From contig NZ_UEFQ01000026.1 in the NCBI RefSeq assembly GCF_900489465.1, forward strand, positions 124,001 through 188,000: 64,000 nt of DNA, in the 5' to 3' direction. This document shows, one piece after another, positions 1 through 64,000 of this stretch. The notes below the pieces were generated by a model. The model saw only the letters and a program-made list of their open reading frames with translations. It was not told the DNA's origin and searched no databases. The position numbers were made by a program, and so were the translations under genes. Position 1 is the first letter of the stretch. The number at the start of each line of letters is the position of its first letter. This stretch comes from Aequorivita sp. CIP111184. GTDB lineage: Bacteria; Bacteroidota; Bacteroidia; Flavobacteriales; Flavobacteriaceae.

Positions 1-315
1 AATTTGTTGTGCATTATATATTTCTTTTCGGGTATTGATCGGTTTTACAGAACTAATAAAATTATGGTGATCCTTGTATTCTTTGCTCAAGTCAATAGGC
101 TGTAGCTTGGAGGGAAGAATATCATTGTACAGTCTTACGTGCGGGGTGCGATTTAAAACCATTCCATCTAGCAGTTCATTTAAACCTTCCATAAAACCTA
201 GTAAGGATATAAAAAAGGCAATGCTAAACGTTACACCAATGGCAGCTACGAGGGTTTGCTTCCAACGAGCGAGCATAAGGGCAATAGCAATTTCTGTAAT
301 ATGTTTTACCTTCAT
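1..315 (-). CDS. ABC transporter permease, MacB/FtsX type (N-terminus only)
   Basis: The first 105 codons are present and the frame runs off the left edge of the window. The protein begins MKVKHITEIAIALMLARWKQ, followed by a hydrophobic segment at about residues 22-42 and then an extracytoplasmic stretch, which is the usual start of MacB/FtsX-type permeases. Its ATG overlaps the stop codon of the upstream adaptor gene in an ATGA, so the two are translationally coupled. By family it would work with a separate ATPase and the neighbouring adaptor to expel a compound or lipoprotein across the envelope. The substrate cannot be told. The family call rests on the N-terminus and on context. Confidence 0.75.
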   Translation of the reverse strand, partial: MKVKHITEIAIALMLARWKQTLVAAIGVTFSIAFFISLLGFMEGLNELLDGMVLNRTPHVRLYNDILPSKLQPIDLSKEYKDHHNFISSVKPINTRKEIYNAQQI

Positions 316-1397
316 TCTTCCGGCAGTTCTATGAGAGTGGTCTTGTTTATCCCGCTTTTTATTTCAACTAAATCGTAATCCATTAAGCCTGTTTCTACTT
401 TTTGGAGTTTACCTCCTTCCAGCATAACATAGGTGTCGTTGATTAAATAATTTCTCGGAATGGTTAGGGCATCTTCTTTTGAGTTGATTAAAATATTTGC
501 CTCTGCGGTAAGATTTGGAAAAAGAGCGCCAGGTTTTTTAGTAAATATTGCTTCAGCCTGAAAGGAGCGCGTTCGTATGTTCATCATTGGATCAATAGTT
601 ATAATTTCAGCTTCAAACACTTGGTCTTTATAACTATCCATCGTAATAAGTACTTGCTGGCCTTTCTTTACTTTTACGATATCGAGCTCGTCAATACTCA
701 ATTCTATAATAAATTCATCTGTACCAATTACGGCTTCGGGTTCTAGGCCATTGGTTAGCTCGCCTTTCTCTTTGTTAATTTTGTAAACCACGCCATCTAC
801 CTCGCTCCTAATAATGAAATCGTCTTCCATTAGCTTTGCGATTTCTAAATTGTTCTTACTTTGGTCTGATAGCAGTTTTAACTGACGTTTTAAGTCCTGA
901 TAATTAGTACTTGCCCTAGCTAAATCTACTTTAGCGTTTTCAAAATTTAATTCCTTTTGCTCAAGTTCTACTTTGCTCCCTATGTTATTACTCCATAGAT
1001 TTTTTTGTCTATGGTATAAAAGGGAATCGTTTGTAAGTTTTTTAGTTGCCATATCAATGGCTTTACCTGCATCCTGTAATTTGTCGGCATTTAATTTATA
1101 GTCGGCAGTAGCTGAGGCAAGCCGCGCATTTTCAGTAGCTATTTTTAAATCTTTATTATCCAATTGAAAAATTGGGTCGCCCTTTTTTACTTGCATCCCC
1201 TCAGTGACAAATATTGTTTTGATTATGCCACTAAACCTACTGTACACTTCGTATTGCTTTTTACTTTTTATAAATCCCGAGGCGTAAACGCTTTCAGTAA
1301 TGCTTTTAACTTCAGGCGTAATGGACTCTTTTTTTTTGGTACAGGAGAGGGTTAAGTAAATAAATACTGAAAGTAAAAAAAGAGGTTTATAGTTCAT
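312..1397 (-). CDS. Efflux periplasmic adaptor lipoprotein (HlyD/MacA family)
   Basis: This is a 361-residue membrane-fusion protein. The N-terminus has a lipoprotein signal (LTLSC, Cys at about residue 19). It is followed by a lipoyl-like half (YSRFSGIIKTIFVTEGMQVKKGDPIFQLD), a long helical hairpin at about residues 85-190, the second lipoyl half (FIIRSEVDGVVYKINKEKGE), and beta-barrel and membrane-proximal domains. Such adaptors bridge an inner-membrane pump to an outer-membrane channel. The permease gene begins inside its stop codon, so it belongs to an ABC-type (MacAB-like) tripartite exporter. The substrate is unknown. Confidence 0.88.
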   Translation of the reverse strand: MNYKPLFLLSVFIYLTLSCTKKKESITPEVKSITESVYASGFIKSKKQYEVYSRFSGIIKTIFVTEGMQVKKGDPIFQLDNKDLKIATENARLASATADYKLNADKLQDAGKAIDMATKKLTNDSLLYHRQKNLWSNNIGSKVELEQKELNFENAKVDLARASTNYQDLKRQLKLLSDQSKNNLEIAKLMEDDFIIRSEVDGVVYKINKEKGELTNGLEPEAVIGTDEFIIELSIDELDIVKVKKGQQVLITMDSYKDQVFEAEIITIDPMMNIRTRSFQAEAIFTKKPGALFPNLTAEANILINSKEDALTIPRNYLINDTYVMLEGGKLQKVETGLMDYDLVEIKSGINKTTLIELPEE

Positions 1398-2070
1398 GAG
1401 TGGTTTTATTTTTTTCTAAAGAAAGAAACTGCTTCTATTTTTCTAGGTGAAAGGCGCAGTATCTTGACAGCATTTAATTTTTATTTGTTGAAGTTTTATT
1501 TTAATTCTATACAGTCTACCAAGGGTTGCATAATAATTCGTCTTTAAATTATTTTAAAATAATCTTAGCTCATCTAGAATCAGCCTTTAAAAAAAATCAA
1601 GTTTAGCTTTTGAGTACTTGGCTTCATTTTTCAAGCTACATATTGAGCATAGCGAAGTATTGTTTCGGGTGCGGTAGCTGGTTCTTTCCCAGAACTAGTT
1701 CTTGTATAAATATAGGGAATCTTTTGGAGTTGACATCAGATGGATGTCTTTGATTTGTTGCCGAATACTAGTGATTAAAACTAGTTCAAAAATATGGAAA
1801 AGGGATTTTTCTTTCCATAAATGGGCCACTCACGGATACTCCATAGCAAAGCCATAGCAAAGCCATAGATACTTCATCAAATTGTAAGAAAAAGGGCCTT
1901 TTTTCCTACAAAATTAAAACAAGCCCTACGGAAGTGTTTAATAATTGTTCAAAAAGAAATAGCATATAATTCGAAGCACCTCTTGATGACTCAAAAGATT
2001 ATAAATTCCGTCTCATTGAACCTCTTCCTTTGTCACTCTTCCTTCGTCGCTCGTTCTTCGTCGCTCGTCA
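1398..2070. other. Gene-free stretch with short repeats
   Basis: No convincing coding frame lies here. It contains a perfect 12-base palindrome, AGAACTAGTTCT, at 1691-1702. The core AACTAGTT recurs at 1779-1786 and ACTAGT at 1767-1772. A small inverted repeat TATGGAAA...TTTCCATA lies near 1794-1819, an 11-base direct repeat (CCATAGCAAAG) near 1841-1865, and a repeat of CTTCGTCGCTCGT near 2042-2067. The promoter of the efflux operon is expected at the left end, but no clear TAnnTTTG box was picked out. Confidence 0.5.
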
Positions 2071-2679
2071 TTAAACATCAATAGTTCTAAAAGTCAAATT
2101 AATCCTCGGGGACTGTACTTTCTTGGTTGGTGGCAATCTATGTAGCCAATGGCTTTGTGTAGTGCCCTTCATTATTAAAAGACTGCCGTGTTCTAAGTTT
2201 AGGGAGATTGTTTCCTTGGTTTCTTTGTGTTTAAAGGCAAACTTGCGTTCGGCACCCAGACTTAAAGAAGCAATTGCTCCATTTTTTTTTAAATCCTTTT
2301 CTGCATCGCTATGCCACGCCATGCCTTCCTCGCCAGAATGGTATAGGTTGAGAAGGCAACTGTTGAAGGTTTCGCCACATTTAGCTTCAATCTGCTTTTT
2401 AAGCTCCAATAACTCTTGAGTCCACAAATTAGCTTTCTTGGTTATTTTGGAATAGGTATATTCAAACTCCGTTTCGCCATACCACGCTACTTTGCGTTTG
2501 GTGATTATCTTCTTTCCAAAGATAATGGCTTCGTCGTTTTTCCAGTTGATTGTATTAAGAAGGGTTTCGTAATAATGGTTTGCTTCTTCAGTAGAAAAAA
2601 TGGTACCGTAGTAATTTACCGTACCATCTTTGGGAAGCAGGTTGATGTTTGGATCCATTTCGAAATCAAATAATTTCAA
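2071..2679 (-). CDS. AlkB-like 2-oxoglutarate/Fe(II) dioxygenase
   Basis: A 202-residue protein of the 2OG-Fe(II) oxygenase superfamily, AlkB branch. It shows the iron ligands HxD (WHSDAEK, about residue 123) and a distal His (QSHWLH), and the 2-oxoglutarate-binding arginine in RINLTFR near the C-terminus. The HSGEEGMAWHSD context is typical of AlkB proteins that remove alkyl groups from DNA or RNA bases by oxidation. It would act in the cytoplasm. It stands alone, 55 bases downstream of the VOC gene on the same strand. Length fits the family. The exact substrate is not predictable. Confidence 0.88.
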   Translation of the reverse strand: MKLFDFEMDPNINLLPKDGTVNYYGTIFSTEEANHYYETLLNTINWKNDEAIIFGKKIITKRKVAWYGETEFEYTYSKITKKANLWTQELLELKKQIEAKCGETFNSCLLNLYHSGEEGMAWHSDAEKDLKKNGAIASLSLGAERKFAFKHKETKETISLNLEHGSLLIMKGTTQSHWLHRLPPTKKVQSPRINLTFRTIDV

Positions 2680-2734
2680 TCTTCAATTTTTTTATGGCTT
2701 ATACTTGGTTTAAATATCAAGTTTACTGCCGATT

Positions 2735-3247
2735 CTATTTTGTATAAGCACCCGAGGAATATGTCAATTCATAACTATGTGTATATATTTCGAAAACAAT
2801 TCCGAAGGGATCTTCCACATAACACATTTTAAAGGGCTTTTCATTTGGATAATATTCTCTAATGGGCATTCTTTGTTTTCCGCCGTAAGATACTATTTCA
2901 TCTATTAGTTTTTCAATATTTGGATCTTGTACGCTAAAGTGGAAAAGTCCAGTATTAAAAGGGTTGAATTCCGGGGCTTCTTTAACTCCCTGTGGAAATG
3001 AGAATAATTCAATTCCAATGCCATCTGAAGTTGCCAAATGTGCAATTTCAAATTCTTCCCAATCATCCCCAAATACATCAATACACATTTGTCCGATTGC
3101 GGTTTCTTTTTCCTTTTTCACTGTGGAAGGCTCCATAATTATATACCATCCCATTACCTCTGAATAGAATTCTACAGCCTTATGGATGTTCGGAACGGTT
3201 AATCCAATGTGTGAAAATGATTTTGGGTAATTTTTATTTGTTGTCAT
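2735..3247 (-). CDS. VOC family (glyoxalase/bleomycin-resistance fold) protein
   Basis: A 170-residue vicinal-oxygen-chelate protein. The N-terminal motif FSHIGLTVPNIHKAVEFYSEVMGW and the C-terminal YVEDPFGIVFEIYTHSYE are standard VOC half-module signatures, with a possible metal-binding His and Glu. Members are metalloenzymes (glyoxalase, dioxygenase) or binding proteins for small toxic compounds. It is divergent from an HxlR regulator across a 120-base gap full of ACCTAA half-sites, so it is probably that regulator's target. The substrate is unknown; electrophile or quinone detoxification is a common theme for HxlR/VOC pairs (inference). Confidence 0.85.
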   Translation of the reverse strand: MTTNKNYPKSFSHIGLTVPNIHKAVEFYSEVMGWYIIMEPSTVKKEKETAIGQMCIDVFGDDWEEFEIAHLATSDGIGIELFSFPQGVKEAPEFNPFNTGLFHFSVQDPNIEKLIDEIVSYGGKQRMPIREYYPNEKPFKMCYVEDPFGIVFEIYTHSYELTYSSGAYTK

Positions 3248-3270
3248 AGCTCATATTTTGTAATGCAAAT

Positions 3271-3331
3271 TTAGGTTATATTTACCTAATCAACAATAAC
3301 TTACCTTTTTGTGCTCTAGTTACCTAAAGGG
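3271..3331. promoter_or_regulatory. Putative HxlR operator: TTAGGT/ACCTAA inverted repeat and extra half-sites
   Basis: An inverted repeat with 6-base arms, TTAGGT (3271-3276) and ACCTAA (3284-3289), lies between the divergent VOC and HxlR genes. Two more TTACCT half-sites follow at 3301-3306 and 3320-3325. HxlR regulators usually bind inverted repeats in the intergenic region shared with their target. Assignment to this protein is inference. Confidence 0.5.
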
Positions 3332-3367
3332 GTTAAATATTGATTTTCAGCATATTATAAATTAAAA

Positions 3368-3694
3368 ATGAATAAAGATAATTACTGTCCCCTCAATTAT
3401 ACAATGAATTTAATTGGAACTAAATGGAAGCCTTTAATTTTATTTCACCTATTGGACGGCCCATTACGATCAGGTTTATTACAAAAGAAAATTACAGGAA
3501 TTTCAAATAAAATGTTTACTCAAACGGTAAGGGAACTAGAAAAAGATGGTCTTATTTCCAGAAAAGTATTTGCTGTTGTTCCTCCCAAAGTGGAGTATAA
3601 ATTAAGCTTGAGAGGAATATCTCTTGAAGGAGTATTAAGAAGCATGGATGAGTGGGGTTTACAAGACAATCAAACTGAAAAGAAAGTCCATTAA
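3368..3694 (+). CDS. HxlR family winged-helix transcriptional regulator
   Basis: A 108-residue regulator with the HxlR pattern. It has an early Cys (CPLNYTMNLIGTKWKPLILFHLLDGPLR), the recognition helix region (ISNKMFTQTVRELEKDGLISRKVFAVVPPKVEYKLSLRG) and a C-terminal dimerisation helix. The N-terminal Cys is the redox or electrophile sensor in several characterised members (HypR, YodB, QorR). It is divergent from the VOC gene and probably controls it through the repeats in between. The length fits the family. Confidence 0.9.
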   Translation: MNKDNYCPLNYTMNLIGTKWKPLILFHLLDGPLRSGLLQKKITGISNKMFTQTVRELEKDGLISRKVFAVVPPKVEYKLSLRGISLEGVLRSMDEWGLQDNQTEKKVH

Positions 3695-3948
3695 AGGATT
3701 TTCGGGAATGGGCAGTATTTTTTGGTTATAGTGGTAATAGGCGCCTCCGAAATTATATAGTATCCGCCTTTCTGCTTTTTTAAGTTTACTACAGAACAAA
3801 AGAGCTCATAAGAAGTACTTAGGCAACTATTTTAATTAGACGTTTTCATTTTATCTTAGATAGGTTTTATAGGTATAGAAAAGAGAAAATTATAGTACCT
3901 TAGATGTTCATTTTTAAATATTTACTTTAAATTTTAAACCAAACAATT

Positions 3949-4506
3949 ATGAGTGTTATATTTCTTCTTTTGGGCGTGCTAGTTGTAATAGCTTTATTGC
4001 TCGTTATTGTCTTCAATCGTTTTGTGAAAAACAAAAACATGGTGAAAGATGCCTGGAGCAACATAGACGTTGCCCTTAAACGCCGTTACGATTTAATACC
4101 AAACCTTGTGGAGACCGTAAAGGGATATGCAGCTCACGAAAAAACAACTTTAGAAAACGTAATACAAGCACGGAATGCTGCAATGGCGGTTCCTTCTGAT
4201 GAAATTAATGCGCAAATAAAAGCCGAAAACCAACTGCAACAATCCTTGCGAAGTATTTTTGCTTTGGGGGAAGCGTATCCAGATTTAAAGGCAAATGCCA
4301 GTTTTTTAGACCTACAGCAAAAACTTAATGAAATAGAAATAAACCTTGAAAGAAGTCGTCGTTACTACAATGGAACGGTTCGAGAGAACAATACGTATGG
4401 CGAAAGCTTTCCGGGGGTTCTTTTTGCCGGAATGCTCAACTATCAGCATTTCGATTTCTTTGAAGCAGATGAGGCTACCCGCGAAAACGTGAAAGTGAGT
4501 TTTTGA
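3949..4506 (+). CDS. lemA: LemA family protein
   Basis: A 185-residue LemA protein. It has one N-terminal membrane segment (about residues 3-23), then the family signature VKDAWSNIDVALKRRYDLIPNLVETVKGYAAHE and the helical remainder with SRRYYNGTVRENN. LemA proteins are inner-membrane anchored with an N-out helical domain, and their biochemical role is unknown. The gene precedes a DUF2207/TPM-like gene with a glycine-rich tail, a pairing common in bacteria, which suggests a joint envelope function. Confidence 0.92.
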   Translation: MSVIFLLLGVLVVIALLLVIVFNRFVKNKNMVKDAWSNIDVALKRRYDLIPNLVETVKGYAAHEKTTLENVIQARNAAMAVPSDEINAQIKAENQLQQSLRSIFALGEAYPDLKANASFLDLQQKLNEIEINLERSRRYYNGTVRENNTYGESFPGVLFAGMLNYQHFDFFEADEATRENVKVSF

Positions 4507-4600
4507 GTTCTAAGTTTATGGGTTCTGGGTTAATTTTTTATGAATTAAAAGTCCAACAATTTAGTAATCCAATAATCCAGTAATCCAAAACTAATCTGGA

Positions 4601-6334
4601 ATGAGTACCAACAATGTCATACTAAAAGAGAATAGCCCCTTGCAATTAAATAGAAAACTGTTCCTGCTTCTTTTCGGACTCCTGTTTTTTCTGAAAGGAT
4701 TTGCCCAAGATTTTGAGATGAACCATAGCCAAGTTGATATCTATATCAACGAGGACGGTTATTTTGATGTAGTTGAAAATTATGATCTAAACTTCACTAC
4801 CTATCAACACGGTATTTACAGAGACATTCAAGTAAAGTATGATTTGATTACCGAAAAAGGAAACCAGGAAAAACGCAGAATTAAAATCAGAAAGATTGAT
4901 GTGCCAAATCACAAATTTGATGCAGATCCAGATTTTGTTCAAAAAATAAGTGACAATCTTCAAATCAAAGTTGGCGATAAGGATGTAACTGTTATTGGCC
5001 CACAACACTATCAAATAAAATATAGGGTTTACAATGCGTTCCTGTTTGAGGATTCGCAGATTCTTTTTTATTGGAATATTAAAGCATCGGGATGGAATAC
5101 TTTATTTCACCAAATAGATTTCAGCATTCATCTTCCGAAAAATATGGACGCCAATCTAGACGATATATCGGTATATTCTGGTTTTGCCGGAGATACCATA
5201 GTTAGTAAAGATTTCGATGTAAAATATAGTAATAGAATTTTTACTGCCAAAAGCCGTGAAAATTTTCTTTCCGCTCCAGATCAAAGTGTAACTGTTTCGC
5301 TTAATCTTCCCACGGGATCTATCAAGGAAATAAAACCTTGGTGGCCCTTTTGGAGCGATTATGGCTGGACGCTTATACTGGGTGCAATGCTTTTTGTTTT
5401 TTATTGGGTTTGGAATAAATATGGCAAAGACGACAGGGTAGTGGCTACCACCAGTTATTTTCCACCTAATGGTGTAGATCCTGCAATGGCAGGTTTCTTG
5501 GTTGATGATAAAGCAGATACGCCCGACTTGATTTCCCTAATTCCCTATTGGGGCGCACGGGGAATTATTAAAATGGAGCAGGTTCCCAAAAAAGGATGGT
5601 TAGCTAAAGATGATACAAAACTAACCCAGCTTCGTCCCTTACCTGAAGGCGCTCCAGATTATGAAGAGAAGATTTTCAAAGGACTCTTCGGAAGCAGCAG
5701 TAGTGCCATTGAAAAAGAAGTACTGATAAGCAGTCTAAAAGATTCCTTTTATACAACAATGGCAAGCGCCAAAAAACTATTGGGGGACAAGGCCCAAATT
5801 TATTATGACAAAGAAGCAAAAAAAATGCAGACTTGGACTATAGTTGGTGTTTTGCTACTTGGTATTTTTCTTTTTATTCTCTTTCTGCTTAGCTGGGGAC
5901 TTTGGGCCGCTTTAGCAGTAGTTCCAATTTCACTTTTCCTTTTGTTTATGACTATTTATATGGTGAAGAAGAATTCTCTGGGCAACAAGGTTTATTCTGA
6001 ATTGAAAGGGTTTAAAAACTTTATAAAAATAGCAGAGGAAAATAAGCTGAAAATGCTTTTACAGGACAGCCCATCCTATTTCGAAACTACTATGGGTTAT
6101 GCGCTTGCATTTGGTCTTTTTGATCAGTGGGCAAAAAAATTTGAGGCACTTAACTTGCAACCTCCAAGTTGGTATACTTCTTCTTCAGGTGCATTCACGA
6201 TGCACAATTTTACTCATTCGTTTTCAGATTCCATTTCTTCGGCTCAATCTACAATGGTTAGTTCGCCTTCCAACAGTGGTTCCGGAGGTTCCTCAGGAGG
6301 TGGTTTTGGAGGTGGAGGAGGCGGAAGCTGGTAG
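4601..6334 (+). CDS. DUF2207 membrane protein with Gly-rich tail
   Basis: A 577-residue protein with a signal sequence (LFLLLFGLLFFLKGFAQ), a long extracytoplasmic beta domain (about residues 38-245), one transmembrane segment near 253-270, a cytoplasmic stretch, and two more hydrophobic segments near 410-455. It ends in a GGSSGGGFGGGGGGSW tail typical of DUF2207 (YciQ-like) proteins. It sits 94 bases after lemA, and the co-occurrence is recurrent in genomes. The intervening bases contain near-repeats of AATCCAATAATCCAGTAATCC. Function unknown. Confidence 0.88.
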   Translation: MSTNNVILKENSPLQLNRKLFLLLFGLLFFLKGFAQDFEMNHSQVDIYINEDGYFDVVENYDLNFTTYQHGIYRDIQVKYDLITEKGNQEKRRIKIRKIDVPNHKFDADPDFVQKISDNLQIKVGDKDVTVIGPQHYQIKYRVYNAFLFEDSQILFYWNIKASGWNTLFHQIDFSIHLPKNMDANLDDISVYSGFAGDTIVSKDFDVKYSNRIFTAKSRENFLSAPDQSVTVSLNLPTGSIKEIKPWWPFWSDYGWTLILGAMLFVFYWVWNKYGKDDRVVATTSYFPPNGVDPAMAGFLVDDKADTPDLISLIPYWGARGIIKMEQVPKKGWLAKDDTKLTQLRPLPEGAPDYEEKIFKGLFGSSSSAIEKEVLISSLKDSFYTTMASAKKLLGDKAQIYYDKEAKKMQTWTIVGVLLLGIFLFILFLLSWGLWAALAVVPISLFLLFMTIYMVKKNSLGNKVYSELKGFKNFIKIAEENKLKMLLQDSPSYFETTMGYALAFGLFDQWAKKFEALNLQPPSWYTSSSGAFTMHNFTHSFSDSISSAQSTMVSSPSNSGSGGSSGGGFGGGGGGSW

Positions 6335-6450
6335 TTGATTAAGTAAAAACATATTTCCCTCACTCAAAACACCAGTTCCCTCATTTCATATTTTTTGACT
6401 CTTTAATGTGCGGTAGTTTTACTTCAAGTTTAACACTAAAACCACATATT

Positions 6451-8343
6451 ATGAAAACACTTTTCACATTTTTAGCAGTAGCGTTGCTGGGATTCCAGCT
6501 TCACGCACAAATAGTTACCGTAACAGGCGTAGTATCTGATAATACTGGACTTCCGTTGCCTGGTGTAAATGTTATTATTAAAAAAACTAGCAATGGCACC
6601 CAAACAGATTTTGATGGTAAGTACAACATTGAAGCTCAAATTGGACAGAAATTAGTTTTCTCATATGTCGGTTTTGACACCCAAGAAGTTAAGGTTAGAA
6701 TGGCTGGGGAAATAAATATTAGTTTAAACCCAGGTTCTGCTTTGGATGAAGTTGTGGTTACGGGTTATGGAGCAACTAGAGAGAAAAAATCTGTGAGTCA
6801 TTCAGTAACCTCAATTAATAGCGAATCATTTAATAGAAAGCTACAGGGAAAAGCCGCGGGTGTTCAAGTTACAAATGATAATGTAGGAGCAACACCATCT
6901 TTTGTTATCAGAGGTACGTCGTCTAATCTTTCAAACCCCGTATCTGATAACGAATCCTACGGCCGTATAGAAGAAAACATTTTTAAAAGCGTTTCTACCG
7001 CGCCACTTTCTACATTTTCTATAGACGTTGATAAAGCAGGTTACAGCAACATCCGCCGTATGTTAAACAACGGACAGGAAGTGCCACAGGATGCTGTAAA
7101 GATTGAAGAAATGGTAAACTATTTTGCATATAACTATCCACAGCCAACAGGCAAAGATCCATTCTCTATTACAGCAGATGTAGTTAACTCACCTTGGAAC
7201 CAAGATGCCAAGTTGGTGCGAATTGGTTTAAAAGGAAAGGATATTTCTATGGACAATGTGCCACCTTCAAATCTAGTTTTCCTTTTAGATGTATCTGGCT
7301 CTATGAATGATCCAAACAAATTGCCATTGTTGAAATCAGCGCTAAATGTGTTGGTTGATAAGCTAAGAGAAAAAGATAAGGTTTCTATAGTGGTTTATGC
7401 AGGTGCTGCTGGTTTAGTGCTTCCTCCAACTTCAGGCGCAGAAAAACAACTTATCCGTAATGCAATTGAAAACCTTAGTGCCGGAGGGTCTACAGCAGGA
7501 GGAGCCGGTATTCAATTGGCTTATAAAGTCGCGGAAGAAAACTTCAGCAAAGGTGGCAACAACCGCATAATCCTAGCGACTGATGGCGACTTCAACGTGG
7601 GCGCATCCAGCGACCGCTCTATGGAAGAATTAATTGAGGAAAAACGCAAAAGCGGTGTTTTCTTAACCTGTTTAGGCTTCGGAATGGGTAATTACAAAGA
7701 CAGCAAAATGGAAACCCTAGCTGACAAGGGCAACGGAAACCACTCCTATATTGACACTATGCAAGAAGCACAAAAAGTATTGAGCACAGAGTTTTTCGGC
7801 ACACTTTATACCATCGCTAAAGATGTAAAAATTCAAGTGGAATTCAACCCTGCCAAAGTACAGGCCTACCGTTTGATTGGTTACGAAAACCGTTTGCTAA
7901 ACGATGAAGATTTTAAAGACGACACCAAAGACGCAGGCGAATTGGGAAGTGGCCACACAGTTACCGCTCTGTATGAAATAATTCCCGTTGGAATAAAGAG
8001 CAAATATTTAAAAGATATAGACAACTTGAAATACACCAAGCAAACCAACCAGAATTATACTGATGAAATGCTTACCGTAAAATTCCGTTACAAAGAACCC
8101 GATGGCGATGTGAGCAAGCTGATAGTAAAAACAGTGAAAGACGATAACAACTCTATAGAAAGTGCCTCAGAAGACTTGAAGTTTTCAGCAGCAGTGGCCC
8201 TCTTCGGAATGCAACTACGCAACTCTGAGTTTATCAATACTAAAAAGAAAGAAGACGTAATAGCCTTAGCGGAAGCGGGTAAAGGCAAAGATAATGATGG
8301 CTACAGAGCAGAGTTTATTCGCTTAGTAAAGAGCAGTAAGTAA
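6451..8343 (+). CDS. VWA-domain protein (YfbK-like) with N-terminal TonB-receptor-like region
   Basis: I place the start at MKTLFTFLAVALLGFQLHAQ (6451), which begins with a clean signal peptide. An in-frame ATG 45 bases upstream would put a polar extension before it. Order of domains in the 630 residues: a carboxypeptidase-regulatory-like beta sandwich (about 22-105); a stretch resembling a SusC/TonB-receptor plug start (ALDEVVVTGYGATREKKSVS...LQGKAAGVQV, about 105-155); a YfbK-type N-terminal domain (about 165-260); a von Willebrand A domain with an intact MIDAS (DVSGS, near 285); and a C-terminal DUF3520-type domain. No beta-barrel follows the plug-like part. It is probably exported; ligand and partner are unknown. 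A hairpin terminator follows. Confidence 0.88.
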   Translation: MKTLFTFLAVALLGFQLHAQIVTVTGVVSDNTGLPLPGVNVIIKKTSNGTQTDFDGKYNIEAQIGQKLVFSYVGFDTQEVKVRMAGEINISLNPGSALDEVVVTGYGATREKKSVSHSVTSINSESFNRKLQGKAAGVQVTNDNVGATPSFVIRGTSSNLSNPVSDNESYGRIEENIFKSVSTAPLSTFSIDVDKAGYSNIRRMLNNGQEVPQDAVKIEEMVNYFAYNYPQPTGKDPFSITADVVNSPWNQDAKLVRIGLKGKDISMDNVPPSNLVFLLDVSGSMNDPNKLPLLKSALNVLVDKLREKDKVSIVVYAGAAGLVLPPTSGAEKQLIRNAIENLSAGGSTAGGAGIQLAYKVAEENFSKGGNNRIILATDGDFNVGASSDRSMEELIEEKRKSGVFLTCLGFGMGNYKDSKMETLADKGNGNHSYIDTMQEAQKVLSTEFFGTLYTIAKDVKIQVEFNPAKVQAYRLIGYENRLLNDEDFKDDTKDAGELGSGHTVTALYEIIPVGIKSKYLKDIDNLKYTKQTNQNYTDEMLTVKFRYKEPDGDVSKLIVKTVKDDNNSIESASEDLKFSAAVALFGMQLRNSEFINTKKKEDVIALAEAGKGKDNDGYRAEFIRLVKSSK

Positions 8344-8385
8344 TTCTGAACTATAGTTTTGTGAGGTGGTTTGGTTTTTTTGAGG

Positions 8386-8409
8386 GGAAGGGCGCGTGAG
8401 CGCTCTTTC
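8386..8409 (+). terminator. Rho-independent terminator after the VWA gene
   Basis: A 10-pair stem with GCGC at its top and a GTGA loop is followed by a run of T. It ends just before the stop codon of the convergent secreted-protein gene. Confidence 0.75.
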
Positions 8410-8414
8410 TTTTT

Positions 8415-10850
8415 TTAATAATTTACATAAACCCAACCAATAAAAGCATCGGGATATTTGGGGTCGTTTAAAACCAAAACGTAATAATATGTACCTACTG
8501 GCACTGTGCTTCCTGTAAAGAGAAGGCCTTGCGTAGCCACACCATCCCAAAAACCATCTGCGTTGTGAGCGGTGTGTATTAGGTTGCCATCGCGGGAATA
8601 GATGTGCAGCTCAAAGTTTTCGTAAATGTTCAGCAGGTTGCTAATTTCAAAAGTATCGTTAATACCATCGCCATTGGGTGAAAAACCCTCGGGAATAAAA
8701 GGAGCACATTTTTCTGTGGTCAATAAAAAAGAAGCTGTGGCAAAGCAGATTTCATTTTCCAATCGCACATAAATAGTCTGGGGATCAGCATTGTTTTGAT
8801 ATTCAGTAGAATTATTGATTGGATTGGTGTTTTCCAAAGCGTTTTCCAAAGATGTAAAATACCGAATAACATCATCCGCCCCGGTGCGAATTAAATCATC
8901 TTGAGCAGTTAAGTCGAAAGTAGCGGTGTTAAAACCTATATCGCACTTTAATAAATTAGACAAATTGGGGATGGGAGGGATGCTTTCAAAAGCAATAATC
9001 TGCGTAAAACTATTGTTGTCTTCCCGAAGTTCTTCAACTAAACCATTGCCATTACCATCGTCATCAACCACAGCAGTGATGGTAAAGGTATCTGGTAAAC
9101 TATCGGGTAATATAACTTGCACTTCGCCATTTTCACTTTCGCCAATTGGAATGCTTTGTAGCGTTTGTGTAAGTCCAAGCAAAACCCCATCTGTATAAAA
9201 TGCTATCGAAGTATTTGCTGGCAAAAGCGCCGTGGCGTCCAAATTATAAACCGTAAAAGGTAATAGCAACGCTCTATCGCGACAAGCTGAAATTTCGGGA
9301 AGTTCTATAGTGGCATCGGGCAAGGGGCAAGGCAGTACTTCAACAGTAAAACTGTCTATAAGAAAACAATCGGGATTTGAAACACGTATGTAAATAGTTT
9401 GTGGGTTTTCGGTATTTTGAAATATTTCAGGATTGGCAATAGGGTTATCATTATTCTGGGCATCCGCTTCTGTAAGGTGAAAGCTCAAAGCATAAATAGG
9501 ATCTATTTGGGAAGTGGCTTCGGTTAGATCGAAATATTCTTTTCCAATAACATCACAAGTATCCAGATTGTGAAGCCCTGTAATTACCGGATTTAGAAGC
9601 CAATGGATTGGTGTTTCGTCTTCGTTATTATCTTCGTTTATTTCATCGACTATTCCTGTGCTGTTGCCAGTATCGTCAACAACAGCTTTCATAATAAAAT
9701 CGGCTTCAATATTGTTGGGAATAGTAAACATGATGGTTCCACTTTCTTGTCCGTCAATAGGAATAAGGGCAGCGGTTTCACTTTGCGCTACCAAGGCTTC
9801 ATCCGCATAAAAAGCAATAGGTGTTCCCGTAGGTAAAACATCTGTGCTGTTTAGGTTATAAACAGTGTAATTTACCGTAAGCTCCCGATTGCCACATTCC
9901 GTGCCGCCAATAATACTGTCTATGGAAATGGTGGCATCGGGCAGTTCGGTATTTAAAACGGTAATAATATTGTTCACCATCACAAAATCCTGCCCGCTGG
10001 TAAGTTGAATAGTCGCCGAAGTATCTCCTTGATTTATATAATTTGAAATAGGATAGACGTCGATATCCATATTGTAAAGCACATCGCTTCCGGTAAAACT
10101 ATTAGTGCCGTTAAAGGCATTGTCGGGAGGATTTAGCGGCAGATTACCGAGAATATTTCCGTTAATGCGAAGGGTTTCGTTAACAGCAAGCCCTTGATCG
10201 CCTTCCCACGCAAGGAAACCAATCTTGGCGCCTTGGGTGTCCAAGACCATTAAATTATTCAAAGTAATGTTTAAGTTTTGGTTGCTTTGTGAAACGCTTT
10301 CCAAGCCATCAAAAACATTCACTTGGTTTAGGGGGAGGTTGGCGTCTTCATAAACTACTGTAACTGCCCACCCGCCAAAGTTGGTGCCCGACCCAGGCGG
10401 ACTGCAATAAGTTGGGATTACTTGAGTAAGATCTAAATCTGCAAGTGTGTAATTACCGTTGCCAGTAGTTTGAATTTGTTGGGTTACATCTGCAAAAGCA
10501 GCAAAATAGATATAATCAATACCGCCACTGTTGTAGGTAACATTAAAAGTTCGTTCGGCAGTAAGAGGTATTTGGTTAAAGGTAACATTGAAATCGCCCG
10601 GCCCAGAGCCTGCCCAATATAGGTAGGCCGCCACCACTTCTTGGTTCGGTTGTAGTTGAAAATCGGCACTGCTGCTGGTAAGAATAAAACATTGGCCACC
10701 TTGTCCGTTTTCTTCAACGTTTAATGTATTTCCAAAAGCGGTGTAATCATAATTGCCATTAAACTGTTGGAATAATTCAATATCCTGAGCAAAAAACGCA
10801 GTGGAAATTAAGGAGCAAAGTATAAAAAAATAACGCTTTAAAGAAAACAT
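8415..10850 (-). CDS. Large secreted protein with CARDB-like repeats and type B T9SS C-terminal domain
   Basis: The chosen start, MFSLKRYFFILCSLISTAFFAQ, gives a signal peptide; an in-frame ATG ten codons upstream is less likely. The protein has about 811 residues. After an N-terminal adhesin-like region there are two related units with NDATIS/PDATIELPEISACRDRALLLPFTVYNL and a D-x-N-G-x-G/V-x-E-x-x-E-D-N-N motif, resembling CARDB adhesion modules, each followed by a DLT...YFxSLxxAxxNxNPI segment. The C-terminus (FIPEGFSPNGDGINDTFEI...YSRDGNLIH...DGFWDG...GTYYYVL) is the gliding-motility-associated domain used as a type IX secretion signal. Probably surface-exposed or secreted and possibly adhesive. 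Confidence 0.88.
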   Translation of the reverse strand: MFSLKRYFFILCSLISTAFFAQDIELFQQFNGNYDYTAFGNTLNVEENGQGGQCFILTSSSADFQLQPNQEVVAAYLYWAGSGPGDFNVTFNQIPLTAERTFNVTYNSGGIDYIYFAAFADVTQQIQTTGNGNYTLADLDLTQVIPTYCSPPGSGTNFGGWAVTVVYEDANLPLNQVNVFDGLESVSQSNQNLNITLNNLMVLDTQGAKIGFLAWEGDQGLAVNETLRINGNILGNLPLNPPDNAFNGTNSFTGSDVLYNMDIDVYPISNYINQGDTSATIQLTSGQDFVMVNNIITVLNTELPDATISIDSIIGGTECGNRELTVNYTVYNLNSTDVLPTGTPIAFYADEALVAQSETAALIPIDGQESGTIMFTIPNNIEADFIMKAVVDDTGNSTGIVDEINEDNNEDETPIHWLLNPVITGLHNLDTCDVIGKEYFDLTEATSQIDPIYALSFHLTEADAQNNDNPIANPEIFQNTENPQTIYIRVSNPDCFLIDSFTVEVLPCPLPDATIELPEISACRDRALLLPFTVYNLDATALLPANTSIAFYTDGVLLGLTQTLQSIPIGESENGEVQVILPDSLPDTFTITAVVDDDGNGNGLVEELREDNNSFTQIIAFESIPPIPNLSNLLKCDIGFNTATFDLTAQDDLIRTGADDVIRYFTSLENALENTNPINNSTEYQNNADPQTIYVRLENEICFATASFLLTTEKCAPFIPEGFSPNGDGINDTFEISNLLNIYENFELHIYSRDGNLIHTAHNADGFWDGVATQGLLFTGSTVPVGTYYYVLVLNDPKYPDAFIGWVYVNY

Positions 10851-10904
10851 AGGGGTTGATTGCTTGCTAAATATAGACAAAAAATCAAAGGGAAGGAGTG
10901 TTTT

Positions 10905-11741
10905 TTAAAGGTCTCTTTTCTTCAGAATAGCGTAGGACCAATAGAGGAAAAGGCTTGTCCAAACTAAAACGATAAAAATATTCAACATACTTACGTGGTA
11001 GTCTTTCGTAAAACTTTCGCCTAACTGATTTGCCGCAGATTGGATAGCCCCCAAACGGCTAATAGGTTCTTTGATGAGGTTTGCCATTGCATTTAAGGGA
11101 AAGAATTGCGCAACATTATCTGCAACATCGGTGTCCTTAAAAAATTGCCATTTCATTAAGCCGTAAAACAACCATTCAACAATTTGCCACACAATCAAAA
11201 AACCGAGCGCAAACGCAGAACGCTTTACCAAAACCCCAAGGAATAGACAGAAGGAAAAGAAAGCAACTAATTTTATAAAATAGGCGCCAATGTATTCCAT
11301 ACCACTGAAAATGATACCTATTTCATTGTAATCTGAAAAAATAAGTCCTAAGATTAAAGAAACGCCAAATATAAATACTGTTGATATTGCTGAAAAAAGC
11401 AAAACCGTAAGAAATTTTGAAAGTAAAAATTCTTTCTTGCTCAGACCGTCAATAAGGTTCTGTTTTAAAGTTCTATAACTGTATTCATTGCTCATCATAG
11501 AAACAATCACAATAGCCAAAAACAATTTTAGAATAGCCGCCATATAGGTGTTGAAATGCCAAATAAACGGAAAGTTGAATATTCCTTGGTCGGCCACGCG
11601 AAAGTGAAAATCACCAAAGTTGAATTCAATAGATGCAATCAAAGCGATAAAGGTTATGAGTAAAAAATAAATAATGGAAATAACCTTAGCCGCCCGATTA
11701 TAGCGCAGTTTTTGGAGTTCTATGTTTAACAGTCGTAGCAT
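10905..11741 (-). CDS. ABC-2 type transporter permease
   Basis: A 278-residue integral membrane protein with about six hydrophobic segments (near residues 20-40, 65-85, 110-135, 145-170, 175-195 and 250-270). It starts MLRLLNIELQKLRYNRAAK, the usual cytoplasmic beginning of ABC-2 permeases. It lies 6 bases after the ATPase gene on the same strand, so the two form one exporter. The substrate is unknown; relatives export peptides, drugs or lipids. The adjacent T9SS cargo gene need not be connected. Confidence 0.87.
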   Translation of the reverse strand: MLRLLNIELQKLRYNRAAKVISIIYFLLITFIALIASIEFNFGDFHFRVADQGIFNFPFIWHFNTYMAAILKLFLAIVIVSMMSNEYSYRTLKQNLIDGLSKKEFLLSKFLTVLLFSAISTVFIFGVSLILGLIFSDYNEIGIIFSGMEYIGAYFIKLVAFFSFCLFLGVLVKRSAFALGFLIVWQIVEWLFYGLMKWQFFKDTDVADNVAQFFPLNAMANLIKEPISRLGAIQSAANQLGESFTKDYHVSMLNIFIVLVWTSLFLYWSYAILKKRDL

Positions 11742-11747
11742 CTTGGG

Positions 11748-12644
11748 TTAGTTTTGTTTGGTAAGTTCAAGGAATTGTTCTTCGAGGCTTTCCTTGCGTT
11801 TCACAAGGTGACTAAGGCTAATGCCTTTTTCAAAAAGGAGCTTGTTCACTTCAGATGCATCCATCGGGGCGTTGAGGTAAGCGATGATAAAATCACCTTC
11901 GCGCTTTACGGTGCCAAAGGCGGGGTTTCCTTCCAAAGCATGTTGCAGTGCTTCCATGTTGTTGCTCTGCATTGTTAAAAAGCCGTGGCTGGCGTTCATG
12001 CCGTCCACGCTACCAGAATACAGACTTACCCCTTTCCGAAGAATTACCACGTGGGTACACACCTTTTCAACTTCGTCCAATAAATGTGACGCCAAGAGGA
12101 TAGTAGTTCCCTGTGAAGCAATCACTTTTATGATTTCCCGAATTTGGTGAATTCCCTGCGGATCCAAACCATTGGTAGGTTCGTCTAGAATTAATATTTC
12201 TGGATCGTTCAACAATGCTGAAGCGATTGCCAAGCGTTGTTTCATTCCTAAGGAAAAAGTACTGAACTTACTGTCTTTTCTATCCAAAAGCCCCACAAGC
12301 TCCAACTTCTCGTTAATCTTTTTTTCTGAAACCTCTTTTATCTTGCAAACCAGTTGTAGGTTTTGCACAGCGGTCATATAGGGGTAAAAATTTGGACGTT
12401 CAATAATGGCACCAACTTTTTTTAAAGCGTTGTGCGTATCTATTTTACCATCAAACCATTTAAAGTCGCCAGCAGTTTTGTTCACCACGTTCAGTACGAT
12501 GCCGAGTGTGGTACTTTTTCCACTGCCGTTTGGTCCGAGGATACCGTAAACATTGCCTTTTTCAATAGTAAAGGAAAGATTATCTACAGCTGTGAGTGAT
12601 CCAAATTTCTTCGTTAGATTGTTTATTGTGAGAATGTTTTCCAC
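11748..12644 (-). CDS. ABC transporter ATP-binding protein (BcrA/CcmA type)
   Basis: A 298-residue ATPase with Walker A GPNGSGKST (about residue 37), a signature loop FSLGMKQRL in place of LSGGQ, Walker B ILILDEPTNGLDP, and a switch His in ASHLLDEVE. The C-terminal about 80 residues are the extension seen in BcrA/NatA-type exporters. It is cotranscribed with the downstream permease (6-base gap). It energises export of an unidentified substrate. Confidence 0.92.
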   Translation of the reverse strand: MENILTINNLTKKFGSLTAVDNLSFTIEKGNVYGILGPNGSGKSTTLGIVLNVVNKTAGDFKWFDGKIDTHNALKKVGAIIERPNFYPYMTAVQNLQLVCKIKEVSEKKINEKLELVGLLDRKDSKFSTFSLGMKQRLAIASALLNDPEILILDEPTNGLDPQGIHQIREIIKVIASQGTTILLASHLLDEVEKVCTHVVILRKGVSLYSGSVDGMNASHGFLTMQSNNMEALQHALEGNPAFGTVKREGDFIIAYLNAPMDASEVNKLLFEKGISLSHLVKRKESLEEQFLELTKQN

Positions 12645-12930
12645 AGGGTAGTTTTGGGCCCGATAACTTCGGGAGGTTTATTATTTGACGAATGGACGAG
12701 GGAATTGTTACAATTTTAAGTGAGAAGTGGGAAGAGAAGTGGGAAGAGATAAGTCAGAAGTTGTGTGGAAACGTTTAGGCTATGGTTTCGTTGCGAAAAA
12801 TATTCGAAGGACTTTTCCGCTGTAGTCGAAGATAGCAAAACGGCAAGACACGAGCAAAGCGAAATGGCGCTAGCAATTCCCGAGAGGAAATTCCCCGCAA
12901 TCAACTATAGCCGTTGTTTTAAACTGGCTA

Positions 12931-13434
12931 TTATTCAATCGTACCATTAAATGTTTTTGATTCACTATAAATATTTATTCCGAAAAGATTCCACTTTAAA
13001 ATTCCGTTAGCAGTAAATTCTGATTTTTCATTTGGTTTGTAATTATTGGTGTTAATCGATTTAAATTCCCAATCGTAACCGCTAACAAGACCATTCAAAA
13101 AACTACTACTTTCTATTGGGATATACTCATTTTGGTTAATCGAGTATTTAATAAGCATATTAATATCAAAAGTTAAATTGTCTTCAAGAATTACTTGTTT
13201 AATTTTGGAATCATTCTTTTTGTTATAGTCTTTAGTTATAGTTATTCGGTTTGAGTTTTTTTCTGAATTAGAGGCAGAAATTATTTGAACAATTCCGATT
13301 ATCATTATAAAGATTGAGATAACTTTAAATTGTGGTTTAAATATTTTTTTTCCTTTTTCGATAAATTCAACAATCAGATATAGAAAATAAAAAATAATCA
13401 TTCCATTTATTATTGACCAAATTAAATATATCAT
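12931..13434 (-). CDS. Hypothetical membrane protein
   Basis: I do not recognise this 167-residue protein. It has two N-terminal hydrophobic helices (about residues 3-22 and 38-56) and a polar, Asn- and Lys-rich soluble part, probably outside the cytoplasm. The soluble part ends in short beta-like segments (TANGILKWNLFGINIYSESKTF). Base composition is noticeably more A/T than its neighbours, and it stands alone between an ABC operon and the PPIase gene. It may be an acquired or fast-evolving gene. Confidence 0.55.
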   Translation of the reverse strand: MIYLIWSIINGMIIFYFLYLIVEFIEKGKKIFKPQFKVISIFIMIIGIVQIISASNSEKNSNRITITKDYNKKNDSKIKQVILEDNLTFDINMLIKYSINQNEYIPIESSSFLNGLVSGYDWEFKSINTNNYKPNEKSEFTANGILKWNLFGINIYSESKTFNGTIE

Positions 13435-13685
13435 AGTTTCTCGTTTTCAGCTTTTTTACAACATGTGGATAAACACTATATAGTATTTATTCCCATTATA
13501 TCTTTAATTCCAAATATACAAATTCACCTATTCCAACCCCCTCTATATAAATTCCCAACACCAAAAGATCTTCCGCCAACTTAACAGATAGTTTCTAATC
13601 CCTAATCTAAAATCTCTCTTTGCTTTTTCTTTTATTTCTAAAAACTTCCAACTTCGTATTTCCAATTTCATACTTCGTATTTCCG

Positions 13686-13693
13686 TACCTTTG
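13686..13693 (+). promoter_or_regulatory. -7 promoter box for the dual PPIase gene
   Basis: TACCTTTG fits the Bacteroidota TAnnTTTG -7 consensus and lies 23 bases before the ATG. A TTG at -33 is not evident. Just upstream, ACTTCGTATTTCC occurs twice, 21 bases apart. Confidence 0.5.
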
Positions 13694-13716
13694 CAATTCA
13701 TTAAAAAACAAATGCA

Positions 13717-14649
13717 ATGCAAGACGGGATTTACGCAAAAATAACGACAGAAAAAGGAGAAATTCTTATAAAACTTACACACGACAAAACCCCGGGAACG
13801 GTTGGAAACTTTGTGGCTTTGGCTGAAGGTAACCTGGAGAATTCAGCAAAACCACAGGGAACTCCATATTACGATGGGTTGAAATTTCACCGGGTACTTC
13901 CTGATTTTATGATTCAAGGTGGTGATCCAAAAGGAACAGGTTCTGGTGGACCAGGGTATGATTTTGAAGATGAATTTCATCAAGATCTTCGCCATGATAC
14001 TCCGGGTGTGCTTTCTATGGCAAATTCTGGACCTGCAAGCAATGGTAGCCAGTTTTTTATCACCCATGTTGCCACGCCTTGGCTGGACAACAAACATACC
14101 GTGTTTGGAAATGTTGTTGAAGGACAGGATGTTGTTGATAGCGTTGCGCAGGGCGACACTATGAAAAAGATTGAAATAATTCGCGTGGGCGAAGAAGCTA
14201 AAAAATGGAACGCCGTGGAAGCTTTTAGAAGATTTACTGGTGAAAGAGAACAGCGAATTGCTAAAATAAAGGCAAAAGAAGAAGCAGAACTAAAAAAAGT
14301 TTCAGAAGGTTTTGATAGAACCGACAGCGGACTTCTTTATAAAATAGTTCAAAAAGGAAGTGGTAAAAAAGCTGAAAAAGGAAAAACAGTTTCAGTGCAT
14401 TACAAGGGCGCACTTACTGATGGCACTGAGTTTGACTCATCTTATAAAAGAAAACAACCAATCGATTTTCAATTGGGTGTTGGGCAGGTAATCTCTGGTT
14501 GGGACGAAGGCATCCAATTATTGCAAGTGGGCGATAAAGCTCGTTTTGTGATTCCTTCACAACTAGCCTACGGCGAACGCGGCGCTGGCGGGGTTATTCC
14601 TCCAAATGCTACCTTGATTTTTGATGTGGAATTGATCGATGTAAAATAG
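13717..14649 (+). CDS. Dual-family peptidyl-prolyl isomerase (cyclophilin-FKBP fusion)
   Basis: A 310-residue protein with no signal peptide, so probably cytoplasmic. The N-terminal domain (about residues 5-160) is a cyclophilin: [15 protein letters not shown] carries the catalytic Arg, followed by [22 protein letters not shown] charged helical linker (about 165-205) connects it to a C-terminal FKBP domain (about 210-310) with [48 protein letters not shown] and [17 protein letters not shown]. Both accelerate proline cis-trans isomerisation in folding proteins. Such fusions are called dual-family immunophilins. Both active sites look intact. A strong terminator follows. Confidence 0.93.
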
Positions 14650-14673
14650 TCTAAAAACACTTTTAATAAATAA

Positions 14674-14705
14674 ACAAAACGTCTCGAGCTATCGGGGCGT
14701 TTTGT
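14674..14705 (+). terminator. Rho-independent terminator after the dual PPIase gene
   Basis: A 14-pair stem (AAAACG...CGTTTT at the base, with G-T pairs in the middle and a GCTA loop) is followed by ACTTTT. Confidence 0.8.
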
Positions 14706-14716
14706 ACTTTTAACAC

Positions 14717-15247
14717 ATGGATTTAGAGAAACTAAAATACCCAATAGGCACCTTTGACTGCCCTTCAGATATAACTCCTGAAAAATTGGAGGCTTGGATT
14801 TCTATATTGGAACATTTTCCAAATAGATTGAATAATTTAGTGAGCAACCTTTCCGAAGCACAATTAAAGACACCCTACAGACCGGAAGGTTGGACAGTGC
14901 GGCAAACAATCCATCACATTTATGACAGCCATCACAACGCCTATACCCGTTTTAAGTGGACGCTAACGGAAGATAGACCAACAATAAAAGTTTATGATGA
15001 AAAAGCTTGGGCAGAAACCGAAGATGCCAAAAATGCGCCTATTGAATTGTCTTTAGCTGCAATAAGTGCTTTGCACGCAAAATGGATTTATTTAGTAAAG
15101 GGATTATCGCAGGAACAATTGCTAAAAGAGTTTCATCATCCAGCCCGCAACCGTAATTATACACTTGCAGAAACAGTGGGAAGTTATGCTTGGCACAGCA
15201 ATCACCATTATGCACATATTGAAAATTTGTTGAAACGGGAAGGGTAG
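14717..15247 (+). CDS. DinB/YfiT family metal-binding protein (bacillithiol-transferase-like)
   Basis: A 176-residue DinB-fold four-helix protein. The N-terminal FDCPSDITPEKLEAWISILEHFP is the YfiT signature. Three metal-ligand His positions are visible: HHIYDSHHNAY (about residues 63-70) and WHSNHHYAHIENL near the C-terminus. YfiT/BstA proteins are Zn- or Ni-dependent and transfer thiol cofactors to electrophiles, or act as hydrolases. The start follows the terminator of the previous gene by only a dozen bases, so it probably has its own promoter near TACTTTTA (14705-14712). Confidence 0.85.
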   Translation: MDLEKLKYPIGTFDCPSDITPEKLEAWISILEHFPNRLNNLVSNLSEAQLKTPYRPEGWTVRQTIHHIYDSHHNAYTRFKWTLTEDRPTIKVYDEKAWAETEDAKNAPIELSLAAISALHAKWIYLVKGLSQEQLLKEFHHPARNRNYTLAETVGSYAWHSNHHYAHIENLLKREG

Positions 15248-15303
15248 AAGTAATATTCGGCAATAGGAATTTGAACAATTAAACAGTTAACCAATAAACC
15301 AAT

Positions 15304-15861
15304 TCATTCCTTCCACTTAATATTACACCCAATACTTGGCTTTTGATCCTTTCGCTGTGGACTGTTACTAAGTACACTGTCCAACGCTTCGCGGAGATCA
15401 CGACCGTTAGTGGGAATTCCATTTCCTGGGCGACTGTTATCTAATTGACCCCTATAAACCAATTTCAATTCAGCGTCAAAAAGATAAAAATCTGGAGTGC
15501 AGGCGGCATGGTATGCCTTTGCTACTTCTTGAGTTTCATCATATAAATACGGAAAAGGATAATTATTCTTTTGAGAAGTCCGCCACATTTCTGCTGGTGA
15601 ATCTTCTGGGTAATTGATAACATCGTTGCTGTTTATGGCAACGAAACCGAAACCTGTTACTCGATAATCGTTGCAAACCCGAACAAGTTCTTCGTTTACA
15701 TGCTTTACAAAAGGGCAGTGATTACAAATAAACATAACTACTGTTCCCTTTGCACCACGAACATCCTTTAGCGAAACAGCTTTGTTGGTAACTGCATCTA
15801 TAAGGGTAAAATCAGGCGCTTTAGTTCCCAAGGAAAGCATTTTAGATTCTGTTCTGGCCAT
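15304..15861 (-). CDS. Thioredoxin-family redoxin (AhpC/TSA-like)
   Basis: I start at MARTESKMLSLGTKAPDFTL (15861). An in-frame ATG 10 codons upstream would add a charged tail. The about 185-residue protein has the redoxin fold opening GTKAPDFTLIDAVTNKAVSL and a thioredoxin-type active site, CNHCPFVKH, which is the form seen in a cytoplasmic thioredoxin-like family. A segment YHAACTPDFYLFD corresponds to the cis-Pro loop. It probably acts as a thiol oxidoreductase or peroxidase-like protein in the cytoplasm. The partner is unknown. Confidence 0.85.
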   Translation of the reverse strand: MARTESKMLSLGTKAPDFTLIDAVTNKAVSLKDVRGAKGTVVMFICNHCPFVKHVNEELVRVCNDYRVTGFGFVAINSNDVINYPEDSPAEMWRTSQKNNYPFPYLYDETQEVAKAYHAACTPDFYLFDAELKLVYRGQLDNSRPGNGIPTNGRDLREALDSVLSNSPQRKDQKPSIGCNIKWKE

Positions 15862-16046
15862 TTTCTTCTTTTCTATATCGGTTGAAAACAATGGTTTAAA
15901 GTTACAATTTTTGTGTGATTATTGGGCACTATAAAAAGCATCTATATAAATCGAAACGCATTAATTCATTCACTTTTCCTAAAGAATTTATAAAACTTTG
16001 TTGGTATAGAATAACTCCATTAACTTTAAAAAATAAACCAACTATT

Positions 16047-16358
16047 ATGAAAAACTCATATTCATCACTATCAGTAGCAATTGAAGATTTACAAAATCAC
16101 GGATTTACAGAAGATTTCAATCTTGTGGGAGAAGGCATAGAATCTAAAAATTTAAAGAAACAATGGAAGGCAGGCGAACTTGATATTATTAAATTCTATC
16201 GTTTTGAAGGTATGACCGATCCAGGAGATAATACCATCTTGTATTTAATAGAAACAAAGGATGGTGCTAAAGGTTTGCTTGTTGATGCATATGGTGCTTA
16301 TCAAGGAGAAATTTCACCAGAAATGATTCAGAAATTGAAATTACACCATGACGAATAA
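16047..16358 (+). CDS. Small conserved protein of unknown function
   Basis: The 103-residue frame starts at MKNSYSSLSVAIEDLQNHG (16047), after an A-rich leader. A longer frame upstream is not supported. The pattern DLQNHGFTEDFNLVGEGIESKN...KFYRFEGMTDPGDNTILYLIETKDGAKGLLVDAYGAY matches a small family found in Bacteroidota. Database entries sometimes call it phosphoribosylpyrophosphate synthetase, but nothing here resembles that enzyme. It overlaps the next gene by 11 bases, so the two are cotranscribed. Confidence 0.75.
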   Translation: MKNSYSSLSVAIEDLQNHGFTEDFNLVGEGIESKNLKKQWKAGELDIIKFYRFEGMTDPGDNTILYLIETKDGAKGLLVDAYGAYQGEISPEMIQKLKLHHDE

Positions 16359-16686
16359 GCTGTCTTGGGCGGATTTTGAAAAGGTAGAAATGCGAGTGGG
16401 AACTATACTAGAAGTGAATAACTTTCCAGAAGCTAGAAATCCTTCATACCAACTTTTAGTAGATTTTGGTGATGAGATTGGAAAGCGAAAAACATCTGCG
16501 CAGATTACTTCTCTTTACTCAAAAGAAGAACTATTAGGCAAACAAGTAGTGGCAGTTTTAAATTTTCCGAAGAAACAAATCGCTAATTTTATGAGCGAAT
16601 GTCTTGTTTTGGGCGCTGTGGAAGGAAAAAATGTAACACTTTTGCAACCAGGGAAAACTGTAAATAATGGATTGCGAATTTTATAA
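16348..16686 (+). CDS. csaA: CsaA-like tRNA-binding protein
   Basis: A 112-residue single-domain OB-fold protein. The opening WADFEKVEMRVGTILEVNNFPEARNPSYQLLVDFG, followed by TSAQITSLYSKEELLGKQVVAVLNFPKKQIANFMSECLVLGA, is the EMAP/tRNA-binding domain seen in CsaA and at the ends of MetRS and PheRS. Members bind tRNA and have been proposed as export chaperones. The start overlaps the preceding small gene by 11 bases. Length and motif fit the family well. Confidence 0.9.
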   Translation: MTNKLSWADFEKVEMRVGTILEVNNFPEARNPSYQLLVDFGDEIGKRKTSAQITSLYSKEELLGKQVVAVLNFPKKQIANFMSECLVLGAVEGKNVTLLQPGKTVNNGLRIL

Positions 16687-16734
16687 ATCCAATAGTTGAG
16701 TAATTTTTTTTTTAATAAAATAATTCAAAGAAAC

Positions 16735-17121
16735 TCAGGGTGTTGTATACCCTACTACATGAGTTTTAAGTGAGCCTACTCTTGGATTTTTGTTAAAAGT
16801 AATCCATCCGTCTGCGGATGATTTACCAGGTAAAAATGAAAATGTGATTTCTGCTTTTTCTTGGTTTTCTCCATTTTCGGAAATAATCTCCACAACAACA
16901 TTTTCAGCCGTAGCTGTTCCCTTATTAGTTGCTTTAATAGGTACTGCGTAGGCATCGTCTTTCTGGACTATTTCACCTAAAACAATACCGATATCAGGTT
17001 GTGTTCGCTCTTCATAAATTAATTGATATATCAAAAAGCCTAAAGTGAAAAATACTAATATTCCAGAGATGATAGTAATCAACCATTCCAACCAATTTTT
17101 CTTTTCTTTCTTTTTTTCCAT
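16735..17121 (-). CDS. TIGR02588-type membrane-anchored protein
   Basis: A 128-residue protein with a Lys-rich N-terminus, one transmembrane helix (about residues 12-34) and an extracytoplasmic immunoglobulin-like domain (AYAVPIKATNKGTATAENVVVEIISEN). It matches in size and order the TIGR02588 family that accompanies TIGR02587. It lies 2 bases after the stop of the larger membrane gene, so the two form a pair. No biochemical role is known for either. Confidence 0.8.
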   Translation of the reverse strand: MEKKKEKKNWLEWLITIISGILVFFTLGFLIYQLIYEERTQPDIGIVLGEIVQKDDAYAVPIKATNKGTATAENVVVEIISENGENQEKAEITFSFLPGKSSADGWITFNKNPRVGSLKTHVVGYTTP

Positions 17122-17123
17122 AA

Positions 17124-17981
17124 TTAAGTTTGAATAAGCAATCTGCCTGCGGAAGCGCCAAGGGCTGCGGGAAATCCCAGAACTACCGTTTCAGCAACTA
17201 TTCCGTAAAGTGACAAACCGTCAAAACGTCCAAAAAACCAAAGCATAAATGCAGATGATGCAAGAGCCACGGCATACATTATAACCGTTCCAAAAACGAC
17301 TTGTTTAAAATTATGTGGTTGTAGTACCGCTTCTTTTGCACCTTTAAAGTTGATATAATACAAAACAGCACCTCCAATGCCTATAGAGAGAAGGGCAATG
17401 AGAAGAAGTTTAAATATTTCTGCTTCTAATGCTATAACCATAACTTCATCTGTGGGTGCCACGTTTGATGCTATAAGAATAGCGCCACAAAGCGCAATAT
17501 TTACCGAGCGTAATATATTTGGGTTTTTTGACCATTTGTTTTGTTCATCTTCATCTTTATCATTCTTTTCATCACCCTCGCTGCCTAGTTGCGATTTTCC
17601 GACAGAAATACCGATGGCTACTGTTACTGCTTCTACTATTATTTTTCCGCTTATTTCATTGAGCGACATATTTGGAGCCAAGCGGCCTGTAACCCAAAGA
17701 ATAAATACGGTGAGTAAAAGCGCCATTCCCATTTCTTCTATAGATTCCTCTAGACCTTCTAAAAAGGAATGTTCCCGACGAATACCCACATAATGGTTAT
17801 AAACCATTAGTAAAAACATCCCAACAATAAAATAGACGATTAATTGAAGCGAATTTGCAATAAAACCAGCCCACCACAGTTCCATGGTATAAAGCATGGG
17901 CAAACTGAATAGTAATCCACCTGTAATACCGCGGCCATAGTCTTTTAATGATTTATCAATTGATTTTACGGAAGTGGCCAT
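17124..17981 (-). CDS. TIGR02587-type integral membrane protein
   Basis: A 285-residue polytopic protein with about seven hydrophobic segments. Its N-terminal region contains DYGRGITGGLLFSLPMLYTMELWW, followed by a charged cytoplasmic loop rich in Asp, Glu and Lys (about residues 130-150), and it ends FPAALGASAGRLL. This resembles the TIGR02587 putative integral membrane family. It is the first gene of a two-gene unit with TIGR02588. Function unknown. The promoter is expected in the 150 bases before 18136. Confidence 0.8.
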   Translation of the reverse strand: MATSVKSIDKSLKDYGRGITGGLLFSLPMLYTMELWWAGFIANSLQLIVYFIVGMFLLMVYNHYVGIRREHSFLEGLEESIEEMGMALLLTVFILWVTGRLAPNMSLNEISGKIIVEAVTVAIGISVGKSQLGSEGDEKNDKDEDEQNKWSKNPNILRSVNIALCGAILIASNVAPTDEVMVIALEAEIFKLLLIALLSIGIGGAVLYYINFKGAKEAVLQPHNFKQVVFGTVIMYAVALASSAFMLWFFGRFDGLSLYGIVAETVVLGFPAALGASAGRLLIQT

Positions 17982-18135
17982 TTTATAAGAAATAACACTT
18001 AAAGATAATCCAAATATAATCTAGAGAAATCAATAGAGTTGTGATAAATTTGTTAAAAGCTTGCCGTGCAATTATATTTTTAGAATATTTTAAACGCTAG
18101 ATTTTTTATAAATTGCCGCTTCATAAATCCTTCAC

Positions 18136-18645
18136 ATGAAAAATCTTCTTATTTTATTTTTTATTCCCATAGTATTAAATTCCTGTAAAAATAATTCAGA
18201 CGCAAAACAGTCAAAAACTGAAATTGCTGAAGAGAAATCTGAAAAAATTGATCAACTCCAATGGCTTTTGGGAACTTGGACCAATGAAAAGGGAGAAGAG
18301 TTTTCACAAGAAAGTTGGTCAAGGGAAAATGCTAATACGTTTACAGCGTTTAGTTTCACTCAAATTGCAGACGAAACTGTGTTTGCTGAGACTATGGTAC
18401 TTGAAGAAAAAGCCGATACTTTATTATTAACTGTAGCAACTGCAAACCAAAACGAAGAAAAACCTGTTACTTTTAAAATGATTTCTTCTGATAACGGACA
18501 GTTTACTTTTGAGAATAAAAGCCACGATTTCCCAAAACGCATTACCTATTCCAATCCAGTTAAAGACTCTTTACACGCCTGGATTGAAGGAACGGTAAAT
18601 GGTGAAGCCAAGAAAGTTGATTTCTATTTTAAGAGAAAAAACTAA
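18136..18645 (+). CDS. DUF6265-type lipoprotein
   Basis: A 169-residue protein with a lipoprotein signal (LFFIPIVLNSC, Cys at about residue 17). The mature part has the pattern LQWLLGTWTNEKGEEFSQESWSRENANTFTAFSF, followed by beta strands and FENKSHDFPKRITYSNP, typical of a lipocalin-like family (DUF6265) in Bacteroidota. It should sit on the periplasmic face of a membrane. Only 7 bases separate its stop from that of the convergent SulP gene. Ligand unknown. Confidence 0.78.
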   Translation: MKNLLILFFIPIVLNSCKNNSDAKQSKTEIAEEKSEKIDQLQWLLGTWTNEKGEEFSQESWSRENANTFTAFSFTQIADETVFAETMVLEEKADTLLLTVATANQNEEKPVTFKMISSDNGQFTFENKSHDFPKRITYSNPVKDSLHAWIEGTVNGEAKKVDFYFKRKN

Positions 18646-18652
18646 AATCTAT

Positions 18653-20272
18653 TTAAGCTTCCGCATCCAAGGTATCGGTAACTACATAATATCGAGGATC
18701 TTCAATAGAGTCTTCAATAATAGTTTCAAACTCGGGATTCCTCTTTAAGAGAAGTGCTTTGCAATCGGGGCTGAGGTGGGTTAGTTTTACTTGCTTTCCG
18801 CTATCAATATATTTATTGGCGATATTTCGAACTGCTTCAACTCCAGAATGATCTGAAATTTTAGATTCTATAAAATCTATTTCAATTGAATTTGGATCAG
18901 TTGAAACATCAAATTTACTGTTGAAAGCCGTAGTGGAACCAAAAAATAAGGGTCCCCAAATTTCATAAACTTTTGTTCCGTCTTCTTTAATACGTTTTCG
19001 TGCGCGAATCATAGTGGCACTTTTCCACGCAAAAACGAGAGCACTCATAATAACCCCCACAAGAACCGCAATGGCCAAATCCTGCCAAACCGTTACTGCC
19101 GAAACCGTAATTAAAACTATAGCATCTGCAACTGGAATTTTATGAAGAATTCTAAAACTGCTCCACGCAAAAGTGCCGATTACTACCATAAACATTACGC
19201 CCACTAAAGCTGCAATAGGAATTTGCTCAATTAAAGGGGCTCCAAAGAGTACAAAGCATAAAAGTGCAATTGCTGCCGTAGCACCCGAAAGCCTGCCTCT
19301 TCCGCCAGAACTAACATTTATAATGGACTGTCCAATCATTGCGCAACCACCCATTCCACCAAAGAGGCCGTTTAATATATTGGCACCACCTTGGGCAACA
19401 CATTCACGGTTTCCACTACCACGGGTTTCGGTCATTTCGTCTATTAAATTTAAGGTCATTAGAGATTCAATCAACCCAACCGCAGCCAATAAAAATGCTG
19501 TGGAAATGATTAAATCCCAATGTCCGTTCAAAGTCTCTAAAAATCCAAAAATCTGGGTTTGGAACACAGGAAGTGAGCCCTTTAAACCACTTCCGCCACC
19601 CTCGCGAATAAATGAGCCAACGGTGCTAACATCAATACTTCCAAATATGGTGATACAGGCAACTACAACTATAGCGATTAGAGCTGCGGGAAGTTTTTTG
19701 GTAAGCTTTGGCAAGCCAAACATAATTGCCATCGTTAATCCTACTAATGCAAGCATTACCCAAAGATCGGGACCTGTGAGCCATTGTGGAACCGTGCCGC
19801 GACTTTCTTTAAAAAGGCCTAATTGGGAGAGGAAAATTACTATTGCCAAGCCATTTACAAACCCCATCATCACAGGATGTGGAATAAGCCGAACAAATTT
19901 TCCAAGTTTAAAAACTCCTGCCATAATTTGAATTGCGCCAACAAATAAAAGTGTTATAAAAAGCCATTGCAACCCGAGGTATTGAACAGGTTCCGTTAAA
20001 GTTAGACCAACTTCATTTCCTTTCTGAATTAAATGGACCATTACTACAGCCATTGCTCCTGTTGCTCCAGAAATCATTCCAGGGCGACCGCCAAAGAGTG
20101 CGGTTACAAGACCCATAATAAAAGCACCGTACAATCCCACCAAAGGGTCAATGCCAGCTACAAAGGAAAAGGCCACAGCTTCCGGTATTAAGGCTAAAGC
20201 TACGGTAAGTCCGGAAAGTATATCGTTTTTGGGGTTTTGGGTGAAGTTGAGAAGTGTCTTTGCTAGCATCAT
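18653..20272 (-). CDS. SulP family anion transporter with STAS domain
   Basis: A 539-residue protein starting at one of two adjacent ATGs. The first about 400 residues are the polytopic SulP core: DILSGLTVALALIPEAVAFSFVAGIDPLVGLYGAF is the classic signature, and GGMGGCAMIGQSIINVSSGGRGRLSG is another. The C-terminus (about 440-539) is a STAS domain with IEIDFIESKISDHSGVEAV, including the conserved Ser. Members import sulfate, bicarbonate or other anions across the inner membrane, usually with Na+ or H+. The substrate cannot be chosen. No carbonic anhydrase gene is adjacent. Confidence 0.93.
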   Translation of the reverse strand: MMLAKTLLNFTQNPKNDILSGLTVALALIPEAVAFSFVAGIDPLVGLYGAFIMGLVTALFGGRPGMISGATGAMAVVMVHLIQKGNEVGLTLTEPVQYLGLQWLFITLLFVGAIQIMAGVFKLGKFVRLIPHPVMMGFVNGLAIVIFLSQLGLFKESRGTVPQWLTGPDLWVMLALVGLTMAIMFGLPKLTKKLPAALIAIVVVACITIFGSIDVSTVGSFIREGGGSGLKGSLPVFQTQIFGFLETLNGHWDLIISTAFLLAAVGLIESLMTLNLIDEMTETRGSGNRECVAQGGANILNGLFGGMGGCAMIGQSIINVSSGGRGRLSGATAAIALLCFVLFGAPLIEQIPIAALVGVMFMVVIGTFAWSSFRILHKIPVADAIVLITVSAVTVWQDLAIAVLVGVIMSALVFAWKSATMIRARKRIKEDGTKVYEIWGPLFFGSTTAFNSKFDVSTDPNSIEIDFIESKISDHSGVEAVRNIANKYIDSGKQVKLTHLSPDCKALLLKRNPEFETIIEDSIEDPRYYVVTDTLDAEA

Positions 20273-20338
20273 ATTTGTTTAAAAAGGCGGCAAATATAAG
20301 GTTTTCGAAAATAACGATTCAATTATAAAACCTTAAAC

Positions 20339-22213
20339 TTACTTTTCTTTCTTTTCGGTTTTCACATTAAAACTTGGAGCTTCATAATCCTTTGGTAAAT
20401 AATCTGAGGGAACAGTCGTTGCATTTCCATCCCTTGCTGCACGGTAATGTGGTGATAATATTTCTATACCGCGCTCATTGCAAGCATCTTGTATATTTTG
20501 GTGTAAATCTGAATAAATTTTAGCTTGTTTATTCGCTTCACGAACATATGCATTAATCTGGTATGCCACATAAAAATCTTCCAGACTAGTTTGTAAAACG
20601 AAAGGTTGTGGTTCTTTTAAAATTAATTCTGTTCGAAGCGCAGCATCTATTAAAGTTTCGTACATATCTTTCCACGGCACATCATAACCAATGGTAACTG
20701 TTGTGTGAATGATCAATCCCTTGGCCGGCGCATCACTGCTGTAGTTAATTGTATGGCTGTTCATAACAGTAGAATTGGGAATGGAAATGATTTCGTTTTT
20801 AATGGTTCGCACACGGGTTACTAAGGATGACTTTTCAATCACATCACCCGTTACCTCACCAATTTTAACACGATCGCCAATAGTAAACAATCGCATATAG
20901 GTCAGTACCAGACCTGCAATAATATTAGAAAGCGACCCCGCTGAACCAAAGGTGAACAAAAACCCTAAAAACACGGAAACCCCTTTAAAAATAGGTGAAT
21001 CACTTCCTGGTAAATAGGGAAAAATCACTACGAACATAAAGGCTATAACCAATATCCGAATTATCTGATAAGTAGGTGCCGCCCAGTCTGGATAGAAACC
21101 ATTAAGAGTTAAATTCCCTCTCGCAACTTCATCCTTTAAAAAGCTAATTCCTTTCAAAATATATCTAAATACTATTACAATTACCACAATAGTAATTAGG
21201 TCTGGAAGATAATTCCAAAAAGATGTCAGCATATTTGTTAAGGGATCCAAAATATAGCCAAAAAGTGTGTCGGCAAATTGTTCCGTCCATGGAAATAGAC
21301 CGAATAGTATGGGTAGTGCAATATAAACAGCCAGTAATATTACAAACCACTTTAAAATTTTATTTAAAAAGAGAAATGCACTTACTTGACGTTTTGCATC
21401 AAAAAGGATGTAGTTTTTTATCTTGATCCCTTGAATTTTTTTATTTTCCTGAGACTGAATTTTTTGAGCGCTCCATTTGAAAAACTTTGAAATATAAAAA
21501 ATCAATAATATAATAATGATGAGTACTAATAACGCAAGCCCTATTTGTTTGGCAAGTGTAGAAAAACTGGTTGCGTTTTTATATTTTAGAACTGCTTCGG
21601 TTATTTTTTCTTTGTATGTTTCCGCAAGTTCCTTTTTGGATATATCGTTCCAAAGAGCATCGTTTTCGGTGACGCTCATAATTATCCTTTCCTCTAAAAC
21701 AATGTCAACAGAAGTTTCGGCATCTTCAATTTTTAATGAATTGGGGCCAAATTTAAAATTGTCGGAAAGTTTTTTGATTCTGCTGGAAATAATATCTGCC
21801 CGTTCTTTGGGAGAAAAGCTACCCAGTTTAGTGTAGAGAACAAATAAAGTGTCATTAAAAAAACCAGATACAGGAAAGCCTTTAGTTGTATTTTTTAAGG
21901 AATCTATTTTTGCTTTTTTATCAGCGAGGCGTTTAACTTCTTTTTCGTTTAGGGCAATCAGCTGCGCTTGTAATTCTTCTTTTTTAAGATTGTCGGTAGT
22001 TTTTAATGCGTCAAGTTGCGCTTCCAACTCGCTTTTTCTAACAGAATCAGCAACACGTTGACGTTCAATTTCCGAAAGGCGTGTGTTGTAGTTTTCCAAG
22101 AGTGCAATATTCACAGAATCCTTTTTTATAGAAATTGTGTCTTGTTGTGAAAAACAAAATGTTATCGAAAAAAAAATTATTAGAATTACTAAGCTCTTTT
22201 TTAACTGATCCAT
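20339..22213 (-). CDS. Mechanosensitive channel of the MscS family (large)
   Basis: I start at MDQLKKSLVILIIFFSITFCFSQ (22213), which gives a signal peptide. An upstream in-frame ATG would bury it. The about 624-residue protein has a periplasmic coiled-coil part with charged heptads (about residues 35-95), several transmembrane helices (about 235-430) and the MscS core, GSAGSLSNIIAGLVLTYMRLFTIGDRVKIGEVTGDVIEKSSLVTRVRTIKNEIISIPNSTVM. It opens under membrane tension to release solutes on osmotic downshock. A Lys-rich tail follows. Large multi-domain versions are common in Bacteroidota. Confidence 0.92.
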   Translation of the reverse strand: MDQLKKSLVILIIFFSITFCFSQQDTISIKKDSVNIALLENYNTRLSEIERQRVADSVRKSELEAQLDALKTTDNLKKEELQAQLIALNEKEVKRLADKKAKIDSLKNTTKGFPVSGFFNDTLFVLYTKLGSFSPKERADIISSRIKKLSDNFKFGPNSLKIEDAETSVDIVLEERIIMSVTENDALWNDISKKELAETYKEKITEAVLKYKNATSFSTLAKQIGLALLVLIIIILLIFYISKFFKWSAQKIQSQENKKIQGIKIKNYILFDAKRQVSAFLFLNKILKWFVILLAVYIALPILFGLFPWTEQFADTLFGYILDPLTNMLTSFWNYLPDLITIVVIVIVFRYILKGISFLKDEVARGNLTLNGFYPDWAAPTYQIIRILVIAFMFVVIFPYLPGSDSPIFKGVSVFLGFLFTFGSAGSLSNIIAGLVLTYMRLFTIGDRVKIGEVTGDVIEKSSLVTRVRTIKNEIISIPNSTVMNSHTINYSSDAPAKGLIIHTTVTIGYDVPWKDMYETLIDAALRTELILKEPQPFVLQTSLEDFYVAYQINAYVREANKQAKIYSDLHQNIQDACNERGIEILSPHYRAARDGNATTVPSDYLPKDYEAPSFNVKTEKKEK

Positions 22214-22256
22214 AGCATTAGATTTTGGGCTAAAGTAATCAAAAACAATATTATAA

Positions 22257-23849
22257 TTATTTGCTTTTAATTTCCTTAAAAATCTTCCAAGACCCAAATT
22301 TCAGAATGGCAGTAGCGCATAAAATGCCGGAAAGCATAGCGCCGGCAACACCTACTAGTGTGATATCTTGGCCTGTTATAAACAATCCTTTTATTTTTGT
22401 CTTTGGCCGTAAAAAAGAAAGCTTAAAACGTTCCGGTGAATGCGCCAATCCATAGATTTCGCCACTTTTATAATTAGTGAAGTTTTCTGTTGAAAGCGGG
22501 GTTGAAACTTCGGAGGCAACTATGTTTCCTTCAATTTGAGGGAAGAATTTATAGAGCACCTTTAACATTTCGACTTCAAAATTCTTTTTAATTTTAAGAT
22601 ATTCTTCACCGCGCTTCATCCAATCGCTGTCTTTATAATTTTCAAACCAATCCATATTTGCTATTGAAATAGCTTGAATAGTTGACGTATTTGGGTTGTT
22701 TTTTTCCCATTGCGGGTCTTTGGCAGATGGGAAGGAGATGTATGCAAAATTTTCAGGAGCATTTTGCAGTGTAGCTTCATCAAAAATTTTATCGATACCA
22801 TCGTGTTTATAATACCAAAGATTGTGTTTTGGAAGATTCAAGGCTTCGCTAGATTTGTTTAAACCTAGATATAGGCAAATATGAGCACTTGCTGGCTGCA
22901 CATTTTTTAAATTGAAGTTGCAAGTTTTGCGATCTGCTTCAGATAGTAAATGATTAAAGGTGTTATTGACTCCCACATTGCTTATTACACTTTTGCAGGG
23001 AATAAATTTTCCGTCAATTTCGATTCCCTTAACTTGTTTATTTTGGGTTATAATTTTATTCACATCGGCATTTATAAAAACTTTGCCTCCGTGCGCTGTA
23101 AAAACTTCCAATGTCTTTTTGCAAATTTGATCTGCGCCGCCAATAGGGTAGTAGCCACCTTCCAGAAAATGGCCAATTACCATTGCATGCGCTCCAAAAC
23201 TACTGTTTTTGGGTGAAAGCCCATAATTACCGCATTGTGCGCAGAGTACGGCTAGCAACCGTTCGTTTTTTGTGATTTCACTTAAAACCTCTCGCGTGGT
23301 TCTTTGCGAAAATTTTGAATATCTATTTTTAAAAATCCAACCAACTGATTTGCTAAACCAAGGCTCAAATACTTTTTCAAAAAAGAAAGCACTACCGCGT
23401 TTATTGGCTGTCTCTATCAATTTTACATAGGCATTAATCGCCACTTCTTCCTCGGGAAAATAATTGAGTAGTTGTTTTCTGAAGTCTTCCTTTCCAGCTT
23501 TGAATTTATATTCAGTGCCTTCAATATTTGCTACATCATAAATTTCACCCATAGATTCCCAAGCTAGGTTTCCATCGGTCAAAAAATCAAAAAAATCGCG
23601 AAGGGAAGAATCTTCCGCCATATTGCCAACATAATGAACCCCAACATCCCATTGAAACCCGTCCTTTCTCTTAAAACTATGAGTAAAACCGCCTGGAACG
23701 TAATGTCTTTCAAAAATTGCAACTTTTTTTCCAGCCTTGGCAAGCCAAGTGGCAACAGTTAATCCGCCCATGCCACTGCCAATCACAATATGATCAAATC
23801 CTGAAAAATCTAGATTGGGTTTGTAGGGTTGGTATAATTTATTTTCCAT
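22257..23849 (-). CDS. RetSat/CrtI-type FAD-dependent oxidoreductase
   Basis: A 530-residue flavoprotein. The N-terminal dinucleotide-binding motif is HIVIGSGMGGLTVATWLAKAGKKVAIFERHYVPGG. The GFQWDVGVHYVG segment and the C-terminal LFITGQDITLVGVAGAMLSGILCATAIL match the retinol saturase, carotenoid isomerase and CrtI superfamily. By family it would act on a polyene or other hydrophobic chain. It is 30 kb from the carotenoid cluster and has no shared operator, so a role in carotenoid modification is only possible. It lies 44 bases upstream of the MscS gene on the same strand. Confidence 0.87.
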   Translation of the reverse strand: MENKLYQPYKPNLDFSGFDHIVIGSGMGGLTVATWLAKAGKKVAIFERHYVPGGFTHSFKRKDGFQWDVGVHYVGNMAEDSSLRDFFDFLTDGNLAWESMGEIYDVANIEGTEYKFKAGKEDFRKQLLNYFPEEEVAINAYVKLIETANKRGSAFFFEKVFEPWFSKSVGWIFKNRYSKFSQRTTREVLSEITKNERLLAVLCAQCGNYGLSPKNSSFGAHAMVIGHFLEGGYYPIGGADQICKKTLEVFTAHGGKVFINADVNKIITQNKQVKGIEIDGKFIPCKSVISNVGVNNTFNHLLSEADRKTCNFNLKNVQPASAHICLYLGLNKSSEALNLPKHNLWYYKHDGIDKIFDEATLQNAPENFAYISFPSAKDPQWEKNNPNTSTIQAISIANMDWFENYKDSDWMKRGEEYLKIKKNFEVEMLKVLYKFFPQIEGNIVASEVSTPLSTENFTNYKSGEIYGLAHSPERFKLSFLRPKTKIKGLFITGQDITLVGVAGAMLSGILCATAILKFGSWKIFKEIKSK

Positions 23850-23918
23850 GGAAAAAATTTGTTGTGTTGGATTTTAGAAACGAAAAATAAGCAAAGTATT
23901 TGAGCTTAAAAATAAAAA

Positions 23919-23947
23919 AACCGGCAACAGTTTTAGCTGTGCCGGTT
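23919..23947 (-). terminator. Rho-independent terminator after the DUF3276 gene
   Basis: An AACCGGCA/TGCCGGTT stem (plus CAG/CTG above a one-base bulge) is followed on the minus strand by a long T run. Confidence 0.85.
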
Positions 23948-23966
23948 GTTTATTTTGAATTAAAAC

Positions 23967-24362
23967 TTATATATCGTCAAATTCTATATTGGTAAAATTA
24001 CTTGTGTCTGTTTCGCTATCTTCTGAAGTAGTTTCGGCAGCCATTGGCATATCGTCCGTTTCCTTTTTGTAATCTTTTTGATGGCGTTCGCTAATTACTT
24101 CTTCGCCTTTTTCATCAATTACATAGTTTATCATTTCATCCAAAGTATCTTTAAACTCACTGAAATCTTCTTTATAAAGATAAATTTTGTGTTTTTTGTA
24201 ATGGTAGGAACCATCATCATTTGTAAATTTTTTGCTCTCAGTAATGGTAAGGTAAAAATCCCCTGCCTTTGTGGACCTTACATCAAAAAAGTAGGTGCGT
24301 CTTCCGGCGCGCATAACTTTTGAAAAAATCTCTTCTTGCTCCATCGTATAGTGGTCACTCAT
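23967..24362 (-). CDS. DUF3276 (PUR-alpha-like) nucleic-acid-binding protein
   Basis: A 131-residue protein. The N-terminal FSKVMRAGRRTYFFDVRSTKAGDFYLTITESKKF, followed by KHKIYLYKEDFSEFKDTLDEMINYV, is the single PUR repeat typical of DUF3276 proteins of Bacteroidota and spirochaetes, which bind single-stranded DNA or RNA in vitro. The C-terminal 40 residues are acidic and disordered, a feature shared with bacterial single-stranded-DNA-binding proteins. It is a monocistronic gene with a strong terminator. Its role in the cell is not established. Confidence 0.9.
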   Translation of the reverse strand: MSDHYTMEQEEIFSKVMRAGRRTYFFDVRSTKAGDFYLTITESKKFTNDDGSYHYKKHKIYLYKEDFSEFKDTLDEMINYVIDEKGEEVISERHQKDYKKETDDMPMAAETTSEDSETDTSNFTNIEFDDI

Positions 24363-24428
24363 AATTTCTGTTTTTTAGCTTACGTTTTGCCAAAAATCCA
24401 AAAAAAAACCAAACCAGCCAAAGTAAAT

Positions 24429-26186
24429 TTACATTTCTTTTTCCAAAAGCTGTTTTGCGTAGAGTTCCTTGTAATAGCCTTCGGTATTTACCAATTCATT
24501 ATGCGTTCCGCGTTGTATGATTTTTCCTTCTTCAAGCACAATTATCTTAGTTGCATTCTTAACAGAAGAGATTCGGTGGCTCACAATAATAGTGGTTTTT
24601 TCTTTCGAAATTTTATGTAGATTTTGAAGTATTTCTTCCTCGGTTTCAGTGTCTACGGCTGAAAGGCAGTCGTCAAATAACAAAATCTGAGGATCTTTTA
24701 TAATTGCACGCGCAATAGAAACTCGTTGTTTTTGCCCGCCGCTTAAAGTGATTCCGCGTTCGCCCAAAATAGTGTCATAGCCTTTAGTAAAACCTATAAT
24801 GTTTTTGTGAACTGCAGCAAGTTTGGCAGCTGCTATCACTTCTTCTTCAGAAGCTTTTTCTTTTCCGAAACGAATATTGTTTCTGAGGGTATCGCTAAAA
24901 AGAAATGAATCTTGAGGAACATACCCGATACTGTCACGCAAATCTTCAAGATTTAGGTTTCGTATTTTAGTATCATCAATTTTGAGCATACCTTCGTCAA
25001 CATCGTATAGTCTTCCTATTAACTCCAAGATGGTAGATTTTCCTGAACCTGTGTTTCCAACAATAGCTAAAGTTTCGCCGGGTTTTACGGTGAAGGAAAT
25101 ATTTTTAAGCGCCGTTATTCCCGTATCTGGATAGGTAAAAGTGAGATCGTTGAATTCAATATTTCCATCCACCGGCGTACTTTCATCCACTAAATTTTGA
25201 ATGGAAGGCTCGGTTTTTAAAAATTCGTTTATTCTTTTTTGTGAAGCTTCAGCTTGTTGCACCATGGAGGTTACCCAACCTACAACAGCAACGGGCCAGG
25301 TTAGCATGTTTACATAAATCAAAAATTCTACAATAGTTCCAAATTCTGCAATCTCTCCACTTATATAACGCGTACCTCCAATGTAAATAACTAAAATGTT
25401 ACTAACGCCTATTAAAAGCATCATCAGGGGAAAAAATAGGGCTTGAACTTTCGCCAAATCTATATTTTTCACTTTACTGCCTTCAGCAAGTTCTTCAAAA
25501 TTTGCGTTGGTTCGTGGCTCTATTCCGTAAGCTTTTATCACTGCGATTCCACTAAAACTTTCCTGTGTAAAGGTGGTAAGTTTAGAAAGGTATTGCTGTA
25601 CGATAGTAGTTCGGTGGTTAATGAGTACGCTTAATTTATAAATTGCGATGGAAAGAATGGGCAAAGGAGCAATTGCATATAGAGTTAAAGTTGGTGCTTT
25701 GTAAAACATATAACTTACTACCACGATAAAAAGTGTAACTGTAGTTATGCTATACATCAACGCAGGACCAACATACATGCGTACTTTAGATACGTCTTCA
25801 CTAATACGATTCATTAAATCGCCTGTGCGGTTTTGTTTGTAGAACCCCAAAGAGAGTTTTTCGTAATGTTGAAAAATTTCGTTTTTAAGGTCGTATTCCA
25901 CATAACGGGAAACCACGATAAATGTCTGCCGCATCATAAATGTGAACAAACCCGAAAGCAGCGCCGCGCCCAGTAACATTAAAATATTGATAAGCAGTTC
26001 ATGCTGAACAATTGAAATATCGGTTATTTGCCCATTTAAATATTGCTTTACGGCAGTTACCGAATCTCCCACTTTCATAGGTACTACCAGCTTAAAAGCC
26101 GTTGCAATGATGGTTATGAAAACGCCCAATAATAGTCGTCCTCTATATTTTATGAAATATTTATTTAGGTATTTTAATTCTTTCAT
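24429..26186 (-). CDS. ABC exporter, fused permease-ATPase (MsbA-like)
   Basis: A 585-residue half-transporter. Six transmembrane helices occupy about residues 15-320 (including a FFKYRGRLLLGVFITI-like start and DLMNRISEDVSKVRMYVGP coupling helices). The ATPase domain has Walker A GNTGSGKST, signature LSGGQKQR, Walker B ILLFDDCLSAVDT and the switch His in VSHRISS. It would work as a homodimer, or with a similar partner, to export a lipid or drug-like molecule. In many Flavobacteriaceae this gene is next to leucine dehydrogenase and nusB, as here, but divergently transcribed. Confidence 0.93.
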   Translation of the reverse strand: MKELKYLNKYFIKYRGRLLLGVFITIIATAFKLVVPMKVGDSVTAVKQYLNGQITDISIVQHELLINILMLLGAALLSGLFTFMMRQTFIVVSRYVEYDLKNEIFQHYEKLSLGFYKQNRTGDLMNRISEDVSKVRMYVGPALMYSITTVTLFIVVVSYMFYKAPTLTLYAIAPLPILSIAIYKLSVLINHRTTIVQQYLSKLTTFTQESFSGIAVIKAYGIEPRTNANFEELAEGSKVKNIDLAKVQALFFPLMMLLIGVSNILVIYIGGTRYISGEIAEFGTIVEFLIYVNMLTWPVAVVGWVTSMVQQAEASQKRINEFLKTEPSIQNLVDESTPVDGNIEFNDLTFTYPDTGITALKNISFTVKPGETLAIVGNTGSGKSTILELIGRLYDVDEGMLKIDDTKIRNLNLEDLRDSIGYVPQDSFLFSDTLRNNIRFGKEKASEEEVIAAAKLAAVHKNIIGFTKGYDTILGERGITLSGGQKQRVSIARAIIKDPQILLFDDCLSAVDTETEEEILQNLHKISKEKTTIIVSHRISSVKNATKIIVLEEGKIIQRGTHNELVNTEGYYKELYAKQLLEKEM

Positions 26187-26233
26187 TCCGAAAAAAACAT
26201 TATTTTTAAAATTCTTAAATTAACAGCTGATAT

Positions 26234-26265
26234 TTTGTGAAATTGACAACAAAAAGTTATTTTTG
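26234..26265 (+). promoter_or_regulatory. Promoter of leucine dehydrogenase (-33 TTTG, -7 TATTTTTG)
   Basis: TTTG (26234-26237) is followed by exactly 20 bases and then TATTTTTG (26258-26265), a full match to the Bacteroidota TTG-N20-TAnnTTTG promoter. The ATG is 40 bases downstream. Confidence 0.75.
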
Positions 26266-26305
26266 CACCGCCTTTTTAAAGGATGAACAAAATAATTAAA
26301 AAGCT

Positions 26306-27403
26306 ATGATAACTGAGGTAATCAATACAAAAGAACTTCATAAAATGGACCCAGTTTTTGGGCAACTTTCTTTTGACAATCACGAACAAATCGTTTTTTG
26401 CAACGACAAAGATACTGGTTTAAAAGCAATAATTGGTATCCACAATACGGTTTTGGGGCCCGCTTTGGGAGGAACAAGAATGTGGAACTATGGCAGTGAG
26501 TGGGAAGCGTTGAATGACGTACTTCGTCTTTCACGCGGAATGACTTATAAAAGCGCAATCACGGGGCTTAACCTTGGTGGTGGAAAAGCAGTTTTAATTG
26601 GTGATGCAAAAACACAAAAAACCCCTGAGCTTATGTTGAAGTTTGGTGAGTTTGTAAACTCATTAGGCGGAAAATATATTACTGCAGAAGACGTTGGAAT
26701 GGCAACTTCTGATATGGATTTGGTAAGAACGGTTACTCCTTACGTTACTGGTATTTCAGAATCAAAAGGTGGTGCCGGAAACCCTTCTCCAATTACAGCT
26801 TACGGTGTTTTTATGGGAATGAAAGCCGCTGCAAAATACACGTTTGGAAGCGATGTGCTTGAAGACAAAGTGGTGTATGTGCAGGGAATTGGAAACGTAG
26901 GTGAAGCTCTAGTTGAAAACCTGAGCAATGAAGGGGCCAAAGTTTATATTTCCGACATCAACCAAGAGCGTTTGGAAGAAGTTCGCGATAAATACAGCGT
27001 AGAAATTTATGGTGGAAACAACATTTATGCGGAAAAAATGGACATCTATGCTCCATGTGCTTTGGGTGCAACTATAAATGATTTTACCATCAATCAATTG
27101 AATACAAAAATAATTGCTGGTGCAGCAAATAATCAATTGGCAGAAGAGCAGAAGCACGGAAAAATGCTTCGTGAAAAAGGGATTGTTTACGCTCCAGATT
27201 TCTTGATAAATGCTGGTGGAATTATAAACGTTTATGCTGAACTTGAAAATTATGACCGAAAGGAAATAATGCGCAAGACTGAAAATATTTATAATACTAC
27301 GCTTGAAATTTTGAAAAAAGCTGAGCTAGAAAATATTACAACTCATCAAGCAGCATTTAATGTGGCACAAGCCAGAATTGATGCAAGAAAAAACGAAAAA
27401 TAG
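26306..27403 (+). CDS. ldh: Leucine (Glu/Leu/Phe/Val) dehydrogenase
   Basis: A 365-residue NAD-dependent amino acid dehydrogenase that oxidatively deaminates branched-chain amino acids. It has the substrate-binding segment LGPALGGTRMWNYGS, the catalytic region GMTYKSAITGLNLGGGKAVLIGD with the active-site Lys, ITAEDVGMATSDMDLV, and a Rossmann motif VYVQGIGNVGEALVENL. AGAANNQLAEEQKHGKMLREKGIVYAPDFLINAGG is typical of leucine dehydrogenases. Length fits. It probably starts leucine catabolism, to which the HMG-CoA lyase at 32.5 kb would also belong. It has a clear own promoter. Confidence 0.92.
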   Translation: MITEVINTKELHKMDPVFGQLSFDNHEQIVFCNDKDTGLKAIIGIHNTVLGPALGGTRMWNYGSEWEALNDVLRLSRGMTYKSAITGLNLGGGKAVLIGDAKTQKTPELMLKFGEFVNSLGGKYITAEDVGMATSDMDLVRTVTPYVTGISESKGGAGNPSPITAYGVFMGMKAAAKYTFGSDVLEDKVVYVQGIGNVGEALVENLSNEGAKVYISDINQERLEEVRDKYSVEIYGGNNIYAEKMDIYAPCALGATINDFTINQLNTKIIAGAANNQLAEEQKHGKMLREKGIVYAPDFLINAGGIINVYAELENYDRKEIMRKTENIYNTTLEILKKAELENITTHQAAFNVAQARIDARKNEK

Positions 27404-27424
27404 GTTTCGATTTTTTTAAAACAC

Positions 27425-27432
27425 TATCTTTG
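27425..27432 (+). promoter_or_regulatory. -7 promoter box for nusB
   Basis: TATCTTTG matches TAnnTTTG and lies 56 bases before the nusB start. The -33 element is weak. Confidence 0.5.
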
Positions 27433-27488
27433 CAACGCACAGGAAATTCTTGTGCGTTGTTACTTTAAAAAAGTTCTTTCAAAAAAAT

Positions 27489-28433
27489 ATGCTTACAAGA
27501 AGACATATCCGAGTAAAAGTTTTGCAGTCCGTTTACGCTTATAACCAGTGTACAAACCCAAATATTGATTCACAGGAAAAATTTCTGCTTCATAGTATAG
27601 ACCAGATGCAGGACCTCTACTTATTAATGTTGCAGCTACTTTTGGCGCTTCAGGAACAAGCGGATAGTTTTCTTACTAGATCCCAAAAGAAACATCTTGC
27701 AACGGCTTTGGAAAAAGACCCTAGCCGCACTTTTGTCGAAAATAAGTTATTGCATGTAATTGCAAACAACACTACTTTTTCTGATATAATTGAAAAGAAA
27801 AAACTAAATTACTGGCATTTGGACGGGGAATATGTGAATATCATTTTCAACGAGCTACGCCAATTGGAGTGGTATAATGATTACCTATCTCAAAAAGAAA
27901 CTACCTATAAAGAAGACCAAAATTTTGTAATTAAAGTTTTTAAGGAAGTAGTTGCCCCCAACGACAAGATTTACGAATATATTGAAGACAAACGCCTTAC
28001 GTGGGTTGATGATTTTCCAATAGTAAACACGGCCATTGTTAAAATGCTGGGTAAGCTTTCAGAAAAAAATGCTTCTTCGCTTTTGGTTCCCAATCTTTAT
28101 AAAAATGATGAAGATCGCGATTATGCACTGCAGCTTTTCAGAAAAGTGATTCTTAATGAAGATAAATTGAACGCCCAAATAGAAGGAAAAACCCCAAACT
28201 GGGACCAAGACCGTATAGCCGATGTGGATTTGATTATTTTAAAAATGGGCATCGCTGAATTTTTATATTTCCCTTCAATTCCTGTTAGGGCCACTATCAA
28301 CGAATACTTGGAGGTTTCCAAAGAATATTCAACTCCAAAAAGCAGCATATTCGTCAACGGAATTTTGGATAAAATTGTTAAAGAATTTTCAGAAAACGGT
28401 AAACTGAATAAAATTGGACGAGGGCTTCAATAA
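27489..28433 (+). CDS. nusB: Transcription antitermination factor NusB (long form)
   Basis: The start MLTRRHIRVKVLQSVYAYNQC (27489) is preferred over an ATG 13 codons upstream. At about 314 residues it is roughly twice the E. coli protein. The first part resembles the NusB N-terminus (RRHIRVKVLQSVYAY), a long insertion follows, and the canonical RNA-binding C-terminal domain (DWDQDRIADVDLIILKMGIAEFLYFPSIPVRATINEYLEVSKEYSTPKSSIFVNGILDKI) closes it. This long form is standard in Bacteroidota. It supports rRNA transcription together with NusE. It heads the nusB-DUF1573-yajC cluster. Confidence 0.93.
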   Translation: MLTRRHIRVKVLQSVYAYNQCTNPNIDSQEKFLLHSIDQMQDLYLLMLQLLLALQEQADSFLTRSQKKHLATALEKDPSRTFVENKLLHVIANNTTFSDIIEKKKLNYWHLDGEYVNIIFNELRQLEWYNDYLSQKETTYKEDQNFVIKVFKEVVAPNDKIYEYIEDKRLTWVDDFPIVNTAIVKMLGKLSEKNASSLLVPNLYKNDEDRDYALQLFRKVILNEDKLNAQIEGKTPNWDQDRIADVDLIILKMGIAEFLYFPSIPVRATINEYLEVSKEYSTPKSSIFVNGILDKIVKEFSENGKLNKIGRGLQ

Positions 28434-28448
28434 AAGCAAAAAAATACA

Positions 28449-28456
28449 TACTTTTG
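28449..28456 (+). promoter_or_regulatory. -7 promoter box for the DUF1573 gene
   Basis: TACTTTTG matches TAnnTTTG, 32 bases before the ATG. Transcription may also run through from nusB. Confidence 0.45.
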
Positions 28457-28487
28457 GCGTGCTAAAAACCTAAAAATTTTAAATACC

Positions 28488-28970
28488 ATGAAAAAATCAG
28501 TTTTAATAGTAGCAATACTATCTGTTTTTGCCTTTTCTTCTTGTAAAGACAATGCTGCAGACAAAGTAAACGAGGAAAATGTTGCCACTGCCGCAGATCG
28601 TGATGCAGAGTCTGGTAAATTCCCAACCATCGCTTTTGAAGAAAGCCAATTCGATTTCGGAACTATCGACCAAGGAACGCCTGTTGAGCACATTTTCAAA
28701 TTCAAAAACAACGGGGAAGCTCCATTGATGATAGTAAACGCAAAAAGTAGCTGTGGATGTACTATTCCAGAATATACTAAAGAACCAGTTGCTCCAGGTG
28801 AGTCAGGTGAGTTATTGGTAAAATTCAACGGAAGTGGTCAAAACCAAGTAAGTAAAACAGTAACTCTTACAACCAATACCAAAGCTGGAACCGAAACTTT
28901 AACTATTAAAGCTTTCGTTACTCCTAAAGCAGGTGGTGCCGCTCCAATAAAAACCCCAACATCCAAATAA
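28488..28970 (+). CDS. DUF1573 lipoprotein
   Basis: A 160-residue lipoprotein (signal ending FAFSSC, Cys at about residue 19). A mature immunoglobulin-like DUF1573 domain carries FDFGTIDQGTPVEHIFKFKNNGEAPLMIVNAKSSCGCTIPEY, including the typical CGC cysteines, and then APGESGELLVKFNGSG. It is expected on the periplasmic side of a membrane. The position between nusB and yajC is conserved in Flavobacteriaceae. Function unknown. Confidence 0.88.
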   Translation: MKKSVLIVAILSVFAFSSCKDNAADKVNEENVATAADRDAESGKFPTIAFEESQFDFGTIDQGTPVEHIFKFKNNGEAPLMIVNAKSSCGCTIPEYTKEPVAPGESGELLVKFNGSGQNQVSKTVTLTTNTKAGTETLTIKAFVTPKAGGAAPIKTPTSK

Positions 28971-28998
28971 TAAATTTTTTGGATCACTAAAAATTACT

Positions 28999-29289
28999 AT
29001 GGAACAAATACAAAGTTTTTTACCGATAATATTATTGTTTTTGGTGATGTATCTATTTTTGATACGTCCACAAATGAAAAAAGCCAAACAGGAAAAACAG
29101 TTTGCCGCCCAACTTAAAAAAGGTGACAAAGTAATTACTACTGGAGGGATACACGGTAAAGTTTTGGAGCTTAATGAAGATGGAACCTGTATTATAGAAT
29201 GCGGGGCCGGAAAAATAAAGTTTGAAAGAGCAGCCATTTCTATGGAAAGAACTGCAAAAATCAATGCTCCCGAAAAAGAGAAGAAATAG
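28999..29289 (+). CDS. yajC: Preprotein translocase subunit YajC
   Basis: A 96-residue protein with one N-terminal transmembrane helix (about residues 5-23, ILLFLVMYLFLIRPQMKKAKQEKQF) and a small cytoplasmic domain (LKKGDKVITTGGIHGKVLELNEDGTCIIECG...KFERAAI). YajC associates with SecDF next to the Sec translocon. It follows DUF1573 by 28 bases, and a bidirectional terminator lies after it. Confidence 0.93.
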   Translation: MEQIQSFLPIILLFLVMYLFLIRPQMKKAKQEKQFAAQLKKGDKVITTGGIHGKVLELNEDGTCIIECGAGKIKFERAAISMERTAKINAPEKEKK

Positions 29290-29312
29290 TAAATTGTTCC
29301 TTGTTTAAATAA

Positions 29313-29349
29313 AAACTCCCTCACTATTTTTAAATAGTTGAGGGAGTTT
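29313..29349. terminator. Bidirectional terminator between yajC and pepT
   Basis: A near-perfect stem, AAACTCCCTCA...TGAGGGAGTTT, with an A/T-rich upper stem and T-rich flanks on both strands. Confidence 0.85.
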
Positions 29350-29376
29350 CTTTATTAGGTATTTTATTTTAAAAAT

Positions 29377-30639
29377 TTACTCTTCTTCTTTTTTGAATTT
29401 TGAAAGATCTTGCGCTGTCAATTGTGCTATATTCACAATTACTTCTACAGCCTTTTGCATACTTTCAACGGGAACGTATTCATACCTTCCGTGAAAATTA
29501 TGGCCGCCTGCAAAAATATTTGGACACGGAAGCCCCATAAAACTTAATTGTGAACCGTCAGTTCCACCACGTATTGGTTTTATTAAAGGTTCAATACCCG
29601 CTTGCTCCATAGCTTGTTTTGCGATTTTCACAATGTGCATTACTGGCTCAATCTTTTCGCGCATATTGAAATATTGATCTTTTATTTCAACAGTAACCAC
29701 TTCCATTTCAAATTGCTCGTTTAAGTCGTCTGCCAATCTTTGAACCATTTCTTTTCGGGCCTCAAAATGTTTTTTATCATGATCGCGGATTATGTATTGA
29801 ATTTTAGTTTCATCAACAGATCCATCAATACCGTGAAGGTGAAAAAACCCTTCGCGACCTTCAGTATGCTCTGGAGTTTCAAGTCTTGGAAGTGAATTAA
29901 TATAGTCTGTAGCAATGTACATACTGTTAATCATTTTTCCTTTGGCGTATCCCGGATGTACTATTTTTCCTTTTATAGTAACTACAGCACCAGCAGCGTT
30001 GAAATTTTCATATTCCAGTTCACCCACTTGGCTGCCATCCATTGTGTATGCCCATTCTGCGCCAAACTTTTTTACATCAAACTTATGCGCACCTCGGCCA
30101 ATCTCCTCATCGGGTGTAAAGCCTACACGAATTTTTCCGTGCTTAATTTCGGGATGATTAATTAAGTATTCCATTGCGGAAACTATTTCCGTAATTCCCG
30201 CTTTATCATCTGCACCCAAAAGCGTTGTGCCGTCCGTTGTTATTAGGGTTCTACCTTTGTAAAGCAACAAATCCTCAAAATAATCTGGTGATAGAATGAT
30301 GTTCTTTTCTTTGTTTAGAAGAATATCCTTCCCATTGTAATTCTCAATAATTTGTGGTTTCACGTTTGCTCCAGTAAAATCTGGGGAAGTATCAAAATGT
30401 GAAACAAAGCCGATTACAGGAACAGGGTGCGGAACATTGGAAGGCAAAGTGGCCATAATGTAAGCGTTTTCATCAATGCTAACATCTTCCATTCCTATCT
30501 GTTTCAGCTCTTCGGCCAGTTTATTGGCGAGATCCCATTGTTTTTTAGTGCTTGGGGTGGTATCACTGTTTGGATCACTTTCGGTGTCTACGGTAACGTA
30601 GCTTATAAAGCGATCAATAATGTGTTGTTTTTCAATCAT
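29377..30639 (-). CDS. pepT: Peptidase T (tripeptide aminopeptidase)
   Basis: The start is [21 protein letters not shown] (30639); an ATG 7 codons upstream would add a basic tail. The about 420-residue protein belongs to family M20B. Zinc-ligand motifs are visible: [17 protein letters not shown] (His), [13 protein letters not shown] (bridging Asp), [14 protein letters not shown] (catalytic Glu) and the C-terminal [19 protein letters not shown]. It releases the N-terminal residue of tripeptides in the cytoplasm. It is monocistronic. Confidence 0.94.
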
Positions 30640-30699
30640 AACTTTTCTTTTACATTGCAAAATAAAGCATATTCAAAATAACAAATACATAGTTTAGTG

Positions 30700-30707
30700 T
30701 ATTTTTG
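30700..30707 (+). promoter_or_regulatory. -7 promoter box for pyrD
   Basis: TATTTTTG matches TAnnTTTG and lies 17 bases before the ATG, so the leader is short. Confidence 0.5.
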
Positions 30708-30724
30708 TACCACATTTTTCAACT

Positions 30725-31765
30725 ATGTACAAAACCATCATACGCCCACTCTTTTTTAGTTTTGATCCTGAGAAAATTCATCATTTTACATTTTCGTTGA
30801 TTCGTTTTTTCCATAAAATTGGCTTTGGAAGTATTTTCCAAAGTATTTATAAAATTGAAAACCCAAAACTGGAACGCGAACTTTTCGGACTAAAATTTCC
30901 AAATCCCGTCGGTCTCGCCGCTGGCTTTGATAAAAATGCGAAGCTTTACAAGGAGTTATCAAATTTTGGGTTTGGTTTTATTGAAATAGGAACCGTTACT
31001 CCAAAACCACAACCTGGAAATGAAAAGCCGCGTTTGTTTCGCTTAAAGGAAGATTCTGCAATTATAAACCGAATGGGTTTTAATAATGGTGGTGTAGAAG
31101 AAGCGGTGGAAAGATTGAAGAAAAATCCCGCGACTGCGCTTGAAAAGACAAAACATGTTTTAATAGGTGGAAATATTGGGAAAAATAAAGTTACTCCTAA
31201 TGAAGAAGCCGTCAACGATTACATAATTTGTTTTGAGGCACTTTTTGATTATGTAGATTATTTTGTTGTAAATGTTAGCTCACCCAATACACCAAACCTT
31301 CGTGAGTTACAGGAAAAGAAGCCGTTGACAGATTTGTTGCAAACCCTGCAAGACAGGAATCATTCAAAAGAAAAACGCAAGCCAATTCTTCTTAAAATTG
31401 CTCCAGATTTAACCGATGAACAACTTTTAGACATTATCGAAATTATTGCAACCACAAAAATTGATGGTGTTATTGCTACAAATACCACTATTTCACGAGA
31501 AGGAATATTTTCCGAAAACAAAAAGGAAATGGGCGGCTTGAGCGGTAAACCTTTAAATAAAAGAGCAACGGAAGTGATTCGGTTTCTTTCGGAAAAAAGT
31601 AATAAAGCGTTTCCGATAATTGGTGTGGGTGGAATCCATTCCGCAGCAGATGCTTTGGAAAAACTGGATGCCGGAGCAAGTTTGGTACAACTCTATACAG
31701 GTTTTATTTATGAAGGTCCGGGATTGATAAAAGAAATAAACGAAGCGATTGTAAAACGAAAATGA
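30725..31765 (+). CDS. pyrD: Dihydroorotate dehydrogenase, quinone type (class 2)
   Basis: A 346-residue FMN enzyme of pyrimidine synthesis that oxidises dihydroorotate to orotate and passes electrons to quinone. The N-terminal helix ([23 protein letters not shown]) is the membrane-associating part of class 2 enzymes. [50 protein letters not shown] with the catalytic Ser, and [37 protein letters not shown] are all present. It overlaps the LysE gene by 4 bases (ATGA). Confidence 0.95.
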
Positions 31766-32388
31766 TTGAAACCCTAATCTCTTTTTCAATCGCCACGCTT
31801 GCACTCGCCATTTCTCCGGGACCGGACAATATTTATGTGCTTACCCAATCTTTGGTAAATGGCACTAAAAGTGGCATCGCTACTACTGCTGGGTTGATAA
31901 GTGGTTGCATTGTGCACACCACACTTTTGGCATTTGGTATTTCTGCAATAATTACTGCTTCGGAAGAAATTTTCTACGGTATAAAAGTTTTGGGCGCTTG
32001 CTATCTACTTTACTTGGCTTACAAAGTATATAGAAGTAATGAACATATTTCGTTGGCTGAGAATGCACCTAAGAAATCATACGCCCAACTTTTTAAAACG
32101 GGTGTAATAATGAATTTGGTGAACCCAAAAGTGATGATATTCTTTTTGGCGTTTTTCCCAGGTTTTCTTTGGGATAATCCTGAAGTTTCGGGAGTAAATA
32201 CAGTGGCTCAGTTTTATATTTTAGGAATTACTTTTATGATTGTTTCTTTTATAACCTTCAGTATAATCGCAATAGCCGCTGGACGTATTTCAGGTTTGCT
32301 TTTGGAATGGAAAAATATGGGTGCTGTGTTAAAATGGTTGCAAATACTTGTTTTTGTTGGAATTGCAGTTTTCATTGTTTTGCCATAA
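31762..32388 (+). CDS. LysE family exporter
   Basis: A 208-residue membrane protein with five to six hydrophobic helices. The N-terminal [35 protein letters not shown] is the LysE/RhtB signature. It then has a [18 protein letters not shown] motif. Members export amino acids or small metabolites. The start overlaps pyrD by 4 bases, so it is cotranscribed with it. The substrate is not evident. Confidence 0.92.
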
Positions 32389-32456
32389 TTAATTAGATTT
32401 CAATTCCATTTAAAAAGATTTTCTATTTCTAATTTCGTAGTTCTTCTTTCAAAAAC

Positions 32457-32464
32457 TATCTTTG
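32457..32464 (+). promoter_or_regulatory. -7 promoter box abutting the HMG-CoA lyase start (possible leaderless mRNA)
   Basis: TATCTTTG matches TAnnTTTG, and the ATG begins only 6 bases after its last base, about where transcription should start. A possible -33 element (TTTC, 32433-32436) is imperfect. Confidence 0.5.
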
Positions 32465-32469
32465 AAGCA

Positions 32470-33333
32470 ATGCAGCAAGTAAAAATTATAGAATGTCCGC
32501 GCGATGCTATGCAGGGCATAAGAGATTGGATTCCCACCGACCAAAAAGTGAAATACATACAATCGCTTTTGCGTTGTGGTTTTGATACAATTGATTTTGG
32601 AAGTTTTGTTTCTCCTAAGGCAATTCCGCAAATGCAGGACACGGCTGAAGTACTTTCAAAACTGGACCTTTCTGCCTCAAAAAGTAAATTGCTTGCCATA
32701 ATAGCCAACCTTCGCGGCGCGGAAGATGCTGTGAAACATCCCGAAATTGATTATTTGGGGTACCCTTTTTCAATTTCCGAAAACTTCCAAATGCGGAACA
32801 CGCACAAAACCATTTCGGAGTCGTTGGTAATACTCCAAGATATATTAAACCTAGCGCATAAAAACAATAAAGAGGTTGTAGCCTATTTATCCATGGGCTT
32901 TGGGAATCCGTATGGCGACCCGTGGAACGTTGAGATAGTAGGAGAGTGGACAGAAAAACTTTCTGCAATGGGCGTTAAAATCCTTTCGCTTAGTGATACC
33001 GTGGGTTCATCTACGCCCGATATTATTTCATATTTATTTAGTAACTTGATACCCAAATATCCCCACATAGAATTTGGCGCGCATTTGCACACCACCCCCA
33101 AAGCATGGCACGAAAAAGTTAACGCCGCCTACAAGGCAGGTTGTAACCGTTTTGATGGAGCCATTCAAGGTTTTGGTGGTTGCCCTATGGCAAAAGATGA
33201 ATTAACTGGAAATATGCCTACCGAAAAAATGCTCAGCTACTTTACGGCTGAAAAAATTTCGAGTAACATACACCCAATGTCTTTTGAAAGCGCTTATAAT
33301 GAAGCAACTAAAATTTTTACTAAATACCATTAA
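32470..33333 (+). CDS. Hydroxymethylglutaryl-CoA lyase
   Basis: A 287-residue DRE-TIM metallolyase that splits HMG-CoA into acetoacetate and acetyl-CoA, the last step of leucine degradation. The N-terminal MQQVKIIECPRDAMQGI corresponds to the usual V-E-V-G-P-R-D-G-L-Q; here it reads ECPRDAMQ, an uncommon variant. DTIDFGSFVSPKAIPQM, HLHTTPKAWHEKV (metal-binding His) and the active-site loop QGFGGCPMAKDELTGNMPTE with its catalytic Cys are present. The start is fixed by the conserved N-terminus. The next gene begins immediately after the stop. Confidence 0.9.
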   Translation: MQQVKIIECPRDAMQGIRDWIPTDQKVKYIQSLLRCGFDTIDFGSFVSPKAIPQMQDTAEVLSKLDLSASKSKLLAIIANLRGAEDAVKHPEIDYLGYPFSISENFQMRNTHKTISESLVILQDILNLAHKNNKEVVAYLSMGFGNPYGDPWNVEIVGEWTEKLSAMGVKILSLSDTVGSSTPDIISYLFSNLIPKYPHIEFGAHLHTTPKAWHEKVNAAYKAGCNRFDGAIQGFGGCPMAKDELTGNMPTEKMLSYFTAEKISSNIHPMSFESAYNEATKIFTKYH

Positions 33334-34872
33334 ATGAGAAAATTTTTACTTTTAGCTGTCGTGGGCTATTTTTCTGTAAGCTGTGAAATTCTTCAGCTCG
33401 CTCCCGAGGATCCAATAAAAGGCGCAGGCGCCATTACCCTTAAATTTGTTCAAATAAACGACGTTTATGAAATTGCACCTTTAAATGGAGGTGAATATGG
33501 TGGCTTAGCCCGTGTGGCTCATATTCGCGATTCAATAAAGGAGCGGTTTCCAAATACATATTTATTTTTGGCCGGAGATTTTTTAAATCCATCTTTAATA
33601 GGAACGCTAAAAGTTGATGGCGAACGTGTAAATGGAAAGCAGATGGTAGATGTGCTCAATGCAATGGATATAGATTTGGTGACCTTTGGAAACCATGAAT
33701 TTGATTTGAGCGAAAAAGATTTGCAAAAACGATTGAATGAATCAAATTTTACTTGGACAACTGCTAATGTACGTCACGTTACAGAAAAAGGGCTTGTGCC
33801 TTTTGCCACCAAATGGGATTATACCACTGTCCCTACTTCAGATTACTCCACATTCAACGCCATGGATGCCGATGGAAACAAAATGAAATTTGGCGTTTTT
33901 GGCGTAACCCTTCCTGCAAATCCAAATCCATATGTTTCTTATGGAGATATATATGAAAATGCAGTAAGAGCTTATGATTTGGCTATTCAAAAATCTGATT
34001 TTGTTGTTGGTTTGACGCACGTTTCATTAGATGAAGATAAAAAAATTGCTAAGCAATTGCGATCTCTTCCATTAATAATGGGAGGCCACGAACATTTCAA
34101 TATGTTAGAAAAAGAAGGTAGAACCATTATAGCTAAAGCAGACGCCAATGCAAAAAGTGTATATGTACATACCCTTATTTATAACTTGCGCACAAAATAC
34201 CTTCATATCAATTCTGAATTAATGATGGTTACCGATAAAATAGCATCCTCTGCGAAAGTGGAACGCGTAGTAAACAAATGGACTGACCTTTTGGACGAAA
34301 AACTAAAGGAAGTTGTGGAGAAGCCAGAAGAAGTAATCTATAACGCTACAATGCCTCTTGATGGTACAGATACCGCCAACCGCAGCAAACAAACCAATAT
34401 GGGCGAGCTAATTACTCGTTCGATGGCCTATTCTTTCAACGACAAGGTTGACGGAGCCTTAGTGAATGGAGGCTCAATAAGAATAGACGATAGATTGGTG
34501 GGTGATATTACAAGTACCGATATTTTTAGAGTGCTTCCCTTTGGAGGGAGTATCTTGAAAGTTGATTTAAAAGGTAGTTTGTTAAAGCAAGTATTGGATT
34601 ACGGAAAATCGCAAAGTGGGGAAGGAGCTTATCTTCAGCGTTATAATTTTTCACAGAATGAAAAAGACGAATGGCTGGTAAGTGATAAGCCGATCAGTGA
34701 CCAAAAAACCTATTCCGTTGCTTTCAGTGATTTTTTGCTTAAAGGACTGGATATTCCTTTTTTAACCCCTGAGAATAAAGGCTTAGTAAAAATTTATACA
34801 CCCAAGGAAAATGAAACTGCTGCTGATATTCGAAAAGCAATCATTTTCTATTTAAATTCGTTAAAAAAATAA
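33334..34872 (+). CDS. 5'-nucleotidase/metallophosphatase family lipoprotein
   Basis: A 512-residue protein with a lipoprotein signal (VVGYFSVSC, Cys at about residue 17). The N-terminal metallophosphatase domain shows QINDVYEIAPLNGGEYGGLARVAH, LAGDFLNPS, GNHEFDLSEKD, GLTHVSLDEDK and GGHEHFN. The C-terminal 5'-nucleotidase domain carries NGGSIRIDDRLVGDITSTDIFRVLPFGG. The first metal motif is D-V-Y rather than the usual D-x-H, a variant seen in a subfamily. It begins directly after the HMG-CoA lyase stop and overlaps the next start by one base. It probably hydrolyses nucleotides or another phosphoester in the periplasm. Confidence 0.87.
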   Translation: MRKFLLLAVVGYFSVSCEILQLAPEDPIKGAGAITLKFVQINDVYEIAPLNGGEYGGLARVAHIRDSIKERFPNTYLFLAGDFLNPSLIGTLKVDGERVNGKQMVDVLNAMDIDLVTFGNHEFDLSEKDLQKRLNESNFTWTTANVRHVTEKGLVPFATKWDYTTVPTSDYSTFNAMDADGNKMKFGVFGVTLPANPNPYVSYGDIYENAVRAYDLAIQKSDFVVGLTHVSLDEDKKIAKQLRSLPLIMGGHEHFNMLEKEGRTIIAKADANAKSVYVHTLIYNLRTKYLHINSELMMVTDKIASSAKVERVVNKWTDLLDEKLKEVVEKPEEVIYNATMPLDGTDTANRSKQTNMGELITRSMAYSFNDKVDGALVNGGSIRIDDRLVGDITSTDIFRVLPFGGSILKVDLKGSLLKQVLDYGKSQSGEGAYLQRYNFSQNEKDEWLVSDKPISDQKTYSVAFSDFLLKGLDIPFLTPENKGLVKIYTPKENETAADIRKAIIFYLNSLKK

Positions 34873-35354
34873 TGTTGAAAAAAGTTATAAAAATTGTTTT
34901 GGTTATAGCATTACTCGCTTTAGTGGCAATTCAATTTATACGTCCAGAAAAAAATAACCAAGGTTATAAAAGTGTTGCTTTATTTGAAACTGAAACAAAG
35001 CCATCAGCAAAGGTAGCTTCCATTTTAAAAGAAAGCTGTTACGACTGCCACAGCAATCAAACCCAATATCCTTGGTATTCAGAAATTGCACCAACATCAC
35101 TATGGTTGGCCGATCATATTGAAGAGGGAAAAGAACATTTTAACGTGTCTGCTTGGGAAAACTATACAGTGAAAAAGAAGGAACACAAGCTTGAAGAGCT
35201 TATTGAGATGGTGGAAGATGATGAAATGCCATTACAATCCTACACACTTATTCACGGCAATCTTTCGGAAGATGATAAAAAATTATTGCTTCAATGGGCT
35301 GGTTTGGCAAGACTTCAATACAAACATCAATTGGAAGTTTCTTCAATTAAATAA
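34872..35354 (+). CDS. Haem-binding domain protein (CxxCH)
   Basis: A 160-residue protein with one N-terminal hydrophobic segment (about residues 3-22, signal or anchor). It has a single c-type haem motif, CYDCHSNQTQYPWYS, followed by APTSLWLADHIEEGKEHFNVSAWENY and DDEMPLQSYTLIHGNLSEDDKKLLLQWA. This matches the haem-binding domain family common in Bacteroidota. It lies in the periplasm or faces it. It overlaps the nucleotidase stop by one base, so the two are cotranscribed. The next operon, for iron uptake, starts 112 bases on. Confidence 0.88.
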   Translation: MLKKVIKIVLVIALLALVAIQFIRPEKNNQGYKSVALFETETKPSAKVASILKESCYDCHSNQTQYPWYSEIAPTSLWLADHIEEGKEHFNVSAWENYTVKKKEHKLEELIEMVEDDEMPLQSYTLIHGNLSEDDKKLLLQWAGLARLQYKHQLEVSSIK

Positions 35355-35366
35355 TTTTTTAAAATC

Positions 35367-35387
35367 TATTTAAATTTAATCTAAATA
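35367..35387. promoter_or_regulatory. Operator 1 of the iron-uptake operon (inverted repeat)
   Basis: Nine-base arms TATTTAAAT and ATCTAAATA around a 3-base centre, with one mismatch. It lies just upstream of the -33 element. The same layout recurs at 35439. Binding by a Fur/DtxR-type iron regulator is inference. Confidence 0.55.
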
Positions 35388-35390
35388 AAC

Positions 35391-35421
35391 TTGTGAGATT
35401 TCATTATCACTATTATTTTTG
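35391..35421 (+). promoter_or_regulatory. Promoter of the DUF4856-imelysin-HTTM-TonB receptor operon
   Basis: TTG (35391-35393), then exactly 20 bases, then TATTTTTG (35414-35421): a full match to the Bacteroidota promoter consensus. It lies between the two inverted repeats. Confidence 0.75.
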
Positions 35422-35438
35422 CGACTGAAAAACTAATC

Positions 35439-35459
35439 TATTTTAATTCAGTCTAAATA
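35439..35459. promoter_or_regulatory. Operator 2 of the iron-uptake operon (inverted repeat)
   Basis: TATTT...AAATA ends in the same spacing as operator 1 (TATTTTAAT, 3-base centre, GTCTAAATA), less symmetrical inside. It lies downstream of the expected transcription start and 7 bases before the ATG, well placed to block transcription. Confidence 0.5.
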
Positions 35460-35466
35460 ATATTTA

Positions 35467-36690
35467 ATGAAAAGTTTATTTCTCACAGGAAGTTTAGTTG
35501 CAACATTATTCTTTGTATCATGTTCATCTGATGACGACCAAGCTATAGTCCAAAATACTGTTGAAGCTCCAGTTACATATAAATTTATTCGTGGCAGTGA
35601 GTCCACAGTAAGTTTTGACGGTCAAACTACCAGAATTTTAATGGCAGCTGAAACAGCTAGTGCCTTCACCGATTTTGATACTACCACCCAGGTATCTCTT
35701 TTGGCTATGTTCAATCATCAAGCTGGAGATAACGACTTTTCAGATGTTTCTTTGAACGCTTCAGATAAAAATCTTCGAAGCAAAACTGCTGTTTCCTACG
35801 ATTATTTTGGGACAAATGCTACCGAGAGCGCACAGATAAAGGCCACTTTTGATGGTTATATTTCTTCTCAGACAAATGAAGTGTTTCCAAATAGAATGAT
35901 GGTAGCATCTCCTGGAGTTGCCGGTCAAATTGCAGACGGCAGCAGGACCCGTTACATTAGTGGAAAAGGTTTGGAGTATAGCCAAGCATTCGCAAAAAGT
36001 CTTCTAGGGGCATTGATAGCAGATCAAATGTTGAACAATTATTTAAGTGCAACTGTGCTTGATGAAGGTGATAACCGCCAAAACAACGACAACGGAATTA
36101 CCGAAGAAAACAAACCATATACTACAATGGAGCATAAATGGGATGAAGCTTACGGTTACCTTTATGGTACCTCGGCTAATCCTGAAAACCCAAACCTGAC
36201 TATTGGCGAAGATGATAAATTCTTAAATGAATATGTAGGTGCAGTAAATGGAAATGCAGATTTTGCAACTATTGCTGCAGAAATTTGGAACGCCTTTAAA
36301 ATGGGTCGTGCAGCTATCGTTGCTAAAAACTATGAAGTTCGCGATGAACAAGCCTCAATTATCCGTGAAAAAGTTTCAACAGTAATAGCCGCCCGGGGAA
36401 TTTTCTATCTTCAAATAGGAAAAAACCAAATTGTTGATGGAAACCGTGAAGGAGCATTCCACGCTCTGTCCGAAGCATACGGATTTGTTTATAGTCTTCG
36501 TTTCACAAGAAACTCTGAAAGTGCTACGCCGCTTTTTACAAGAGCTGAAGTTGACACACTTTTGAATATGCTGATGAATTCTTCAGACAATGGATATTGG
36601 GAAATTACCACTGAAACTTTAGACGCTGTTTCTGAAGCTATGGCAGCAAAGTTCAACTTTACCGTGGCTCAGGCTGCGAGCAACGATTAA
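35467..36690 (+). CDS. DUF4856 lipoprotein
   Basis: A 407-residue lipoprotein (signal LVATLFFVSC, then SSDDDQA). The mature part (YKFIRGSESTVSFDGQTTRILMAAE, YISGKGLEYSQAFAKSLLGALIADQMLNNYL, EHKWDEAYGYLYG) matches DUF4856, an imelysin-like helical family of Bacteroidota. It is the first gene of an operon with an imelysin, an HTTM protein and a TonB receptor, behind a promoter flanked by two operators. A role in iron or haem binding at the cell surface is inferred from the company it keeps. Confidence 0.88.
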   Translation: MKSLFLTGSLVATLFFVSCSSDDDQAIVQNTVEAPVTYKFIRGSESTVSFDGQTTRILMAAETASAFTDFDTTTQVSLLAMFNHQAGDNDFSDVSLNASDKNLRSKTAVSYDYFGTNATESAQIKATFDGYISSQTNEVFPNRMMVASPGVAGQIADGSRTRYISGKGLEYSQAFAKSLLGALIADQMLNNYLSATVLDEGDNRQNNDNGITEENKPYTTMEHKWDEAYGYLYGTSANPENPNLTIGEDDKFLNEYVGAVNGNADFATIAAEIWNAFKMGRAAIVAKNYEVRDEQASIIREKVSTVIAARGIFYLQIGKNQIVDGNREGAFHALSEAYGFVYSLRFTRNSESATPLFTRAEVDTLLNMLMNSSDNGYWEITTETLDAVSEAMAAKFNFTVAQAASND

Positions 36691-36769
36691 ATATTTAAAG
36701 TTAGCACCGATCGGTTGGCACATATTTTAGCCGGTTGATTTTCAAGTTTAAAAATCTAAACATATACAA

Positions 36770-37891
36770 ATGAAATATTTAAAATTAGGAAGTTTCTTTT
36801 TTGTAATCGCGCTTTTGGCTGCAGCTTGCTCCAGTGATAGCGATAATGCTACTGAAACTGGTGATAGTTTTGACCGCAGCGCTATGCTTGTAAATTGGGC
36901 GGACAATATTATAATTCCAGCCTACAGTAGTTTTAATTCCAAAGCTTCGCAGTTAAAAATAAAGACTACGGAATTTACGACAACCCCAACAGTTGAAAAC
37001 TTGCAAACACTAAAGGTTGCTTGGAAAGATGCTTATGTTTCGTTTCAAAATGTTTCCATGTTTGAAATTGGAAAGGCTGAAGAAGTTCGTTTTAGAAACC
37101 GTTTAAATGTATATCCAACTGATGTTGCACAAATAGAAAATTTCATTGCTGGCGGTATCTTCGATTTTGCATTGCCGTCTACTATCGATAAACAAGGCTT
37201 TCCAGCTCTAGATTATATGTTGAATGGTTTAGCGGAAACAGATGCTGAAATTATAACCTTTTACACTTCAAATAATAATGCGGAAGGTTATAAAAATTAT
37301 CTTCAAGCCTTATCTGAAACTATCTCATCTTTAAGCAATGAAGTGTTCACAAGCTGGACGGGCGGCTACCGAGACGTTTTTGTAGCTAACACAAGTTCCT
37401 CCGCTTCTGGTGCTGTTGATAAACTTACTAACGATTATATTTTTTACTTTGAAAAAGTCCTTCGCGCTGGAAAAGTAGGAATTCCCGCAGGTGTTTTTTC
37501 AAACGAAACGCTGCCGCAAAATGTAGAGGCGTTCTATAAAAAAGACATTTCAAAAGAACTTTTATTGAAAGCTATTGATGCTAGCCGTGATTTTTTCAAT
37601 GGGAAAAGTTTTGATGGCAATTCAAGTGGACAAGGTTTTAAAACATACCTTGATTATTTGAATACCATTAAAAATGGAGCAAACCTTAGCTCGTTGATTA
37701 ATGATCAATTTACTGTTGCCAAAAATAAAACAAACGAGTTGAACGTGAATTTTGTACAACAGGTTGAAACCGATAATTCAAAAATGCTAGCCACTTATGA
37801 TGAATTGCAGCGCATCGTTATACTGCTGAAAGTGGACATGATTCAGGCTTTGGACGTAAGCATTGACTACGTAGACGCTGATGGGGACTAA
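36770..37891 (+). CDS. Imelysin family lipoprotein
   Basis: A 373-residue lipoprotein (signal FFVIALLAAAC). The imelysin fold is indicated by ADNIIIPAYSSFNSKASQLK, LQTLKVAWKDAYVSFQNVSMFEIGKAEEVRFRNRLNVYPTD and KQGFPALDYML. The GxHxxE motif thought to bind iron in classical imelysins reads GFPALD here. The family (IrpA, ICMP) includes iron-regulated surface proteins. It is the second gene of the operon and overlaps the HTTM start by one base. Confidence 0.9.
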   Translation: MKYLKLGSFFFVIALLAAACSSDSDNATETGDSFDRSAMLVNWADNIIIPAYSSFNSKASQLKIKTTEFTTTPTVENLQTLKVAWKDAYVSFQNVSMFEIGKAEEVRFRNRLNVYPTDVAQIENFIAGGIFDFALPSTIDKQGFPALDYMLNGLAETDAEIITFYTSNNNAEGYKNYLQALSETISSLSNEVFTSWTGGYRDVFVANTSSSASGAVDKLTNDYIFYFEKVLRAGKVGIPAGVFSNETLPQNVEAFYKKDISKELLLKAIDASRDFFNGKSFDGNSSGQGFKTYLDYLNTIKNGANLSSLINDQFTVAKNKTNELNVNFVQQVETDNSKMLATYDELQRIVILLKVDMIQALDVSIDYVDADGD

Positions 37892-39255
37892 TGTTTAAAA
37901 AAGTTCAAAAATATTTTCAGGAAGAAACTCAAGCCGCACCTCTCGCTGTTTTTCGTGTTCTTTTTGGTATTATGATGTTTTTGAGTATCATTCGATTTTG
38001 GGCAAATGGCTGGATTGAAAAACTGTATGTAAATCCGAAATTTTTCTTCAGTTATTACGGTTTTGAATGGGTAAAGCCTATTGACAATTATACCTATATT
38101 ATTTTTATAATCTGCGGACTTGCTTCATTATTTGTGGCTTTGGGCTACAAATACCGAATAGCAATTATCGTTTTCTTTTTGAGCTTTACCTACATTGAGT
38201 TGATGGATAAAACCACTTATCTCAACCATTATTATTTTATAAGCTGTGTGAGTTTTTTGATGATTTTTTTACCTGCGAATGCCTACTTTTCTGTGGACGC
38301 TTTTAAAAACCAGTTCAGAGCATTCCAAATGGTCCCAAAATGGACTATTGACAGCATTAAGTTGATGTTGGGAATAGTCTATTTTTATGCAGGTTTGGCA
38401 AAACTAAACAGCGATTGGCTCTTTAAAGCAATGCCCTTAAAAATATGGCTTCCTTCAAAATATGATCTTCCTTTTTTGGGAGATTTAATGCAACAGCAAT
38501 GGCTACATTTTGTATTCAGTTGGAGCGGTGTGGTTTATGATTTGGCAATTCCTTTTTTACTGCTGTATAAGCCTACGCGTTGGTTCGCTTTTGCTTTGGT
38601 AGTCGTCTTTCATGTTATGACGCGGGTCTTATTTCCTATTGGTATGTTTCCATTTATAATGATTGTAAGCACACTTATTTTTTTTGATACAGGCTTTCAC
38701 CAAAGGATTATTCGTTTCATTACGAAAATATTGCGAATAGATTATTCGAAAATGGTCGCTATGGCGCAAACAAGAAAATATCGTTTTAAACGAAACATAG
38801 CTTTGCATATTTTGACCGTCTTTTTTGTAATCCAATTATTATTTCCGTGGCGCTATTTGGTGTATCCCAATGAACTTTTCTGGACAGAGGAAGGGTACCG
38901 TTTTTCCTGGCGCGTTATGTTGATGGAAAAGGCGGGCTATGCCCAATTTAAAATAAAAAACACAGAAACCGGAGAGCAATTTTTGGTGAACAATACCGAT
39001 TTTTTGACACCTTTTCAAGAAAAGCAGATGAGCACACAGCCAGATTTTATATTGCAGTACGCGCATTACTTGGGAAATCATTTCGCCTCGCAAGGCCATA
39101 AAAATGTTGCCGTGTATGCAGAAAGCTATGTAGCATTGAACGGAAGGTTGAGCCAGCCATACATAAATCCAAAGGTGGATTTGATGAAGCAGAAAGAATC
39201 CTTCTGTCGCAAAGATTGGGTTCTGCCATTTAACGATACAATCAAAGGACTTTAA
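37891..39255 (+). CDS. HTTM-domain membrane protein (gamma-carboxylase-like)
   Basis: A 454-residue protein with roughly eight transmembrane helices in the first 320 residues: LAVFRVLFGIMMFLSIIRF, YYFISCVSFLMIFLPANAYFSVD, MLGIVYFYAGLAKLNSDWLF. The soluble C-terminus contains FSWRVMLMEKAGYAQFKIKNTETGEQF. This is the vitamin-K-dependent gamma-carboxylase homology (HTTM) family. In Bacteroidota it commonly accompanies imelysins and TonB receptors. Its reaction there is unknown; a redox or modification step on the surface proteins of the operon is possible. Confidence 0.9.
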   Translation: MFKKVQKYFQEETQAAPLAVFRVLFGIMMFLSIIRFWANGWIEKLYVNPKFFFSYYGFEWVKPIDNYTYIIFIICGLASLFVALGYKYRIAIIVFFLSFTYIELMDKTTYLNHYYFISCVSFLMIFLPANAYFSVDAFKNQFRAFQMVPKWTIDSIKLMLGIVYFYAGLAKLNSDWLFKAMPLKIWLPSKYDLPFLGDLMQQQWLHFVFSWSGVVYDLAIPFLLLYKPTRWFAFALVVVFHVMTRVLFPIGMFPFIMIVSTLIFFDTGFHQRIIRFITKILRIDYSKMVAMAQTRKYRFKRNIALHILTVFFVIQLLFPWRYLVYPNELFWTEEGYRFSWRVMLMEKAGYAQFKIKNTETGEQFLVNNTDFLTPFQEKQMSTQPDFILQYAHYLGNHFASQGHKNVAVYAESYVALNGRLSQPYINPKVDLMKQKESFCRKDWVLPFNDTIKGL

Positions 39256-39264
39256 AATTATACG

Positions 39265-41697
39265 ATGTTGAAAAACACACTATTTATACTATTTTTATGT
39301 GCAAATATTTCTGCCTTTGCACAATTTACAATTACTGGAAAGGTGATTTCTAATGAAACAAACTTGCCAATTGAATACGCTGAAGTATATATTCTCGACC
39401 TCGGAAAATCGAAAATTACCGATGCAAGTGGGAACTTTGAATTTACTGAAATTCCTTCAGGAACTTATGAATTTGCAGCTTTTAATTTGGAATATGAAGT
39501 TTTGAAAAAGCAAATTACTATTTCTGAAAATACAACAATTCCATTTCAACTAAAATTATTGGGCGAGCAGCTTTCCGAAGTATTTATCACAAAACAAAAG
39601 GAAGAGATTTTCGCATTAAGAAATCTAAAACAAGTAGAAGGCACAGCCATTTACGCAGGAAAAAAGAGCGAAGTAGTGGTTATGGAAAACCTCATTTTAA
39701 ACACAGCCACCAACAATGCACGGCAGATTTATGCACAGGTTGTGGGTTTGAATATTTATGAAAACAACGACGGCGGTTTACAATTAAACATTGGCGGTCG
39801 TGGTCTTAATCCGAACAGGACTGCAAATTTCAACACGCGCCAAAACGGATACGATATTTCGGCAGATGTTTTGGGCTATCCTGAAAGTTATTACACGCCA
39901 CCAGCAGATGCTATCAGTGAGATAGAAGTAGTTCGAGGCGCGGCTTCACTACAATACGGAACGCAATTTGGGGGCTTGATAAACTTCAAATTGCATAAAC
40001 CTAATCCAAAGAAAGAGATTGAATGGGTTTCGCGTCAATCTTTGGGATCTTATAATCTTTTCAACAGTTTCAACAGTCTCAGTGGCACCTTGGGAAAGTT
40101 TGGGTATTATGCATATTACAATTTCAAAACAGGAGGTGATTTTCGGCCAAATTCTGAATTTGATTCACAAAACGCCTATGCCCACATAGATTATAAATTT
40201 TCAGAAAAAACCAAACTTGCTTTTGAAATGAGCTATCTGCATTACCTTGCCCAGCAACCCGGAGGGTTAACGGATAGACAGTTTGAGGAAGACCCAACGT
40301 TTAGCAACCGAACACGAAATTGGTTTAAGGTAGATTGGAAACTCTATTCACTTCGACTGGATCATAAATTTTCTAACAAAACCGATTTCAGCTTAAACTT
40401 TTTTGCATTGGATGCATATAGAAAATCTGTTGGTTTTCGAGAAAACCGTGTTTCACAGCAGGATGACATAGATTCTCCTCGTGAGTTGATTTCTGGGAAT
40501 TTCAACAATTGGGGTGCAGAAGCCCGTATTTTGACACAATACAACCTATTCCGAAATGAAAACGTTATACTTTTTGGAGGGAAATATTATCAATCCAACA
40601 ACGCTGAGCGCCAAGGTGCAGGAACAAACGGTAGTGATGCTGATTTTGATTTCGCTTCCGAAGAATACCCTAATTATCCGCGTCAAAGCGATTTTGAATT
40701 TCCAAACTTAAACTTTGCAGCTTTTGGAGAGAATATTTTCAATATTTCATCTAAGTTTTCCATTACTCCTGGGTTTCGTTTTGAATATATAAAAACACAA
40801 AGTGAAGGTGAATTTAAAAAGATAAACTTTGATATAGCCGGCAATCCTATTTTGAACGAAGATATTACTGACAATCGTGAATTTGAGCGTTCTTTTATTT
40901 TGTTAGGTGTTGGCTTGAGTTACAAACCTAAAAAGTTTATAGAATTCTACGGAAATATGAGCCAGAATTACCGTTCGGTTACTTTCAATGACATTCGTGT
41001 AACCAATCCGTCGTTGGTGGTTGACCCAAACATAACCGATGAAGAAGGTTATACTTTTGATTTGGGTGCTCGGGGAAGATTTGGAAAGTATCTTTCTTAT
41101 GATATTGGTGGCTTCTTTTTAAGTTATCAGGATAGGTTGGGGGTTATTGTTCGAGAGGTTAGTGATATTCAAGAGGAACGCTTCCGCGGAAATATTGGCG
41201 ACGCTATTACATACGGTTTGGAAAGTTTTGTGGATTGGAACATACTGGAAAGCTTTTCAGAAAACAGAAATTTGAGATTGAATTATTTCGTAAATCTTGC
41301 CGTGACAGGTAGCGAGTACACTTCTTCCGAAGAGAACAATGTAAAAGGGAACAAGGTGGAGTTTATTCCTGCTATTAACTTGAAAACGGGTCTTGGCTTT
41401 GGATATAAAAACTTCTTGGGAAGTCTGCAATATACATATTTGAGCAAGCAATTTACGGATGCTACAAATAGCGAACGCGATTTTGAAAGTCAAAGTGGTA
41501 TTGTGGGCGAAATACCTACCTATGATATTTTGGATCTGTCGTTATCATACAGTTTTGGCCGTTTCAAGTTCGAAAGTGGAATCAATAATGTTTTAGGCAA
41601 CAGCTATTTTACCCGCCGAGCTACAGGTTATCCTGGTCCGGGAATTCTTCCGAGCCAACCTCGGACGTGGTATACGACGCTGCAGGTAAGGCTTTAA
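39265..41697 (+). CDS. TonB-dependent outer-membrane receptor (FecA-like)
   Basis: An 810-residue outer-membrane transporter. It has a signal peptide (FILFLCANISAFAQ), a carboxypeptidase-regulatory-like domain (about residues 22-95), a plug (about 110-245: LKQVEGTAIYAGKKSEVVVMENL..., QIYAQVVGLNIYENNDGGLQLNIGGRGLNPNRTANFNTRQNGYDIS, EIEVVRGAASLQYGTQFGGLINF), then a beta-barrel ending in TWYTTLQVRL with the usual terminal aromatic/Arg-Leu pattern. Plug and barrel resemble FecA-type iron-chelate receptors. It is the last gene of the putative iron operon. The ligand is probably a ferric complex. Confidence 0.92.
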   Translation: MLKNTLFILFLCANISAFAQFTITGKVISNETNLPIEYAEVYILDLGKSKITDASGNFEFTEIPSGTYEFAAFNLEYEVLKKQITISENTTIPFQLKLLGEQLSEVFITKQKEEIFALRNLKQVEGTAIYAGKKSEVVVMENLILNTATNNARQIYAQVVGLNIYENNDGGLQLNIGGRGLNPNRTANFNTRQNGYDISADVLGYPESYYTPPADAISEIEVVRGAASLQYGTQFGGLINFKLHKPNPKKEIEWVSRQSLGSYNLFNSFNSLSGTLGKFGYYAYYNFKTGGDFRPNSEFDSQNAYAHIDYKFSEKTKLAFEMSYLHYLAQQPGGLTDRQFEEDPTFSNRTRNWFKVDWKLYSLRLDHKFSNKTDFSLNFFALDAYRKSVGFRENRVSQQDDIDSPRELISGNFNNWGAEARILTQYNLFRNENVILFGGKYYQSNNAERQGAGTNGSDADFDFASEEYPNYPRQSDFEFPNLNFAAFGENIFNISSKFSITPGFRFEYIKTQSEGEFKKINFDIAGNPILNEDITDNREFERSFILLGVGLSYKPKKFIEFYGNMSQNYRSVTFNDIRVTNPSLVVDPNITDEEGYTFDLGARGRFGKYLSYDIGGFFLSYQDRLGVIVREVSDIQEERFRGNIGDAITYGLESFVDWNILESFSENRNLRLNYFVNLAVTGSEYTSSEENNVKGNKVEFIPAINLKTGLGFGYKNFLGSLQYTYLSKQFTDATNSERDFESQSGIVGEIPTYDILDLSLSYSFGRFKFESGINNVLGNSYFTRRATGYPGPGILPSQPRTWYTTLQVRL

Positions 41698-41739
41698 AGA
41701 ATTCATAATTCACAATTCATAAATCTGAATTAATTAACG

Positions 41740-41747
41740 TACATTTG
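41740..41747 (+). promoter_or_regulatory. -7 promoter box for guaB
   Basis: TACATTTG matches TAnnTTTG, 54 bases before the guaB ATG. Confidence 0.5.
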
Positions 41748-41801
41748 CACGCAATTAATCCATAATCACTTTCGCAACCTTCGGAAGTTAATTTAATTGC
41801 A

Positions 41802-43274
41802 ATGACCGCACACGATAACAAAATTCTAGGAGAAGGACTTACTTATGACGATGTACTTTTAGTACCCGCATATTCTGAAGTTTTACCACGCGAAGTTTCC
41901 ATCGCCACCAAGTTTTCACGAAATATTACACTGAACGTTCCTATTGTTTCCGCAGCAATGGATACTGTTACCGAAAGTGCCATGGCTATTGCTATTGCAC
42001 GGGAAGGTGGAATTGGGGTGCTTCATAAAAATATGAGCATTGAAGACCAGGCTGCTGAAGTTCGCAAAGTTAAACGTGCAGAAAGCGGAATGATCATCGA
42101 TCCGGTAACTTTAAAAAAATCAAATACAGTAGGCGATGCCCAAAAAACAATGCGCGAATACAGTATTGGTGGAATACCTATTATTAATGATGCAGGAAAA
42201 TTAATAGGGATTGTTACCAACCGTGACCTTCGTTTTGAAAAAGATTTAAAACGTCCGCTTAGTGAAGTGATGACTACGGAAAACTTGGTTACCGTTGCTC
42301 AAGGTACCTCATTAAAAGAAGCGGAGATAATTCTTCAAAAGAACAAAATTGAAAAACTACCAGTAGTAAGTGATGATGGAAAACTTTTGGGACTAATTAC
42401 TTTTAGAGATATTACAAAACTTACACAGAAACCTATTGCAAACAAGGATCAGTATGGCAGACTTCGTGTTGCGGCAGCACTTGGCGTAACCGCTGATGCT
42501 GTGGAAAGAGCCGAAGCTTTGGTAAACGCACAGATTGATGCAGTGATAATTGACACTGCTCATGGCCACACTAAAGGTGTTGTTGAAGTTTTGAAAAAAG
42601 TAAAACAAAGATTTCCAGAACTTGATGTTGTAGTTGGAAACATTGCAACAGCTGATGCCGCCAAATATTTGGTAGAAGCTGGTGCTGATGCTGTGAAAGT
42701 GGGGATTGGACCAGGTTCCATTTGCACTACCCGTGTAGTTGCGGGTGTAGGTTTTCCACAGTTTTCTGCTGTTTTGGAAGTTGCCGCAGCTTTAAAAGGC
42801 AGTGGAGTTCCCGTGATTGCTGATGGGGGAATTCGTTATACAGGCGATATTCCAAAGGCTATTGCTGCTGGAGCTGATTGTGTGATGCTTGGCTCATTGT
42901 TGGCAGGAACAAAAGAGTCTCCAGGAGAAACTATTATTTACGAAGGAAGAAAATTTAAATCATATCGCGGAATGGGTTCTGTGGAAGCAATGAAACAAGG
43001 TTCCAAAGACCGCTATTTCCAAGATGTTGAAGATGATATAAAAAAATTGGTTCCCGAAGGAATTGTAGGCCGTGTACCCTATAAAGGTGAATTAGTGGAA
43101 AGCATGACGCAGTTTATTGGTGGATTGAGAGCTGGAATGGGCTATTGCGGAGCTAAGGATATTGAGACATTGAAAGAAAACGGCAAGTTTGTAAAAATTA
43201 CTTTTTCAGGAATTGCAGAAAGTCATCCGCATGACGTAACCATTACAAAAGAGGCGCCGAATTATAGTAGATAA
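41802..43274 (+). CDS. guaB: IMP dehydrogenase
   Basis: A 490-residue enzyme that oxidises IMP to XMP with NAD, the committed step to GMP. The N-terminal [20 protein letters not shown] is followed by the TIM barrel interrupted by two CBS domains (about residues 95-210). The catalytic loop is [22 protein letters not shown] with the active Cys, and the flap carries [22 protein letters not shown]. Length fits the standard bacterial form. It has its own promoter and a hairpin terminator. Confidence 0.96.
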
Positions 43275-43301
43275 AAAATTAAAGCATACCAATATTTTAT
43301 T

Positions 43302-43333
43302 AGAAGCACTGGGTTTATCTGGTGCTTTTTCTA
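43302..43333 (+). terminator. Probable terminator after guaB
   Basis: AAGCAC...GTGCTT stem followed by TTTCTATTT; the loop is long. Confidence 0.6.
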
Positions 43334-43357
43334 TTTGGAATGGAATACAGATTTTGT

Positions 43358-43771
43358 TTAAAGAGTAACAAGTAAGGCTTTAAAATAATTTAGTATTATT
43401 TCCAGCTGATCACTGTTTTTTTTCTTGAGTTCTGCTGTATATGCAATTTGACTTTTGTAACCAATAATCTTTGAATTTGGAAAATAAAGTAAGGCTCGCG
43501 TATATTGGTTGGAAAGTAATTTTTCACTTAGCGCTGTTTTATTTCCACGTAAACTGTATTGTGGCGTACGGAAAATAATACTAGCGAAGGATGATTTTCT
43601 AATTTTGAAAGAAGATGGTCTGTCAATTAAATGTTGATATGGTTTTATTTTTATATGGATTCGCCGCTCCCAAGTATAGGTAACTTCATAATCTCGAGCT
43701 TGAATATTAATTTTTTCAGATATAATGCCTGAAGGGTTTTGGAGAATTTCCTCAAGCATGTTTTCAGTCAT
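43358..43771 (-). CDS. Hypothetical protein, diverged paralogue of the upstream gene
   Basis: I do not recognise this 137-residue protein. It has no signal peptide or membrane segment. Its second half (SFASIIF...YSLRGNKTALSEKL...LEIILNYFKALL) can be lined up by eye with the C-terminal half of the gene just upstream (SFWEIIF...YIFKGNKKLIDKL...FIAILKALEE), so the two appear to be old duplicates. It overlaps that gene by 8 bases. No function is suggested. Confidence 0.7.
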   Translation of the reverse strand: MTENMLEEILQNPSGIISEKINIQARDYEVTYTWERRIHIKIKPYQHLIDRPSSFKIRKSSFASIIFRTPQYSLRGNKTALSEKLLSNQYTRALLYFPNSKIIGYKSQIAYTAELKKKNSDQLEIILNYFKALLVTL

Positions 43772-44294
43772 TATGTGAATTTATTTTTTCTTCAAGAGCT
43801 TTTAGAATTGCTATAAAGTATTCAAATTCTGTTTCAGTTTCAATTCCTCTTGCGGGTGTAAGAATGATTTTTGAAGTATTTTCTTTAGGAATACGAATAT
43901 AAACTCTTTGTTTTTTGAGTTCACTGACAATAGAACCTGCCGTGCTTAATTTGTCAATTAATTTCTTATTACCTTTAAAAATATAGGAACCTTTTATTAA
44001 TATCTGGTTTGAGGGAAAAACATTTTGAAATATTATTTCCCAAAAAGAAACTGGGTATATTTCTAAAGTATTTTTGTTCTTATTTTGTAAATGAAGTGTT
44101 ATTCTAAAAGGTTCCGCTGTTGGAATTGCGCCACCAACTTCATTAAGATTAACTGAAATTTTGGATTCGCCTATCATAAAGTATGCACTTTTTGGCTGAT
44201 AAATCAATTTTCCAATTGGCGAAAAGGCTTCTTTTATGCTTTCTTCTGTATAAGTGCCATTATTTTTTTCTGCAAAATTTTTAAGAAGACTCAT
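43764..44294 (-). CDS. Hypothetical protein (pair with the downstream paralogue)
   Basis: I start at MSLLKNFAEKNNGTYTEESIKEAF (44294); an ATG three codons upstream is also possible. The 176-residue soluble protein begins with a short amphipathic helix and continues as an alternating strand pattern (IGESKISVNLNEVGG, PFRITLHLQNKNKNTLEIYP), ending in a helix with EFEYFIAILKALEEKI. No family is recognised. It forms a two-gene unit with its overlapping, diverged copy. Composition is in line with the neighbours. Confidence 0.7.
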   Translation of the reverse strand: MSLLKNFAEKNNGTYTEESIKEAFSPIGKLIYQPKSAYFMIGESKISVNLNEVGGAIPTAEPFRITLHLQNKNKNTLEIYPVSFWEIIFQNVFPSNQILIKGSYIFKGNKKLIDKLSTAGSIVSELKKQRVYIRIPKENTSKIILTPARGIETETEFEYFIAILKALEEKINSHND

Positions 44295-44350
44295 TAAAAT
44301 CAATTCTGAAGGTATTCAAATATAACTATTTTCATAAAGCATAAATAAAA

Positions 44351-44376
44351 AACGTGAAGCTTAAAGACTTCACGTT
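44351..44376 (-). terminator. Rho-independent terminator after the OmpH/Skp gene
   Basis: A perfect 9-pair stem (AACGTGAAG/CTTCACGTT) with an 8-base loop; on the minus strand a T-rich run follows. Confidence 0.85.
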
Positions 44377-44404
44377 ATAGTTTTATAAATTAAAAAAAGG
44401 TAGG

Positions 44405-44920
44405 CTATTTCCCTTCTTCTTCTACAGTAATAGTAATGCCTAACTCTTTTAGAATTGGCGTTGTAAGATCATAATTTGGATCTAAATAAACCAAATCTGT
44501 GTTTGTTTGCATCACTTGAGTGTAGTTTTGAGCTTTCGCCACTTTATCCAATGCTTCGCCTATTTTTTTATAAAGAGGCTGTAGGTATTCTTTTTGTTTG
44601 ATATCCATTAGCTTAGCGCCGTTTTGCTGAAATTTTTGGATATCTGCATCTAGACTTAAGAGAGCAGTCTGTTTCTCTTTTTTCTGTGCGGGAGTAAAGG
44701 AGGCCTCGCCACTTTTGTATTCTTCTGCGATTTTCTTGTATTCGTCTATTTTTTTGTTGAGATCTGCATCCAATTGTTGTCCGTAGGATTGTAATTGTGT
44801 TTGTACAGTAATCATTTCGGGCATTTTGGAAAGAATGTACTCTACGTCAACAGCTCCTACTTTACTTTGTGCGAAAGCGGTAATTCCAATAAAAAATATG
44901 GCAACTTTTAAAAATTTCAT
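44405..44920 (-). CDS. OmpH/Skp family periplasmic chaperone
   Basis: A 171-residue protein with a signal peptide (FLKVAIFFIGITAFAQ) and the OmpH pattern: VGAVDVEYILSKMPEMITVQTQLQSYGQQLDADLNKKIDEYKKIAEEYKSG, a coiled-coil (about residues 40-115), and then VYLDPNYDLTTPILKELGI. Skp-type proteins hold unfolded outer-membrane proteins in the periplasm. It is monocistronic with its own terminator. A SurA operon lies 1 kb away on the other strand. Confidence 0.9.
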   Translation of the reverse strand: MKFLKVAIFFIGITAFAQSKVGAVDVEYILSKMPEMITVQTQLQSYGQQLDADLNKKIDEYKKIAEEYKSGEASFTPAQKKEKQTALLSLDADIQKFQQNGAKLMDIKQKEYLQPLYKKIGEALDKVAKAQNYTQVMQTNTDLVYLDPNYDLTTPILKELGITITVEEEGK

Positions 44921-44989
44921 TGTGTTTGTATTTAAAGTATTTACAGCGCAATATTACTATAAATATTGCAAATAAGCATAAGGTAAGTT

Positions 44990-45441
44990 TACCGTTTATA
45001 GAAAATGTAATCCGTTTCAATTGGTTTCAGTCCGTCTTCTTTCAATTGATTAATAATTTGTACGCGATGATAAGTGCTATGATTTATTATGTGAAAAAGA
45101 TTTCTTCGGCTGAATTTGTAAAATTTTCACATTTACTGTTTGTGTAATTTATGGGCTCTTTTAAGTTCTTTTTTTGAAGAAGCTCTTTAGTGTGTTCAAA
45201 GTTTTTATCGTTTATGGCATGCAAATTTTTAATATCCAACACTTGCCATATAGATAGCGCTGCGGCTATGCCAAATAGTCTATGATTCCAAACGTGATGG
45301 GCATTTAAAGTGTGGCTTGCCAAAAGGCTAATTTTTTCTTTATAGATTTCAGAATTGTTGAAAAGAACATCAATTACTAAATGGTTGCAATGATGAGTGT
45401 ATTCAAACTTGTCTAAAACGAAGGCCTTAATTAATCGTCAT
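44990..45441 (-). pseudogene. Frameshifted DinB-family gene
   Basis: Reading on the minus strand, DKFEYTHHCNHLVIDVL, ASHTLNAHHVWNHRLFG and NYTNSKCENFTNSAEEIF are in one frame, which stops at about 45087. The normal family ending (HIINHSTYHRVQIINQLKEDG, ETDYIFYKR, stop at 44990-44992) continues in another frame. One extra T at the run of five T (plus-strand A, 45094-45098) would rejoin them as EEIFFHIINHSTYHR. The 5' end is also doubtful: the ATG at 45441 lies in a different frame from the body. DinB-type proteins are small metal-binding four-helix proteins. It overlaps the upstream gene's stop. A homopolymer sequencing error cannot be excluded. Confidence 0.8.
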
Positions 45442-45670
45442 AAATTTGACCTCGTGTAGGCTTGAGGGTTTCCCGTAAGGTATTCATCAAAGGTTTTTCT
45501 ATTACTAAAAAAGCGATGTGGTGCATGGATGTAATTTCTTCATTTCCAGTAAGAGTGTTTTGTAATTTTTCGGACATGGCAAACTCGGCAAGGTGTTTTG
45601 CATGATGTACAGCAATAGGTTGGGCGTTGGGGCCGCGAAAATCCCATATAAGTTTTACTCGTTCAGTCAT
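45431..45670 (-). CDS. Small conserved hypothetical protein
   Basis: A 79-residue protein, MTERVKLIWDFRGPNAQPIAVHHAKHLAEF followed by HHIAFLVIEKPLMNTLRETLKPTRGQIYDD. It resembles a small soluble family I know only from Flavobacteriaceae, with the WDFRGP opening and a R-P-x-R-G-x-x-Y-D ending. Three clustered His might bind a metal, but this is a guess. It is cotranscribed with the damaged DinB gene, whose start overlaps its end. Confidence 0.7.
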   Translation of the reverse strand: MTERVKLIWDFRGPNAQPIAVHHAKHLAEFAMSEKLQNTLTGNEEITSMHHIAFLVIEKPLMNTLRETLKPTRGQIYDD

Positions 45671-45839
45671 TTACATTTTATTGTGAAGAAAATACGCTAA
45701 TTCTAAATATAAGAGCAATCCGCTTCAATTTAAAAAATATTGCAAGATAAGGGTTTTGAGAATATTTTAAAATGCGGAAAACACTATAATTATATTAAAT
45801 TCGTTAACTTTTCTGAGGTAAGATACCGTACCTTTTTGT

Positions 45840-45847
45840 TATTTTTG
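45840..45847 (+). promoter_or_regulatory. -7 promoter box for the parvulin/SurA operon
   Basis: TATTTTTG matches TAnnTTTG, 67 bases before the first gene of the operon. A -33 TTG is not evident at the right spacing. Confidence 0.45.
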
Positions 45848-45914
45848 CACCTTTGTTAGCCAAAGGTTAAGCATAGGTGTATTGCTTCAATAAAAATTAA
45901 ATATTTTAAAAAAA

Positions 45915-47870
45915 ATGAAAAATATTCTTTCCGTATTCATTTTGGTGCTTTTGAGTGCCACTACCGTTTTTTCACAAAATAAAAAAGAAATATTAATGAC
46001 CATTGATGGCAAACCTGTGTATGCCAAAGAATTTAAACGTGTTTATAATAAAAACCTTGATTTGGTTCAGGACGAGTCGCAAAAAGATATTGATGGTTAC
46101 CTGGAGCTTTTTATTGATTACAAACTGAAAATCGCCGAAGCCGAAGCACAAGACTTGGATAAGGAGAATTCTTATAAAAACGAACTTTCAAAATACAGAG
46201 ATCAACTTTCACGAAATTATCTTTTTGAAGATAAAGTCACTGAAGAACTTGCCAAAGAAGCTTACGAACGAGGAAAAGAAGATGTAGATGCTTCACATAT
46301 TTTAATTCGCGTAGATTATGAATCTGTACCACAAGATACCTTGGCAGCTTATAACAAAATTAAATCTATACGTGAAAAAGCGCTTAAAGGAGATGATTTT
46401 GCACAATTGGCAAAAACATATTCTGAAGAACCTGGAGCAAAGGAAAGTGGCGGGAATTTGGGTTATTTTTCAGTGTTCAATATGGTTTATCCTTTTGAAA
46501 ATGCAGCCTATAATACTAAGGTTGGTGAAATCTCAAAAATTATACGTACTAGTTTTGGGTACCATATTCTTAAAGTAAACGACAGAAGAGAGAAATTGCC
46601 AAAAATTGCAGTGTCTCATATTATGATTTCTGATAAAAAGGGAGCACGTACTTTTGACCCTGAAGAACGCATCAACGAACTTTACACCATGCTAAAGCAG
46701 GGAGAATCTTTTGAAAGCCTTGCGAAGCAATTTTCAGATGATAAAAATTCCGCAGTAAAAGGCGGTAAATTAAACCCATTTACAAAAGGCGATCTTCGCG
46801 CCACTGAATTTGAGGATGCAGCTTACAATCTTAAAAACGTTGGCGACATAAGCAAACCAGTAAAAACAACATTTGGGTGGCACATTATTCGTTTGGACGA
46901 AAGATTACCTGTAGAAACATTTGACTCACAAAAAGAATCTCTTGAAAAAAGGGTGACTGAAGGAGATCGTTCTAAAATTGTAACAAACGCCATCAACAAT
47001 AAAATAAAGGAAAAATACGGATTTAAAAAGGGAGAGAGCTTTTTACCTTATTTTGACACCTACGTTACCGATGATGTTTTGAAAAGAAAATGGACTATGA
47101 GCCCAATACCAAATAATGAGGAAAAAACCCTTTTTACAATTGGTGATAAAAAATTAGGCTATACAGATTTCGCTAATTTTATTGCCGCTCGTCAAAAAAC
47201 AACCAGGCCTTACAAACAAAAAGAAGCTTTTTTAGTGGATCTTTATGATGAGTTTGAAACTGAAAATTTAAAAGAATATTTTAAGGAGCATCTAGAGGAT
47301 GAAAACGAGGATTATGCTGCAATTCTTTCGGAGTATCGCGATGGTCTTTTAATTTTTGATGTAATGAACAAAAATATTTGGCAGAAAGCAAAGAACGACT
47401 CTGTTGGTATTCAAGAATATTATAACAAAACGAAGCAAGATTACCAATGGAAGCAACGAGTTGATGCTGAAATATATTCTGCTACTTCAGAAATGTTAGC
47501 ACAACAAATTCAGAAAATGCTTAATGAAGGTAAAACAGCAGAAGAAATTAAAACAGCACTCAATACTGAAGAAAAGGTAAATGTATTGATCACTCCAGGT
47601 CTTTTTGAAGTAGAACAACACGAACTTCCTGCTGGTTTAGAAATAAAAGAAGGTGTTTCAAAAGTATACCCAAGCAACGATTCATTCGTGGTGGTAAACG
47701 TAAAAGCAATAATGGCGCCCAGTGAAAAGTCTTTAGATGATGTAAAAGGAAAAGTTCTAAGCAGCTATCAAAACGATATTGAGGCTAGGTGGATAAAAGA
47801 TTTACGTTCTAAATATAAAGTTGAGGTTGACAAAAAAACCTTGAAGCATTTGAAAAAAGAACTTAAGTGA
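45915..47870 (+). CDS. Periplasmic peptidyl-prolyl isomerase with two parvulin domains
   Basis: A 651-residue protein with a signal peptide (VFILVLLSATTVFSQ), a helical N-terminal part (about residues 25-120), and two parvulin domains. The first (about 123-222) runs from ASHILIRVDYES to FGYHILKVNDR, the second (about 232-332) from VSHIMISDKKGA to FGWHIIRLDER. A long helical C-terminal region follows. It should help fold outer-membrane proteins, as SurA does. The following lipoprotein begins inside its stop codon (GTGA), and the true SurA homologue comes third. Confidence 0.92.
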   Translation: MKNILSVFILVLLSATTVFSQNKKEILMTIDGKPVYAKEFKRVYNKNLDLVQDESQKDIDGYLELFIDYKLKIAEAEAQDLDKENSYKNELSKYRDQLSRNYLFEDKVTEELAKEAYERGKEDVDASHILIRVDYESVPQDTLAAYNKIKSIREKALKGDDFAQLAKTYSEEPGAKESGGNLGYFSVFNMVYPFENAAYNTKVGEISKIIRTSFGYHILKVNDRREKLPKIAVSHIMISDKKGARTFDPEERINELYTMLKQGESFESLAKQFSDDKNSAVKGGKLNPFTKGDLRATEFEDAAYNLKNVGDISKPVKTTFGWHIIRLDERLPVETFDSQKESLEKRVTEGDRSKIVTNAINNKIKEKYGFKKGESFLPYFDTYVTDDVLKRKWTMSPIPNNEEKTLFTIGDKKLGYTDFANFIAARQKTTRPYKQKEAFLVDLYDEFETENLKEYFKEHLEDENEDYAAILSEYRDGLLIFDVMNKNIWQKAKNDSVGIQEYYNKTKQDYQWKQRVDAEIYSATSEMLAQQIQKMLNEGKTAEEIKTALNTEEKVNVLITPGLFEVEQHELPAGLEIKEGVSKVYPSNDSFVVVNVKAIMAPSEKSLDDVKGKVLSSYQNDIEARWIKDLRSKYKVEVDKKTLKHLKKELK

Positions 47871-48724
47871 TTCGGAATATTCTTTTTATATTGGTATTAA
47901 GTTTTTTTTTGAGTTCCTGTAATTACTTTAAACAGGAAACAGAAAGAGATGTTGTCGCGCGCGTTAACAACAGTTATTTATATAAAGAAGACATTGCGAA
48001 ATTGATTGCTGAAAATACTTCCGCAGAAGACAGTACATTAATAGTAAATAATTATATAAACCGTTGGGCGACCCAGCAATTGCTTATAGACCAAGCAAAA
48101 ATTAATCTTACCTCAGATAAACTAGACCAATACAATAAGCTGGTTCGCGAATATCAAAATGATCTTTTAACAGAGGCCTACAAAAATGTAATTGTAAGTA
48201 AGCAATTGGATAGTACCATTGCGGAGCAAGAATACAAAGAATACTATGAGACCAATAAGGAAAACTTTAAACTAAAAGATATTTTGGTTAAACTGCGCTA
48301 CGTGCAAGTACCTGTAAATTACGACGGTTTAGCCACAGTAAAAGAAAAATTGAATCGTTATAATCAAAAGGATAAAACATCTCTTAACAGTCAAGATTAT
48401 CAATTTGTTTCTTCAAATTTTAATGATTCTGTTTGGGTTAAAAAGGAAGTTCTGCTAAACACTTTACCGGTATTAAGGGGGAATAGTGAACAAGTGTTAA
48501 AAAAATCTAATTTCTCGCAGTTGCAAGATTCATTAGGAGTATATTTGGTGAAAATTGAAAATGTGCTCAATCCCAATGATACAGCGCCACTTTCCTATGT
48601 TAAGCCCACTTTGAAACAGATTATTTTGAACAAGAGGAAGCTTGAACTCATAAAAAAATTAGAAACAGATATTACAAAAGATGCTATTGAAACAAATAAT
48701 TTTGAAATTTATAAAAATGAATAA
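47867..48724 (+). CDS. SurA-N-like lipoprotein, no recognisable parvulin motif
   Basis: A 285-residue lipoprotein (signal FILVLSFFLSSC). It starts with GTG, overlapping the upstream stop as GTGA. The mature N-terminus (VVARVNNSYLYKEDIAKLIAENTSAEDSTLIVNNYINRWATQQLLIDQAKINL) resembles the substrate-binding SurA/PpiC helical domain. The rest (about residues 120-285) does not show a clear parvulin signature (no G-G-x-L-G or F-G-x-H). It probably is a chaperone that has lost isomerase activity. Its last 8 bases overlap the surA start. Confidence 0.82.
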   Translation: MIRNILFILVLSFFLSSCNYFKQETERDVVARVNNSYLYKEDIAKLIAENTSAEDSTLIVNNYINRWATQQLLIDQAKINLTSDKLDQYNKLVREYQNDLLTEAYKNVIVSKQLDSTIAEQEYKEYYETNKENFKLKDILVKLRYVQVPVNYDGLATVKEKLNRYNQKDKTSLNSQDYQFVSSNFNDSVWVKKEVLLNTLPVLRGNSEQVLKKSNFSQLQDSLGVYLVKIENVLNPNDTAPLSYVKPTLKQIILNKRKLELIKKLETDITKDAIETNNFEIYKNE

Positions 48725-50150
48725 ATTTTTATTGATATTGTTATTTTCTACTGCCATCCTGCAAGCGCAGGTGGTTTTGGAGCCGGACAGTACCGGTGTG
48801 GTAAAAAGTAATGATTCTCTTGTTGTACAGCAAGTTGTAAAACGAGATACAGTTCCCTTTAAAAGATATAAAGCGGAAGGTGTAAGCGCAGTAGTTGGCG
48901 AATACGTTATTCTTGATAGCGATATTGACAAAGCCTATGTTGAAATGCAATCACAAGGAATGTCTATTGAAGATATTTCCCGTTGTCAATTGATGGGAAA
49001 ATTGATGGAAGACAAGCTTTATGCACACCAAGCCAAGCAGGATAGTTTAGTTGTTGCAGATTCTGAAATTAATGGAATGATAGATCAGCAACTTCAATAT
49101 ATGATCAGCGAATTGGGTAGTGAAGAAAAAGTAGCTGCTTATTATAGAAAAGATAATTTGGCAGAATTGAGACGAGATCTTTTTGAAGCAAACAAAAGCA
49201 TAAAACTTGCAGGTTTAATGCAGCAAAAAGTTATTGAAAAAGTTGAAGTTACCCCTGAGGAGGTGCGAACTTTTTTTTATTCAATCCCCGAAGAGGAGCG
49301 CCCAGTATTTGGTGCTGAAATTGAGGTAGCACAAATTGTTATAGATCCAGAAATTACACTGCAAGCAAAAGAAGAGGTTGTAGCAAAATTGAATGCAATC
49401 CGTGCAGATATTATTGATAATGGAGCAAGTTTTGCAACGAAAGCAGTATTATACTCCAAAGACCCTGGGTCTTCTTCCAAAGGAGGTCTTTATACGGGTG
49501 TGAAAAGAGACTCGCCTTGGGCAAAAGAATTTAAAGATCAGGCTTTTTCACTTTTAGAAGGAGAAATAAGCGAACCTTTTGAAACTGAGTTCGGATATCA
49601 TATTTTATATGTTGAAAAAATACGCGGACAAGAAGTAGATGTAAGGCATATTCTTATGTTTCCGGAAGTTTCACAGAAATCCATTGACGCTGCTCAGAGT
49701 GAAATAGAGGATTTAAAATCAAAAATAGATTCAGGTGAAATAACTTTTGCGGAAGCAGCTCGTCAGTTTTCAGATGATAAAGAGACGCGCAATAACGGTG
49801 GACAGTTAATAAACCCAGTAAATTTTGACACTAAATTTGATCTCACAAAAATGGATCCAGCTTTAAGCGCACAGGTTTATAATTTGAAGGAGGGCGAAGT
49901 TTCAAAAGTCTTTACAGATCGTGACCGTACAGGAAAGAGTAGTTTAAAAATACTTACTGTTACAAAAAAATACCAAGAACATAAAGCTGATTATGCCAAA
50001 GATTACGAACGTATCAAACAATTGGCGCTTCGCGAAAAACAAATCAAAGTAATCAACAAGTGGCAGAACGAAAAAATAAAAGATACCTATATTAGCATTA
50101 ATCAAGATTATCAAGATTGTGATTTTGCTGGAAACTGGTTGAAAAAATAA
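48717..50150 (+). CDS. surA: SurA-type periplasmic chaperone/isomerase
   Basis: The start at MNKFLLILLFSTAILQAQ (48717) gives a signal peptide; a longer frame upstream is unlikely. The about 477-residue protein has the SurA_N helical domain (VSAVVGEYVILDSDIDKAYVEMQSQG, about residues 50-165) and two parvulin domains: about 175-280 (with SKGGLYTGVKRDSPWAKEFKDQAFSL and EFGYHILYVEKI) and about 285-395 (VRHILMFPEVSQ, NNGGQLINPVNFD). It escorts outer-membrane proteins to the assembly machinery. It is the third gene of the operon, and a MoxR ATPase follows 13 bases on. Confidence 0.9.
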   Translation: MNKFLLILLFSTAILQAQVVLEPDSTGVVKSNDSLVVQQVVKRDTVPFKRYKAEGVSAVVGEYVILDSDIDKAYVEMQSQGMSIEDISRCQLMGKLMEDKLYAHQAKQDSLVVADSEINGMIDQQLQYMISELGSEEKVAAYYRKDNLAELRRDLFEANKSIKLAGLMQQKVIEKVEVTPEEVRTFFYSIPEEERPVFGAEIEVAQIVIDPEITLQAKEEVVAKLNAIRADIIDNGASFATKAVLYSKDPGSSSKGGLYTGVKRDSPWAKEFKDQAFSLLEGEISEPFETEFGYHILYVEKIRGQEVDVRHILMFPEVSQKSIDAAQSEIEDLKSKIDSGEITFAEAARQFSDDKETRNNGGQLINPVNFDTKFDLTKMDPALSAQVYNLKEGEVSKVFTDRDRTGKSSLKILTVTKKYQEHKADYAKDYERIKQLALREKQIKVINKWQNEKIKDTYISINQDYQDCDFAGNWLKK

Positions 50151-50163
50151 TATCGAAAAAAAT

Positions 50164-51117
50164 ATGTCAGACGTAGCAGCGATAACGCAACTGGTTTCAA
50201 AATACAATGCCCTTCGGAAGGAAATAAAAAAAGTAATAGTAGGTCAGGACGAAGTAGTTGAGCAAGTTTTGCTTGCCATCTTTTCAGGCGGTCATGCTTT
50301 ATTGATTGGTGTTCCGGGGCTTGCAAAAACCTTGTTGGTTAATACTGTTGCGGAAGCGCTTGGGTTGAAATTTAAAAGAATCCAATTCACCCCAGATTTA
50401 ATGCCGAGTGATATACTAGGCTCTGAAATTCTTGACCAAAATCGCGAATTCAAATTTATAAAAGGCCCAATTTTCGCAAATATTATTCTTGCAGATGAGA
50501 TTAACAGAACTCCGCCAAAAACCCAAGCTGCTCTTCTTGAAGCAATGCAGGAGCGTTCTGTTACCGTTGCAGGTCATCATTATAAACTAGATCTACCTTA
50601 TTTTGTACTTGCCACCCAAAACCCGATAGAACAGGAGGGAACATACCCATTGCCAGAAGCGCAGTTGGACCGATTTATGTTTGCCATCAATCTTGAATAT
50701 CCTTCTTTTTCGGAAGAAGTAGAAGTAGTAAAGCAAACCACAGCTGGCGAGACCCAAAAAGTAAACGCACTTTTTACCGCACAGGAAATTATCGATTTTC
50801 AACAATTGATTCGAAGAATACCTGTGGCAGATAATGTTGTGGAATATGCCGTTACATTGGTTGGAAAAACACGACCTAATAGTTCTACCGCAACAGATAC
50901 TGTAAAAAACTACATAGATTGGGGTGCTGGTCCACGAGCTTCCCAGAATTTAATTCTTGCTGCAAAATCGCATGCTGCTCTTCATGGAAAATTTTCTCCA
51001 GATATTGAAGATGTGCAAAAAGCTGCAATCGGAATTCTTAGACACCGATTAATTAAAAACTATAAGGCTGAAGCCGAAGGTTTGAGCATTGAAGAAATTA
51101 TAAAAAGCTTGTACTAA
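50164..51117 (+). CDS. MoxR family AAA+ ATPase
   Basis: A 317-residue AAA+ protein: Walker A GVPGLAKTLL (about residue 46), Walker B IILADEINRTPPKTQAALLEAMQE, sensor ATQNPIEQEGTYPLPEAQLDRFMF and a C-terminal lid domain. MoxR ATPases act with DUF58/VWA proteins as chaperones in envelope or metallo-enzyme maturation. Here the partner gene is not adjacent. It lies 13 bases after surA, so it is probably cotranscribed with the chaperone operon. Confidence 0.93.
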   Translation: MSDVAAITQLVSKYNALRKEIKKVIVGQDEVVEQVLLAIFSGGHALLIGVPGLAKTLLVNTVAEALGLKFKRIQFTPDLMPSDILGSEILDQNREFKFIKGPIFANIILADEINRTPPKTQAALLEAMQERSVTVAGHHYKLDLPYFVLATQNPIEQEGTYPLPEAQLDRFMFAINLEYPSFSEEVEVVKQTTAGETQKVNALFTAQEIIDFQQLIRRIPVADNVVEYAVTLVGKTRPNSSTATDTVKNYIDWGAGPRASQNLILAAKSHAALHGKFSPDIEDVQKAAIGILRHRLIKNYKAEAEGLSIEEIIKSLY

Positions 51118-51329
51118 ATACCAATAGCTTTTCTTCTGAAATTTCACCCATAATCAGAATTAAAAAATTTTGAAATTCATAATATTATCTATCTAAAATT
51201 ATTGATATGGTAATTATATTCAATAATAAATAACATTTAATGAAATATATTCATTAAATAAGCAATTTCATTAAATATTTTTTAAATATTCTAAAATTTT
51301 GTATTTTCGCAATAACAAAAAATACAACT

Positions 51330-53594
51330 ATGGCATTTGATATTGATATGATTAAAAAGGTTTATTCCCAAATGGCTGAACGTGTAGATAAAGCACGTGA
51401 AATCACGGGAAAACCACTTACCCTTTCAGAAAAAATATTATACTCCCACCTTTGGGACGGCAACCCCAACAAAGCTTTCCAACGAGGAAAGGATTATGTG
51501 GATTTTGCTCCTGATAGAATAGCATGTCAAGATGCAACGGCACAAATGGCACTTTTACAATTTATGCAGGCCGGAAAGAAAACAGTTGCTGTACCAACTA
51601 CGGTTCACTGTGATCATTTAATTCAAGCAAAACAAGGTGCTGCTCTAGATTTGAAGCGCGCGAATGAAACTAGTAATGAAGTTTTTGACTTTTTGGAATC
51701 TGTTTCAAATAAATACGGTATCGGTTTTTGGAGACCGGGAGCTGGAATTATTCACCAAGTAGTTTTAGAGAATTATGCATTTCCCGGTGGAATGATGATT
51801 GGTACTGATAGCCACACTGTAAATGCGGGTGGTTTAGGAATGGTAGCTATTGGTGTTGGTGGTGCTGATGCTGTTGATGTAATGGCTGGAATGCCTTGGG
51901 AATTGAAGTTTCCAAAACTAATCGGTGTTAAATTAACTGGAGAATTAAACGGTTGGACAGCCTCAAAAGATGTTATTTTAAAAGTTGCTGGAATACTTAC
52001 CGTAAAAGGAGGAACGGGAGCTATTGTTGAATATTTTGGACCTGGAGCTAAAAATCTTTCTTGTACTGGAAAAGGAACAATTTGTAATATGGGGGCCGAA
52101 ATTGGCGCTACTACTTCAACCTTCGGTTATGACGATGCAATGGAGCGTTTTCTTAGAGCGACAGACCGCGAAGATATTGCAGATGAAGCAAATAAAATTA
52201 GGCCGTATTTAACAGGTGATGATGAAGTTTATGCAAATCCTGAAAAATACTTCGATCAAGTTATTGAAATAGATTTAACAACACTTCGTCCACATTTAAA
52301 TGGACCTTTCACTCCAGATTTGGCAACTCCCGTTGGTGAACTAGGTGAAAAAGCAAAGAAAAACGATTGGCCCATAAAAGTAGATTGGGGATTGATAGGT
52401 AGCTGTACAAACTCTTCCTATGAAGATTTAACGCGTGCCGCTTCAATTGCACAGCAAGCAATCGATAAAAAATTAAAACCTAAGAGTGATTTCGGTATAA
52501 ATCCTGGTTCTGAACAGATTCGTTTTACTGCCGAACGCGATGGTCTTTTGGATGTTTTTGAAAACCTTGGCGCAACAATTTTCACCAACGCTTGTGGCCC
52601 TTGCATTGGGCAGTGGGACCGAAGTGATAGAAAGGGTGATGAAAAAAACACCATAGTGCATTCTTTCAACAGAAACTTTTCAAAACGTGCTGATGGCAAT
52701 CCAAATACACACGCTTTTGTAGGTTCTCCAGAAATGGTTGCCGCAATAGCAATCTCAGGTCGTTTAGATTTTGATCCTATGCACGACACTTTATTAAATG
52801 AAGATGGAGAAGAAGTAATGCTAGATATACCTGTTGGTCTTGAACTTCCCCCAAAAGGGTTTGAAGTGGACGATAATGGCTATTTAGCACCTAAAGAAGA
52901 TGGAAGCTCAGTTGAAGTTAAAGTGGCTACAGATAGTGAACGTCTTCAATTGTTGGAACCTTTTGTGCCAATTAAAGATTCCGAATTACAGGGTGTAAAA
53001 TTATTAATCAAAGCTTTCGGAAAATGTACAACAGACCATATTTCTATGGCTGGTCCGTGGTTACGCTACCGTGGTCATTTGGACAACATTGCTAATAATA
53101 CTTTAATTGGAGCCATAAATGCTTTTAACAAAAAGACAAACTTTGTAAAAAATCAATTTACCGGTGAGTATGGCGGTGTACCAGATGTGCAACGTGAATA
53201 TAAGGCGAAGGGAATAAAAACTATTGTAGTGGGTGACCATAACTACGGTGAAGGTTCCTCTCGTGAGCATGCGGCCATGCAACCGAGATTTTTAGGTGTT
53301 GCAGCGGTTTTAGTGAAGTCATTTGCGCGAATCCACGAAACAAACTTGAAAAAGCAAGGAATGTTGGGATTGACTTTTGCAAATGAAGCAGATTACGATT
53401 TAATCCAAGAAGACGATATATTCAACTTTATTGATATTGCTGATTTTTCTGAAAATAAACCTTTGACCATTGAGATTGTCCATAAAGATAGAAGTAAAGA
53501 CACTATCAAGGTGAACCATACTTATAACGATGCACAGATAAGGTGGTATCGCGAAGGTTCTGCTTTAAATTTGATTAAAAAGCAGAACGGTTAA
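51330..53594 (+). CDS. acn: Aconitate hydratase (mitochondrial type)
   Basis: A 754-residue enzyme of the TCA cycle that isomerises citrate and isocitrate through cis-aconitate. The iron-sulfur ligands are [10 protein letters not shown] and [10 protein letters not shown]. Substrate-binding motifs [11 protein letters not shown] and [14 protein letters not shown], and the swivel domain [14 protein letters not shown] and [23 protein letters not shown], are all present. The size and the [15 protein letters not shown] start match the mitochondrial-type enzyme used in Bacteroidota. The 212-base region before it is very A/T rich. A near-palindromic terminator follows. Confidence 0.95.
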
Positions 53595-53612
53595 AATTTT
53601 ATTTAAATGCAT

Positions 53613-53644
53613 AAACCTAACAGGTTTTGAAACCTGTTAGGTTT
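53613..53644. terminator. Near-perfect palindromic terminator after aconitase
   Basis: AAACCTAACAGGTTT and AAACCTGTTAGGTTT form a 15-pair stem around a 2-base centre, followed by more T. This sequence type recurs between genes in many flavobacteria, so it may also be a dispersed repeat. Confidence 0.8.
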
Positions 53645-53663
53645 TTTTATACCTAAAAAATTC

Positions 53664-54224
53664 ATGAAATTCTTAAGGAAACATTGGAGCAATATTCTGT
53701 TTTTTACATTTTTGTTACTCCTGATAATTCCACAAACGCGAATGCCTATCCAGGTGTTTGTCCAAAGACTTGTTTCTTTTTCTCCTTCGGAAGCATCTGA
53801 AGATGAACGAGAAACAATCCAAGATTACGATTGGATTTTACTGCAATTAAATACTGAAGAAGCAAATTTTTCGCAATCGAAGGGAAAGGTTACTATTGTA
53901 AATTTTTGGGCCACTTGGTGCCCACCCTGTGTTGCTGAAATGCCTTCCTTTCAAAAGTTATATGATACTTATGGTGATAAACTTGATTTCTATTTTGTCA
54001 CTTCAGAAAAAGCTGAAAAGGTTGAAAAGTTTATGGAGAAGAATCATTATACATTGCCTATTTATATTCAAGCTTTTAAAGCACCAGAACAACTGGAATC
54101 TAGCGTACTTCCAACTTCCTATTTAATTTCGAAATCGGGTGAAATCGTTATTAATGAAGAAGGCGCTGCCGATTGGAACAGTAAAAAAATGAGAAAACTT
54201 CTCGATGATCTTCTGGCTAAATAA
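53664..54224 (+). CDS. TlpA-like thioredoxin, membrane-anchored
   Basis: A 186-residue protein with one N-terminal hydrophobic segment (about residues 11-28) and a thioredoxin domain with the active site WATWCPPCVAEMPSFQ. It continues VLPTSYLISKSGEIV, with the cis-Pro. TlpA/ResA-type proteins reduce disulfides or cytochrome c haem sites on the periplasmic side. It stands alone between the aconitase terminator and the convergent SET-domain gene. The partner is not evident. Confidence 0.9.
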   Translation: MKFLRKHWSNILFFTFLLLLIIPQTRMPIQVFVQRLVSFSPSEASEDERETIQDYDWILLQLNTEEANFSQSKGKVTIVNFWATWCPPCVAEMPSFQKLYDTYGDKLDFYFVTSEKAEKVEKFMEKNHYTLPIYIQAFKAPEQLESSVLPTSYLISKSGEIVINEEGAADWNSKKMRKLLDDLLAK

Positions 54225-54236
54225 ATTTGCTAATAA

Positions 54237-54827
54237 TTATCCCGGAAAATAATTCTCTTTAATAGATTTCATTTCTTTTTTTCCTTCCCCAATAGCAGTT
54301 ATTTCATTCCACAATTTAGGCGTTATCAGTGATTTTAAAGGCTGTTCCAGTTTTATGATATTCGGGAAGTTTTTAATAAGTTTTTTATCCCAAGATTCAT
54401 GCTGGGTCAAAAGATCATCCGGATATACTGTTTTGCGTCTAGTACCTTCATCTATTCCTGTAAAGGGTTCAGAAACATTTAAATAGCCATAATCATCCGT
54501 TAACTCTTCACCAGGTTGGATATCGCGGATTGCTATTTCAAAATCGTATGCGGTAGAAATACAGTTGCTTTTAAAACTGTGGTTTACATAACGTCCATAA
54601 TCCCAGCAAAGAACGAAGTTTCCTTTTTTGTTCCTATAGCAATAGGTTTCCAAAATATTTTGATAAAGGGGGTTCATTTTCTTCAACTTGGCTGGTGTGA
54701 ACTCGCGATCCAAATCATCTAAAGCCCACGTTATTGTACCGGCGGGAATGAATTCTGTAGCAACAACACCGTATCCAATTTCGTTGCTTATAAATTTAAG
54801 TTCTGTTTTAGGATGTATCATAAACAA
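54237..54827 (-). CDS. SET-domain protein
   Basis: A 196-residue protein (start at MFMIHPKTEL; the second ATG two codons later is possible). It shows SET landmarks: IGYGVVATEFIPAGTITW, YGRYVNHSFKSNC with the NHS motif, and GEELTDDYGYL. SET domains transfer methyl groups from S-adenosylmethionine to lysines. A post-SET Cys cluster is not seen. It is convergent with the TlpA gene. The bacterial substrate is unknown. Confidence 0.85.
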   Translation of the reverse strand: MFMIHPKTELKFISNEIGYGVVATEFIPAGTITWALDDLDREFTPAKLKKMNPLYQNILETYCYRNKKGNFVLCWDYGRYVNHSFKSNCISTAYDFEIAIRDIQPGEELTDDYGYLNVSEPFTGIDEGTRRKTVYPDDLLTQHESWDKKLIKNFPNIIKLEQPLKSLITPKLWNEITAIGEGKKEMKSIKENYFPG

Positions 54828-54939
54828 TAGTAATTTTAGGATTAAATGTAATGCAAAATCTTAATAGATTTACATTTTCCAATCTATTGTATATAAATTT
54901 TTATAGCTGTTAATTTGCCGATTTTTTCAATAGTAAATT

Positions 54940-55644
54940 TTATGATTCAACTGTTTTAGAAGAATATTTTTCTCTGAATTTTTCCATTAAAACGTATACT
55001 GTTAGCAACATACTTAAAGCATATATACTATCTTCAATAGGTACAGTGCCAATTCGTATTCCTAGGTTTTCTGCATTGTTGTACCAAACTACTTCTTCGT
55101 GAATCCAGCTACCGGTTAGAAAACCATTCACAATAAAAAAAGGGACCAAAAGAATAAAGAATACGGGAAGAAAAGTATTTAGGATCTCGCGCTTATAATT
55201 AAAAATTAAGGCCATCAAAACAATAGCATATCCAAAATTTATCGCTGTATACCAACGATCGTAAAAATAAAGTAGGGTAGCAATTAAAACGGTTTGTAGT
55301 GAAAAGTAAATTATCGCTGTAGTTTTATTTGAGAATGAAAACTGCGGAAGCAAATTTTTAAATGCATAAATTGTAAAAAGACACGCATAGGGAATGCAAA
55401 TAAAGAAAAGCCATTCCTCTAAAGGCAGGTTTGCGAATTTCAGTCCCGAAAGATATTTTTCATTAAATCCCCAAAAACCATTTTGCGTAAAAATAATGTC
55501 CCAGGGAATAAAAAAAGCCATCATTATAAATGTGGCAGGGATAAAATATTTCCAGAGCTTGTAAAACTTCAACTTTGGGTGAAAACTGAAAAGAAAAGGC
55601 ACACTTAGTGAAACTAGGTCTAACAAAAGGTAAAGATGCCACAT
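54940..55644 (-). CDS. crtY: Lycopene cyclase, CrtYcd type
   Basis: A 234-residue membrane protein with about seven helices, equal to the CrtYc and CrtYd subunits fused. Each half has its own acid motif: LPLEEWLFFICIPYACLFTIYAF (about residue 76) and GTVPIEDSIYALSMLLTVYVLMEKF near the end. It closes the beta-ionone rings of lycopene to give beta-carotene. It starts 3 bases after the hydroxylase stop and is the last gene of the carotenoid operon. Confidence 0.9.
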   Translation of the reverse strand: MWHLYLLLDLVSLSVPFLFSFHPKLKFYKLWKYFIPATFIMMAFFIPWDIIFTQNGFWGFNEKYLSGLKFANLPLEEWLFFICIPYACLFTIYAFKNLLPQFSFSNKTTAIIYFSLQTVLIATLLYFYDRWYTAINFGYAIVLMALIFNYKREILNTFLPVFFILLVPFFIVNGFLTGSWIHEEVVWYNNAENLGIRIGTVPIEDSIYALSMLLTVYVLMEKFREKYSSKTVES

Positions 55645-55647
55645 AGC

Positions 55648-56097
55648 CTATTTTTTGAAGTATTTCAAGGGCGGAAATAGCATTCCGAAACATTCACCTT
55701 CTTCTTTTCCTAAATGCTTATGATGAATTTTATGGGCACGTCTTATTCCGCGTGCATACCAATTATTAGCATTTCGAAACATTTTAAAACGTTGGTGTAT
55801 AAAAATGTCGTGTACAAAAAAATAGGCAAGACCATACGCGAAAATTCCAAGGCCTATGGGCAATCCCGCCCAAAAACCGAAATAACTCCAGCCTATAAAA
55901 CAACTGATGCTGACCAATGCGTAAAAAATAAAAAAGTAGTCATTACGCTCCCACCAGCTACCGTGATCTTTGTGGTGATGGTCTTTATGTATTTTCCATA
56001 GAAAGCCATGCATAATGTATTTATGCGTAAACCAAGCCATAAATTCCATAATACAGAAAGTGGCAATGAAAATTAATATCCAAAGAGCAGTTGTCAT
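55648..56097 (-). CDS. crtZ: Beta-carotene hydroxylase, CrtZ type
   Basis: A 149-residue membrane di-iron hydroxylase of the fatty-acid hydroxylase superfamily. The His clusters are HKYIMHGFLWKIHKDHHHKDHG, HDIFIHQRF and RRAHKIHHKH. It adds hydroxyl groups to the rings of beta-carotene, giving zeaxanthin. It lies between crtB (67 bases upstream) and crtY (3 bases downstream). Length fits CrtZ. Confidence 0.92.
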   Translation of the reverse strand: MTTALWILIFIATFCIMEFMAWFTHKYIMHGFLWKIHKDHHHKDHGSWWERNDYFFIFYALVSISCFIGWSYFGFWAGLPIGLGIFAYGLAYFFVHDIFIHQRFKMFRNANNWYARGIRRAHKIHHKHLGKEEGECFGMLFPPLKYFKK

Positions 56098-56164
56098 TTT
56101 TACTTCTAAATTTGTAATTCGGGAATTGCCATTTCACATTATTAGGGGTACAATTCCCTTAAAA

Positions 56165-57007
56165 TTATTTTACCAAATTTAATTGATATTTTACGTAGCT
56201 ACGTGTTAAAAGGCCGATTTTTTCAACATTTGGAACCCGTATTCTGGCATTTTTAATTTCTGTTGCAGGCGTTTGCTGGAGCTTTTTCAGTAAACGTTTA
56301 TAATATCTATAAGCAACAAAGACACCGAGCTTAGAATCGTGCGGCAGTTGTAGAATACCCTGATAACCTTGGTTGAAATTTTCTTCTATTTCTTGGATTA
56401 TTTGAGCTTTAGATTCCTCATCCAAAGAATCAAGATTGGTATTTGGAAAATAGGTTCGGCTTAAGTTTTCATAGTCTTCTTTCAGATCACGTAAAAAATT
56501 TACTTTTTGAAATGCCGATCCCAAATTCATAGCAGATTCTTTCAATTGATTATATTTTTCAGTATCACCTTTCACAAAAACGTTTAAACACATCAAACCC
56601 ACTACGTCAGCAGAACCATATATATATTCATTAAACTCTTCTGTTGTTGAATAAACGCTTTTGGTCAAGTCCAAGCGCATACTGGACATAAATGTATCTA
56701 TTAAGGCTCTATCAATATTGTATTTGTAAACCGTGTCCTGAAAAGAATTTAAAATAGGGTTTAAGCTTATTCTATCAAATAATGCTTCTTCTAATGCATT
56801 CTCAAAGCGACTGAAAAGAACTTCTTTGTTGTAATCGTGAAACGAATCCACAATTTCATCTGCAAAACGTACAAAACCATAAATATTGTAAATGTCTTGC
56901 CGAATGGAGGGACCAAGCATTCGGGTTGCTAACGAGAAAGATGTACTGTAAGTTTCAGTAACATTTTTGCTGCATTTTTTGGAAACTATGTCAAAAAGCT
57001 CTTTCAA
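56165..57007 (-). CDS. crtB: Phytoene synthase
   Basis: A 280-residue head-to-head prenyl synthase that joins two geranylgeranyl diphosphates to phytoene. The metal-binding motifs are RFADEIVDSFHDY and FLRDLKEDYENLSRTYFP. Its ATG overlaps the crtI stop by 4 bases, so they are coupled. Length fits. The supply of geranylgeranyl diphosphate must come from a gene outside this window. Confidence 0.94.
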   Translation of the reverse strand: MKELFDIVSKKCSKNVTETYSTSFSLATRMLGPSIRQDIYNIYGFVRFADEIVDSFHDYNKEVLFSRFENALEEALFDRISLNPILNSFQDTVYKYNIDRALIDTFMSSMRLDLTKSVYSTTEEFNEYIYGSADVVGLMCLNVFVKGDTEKYNQLKESAMNLGSAFQKVNFLRDLKEDYENLSRTYFPNTNLDSLDEESKAQIIQEIEENFNQGYQGILQLPHDSKLGVFVAYRYYKRLLKKLQQTPATEIKNARIRVPNVEKIGLLTRSYVKYQLNLVK

Positions 57008-58467
57008 TTTTTGTTTTCTTTTTCGATTAAACCAGCCACTAATTTTCCAGAGATAAGGGCTGGCGGAACTCCCGGTCCGGGAACGGTAAGCTGTCCAGTG
57101 AAAAATAGATTCTTCACTTTGCCGCTTTTCAATTTAGGTCTTAAGAAAGCCGTTTGCATCAATGTATTTGCAAGTCCGTAGGCATTACCTTTATAGCTGT
57201 TGTAATCAGAAATAAAATCATTGATGCAAAAGGATTCTTTAAATATAACGTATTTTTTAACCTCTTGGTTGGTAATTTTTTCAAAACGCTCTATTATTTT
57301 ATCAAAATATTCCTCACGCAATTCCGGAATATCATCCAATCCAGGTGCTAAAGGAATTAAAAAAATACCTGCTTCCATTCCCTCTGGAGAAACACTTTTA
57401 TCTGTTTTTGAAGGAAAGCTTGCGTAAAAAAGTGGATCATTAGGCCATTGTGGCGAATCGTATATTTCTTGTGAATGCTTTTCAAAATCCACATCAAAAA
57501 ACAAAGTGTGGTGATCTACATTTTCAATTTTTTTGTTAAAGCCAACATAAAATAGGAGGGCAGAAGGGGCAAAGGTTTTCTTTTCCCAATAACTTTCCGA
57601 ATACTGACGGAATTTTTTATCCATTAGTGTTTCTGTATGATGATAATCTGCACCGCTTAGAATAACATCGGCATTAATTTTTTCACCATTTATATTTAAA
57701 GAAGTAGCTTTTCCGTTTTCTACATTTATTTTTTCAACATTTTGATTGGTCATTATTTTCACGCCAAACTCTTCGGCGAGAGTTTTCATTCCTTCAATTA
57801 CCGAATACATTCCTTTCTTTGGATGAAAAGTTCCAAGTCCAAAATCTGCATAATTCATAAAACTATAGAATGCAGGTGTATTAGAAGGTTTTGCTCCTAA
57901 AAATAAAACAGGAAATTCTAATATTGAAATCAATTTGGGATTGGTAAACTCACGGCGAACGTCTTTACTTATGGTACTAAAAAACTGACCAATCTTTTTC
58001 ATTGTGGTTACTGTAACCAACTCTAAAGGTGAAACGCCAGGTCTATATACCAAATCTTTAATAGCAATGTTATAATTGTCCATGGCTTGATCCATAAAAT
58101 CGCGAAGCTTTATAGAACTTCCTGCTTCTTCATTTTCAAAAGCAGTGTATATTTTTTCAAGAGAATCTTCAATAGTTATATAATCATCCGTTCCATAGTA
58201 GACACGGTAAGCGGGGTTTAGTTTTTGAAGTTCATAAAAGTCGGATGGAGTTTTATCGAAATCTTTAAAAAAACGTTCAAAAACATCAGGCATCCAGTAC
58301 CACGTAGGACCCATGTCAAAAGTAAAACCATCTTTTTTGAACTGTCTGGCACGTCCGCCAATGGTTTGGTTTTTTTCGTAAATAGTTACATTATTTCCCG
58401 CCTGAGCCAAATAGCAAGAAGCAGCAAGTGATGAGAAGCCAGAACCTATAATAGCAATTTTCTTCAT
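57004..58467 (-). CDS. crtI: Phytoene desaturase
   Basis: The start MKKIAIIGSGFSSLAASCYLAQ (58467) puts the FAD-binding motif at the usual place. An ATG four codons upstream lies inside the inverted repeat. The about 487-residue flavoprotein shows KNQTIGGRARQFKKDGFTFDMGPTWYWMPDVFERF and the C-terminal LFFTGQLTVPGPGVPPALISG, typical of CrtI. It converts phytoene to lycopene in four desaturation steps. It is the first structural gene of the cluster, with its -7 box embedded in a putative CarH operator. Confidence 0.94.
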   Translation of the reverse strand: MKKIAIIGSGFSSLAASCYLAQAGNNVTIYEKNQTIGGRARQFKKDGFTFDMGPTWYWMPDVFERFFKDFDKTPSDFYELQKLNPAYRVYYGTDDYITIEDSLEKIYTAFENEEAGSSIKLRDFMDQAMDNYNIAIKDLVYRPGVSPLELVTVTTMKKIGQFFSTISKDVRREFTNPKLISILEFPVLFLGAKPSNTPAFYSFMNYADFGLGTFHPKKGMYSVIEGMKTLAEEFGVKIMTNQNVEKINVENGKATSLNINGEKINADVILSGADYHHTETLMDKKFRQYSESYWEKKTFAPSALLFYVGFNKKIENVDHHTLFFDVDFEKHSQEIYDSPQWPNDPLFYASFPSKTDKSVSPEGMEAGIFLIPLAPGLDDIPELREEYFDKIIERFEKITNQEVKKYVIFKESFCINDFISDYNSYKGNAYGLANTLMQTAFLRPKLKSGKVKNLFFTGQLTVPGPGVPPALISGKLVAGLIEKENKN

Positions 58468-58468
58468 A

Positions 58469-58500
58469 TTGTTTAACAAATTTACACTTTATTTAAACAA
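58469..58500. promoter_or_regulatory. Putative CarH operator overlapping the crtI promoter
   Basis: Eight-base arms TTGTTTAA (58469-58476) and TTAAACAA (58493-58500) with a 16-base centre. On the minus strand the centre holds TAAATTTG (58477-58484), a full TAnnTTTG -7 box, 9 bases before the crtI ATG. The same TGTTTA-N18-TAAACA layout precedes the regulator gene. Confidence 0.65.
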
Positions 58501-58609
58501 AAAAGAGATTTGCAGAATCTATTTTTTATATTCTTATATAGTTTCTATAAATAACATATAATTGAGAACGATGTTTAGCCGTAAAAGATAGTTTTCAAGA
58601 TATTAAATA

Positions 58610-59512
58610 TCAATTATTTAACCCTTTATCAACTTGGTCTGTAAACTGTTTTATGTCTTTGAAAAATTTTACATTTTTCGTATTCTTTGTATTTTTCCCA
58701 ACCTTACGCCCCAAAACCCAAAGTTCACATGGACCTTTAGATTGTACTTCACTCTGAAAATCCTCGAGATATTTTTCAAAATTGTCTTTTTCAGGACGTA
58801 CCGTAAAATAGGTTACAAAAATTACTTTCGTTTTTGTTTTGAGCACATATATTAAACTTTCCAAGGGGATATTAGCTCCTAAAAATAGTGTATTAAATCC
58901 TGCTGAAAGAAGTTCGTAATTGGCATACAGTAAGCCAATTTCGTGAATTTCTTGATAAGGAAGATAAAGGGAAAAAAACTGTTTGTTTTTCTCTGAAATA
59001 CTTGCTTTTTGTTTTGCCGAATGCTCTATTATAGAATGTTTTATTTTTTCTGAAATAAAATGTTCGTGAGAAGGATCAATAGTTCCAGAATGCCATAGGA
59101 TGCCCATTTCATTAAGCAGGGGCACGAAAATGTCCGAAAAAATTTCTCTGAACGATTTCTTTTCTAAAAGTTTTTCTAGCGTATCGTCAAAAAGTTCCCC
59201 ATCAAACTCAAACATTGCAGATTTAAAAATATTGAGCACATATTCAGAGTCAATCCCATTAATGCTCTTTTTTATCAACGTCTGAATTTCTGAAGCGTCT
59301 AGGCTTGCAATTTTTGAAATTTTATGACCAGCATTGTATAGGTAAGCAACATTCAATAACTTTTTAAGGTTATTTAGATCATACTTTCTGATGTTTGTAT
59401 CGGTACGATCAGGTTCGAGAAGATTGTAGCGTTTCTCCCAAATCCTAATAGTATGTGCTTTAACGTTTGAAAGATTTTCAAGATCTTTAATGCCAAATTC
59501 ATTTTTGACCAC
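58610..59512 (-). CDS. carH: MerR-type regulator with B12-binding domain (CarH/LitR photoreceptor-like)
   Basis: A 300-residue protein. The N-terminal MerR helix-turn-helix (GIKDLENLSNVKAHTIRIWEKRYNLLEP, about residues 7-75) is followed by a helical cobalamin-capping domain (about 90-165) and a Rossmann B12-binding domain (about 178-290). The cap carries W140-x9-E150-H151, the motif over the adenosyl group in CarH. The fold keeps E188-I-H190-E-I-G193, in which the His is the lower cobalt ligand. Characterised members bind adenosylcobalamin in the dark, tetramerise on DNA and repress; light breaks the Co-C bond and frees the carotenoid genes. It lies directly upstream of crtI in the same direction. 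Loss of neither motif is seen, so photoreception is likely. Confidence 0.9.
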   Translation of the reverse strand: MVKNEFGIKDLENLSNVKAHTIRIWEKRYNLLEPDRTDTNIRKYDLNNLKKLLNVAYLYNAGHKISKIASLDASEIQTLIKKSINGIDSEYVLNIFKSAMFEFDGELFDDTLEKLLEKKSFREIFSDIFVPLLNEMGILWHSGTIDPSHEHFISEKIKHSIIEHSAKQKASISEKNKQFFSLYLPYQEIHEIGLLYANYELLSAGFNTLFLGANIPLESLIYVLKTKTKVIFVTYFTVRPEKDNFEKYLEDFQSEVQSKGPCELWVLGRKVGKNTKNTKNVKFFKDIKQFTDQVDKGLNN

Positions 59513-59563
59513 AGAATAATTATTTTAAAATATTGGGTTAATGTACTAAAAAGAAGTGAATAC

Positions 59564-59593
59564 TGTTTATAAAAATAATAAATTCTTTAAACA
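59564..59593. promoter_or_regulatory. Second putative CarH operator, upstream of carH
   Basis: TGTTTA (59564-59569) and TAAACA (59588-59593) are separated by 18 bases, exactly as at crtI. On the minus strand a TATTTTTA element, close to the -7 consensus, lies within it. Autoregulation is inferred. Confidence 0.55.
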
Positions 59594-59608
59594 ATAAAAT
59601 AAAATTTG

Positions 59609-59691
59609 TACCCGGAATGGGACTTGAACCCACACGCCCTAAGGACACATGGCCCTCAACCATGCCTGTCTACCAATTCCAGCACCCGGGT
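59609..59691 (-). tRNA. tRNA-Leu (anticodon GAG)
   Basis: An 83-nucleotide class II tRNA. The 7-pair acceptor stem is ACCCGGG with TCCGGGT, and the anticodon arm is CATGG-TTGAGGG-CCATG with GAG at plus positions 59655-59657 (as CTC). A long variable arm and a T arm GTGGG-TTCAAGT-CCCAT follow. The CCA end is not encoded. Confidence 0.95.
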
Positions 59692-59737
59692 GGATACTCG
59701 TTAAAATTTAAAGCAATTTAAGAAATGCCTTAAACAA

Positions 59738-59766
59738 AAAAAGTTAAACCGTGGGTTTAACTTTTT
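59738..59766 (-). terminator. Strong terminator after the tRNA-Lys remnant
   Basis: A 13-pair stem (AAAAAGTTAAACC/GGTTTAACTTTTT) with a GTG loop. On the minus strand it directly follows the tRNA remnant. Confidence 0.85.
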
Positions 59767-59767
59767 G

Positions 59768-59814
59768 TGACCTGACTGGGGCTCAAACCCAGGACCACCT
59801 CTTTAAAAGTGAGA
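59768..59814 (-). pseudogene. 3'-half of a tRNA-Lys(TTT)-like gene, probable att remnant
   Basis: On the minus strand this reads as an anticodon arm (TCTCA-CTTTTAA-AGAGG, anticodon TTT, with a mismatch at the loop), a 5-base variable loop TGGTC, a perfect T arm (CTGGG-TTTGAGC-CCCAG), and TCAGGTC plus discriminator A of the acceptor strand. No matching GACCTGA or D arm lies upstream, so the 5' half is missing. Integrases that insert into tRNA genes leave such 3' halves at one end of the element. Confidence 0.75.
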
Positions 59815-60426
59815 GGCCACAAAACTTAGTAATCGTAATCAGTTAAAATTCAAGTTATTAGATTTTAGAAAACACCTAAAAAATTGACTTCAATTTTCAT
59901 TATTACTTATTTTATTAGAGGATCAAAATCAGTGAGAACACCAATGAATACAGGTGCTAACAACGATTGATTCCCAAAATTATAAAAATGAACGTTTTTT
60001 TAATAATAGTGCGAAGATAATAGTATTTCTTGAGGTCTGGAAGGAAAGATTTAAAAAGTAATCCGTCTAGTTCTTCAATTCTAGTAATTATAAGTGTTAA
60101 CTGAGACTAAAAGTAAAATGACAGAAATTAAATAAGAGCTTGGAGTGGGTGAAATAATTTTTTAGAGCTTAAAAATTTGAAGTATCATGACCCAAAACAG
60201 AACAACTAAGAAATTGAATTTCTCCCCTTAAAGCCAATTTAAAACCTTCTGAAAAATAAAACCGTCCTACCCAAACAGTAGAACGGTTTTTGGAAACATG
60301 GCAAAACAATTCTCCCCAGAATATGAATTGTTATTTCCAGTACAAAGTACGGGAGCTATTTACCCATTTCTTTACGGGATTCCGTAAAGCGATGATTATT
60401 TTCAGGCTAAAACCTAAAGCTCTTCA
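59815..60426. other. Gene-free stretch at the start of the putative island
   Basis: About 600 bases, very A/T rich, without a credible coding frame. It contains the strong hairpin at 60258-60290 and otherwise no repeat or promoter I can support. Confidence 0.6.
60258..60290. terminator. Hairpin terminator downstream of the response regulator
   Basis: AAAACCGT...ACGGTTTT with an inner CTAC/GTAG stem and one mismatch. It lies 137 bases after the response-regulator stop, with T runs on both strands. Confidence 0.7.
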
Positions 60427-61098
60427 TTAAATTAACCCTAAATCTTTCACCATTGCCACCAGATGGATGGCATTTTTGGCTTTAAAGTGAACGCAAAGTT
60501 TCCCCACCCGCTTTTCTACGGAACTTAAACTATTAGGCTGAATATTTACATTCCTAAAATAATCACTGATTTCTTTTTGTGACAAACCGTTTGCCAGTTG
60601 TGCCATTAAGGCAATATCATAATCTTCTATAACAGGGGTAGACTTTCTAGAGAGTGCATTTTCAACTTGGGGGGATAGATAGGTTTCTCCCTCAAAAACT
60701 TTATGTATTGCAGTCTTCAATTCTTCAAGTCCCTTTCTGCCTTTACATACGTAGCCGTTTAACTTGTGATTCATAACAAGGGAGCGCACCCGCTGTAATC
60801 GGTCTTCTACGGAATAGGCTATAATAGGTAATTCGGGATGTTTGTATTTTAGTGTGGCTATTAGTTCTTCCCCAGACGAAAAAGTTTGCTCCCTAAAATC
60901 AGGAATATAGGAGAGATCTGTTATTAACAAATCAAAGGGAGCTTCCTCCAATTTTGCCTTTTCTATTTTTAGGAAAGCATCATCACAATACACAACTTCG
61001 GTAATAGCTTCAATCTTTAAAGCTTGCAATACAGCTATTACTCCCTGGTTAATACAATCGAGGTCGTCTGAAATTAGCACTTTCTTAAACATACTCAA
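60427..61098 (-). CDS. LuxR/NarL-type response regulator
   Basis: A 223-residue two-domain regulator. The receiver domain (about residues 5-130) has the acidic pair SDD, the phosphorylation Asp in LLITDLSY and the switch Lys in YVCKGRKG. The C-terminal helix-turn-helix (about 155-223, LANGLSQKEISDYF...SLSSVEKRVGKLCVHFKAKNAIHLVAMV) is LuxR-like but diverged. Its start overlaps the kinase stop by 4 bases. It should control genes in response to the kinase; targets are unknown, though the repeat protein just upstream is a candidate. Confidence 0.88.
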   Translation of the reverse strand: MSMFKKVLISDDLDCINQGVIAVLQALKIEAITEVVYCDDAFLKIEKAKLEEAPFDLLITDLSYIPDFREQTFSSGEELIATLKYKHPELPIIAYSVEDRLQRVRSLVMNHKLNGYVCKGRKGLEELKTAIHKVFEGETYLSPQVENALSRKSTPVIEDYDIALMAQLANGLSQKEISDYFRNVNIQPNSLSSVEKRVGKLCVHFKAKNAIHLVAMVKDLGLI

Positions 61099-62747
61099 AT
61101 AATTATAGTTGCTTTAAACCCTTTATTTGGTTCTGATTCAAAAGTAATCGTTCCGTTTATTGCTTTTATGCGGGATTCCGCATTCTGAAGTCCATTGCTC
61201 GTTTTTAATATACCACCCTTTCCATTATCGGCATATTTGATGGCAATACCTTTTCCTTTTTGCTCGAAATTCAGTACCACGGTAGTGGCGTTACTGTGCT
61301 TTGCCATATTCGTCATCAACTCCTGCAATACCCTAAAGAGATTGGTTTTTTTAATAGCAGTTACCATGCTCCAATCAATGGGGGAGCTATCTCTTCGGAT
61401 TACAGATACATTTTCGTTTTCATAACCCAACAACAAATCAGACAAGATTTCCTGAAAATTTTCAACATCAATGGCACTGTTTTCCTTGGAAATATCGCGG
61501 CTCTTGCTATAAATGGATTCGAGATCGTCTAGAATTTCATCTTTTTCGGCAGGCTTGCTCTGTAGTTTCGCCATCAGTCTGTACACATCGTTTGCAACTT
61601 CGTCGTGTACTTTTTTGGAGATACGCTTTTCAGTTGTATGTACCTGCTTGATCTTCTCCTGTTTGTGCTTGTTCCTTATTGTGAAATAAAGAACAATACT
61701 CACCAAAAACCCTACTATAGCCAATGCCAATATCGAGATGGTCCACGTTTTCTGCTTTTCTTTCTCCAATTGGGCAGCAAGGGTATTTTTGCGTTCCTTC
61801 TCCACATTGTATTTCATAAAAGCATTCTTATTCTCTGCCAGTTGTTTTTCCTTGGTAATGCTATCGGTTATTTTTTCAAACTGTACTACTCTTGGGTCAG
61901 GGCTCATACTTACAAAAAGCGAAAGGGCATCTTCTAAAAAGGATAGGCTGTTAATGTTATTCGCTATCTCATATCCTTTGTTTGCAAATTCCAATGCCTG
62001 CTTAGTATCACCTTGGTCAAAATAATAGTGCGCCAGACTTTTATAGCTGGAATATTTGCCCTGCATATCGTTTTCGAGTTCCCTGAGTTCCAACGCCTGC
62101 TGCATATTTGCCAGAGCCTCCTCACTGTTCCCAATTTTAGCCTGTGCCACGCCTTTATTGTTCAATACCCTAGCATAGGCCATTGTGTTTTCCTTTAGCC
62201 CTCTTTTTATCAAGGCAAGGTCAAACTGTTCCAAGGCTTTTTCATAGCGGCCCATATCCATATATACATTGCCGGTATTATTTAAAAGAGTAAGGCTGTC
62301 ATTTCTATTTGAAGAGAATTTTAAGGCATTGGTGTAGGCTTTAATAGTTTCTTCATATCTGTAGGTAGACCGGTAAATTTTGCCCAACTGATTATAAAGT
62401 CCTTTTTTGGCATCAACTAAAGTATCTGCATGAAAGGATGTATCAATTAATTCAAAGGCTTCCACAGTTGCTGCTTCACTTTCATAGCTATTTCCCATTT
62501 CAAACTCAGCAATGGCAATCATCCGTAAGTCCTGGATAGCCTCATAGGTGTTCTTGCCTTTTAGGTGCTTTTGTTTTAAACGGGTATAATAACTAATTGC
62601 ATTAGGGAAATCTGAGCTGTGCTGCGGATTTACAATATGATTGAAGTGGTAAGTAGTACTGTCAATTTTATATTGAGCAGTCATTTTTCGTGGTAAAATG
62701 ATTAATACAAGACAAAAAAATAGGAATGAAAATTGGGGCTTCTTCAT
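61095..62747 (-). CDS. TPR sensor histidine kinase (HisKA_3/LiaS-like)
   Basis: A 550-residue membrane kinase. It has a signal-like N-terminus (FLFFCLVLIILPRKMTAQ), five or so tetratricopeptide repeats (about residues 40-290), a transmembrane helix (about 330-350, TWTISILALAIVGFLVSIVLYFT), a dimerisation helix with the phospho-acceptor His (KRISKKVHDEVANDVYRLM), and an ATPase domain with LQELMTNMAKHSNA and DNGKGG. The periplasmic TPR part probably senses a protein or peptide. It is coupled by ATGA overlap to its response regulator. This TPR-kinase layout is common in Bacteroidota. Confidence 0.9.
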   Translation of the reverse strand: MKKPQFSFLFFCLVLIILPRKMTAQYKIDSTTYHFNHIVNPQHSSDFPNAISYYTRLKQKHLKGKNTYEAIQDLRMIAIAEFEMGNSYESEAATVEAFELIDTSFHADTLVDAKKGLYNQLGKIYRSTYRYEETIKAYTNALKFSSNRNDSLTLLNNTGNVYMDMGRYEKALEQFDLALIKRGLKENTMAYARVLNNKGVAQAKIGNSEEALANMQQALELRELENDMQGKYSSYKSLAHYYFDQGDTKQALEFANKGYEIANNINSLSFLEDALSLFVSMSPDPRVVQFEKITDSITKEKQLAENKNAFMKYNVEKERKNTLAAQLEKEKQKTWTISILALAIVGFLVSIVLYFTIRNKHKQEKIKQVHTTEKRISKKVHDEVANDVYRLMAKLQSKPAEKDEILDDLESIYSKSRDISKENSAIDVENFQEILSDLLLGYENENVSVIRRDSSPIDWSMVTAIKKTNLFRVLQELMTNMAKHSNATTVVLNFEQKGKGIAIKYADNGKGGILKTSNGLQNAESRIKAINGTITFESEPNKGFKATIII

Positions 62748-62832
62748 TCCTCAAAAATAGGAACTAATTTTTGGAAATTGTTAGATGCTGACATCATTTC
62801 CAATTATTCTGCTTGTATAGATGATTTATTTT

Positions 62833-63270
62833 TTAAATACACAATAACATCAATACAGCAACAGGAACCGCATCTGTTATAGTATAAATAACTGTGTTGT
62901 AATCCCCTTTTCCCATCCTTAAATAGGTGCCATCCCAAGTGTACAGTACTGTGTTGTATTCCCCTTTTCCTTCTCGAATATATTTTCCATCCCAAGTAAG
63001 GAGTACAGTATTATATGCACCCTTTCCCTGCCGAAGGTAATGTCCATCCCACGTATATAAAACTGTATTGTAGGCTCCCTTTCCCAAACGGATATATTGC
63101 TCATCTATCGTATAGAGCACCGTATTGTAACTTCCTTTTCCCTGTCTTAAATATGTCCCATCCCAAGTATATAGTACCTCATTGTAAATGCCTTTCCCTT
63201 GGCGAATATAATTTTGACTGAATAACGCTCTAGTAATAAAAAAGAATAGCAATAAGAATTTTACTCTCAT
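62833..63270 (-). CDS. Secreted protein built of six 19-residue repeats
   Basis: The start MRVKFLLLFFFITRALFSQ (63270) gives a signal peptide; an ATG five codons upstream is also possible. The mature protein is six back-to-back copies of Y-I/L-R-x-G-K-G-x-Y-N-T-V-L-Y-T-W-D-G-x, encoded at 62869-63210, and ends with a hydrophobic AVPVAVLMLLCI tail. Odd-numbered copies begin YIR and even-numbered YLR. It resembles short beta-repeat proteins of Bacteroidota sometimes annotated as 5-fold beta-flower, but with six units. It lies 85 bases upstream of the TPR kinase, on the same strand. Function unknown. Confidence 0.8.
   Translation of the reverse strand: MRVKFLLLFFFITRALFSQNYIRQGKGIYNEVLYTWDGTYLRQGKGSYNTVLYTIDEQYIRLGKGAYNTVLYTWDGHYLRQGKGAYNTVLLTWDGKYIREGKGEYNTVLYTWDGTYLRMGKGDYNTVIYTITDAVPVAVLMLLCI
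62869..63210 (-). repeat. Six tandem 57-base coding repeats
   Basis: Six in-frame units of exactly 57 bases with no spacers, encoding the 19-residue repeat. Codon changes between units show that they are not recent copies. Confidence 0.85.
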
Positions 63271-63414
63271 AAAATTTATTTTCAAATAAGATACAACTTT
63301 ATTAATACTTCATTGGTCCAACCTAAGGCAGCGTTTAGTAGTTGGCAATAAATTATAAACCATTAATTTTTTCTGTTTACTCTAGCATTGCTTCCCATTC
63401 TTCCATAAATTCAT

Positions 63415-64000
63415 TTAAATATGCTTGTGCAGTCTCGAAGTTGGCATATTACCATCATCGTCCTTAATATCATCCGACTTCTTAACCAGTCTCGACCACC
63501 GTCTTGTTATTTGTGATGATGATATCGGTTTAATACCTGGTTTAAGACCTTTTGAAAACAAATAGCTATTTGGTTTTGTATTTTCTAGAAGTTCATTCCA
63601 TAGCGGAATAACTTCTTTCAAAATAACCTTAGTTACCTCATGTGGATTACTACCTTTCGCGATAGTCGTGTTGTATTCTTGATTTTCAATATCTACATCT
63701 TTTGCTTGTACACGAAATAGTTCGGTAGTTCTCGCCCCCGAAAAGAGAAATATTCTCGCATATCTCCAAAACTCGTAATGGTTTACGTATAGATGTTTCA
63801 TTACTGCTTTGTGATGCTCGGATGATAATATCTCACGTTGTTTTTTAATAATCTTGCGTTTCCGAATATCCCGAACTATGTTATGTTCACAGCATTCATA
63901 TTCGACGAGTTCGCCAAACAAACTCGATAGAAACGATAAATATTTGTTGAAGTAATTATCTGGTAAATTACAGGACTCGAGCAATTGTTTCAATTGTCGC
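63415..64000 (-). pseudogene. Tyrosine recombinase (integrase), truncated at the C-terminus
   Basis: The frame is open at the right edge (the 5' part lies outside the window). What is seen is the end of the core-binding domain and the start of the catalytic domain: FWRYARIFLFSGARTTELFRVQAKDVDI with the first catalytic Arg, TIAKGSNPHEVTKVILKEVIPLWNELLENTKPNSYLFSKGL, and SSSQITRRWSRLV. The protein then stops after DDDGNMPTSRLHKHI, with no H-x-x-R or nucleophilic Tyr segment. A different frame just beyond (to 63377) reads NFETAQAYLNEFMEEWEAMLE, so a deletion or frameshift is likely. It is probably inactive, and may have mobilised the element inserted at the tRNA remnant. Confidence 0.75.

Follow-up and report, generated by a model that had tools for sequence, protein, structure and literature searches.

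A conserved inverted repeat as the probable operator of CarH in Bacteroidia, and its occurrence before carotenoid and proteorhodopsin genes

Introduction

CarH serves both as a model photoreceptor and in optogenetics, and it has hitherto been linked to tandem direct-repeat operators. The family itself and the control of carotenoids by light through CarH are already known. In Thermus and Bacillus megaterium, the CarH operators are made up of three or four tandem 11-bp direct repeats, nnnnTnnACAn; the half-site is TnnACA and the known operators overlap promoter elements (PMC9304148, in the excerpts available). In the flavobacterium Aequorivita sp. CIP111184, a carH-like gene lies beside a carotenoid operon, and one and the same inverted repeat, TGTTTA-N18-TAAACA, precedes both. 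This locus raises the question of which protein reads the repeat, in response to which signal, and how many genes are concerned.

Two Copies of One Repeat

The window, that is, the whole stretch of 64,000 nucleotides that was analyzed, carries the following features:

54940..55644, minus strand: crtY, lycopene cyclase (Pfam Lycopene_cyc)
55648..56097, minus strand: crtZ, carotene hydroxylase (Pfam FA_hydroxylase; name from operon position)
56165..57007, minus strand: crtB, phytoene synthase (Pfam SQS_PSY)
57004..58467, minus strand: crtI, phytoene desaturase, ATG at 58467 (Pfam Amino_oxidase and NAD_binding_8; name from operon position)
58470..58499, no strand: putative crtI operator, exact TGTTTA-N18-TAAACA (sequence, shuffles, conservation before crtI)
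58477..58484, minus strand: full -7 box TAAATTTG within the crtI operator (sequence)
58610..59512, minus strand: carH, 300 aa, GTG start (Pfam, AlphaFold model, conserved ligand residues)
59564..59593, no strand: putative carH operator, exact TGTTTA-N18-TAAACA (sequence, shuffles, conservation before carH)
59570..59577, minus strand: near-consensus -7 box TATTTTTA within the carH operator (sequence)

A preliminary description of this DNA had placed the repeat, with identical spacing, before crtI and carH, and both copies are indeed exact. Its gene calls, crtI, crtB, crtZ, crtY and a CarH-like regulator, agree with Pfam (MerR and B12-binding_2 for the regulator), and so do its promoter boxes with the sequence: the box at crtI is full, and the one at carH departs from TAnnTTTG at one base, its register differing by 1 bp from that at crtI. 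Two bases separate the operator from the ATG of crtI (58467) and 51 bases separate it from the GTG of carH (59512).

Two exact copies in the window compare with 0.013 expected; among 300 shuffles, four contained one copy and none contained two. When the two 240-bp promoter regions were shuffled locally, an exact match arose in 2 and 5 of 20000 cases. If one mismatch is allowed, the window still counts 2 copies vs. 0.89 expected, a number reached in 26/100 shuffles and unremarkable when taken by itself. At spacings from 4 to 39 other than N18, an exact half-site pair is absent from both promoter regions. Shuffles, reversed patterns (see below) and other spacings thus rule out chance or AT-richness as the origin of the repeat.

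Two neighboring features may be mentioned. About 14 bp lie between the end of a tRNA-Leu gene (gag, minus strand, 59608-59691) and the carH operator downstream of it, and carH mRNA could also arise by read-through from this gene. Further on, positions 62833-63285 encode a small, secreted-looking protein made up of repeated GKGxYNTVLYTWDG-like units.

Conservation of the Site Before carH and crtI

Promoters were counted at 126 carH loci, 114 from the 120 genomes with a CarH match (109 of the 111 with a close CarH, 5 of the 9 with a distant one only) and 12 from a sample of the phylum. Two close genomes treated separately (G034 and G044), four distant ones (G014, G025, G066 and G098) and second carH copies stand outside these counts. 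Upstream sequence was sufficient for carH at 124 loci, and crtI was usable at 113.

With at most one mismatch, the N18 site is found in 93/124 carH promoters and in 65/113 carH-linked crtI promoters, and at spacings from 6 to 33 other than N18 the best score is 13 loci at each gene. The conservation in relatives that had been proposed as a check is thus met at both genes in the majority of loci. The placement of the site matches operon structure. Where carH and crtI are less than 25 bp apart, the crtI site is found in 0/29 loci and the carH site in 25/29; the crtI site is present in 60/78 loci when the gap is 25-60 bp and in 5/6 when it is at least 60 bp. However, 18/126 loci have an N18 site at neither gene. 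Ten of these have no crtI in the stretch, four have crtI at most 9 bp from carH, and four have a gap of 43-55 bp.

The Regulator and Its Putative Light Signal

The window genome encodes a single CarH. The protein comprises a MerR-type winged helix-turn-helix (wHTH), a B12-binding_2 helical bundle and a Rossmann-like domain. Its Pfam matches are PF13411 and PF02607, and PF02310, the model of the Rossmann B12-binding domain, has no match at an E-value of 0.001. A class I CarH/LitR protein is expected to combine a wHTH, a four-helix bundle and a Rossmann domain, and the window protein does so even though PF02310 itself is unmatched. The AlphaFold model has a mean pLDDT of 92.9; its best PDB matches are Thermus CarH structures in the dark, lit and DNA-bound states (5c8d/5c8e/5c8f), at 17-19% identity. 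The TM-score is about 0.5-0.6 against full-length Thermus CarH and about 0.8, by target length, against its cobalamin-binding domain.

The ligand signature of class I (W-x9-EH and ExHxxG) is also met. The two cobalamin motifs read earlier from the sequence, W140-x9-E150-H151 and E188-I-H190-E-I-G193 (residues counted from GTG 59512), are present and align with those of Thermus CarH. In 120 close relatives, W140, E150, E188 and H190 are kept without exception, G193 in 114 and H151 in 106, the other 14 having R, S or Q at the latter position. All 120 also have K18, H20 and N40, which belong to the presumed recognition helix and wing. As to cofactor supply, the window genome encodes a cobalamin adenosyltransferase of the PduO type (PF01923); no adenosyltransferase of the CobA type (PF02572) was found in it.

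These data bear on the alternative that holds best, namely that CarH binds the repeat while light is sensed without AdoCbl, through a LOV partner as for class II LitR, or through redox or singlet oxygen. The lack of a PF02310 match and the replacement of H151 in 14/120 relatives would fit such sensing, and LitR classes lacking B12 sensing do exist (PMC9758184, as far as the available text goes). However, W140, E150 and H190 are invariant in the 120 relatives, an adenosyltransferase is present, and the modeled C-terminal part has the shape of the cobalamin-binding domain of CarH. We regard sensing without AdoCbl as unlikely, though it deserves to be kept in mind.

Co-occurrence of Sites and CarH in Flavobacteriaceae

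In 149 Flavobacteriaceae genomes, 111 have a close CarH, 9 only a distant relative and 29 none. Exact sites average 5.35 per genome in the first group (1.25 for the reversed-pattern control), 1.67 in the second (control 1.00) and 1.21 in the third (control 1.14). For comparison, when the half-sites are set at the six spacings N12-17, the genomes with close CarH average 0.97 per genome and spacing (n=111). These per-genome counts ignore relatedness.

Eighteen genomes have crtI but no close CarH, and none of them shows an N18 or N19 site, even with one mismatch allowed, within 250 bp before crtI; two-mismatch matches occur at two of these loci, L205 and L209. Three of the 18 crtI loci (L216, L217 and L218) encode proteins whose identity to the window CrtI is just 45-49%, and these are perhaps not orthologues. 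A CrtI tree was built from 129 rows; the operator lies at most 250 bp before crtI in 64/111 of those with a close CarH vs. 0/18 without. The presence of carH changes five times on this tree and two independent pairs are supported, in which the operator followed carH in 1.4 of 2 on average and never went in the opposite direction. With so few independent changes, correction for relatedness leaves the co-occurrence short of significance. Two genomes with only a distant CarH also count against a strict link to close CarH: G007, one of the 18 above, where crtI directly follows the distant carH, has a site before that carH (L195), and G025 has 5 exact sites vs. 0 in the control.

Another regulator accompanying CarH might be the one that binds the repeat, for instance a TetR-like protein (TetR_C_23), with carH merely one of its targets. 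Indeed, an operon of TetR and ABC1 kinase genes itself carries the site in both G034 and G044. Again with relatedness ignored, genomes with TetR_C_23 and no close CarH have a mean of 2.78 sites (n=9) vs. 0.86 in those with neither (n=29; p=0.012); where a close CarH is present, the mean is 5.94 with TetR_C_23 (n=86) vs. 3.32 without (n=25). Nonetheless, these 25 CarH genomes devoid of TetR_C_23 keep their 3.32 sites (p=1.5e-6 vs. neither). Only three of the nine genomes with TetR_C_23 and no close CarH reach at least 4 sites; two of them are incomplete (G079, 81%; G147, 73%), so that carH may be missing, and the third, G025, is complete and has the distant CarH. The site is moreover found at carH itself in the 93/124 loci given above, its half-site fits CarH, and it lies beside carH in other families. 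On site counts TetR_C_23 is a weaker candidate than CarH, and we find it quite improbable that such a companion regulator is the binder.

Overlap With Promoters and Start Codons

The consensus of the sites tends to TGTTTAAC...TTAAACA. At crtI, TAnnTTTG occupies palindrome positions 16-23 in 58/65 sites and the start codon comes 0-3 bases after the operator in 56/65. Since the -7 box lies in the operator and the start codon follows so closely, the crtI mRNA would be nearly leaderless. At carH, the -7 box is at positions -5 to 2 in 72/93 sites, and in 63/93 the start codon of carH extends into the right half-site (TGAACA, ..ATGAACA). This arrangement amounts to an autoregulatory overlap in which one palindrome base is lost. 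For these overlap counts, start codons were chosen by script.

A known CarH operator has TnnACA half-sites lying over promoter elements. This holds here, with TAAACA and its reverse complement lying over the -7 box or the start codon. The box thus occurs in two registers while both half-sites are retained, which speaks for a bound protein that blocks RNA polymerase rather than for a promoter element as such. That the repeat merely belongs to a class of strong AT-rich promoters (TAnnTTTG then TTAAACA), without being a binding site, could be argued from the box fixed inside it in 58/65 crtI sites, but the box of the carH sites lies elsewhere (from position -5, in 72/93) with half-sites and N18 kept, other spacings are rare, and the 18 crtI promoters without close CarH lack the repeat; such an origin is very hard to sustain. 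Nor is there much room for CarH as a MerR-type activator untwisting a long spacer: it has the MerR-type wHTH, and most MerR proteins are activators (PMC9478572, in the portion available), but a palindrome confined to a long spacer would then be expected, and the site instead reaches beyond the spacer to cover the -7 box, the start region or the start codon in two registers, while the CarH/LitR proteins described in the available parts of PMC9304148 and PMC9758184 are repressors. MliR of Bizionia (PMC9478572) was considered as a homologue and dropped, the terms cobalamin and phytoene being absent from that paper.

Other Families of the Class

Outside Flavobacteriaceae, the best 12 of the 23 genomes with a CarH match were examined, their CarH being 33-42% identical; more distant CarH relatives, in six genomes of the same phylum, are excluded from this survey. 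N18 sites lie near carH in 9/12 loci and N19 sites in one, and no sites were found at the two remaining carH loci, L080 and L091. At least two sites occur in a row in 9 of the 10 site-bearing loci. The presence of sites beside carH in other families indicates that this type of operator is not limited to Flavobacteriaceae.

In all ten site-bearing loci, the adjoining gene is sigma-factor-like, as Pfam confirms in five of five tested, and crtI follows that gene in nine. Between carH and crtI in these loci (L081-L090), one to three operators precede the sigma-factor gene. Carotenogenesis in Myxococcus is under ECF control, and the arrangement recalls that case.

Comparison With Known Operators

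The window CarH shares its domain order, its fold and its W/EH and ExHxxG ligand motifs with CarH of Thermus thermophilus. With the Thermus and Bacillus megaterium systems, it also shares the TnnACA half-site, the overlap of operator and promoter and, by inference, the control of carotenoids (PMC9304148, in the excerpts available). In contrast, the window TAAACA, which fits TnnACA, is arranged as an inverted repeat with N18 and half-site centers 24 bp apart, vs. tandem 11-bp repeats in those two organisms, and K18, H20 and N40 are aligned with S, E and G in Thermus CarH. At neither window site do two TnnACA stand 11 bp apart, and a by-eye hint of tandem 11-bp repeats at crtI failed the scan. 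Even one such pair was found at only 3/29 further carH loci. The preliminary suspicion that the operator does not resemble the Thermus direct repeats is borne out, and this absence or rarity of 11-bp steps makes a distinct type of operator well supported.

Two other systems may be compared. Class II LitR proteins of Pseudomonas (PplR1 and PmlR2) are also repressors of the CarH/LitR family, and the P. putida light regulon, with photolyase, cryptochrome-like and FolE genes, resembles the set of genes preceded by the present site. However, they differ by their site, TGTACA-N12-TGTACA, by having one of the two B12 domains only and, in P. mendocina, by a LOV partner that senses light (PMC9758184, in the passages available). 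CarH of Myxococcus xanthus and Cystobacter is likewise found with carotenoid genes. For CarA of these bacteria, inverted repeats were once proposed, a likeness to the present site, but later work suggests direct repeats (PMC9304148, same restriction). No operator of a Bacteroidota CarH was found in the open-licence literature searched, subscription papers being outside its scope.

A Wider Set of Light-Related Genes

The preliminary description spoke of one operator pair. The pair exists, but the number was understated: the 3.5-Mb window genome holds 11 exact palindrome copies vs. 0 for the reversed control. According to position, mutual BLAST and Pfam, 9 of the 11 precede genes, mostly of light defence. 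Gene context was examined only in the window genome, G034 and G044, and for one site in G107. In the window genome, the sites stand before carH, the crtI operon and a CrtI-like flavin oxidoreductase; two fasciclin proteins; a DUF2452-DUF2805-photolyase operon and a second DUF2452-DUF2805 operon; 6-pyruvoyl-tetrahydropterin synthase/GTP cyclohydrolase I and a flavin amine oxidase, encoded as a divergent pair; and a small protein without Pfam match. The distance to the gene is mostly below 85 bp and reaches 220-232 bp at the DUF2452 operons. However, two of the 11 copies (L005 and L006) lie outside clear promoters, L006 being 235 bp upstream of a gene of a different kind.

All 10 exact sites of G034 lie some 60 bp or less from the start of a gene, at crtI, three fasciclins, DUF2805-FolE, TetR-ABC1 kinase, Porph_ging, a GHMP kinase, a fatty acid desaturase and a bacteriorhodopsin-type gene. 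Placement is similar for 8/10 sites of G044, L053 and L054 being less clear; the genes are crtI, fasciclin twice, Porph_ging, a DUF2805 operon, TetR-ABC1 and DUF2452 at 234 bp, and one site overlaps a 1021-aa reading frame. A light regulon would be expected to have the operator at both the linked carotenoid operon and light-defence genes, and this is the case. As judged from the sequences, the further sites appear to mark a regulon of photolyase, GTP cyclohydrolase, fasciclins, ABC1 kinase and, in relatives, proteorhodopsin, and one light switch probably governs a broader sunlight programme.

Fasciclins recur in this set (L008 and L012 by Pfam; L043, L047, L050 and L055 by BLAST only). Since algae are known to have carotenoid-binding FAS1 proteins, the fasciclins of the regulon may be carotenoid carriers.

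Sites Before Proteorhodopsin Genes

No rhodopsin match was found in the window genome. In the sample, 29 genomes bear a rhodopsin gene, 23 with a close CarH and 6 with none; two of the 29 loci (L118 and L120) are truncated. Where CarH and rhodopsin occur together, 16 of the 21 assessable loci have a site near the rhodopsin start (at most one mismatch; N18, with one N19), three have two-mismatch matches and two have nothing. Among the six loci without CarH, L094 has an exact site and L111 one with one mismatch; their assemblies are 73% and 81% complete, and this incompleteness may mean that carH was missed. Matches with one mismatch are present at L119 (N18 at -122, N19 at -41), a two-mismatch match at L093 and nothing at the last two. 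As a control on spacing, N18 is found at 18 of 28 sample rhodopsin loci and every other spacing at two at most.

A second set was formed by named rhodopsin loci, the best 80 of 594, two of which have no upstream sequence. An N18 or N19 site is present in 66/78, N18 in 65, the best spacing besides 18 scoring 16 loci; a -7-like box lies inside the site at 28/66. The presence of carH was left unchecked here, and overlap with the sample genomes is possible. Examples of the operator close before proteorhodopsin are given by loci L092-L117 and L219-L298 and by L051:2247-3011.

In the available text of PMC3380642, light-enhanced expression of proteorhodopsin is cited for Dokdonia MED134 and constitutive expression for PRO95. 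The regulators were described in 2012 as unknown outside the authors' own Vibrio campbellii (PMC3380642, in the same text), and regulation in flavobacteria was said in 2013 to need further work (PMC3587595, in the part available). Control of proteorhodopsin by CarH was not found in the open-licence literature searched, which excludes subscription papers.

A Model for the Switch

We are fairly confident that the repeat is the operator of the adjacent CarH and that AdoCbl-CarH represses in the dark through an inverted repeat of a Bacteroidota type, although neither binding nor light data are available. This reading takes its support from what the sequences show, a conserved site with its spacing, position and regulon, the fold and ligands of CarH, and an adenosyltransferase gene. 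In the dark, AdoCbl-loaded CarH would sit on two inverted TAAACA half-sites, a symmetric oligomer holding both halves, and would deny RNA polymerase access to crtI and carH by overlapping the -7 box and start region of each. Light would break the Co-C bond of AdoCbl and release CarH. The crtI-crtB-crtZ-crtY operon and carH would then be turned on, together with the wider regulon of photolyase, pterin-cofactor genes and fasciclins and, in relatives, ABC1 kinase and proteorhodopsin. CarH as the binder, repression, AdoCbl and light as the signal and the fit of an oligomer to an inverted site are inferred; the oligomer and the light step are taken from CarH of other phyla.

For a simple MerR dimer the N18 spacing appears wide, and it would suit a tetramer with two of its four heads used. 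On the other hand, Chryseobacterium lacus makes carotenoid in the light, and no genes of a car or lit operon were found in it (PMC7064467, as far as the available text goes), which suggests that light induction in flavobacteria is sometimes independent of CarH.

Significance

Within the open-licence literature searched, the inverted-repeat operator, its class-wide spread and the link with proteorhodopsin are new. A class-wide symmetric operator would mean a second mode of DNA recognition for one sensor. The operator also predicts members of the sunlight response, including DUF2452 and DUF2805, whose function is unknown, and fasciclins, whose role is unclear. With somewhat less assurance than for the operator itself, we favor a general view in which CarH of Bacteroidia reads an inverted-repeat operator that differs from those described in the literature searched, and the flavobacterial CarH switch runs proteorhodopsin along with carotenoid, photolyase and pterin-cofactor genes. 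As the operator stands before proteorhodopsin in 16/21 loci, the question of its regulation becomes directly testable; if this view is true, CarH would fill a gap as the factor that directly controls light-induced proteorhodopsin in marine flavobacteria.
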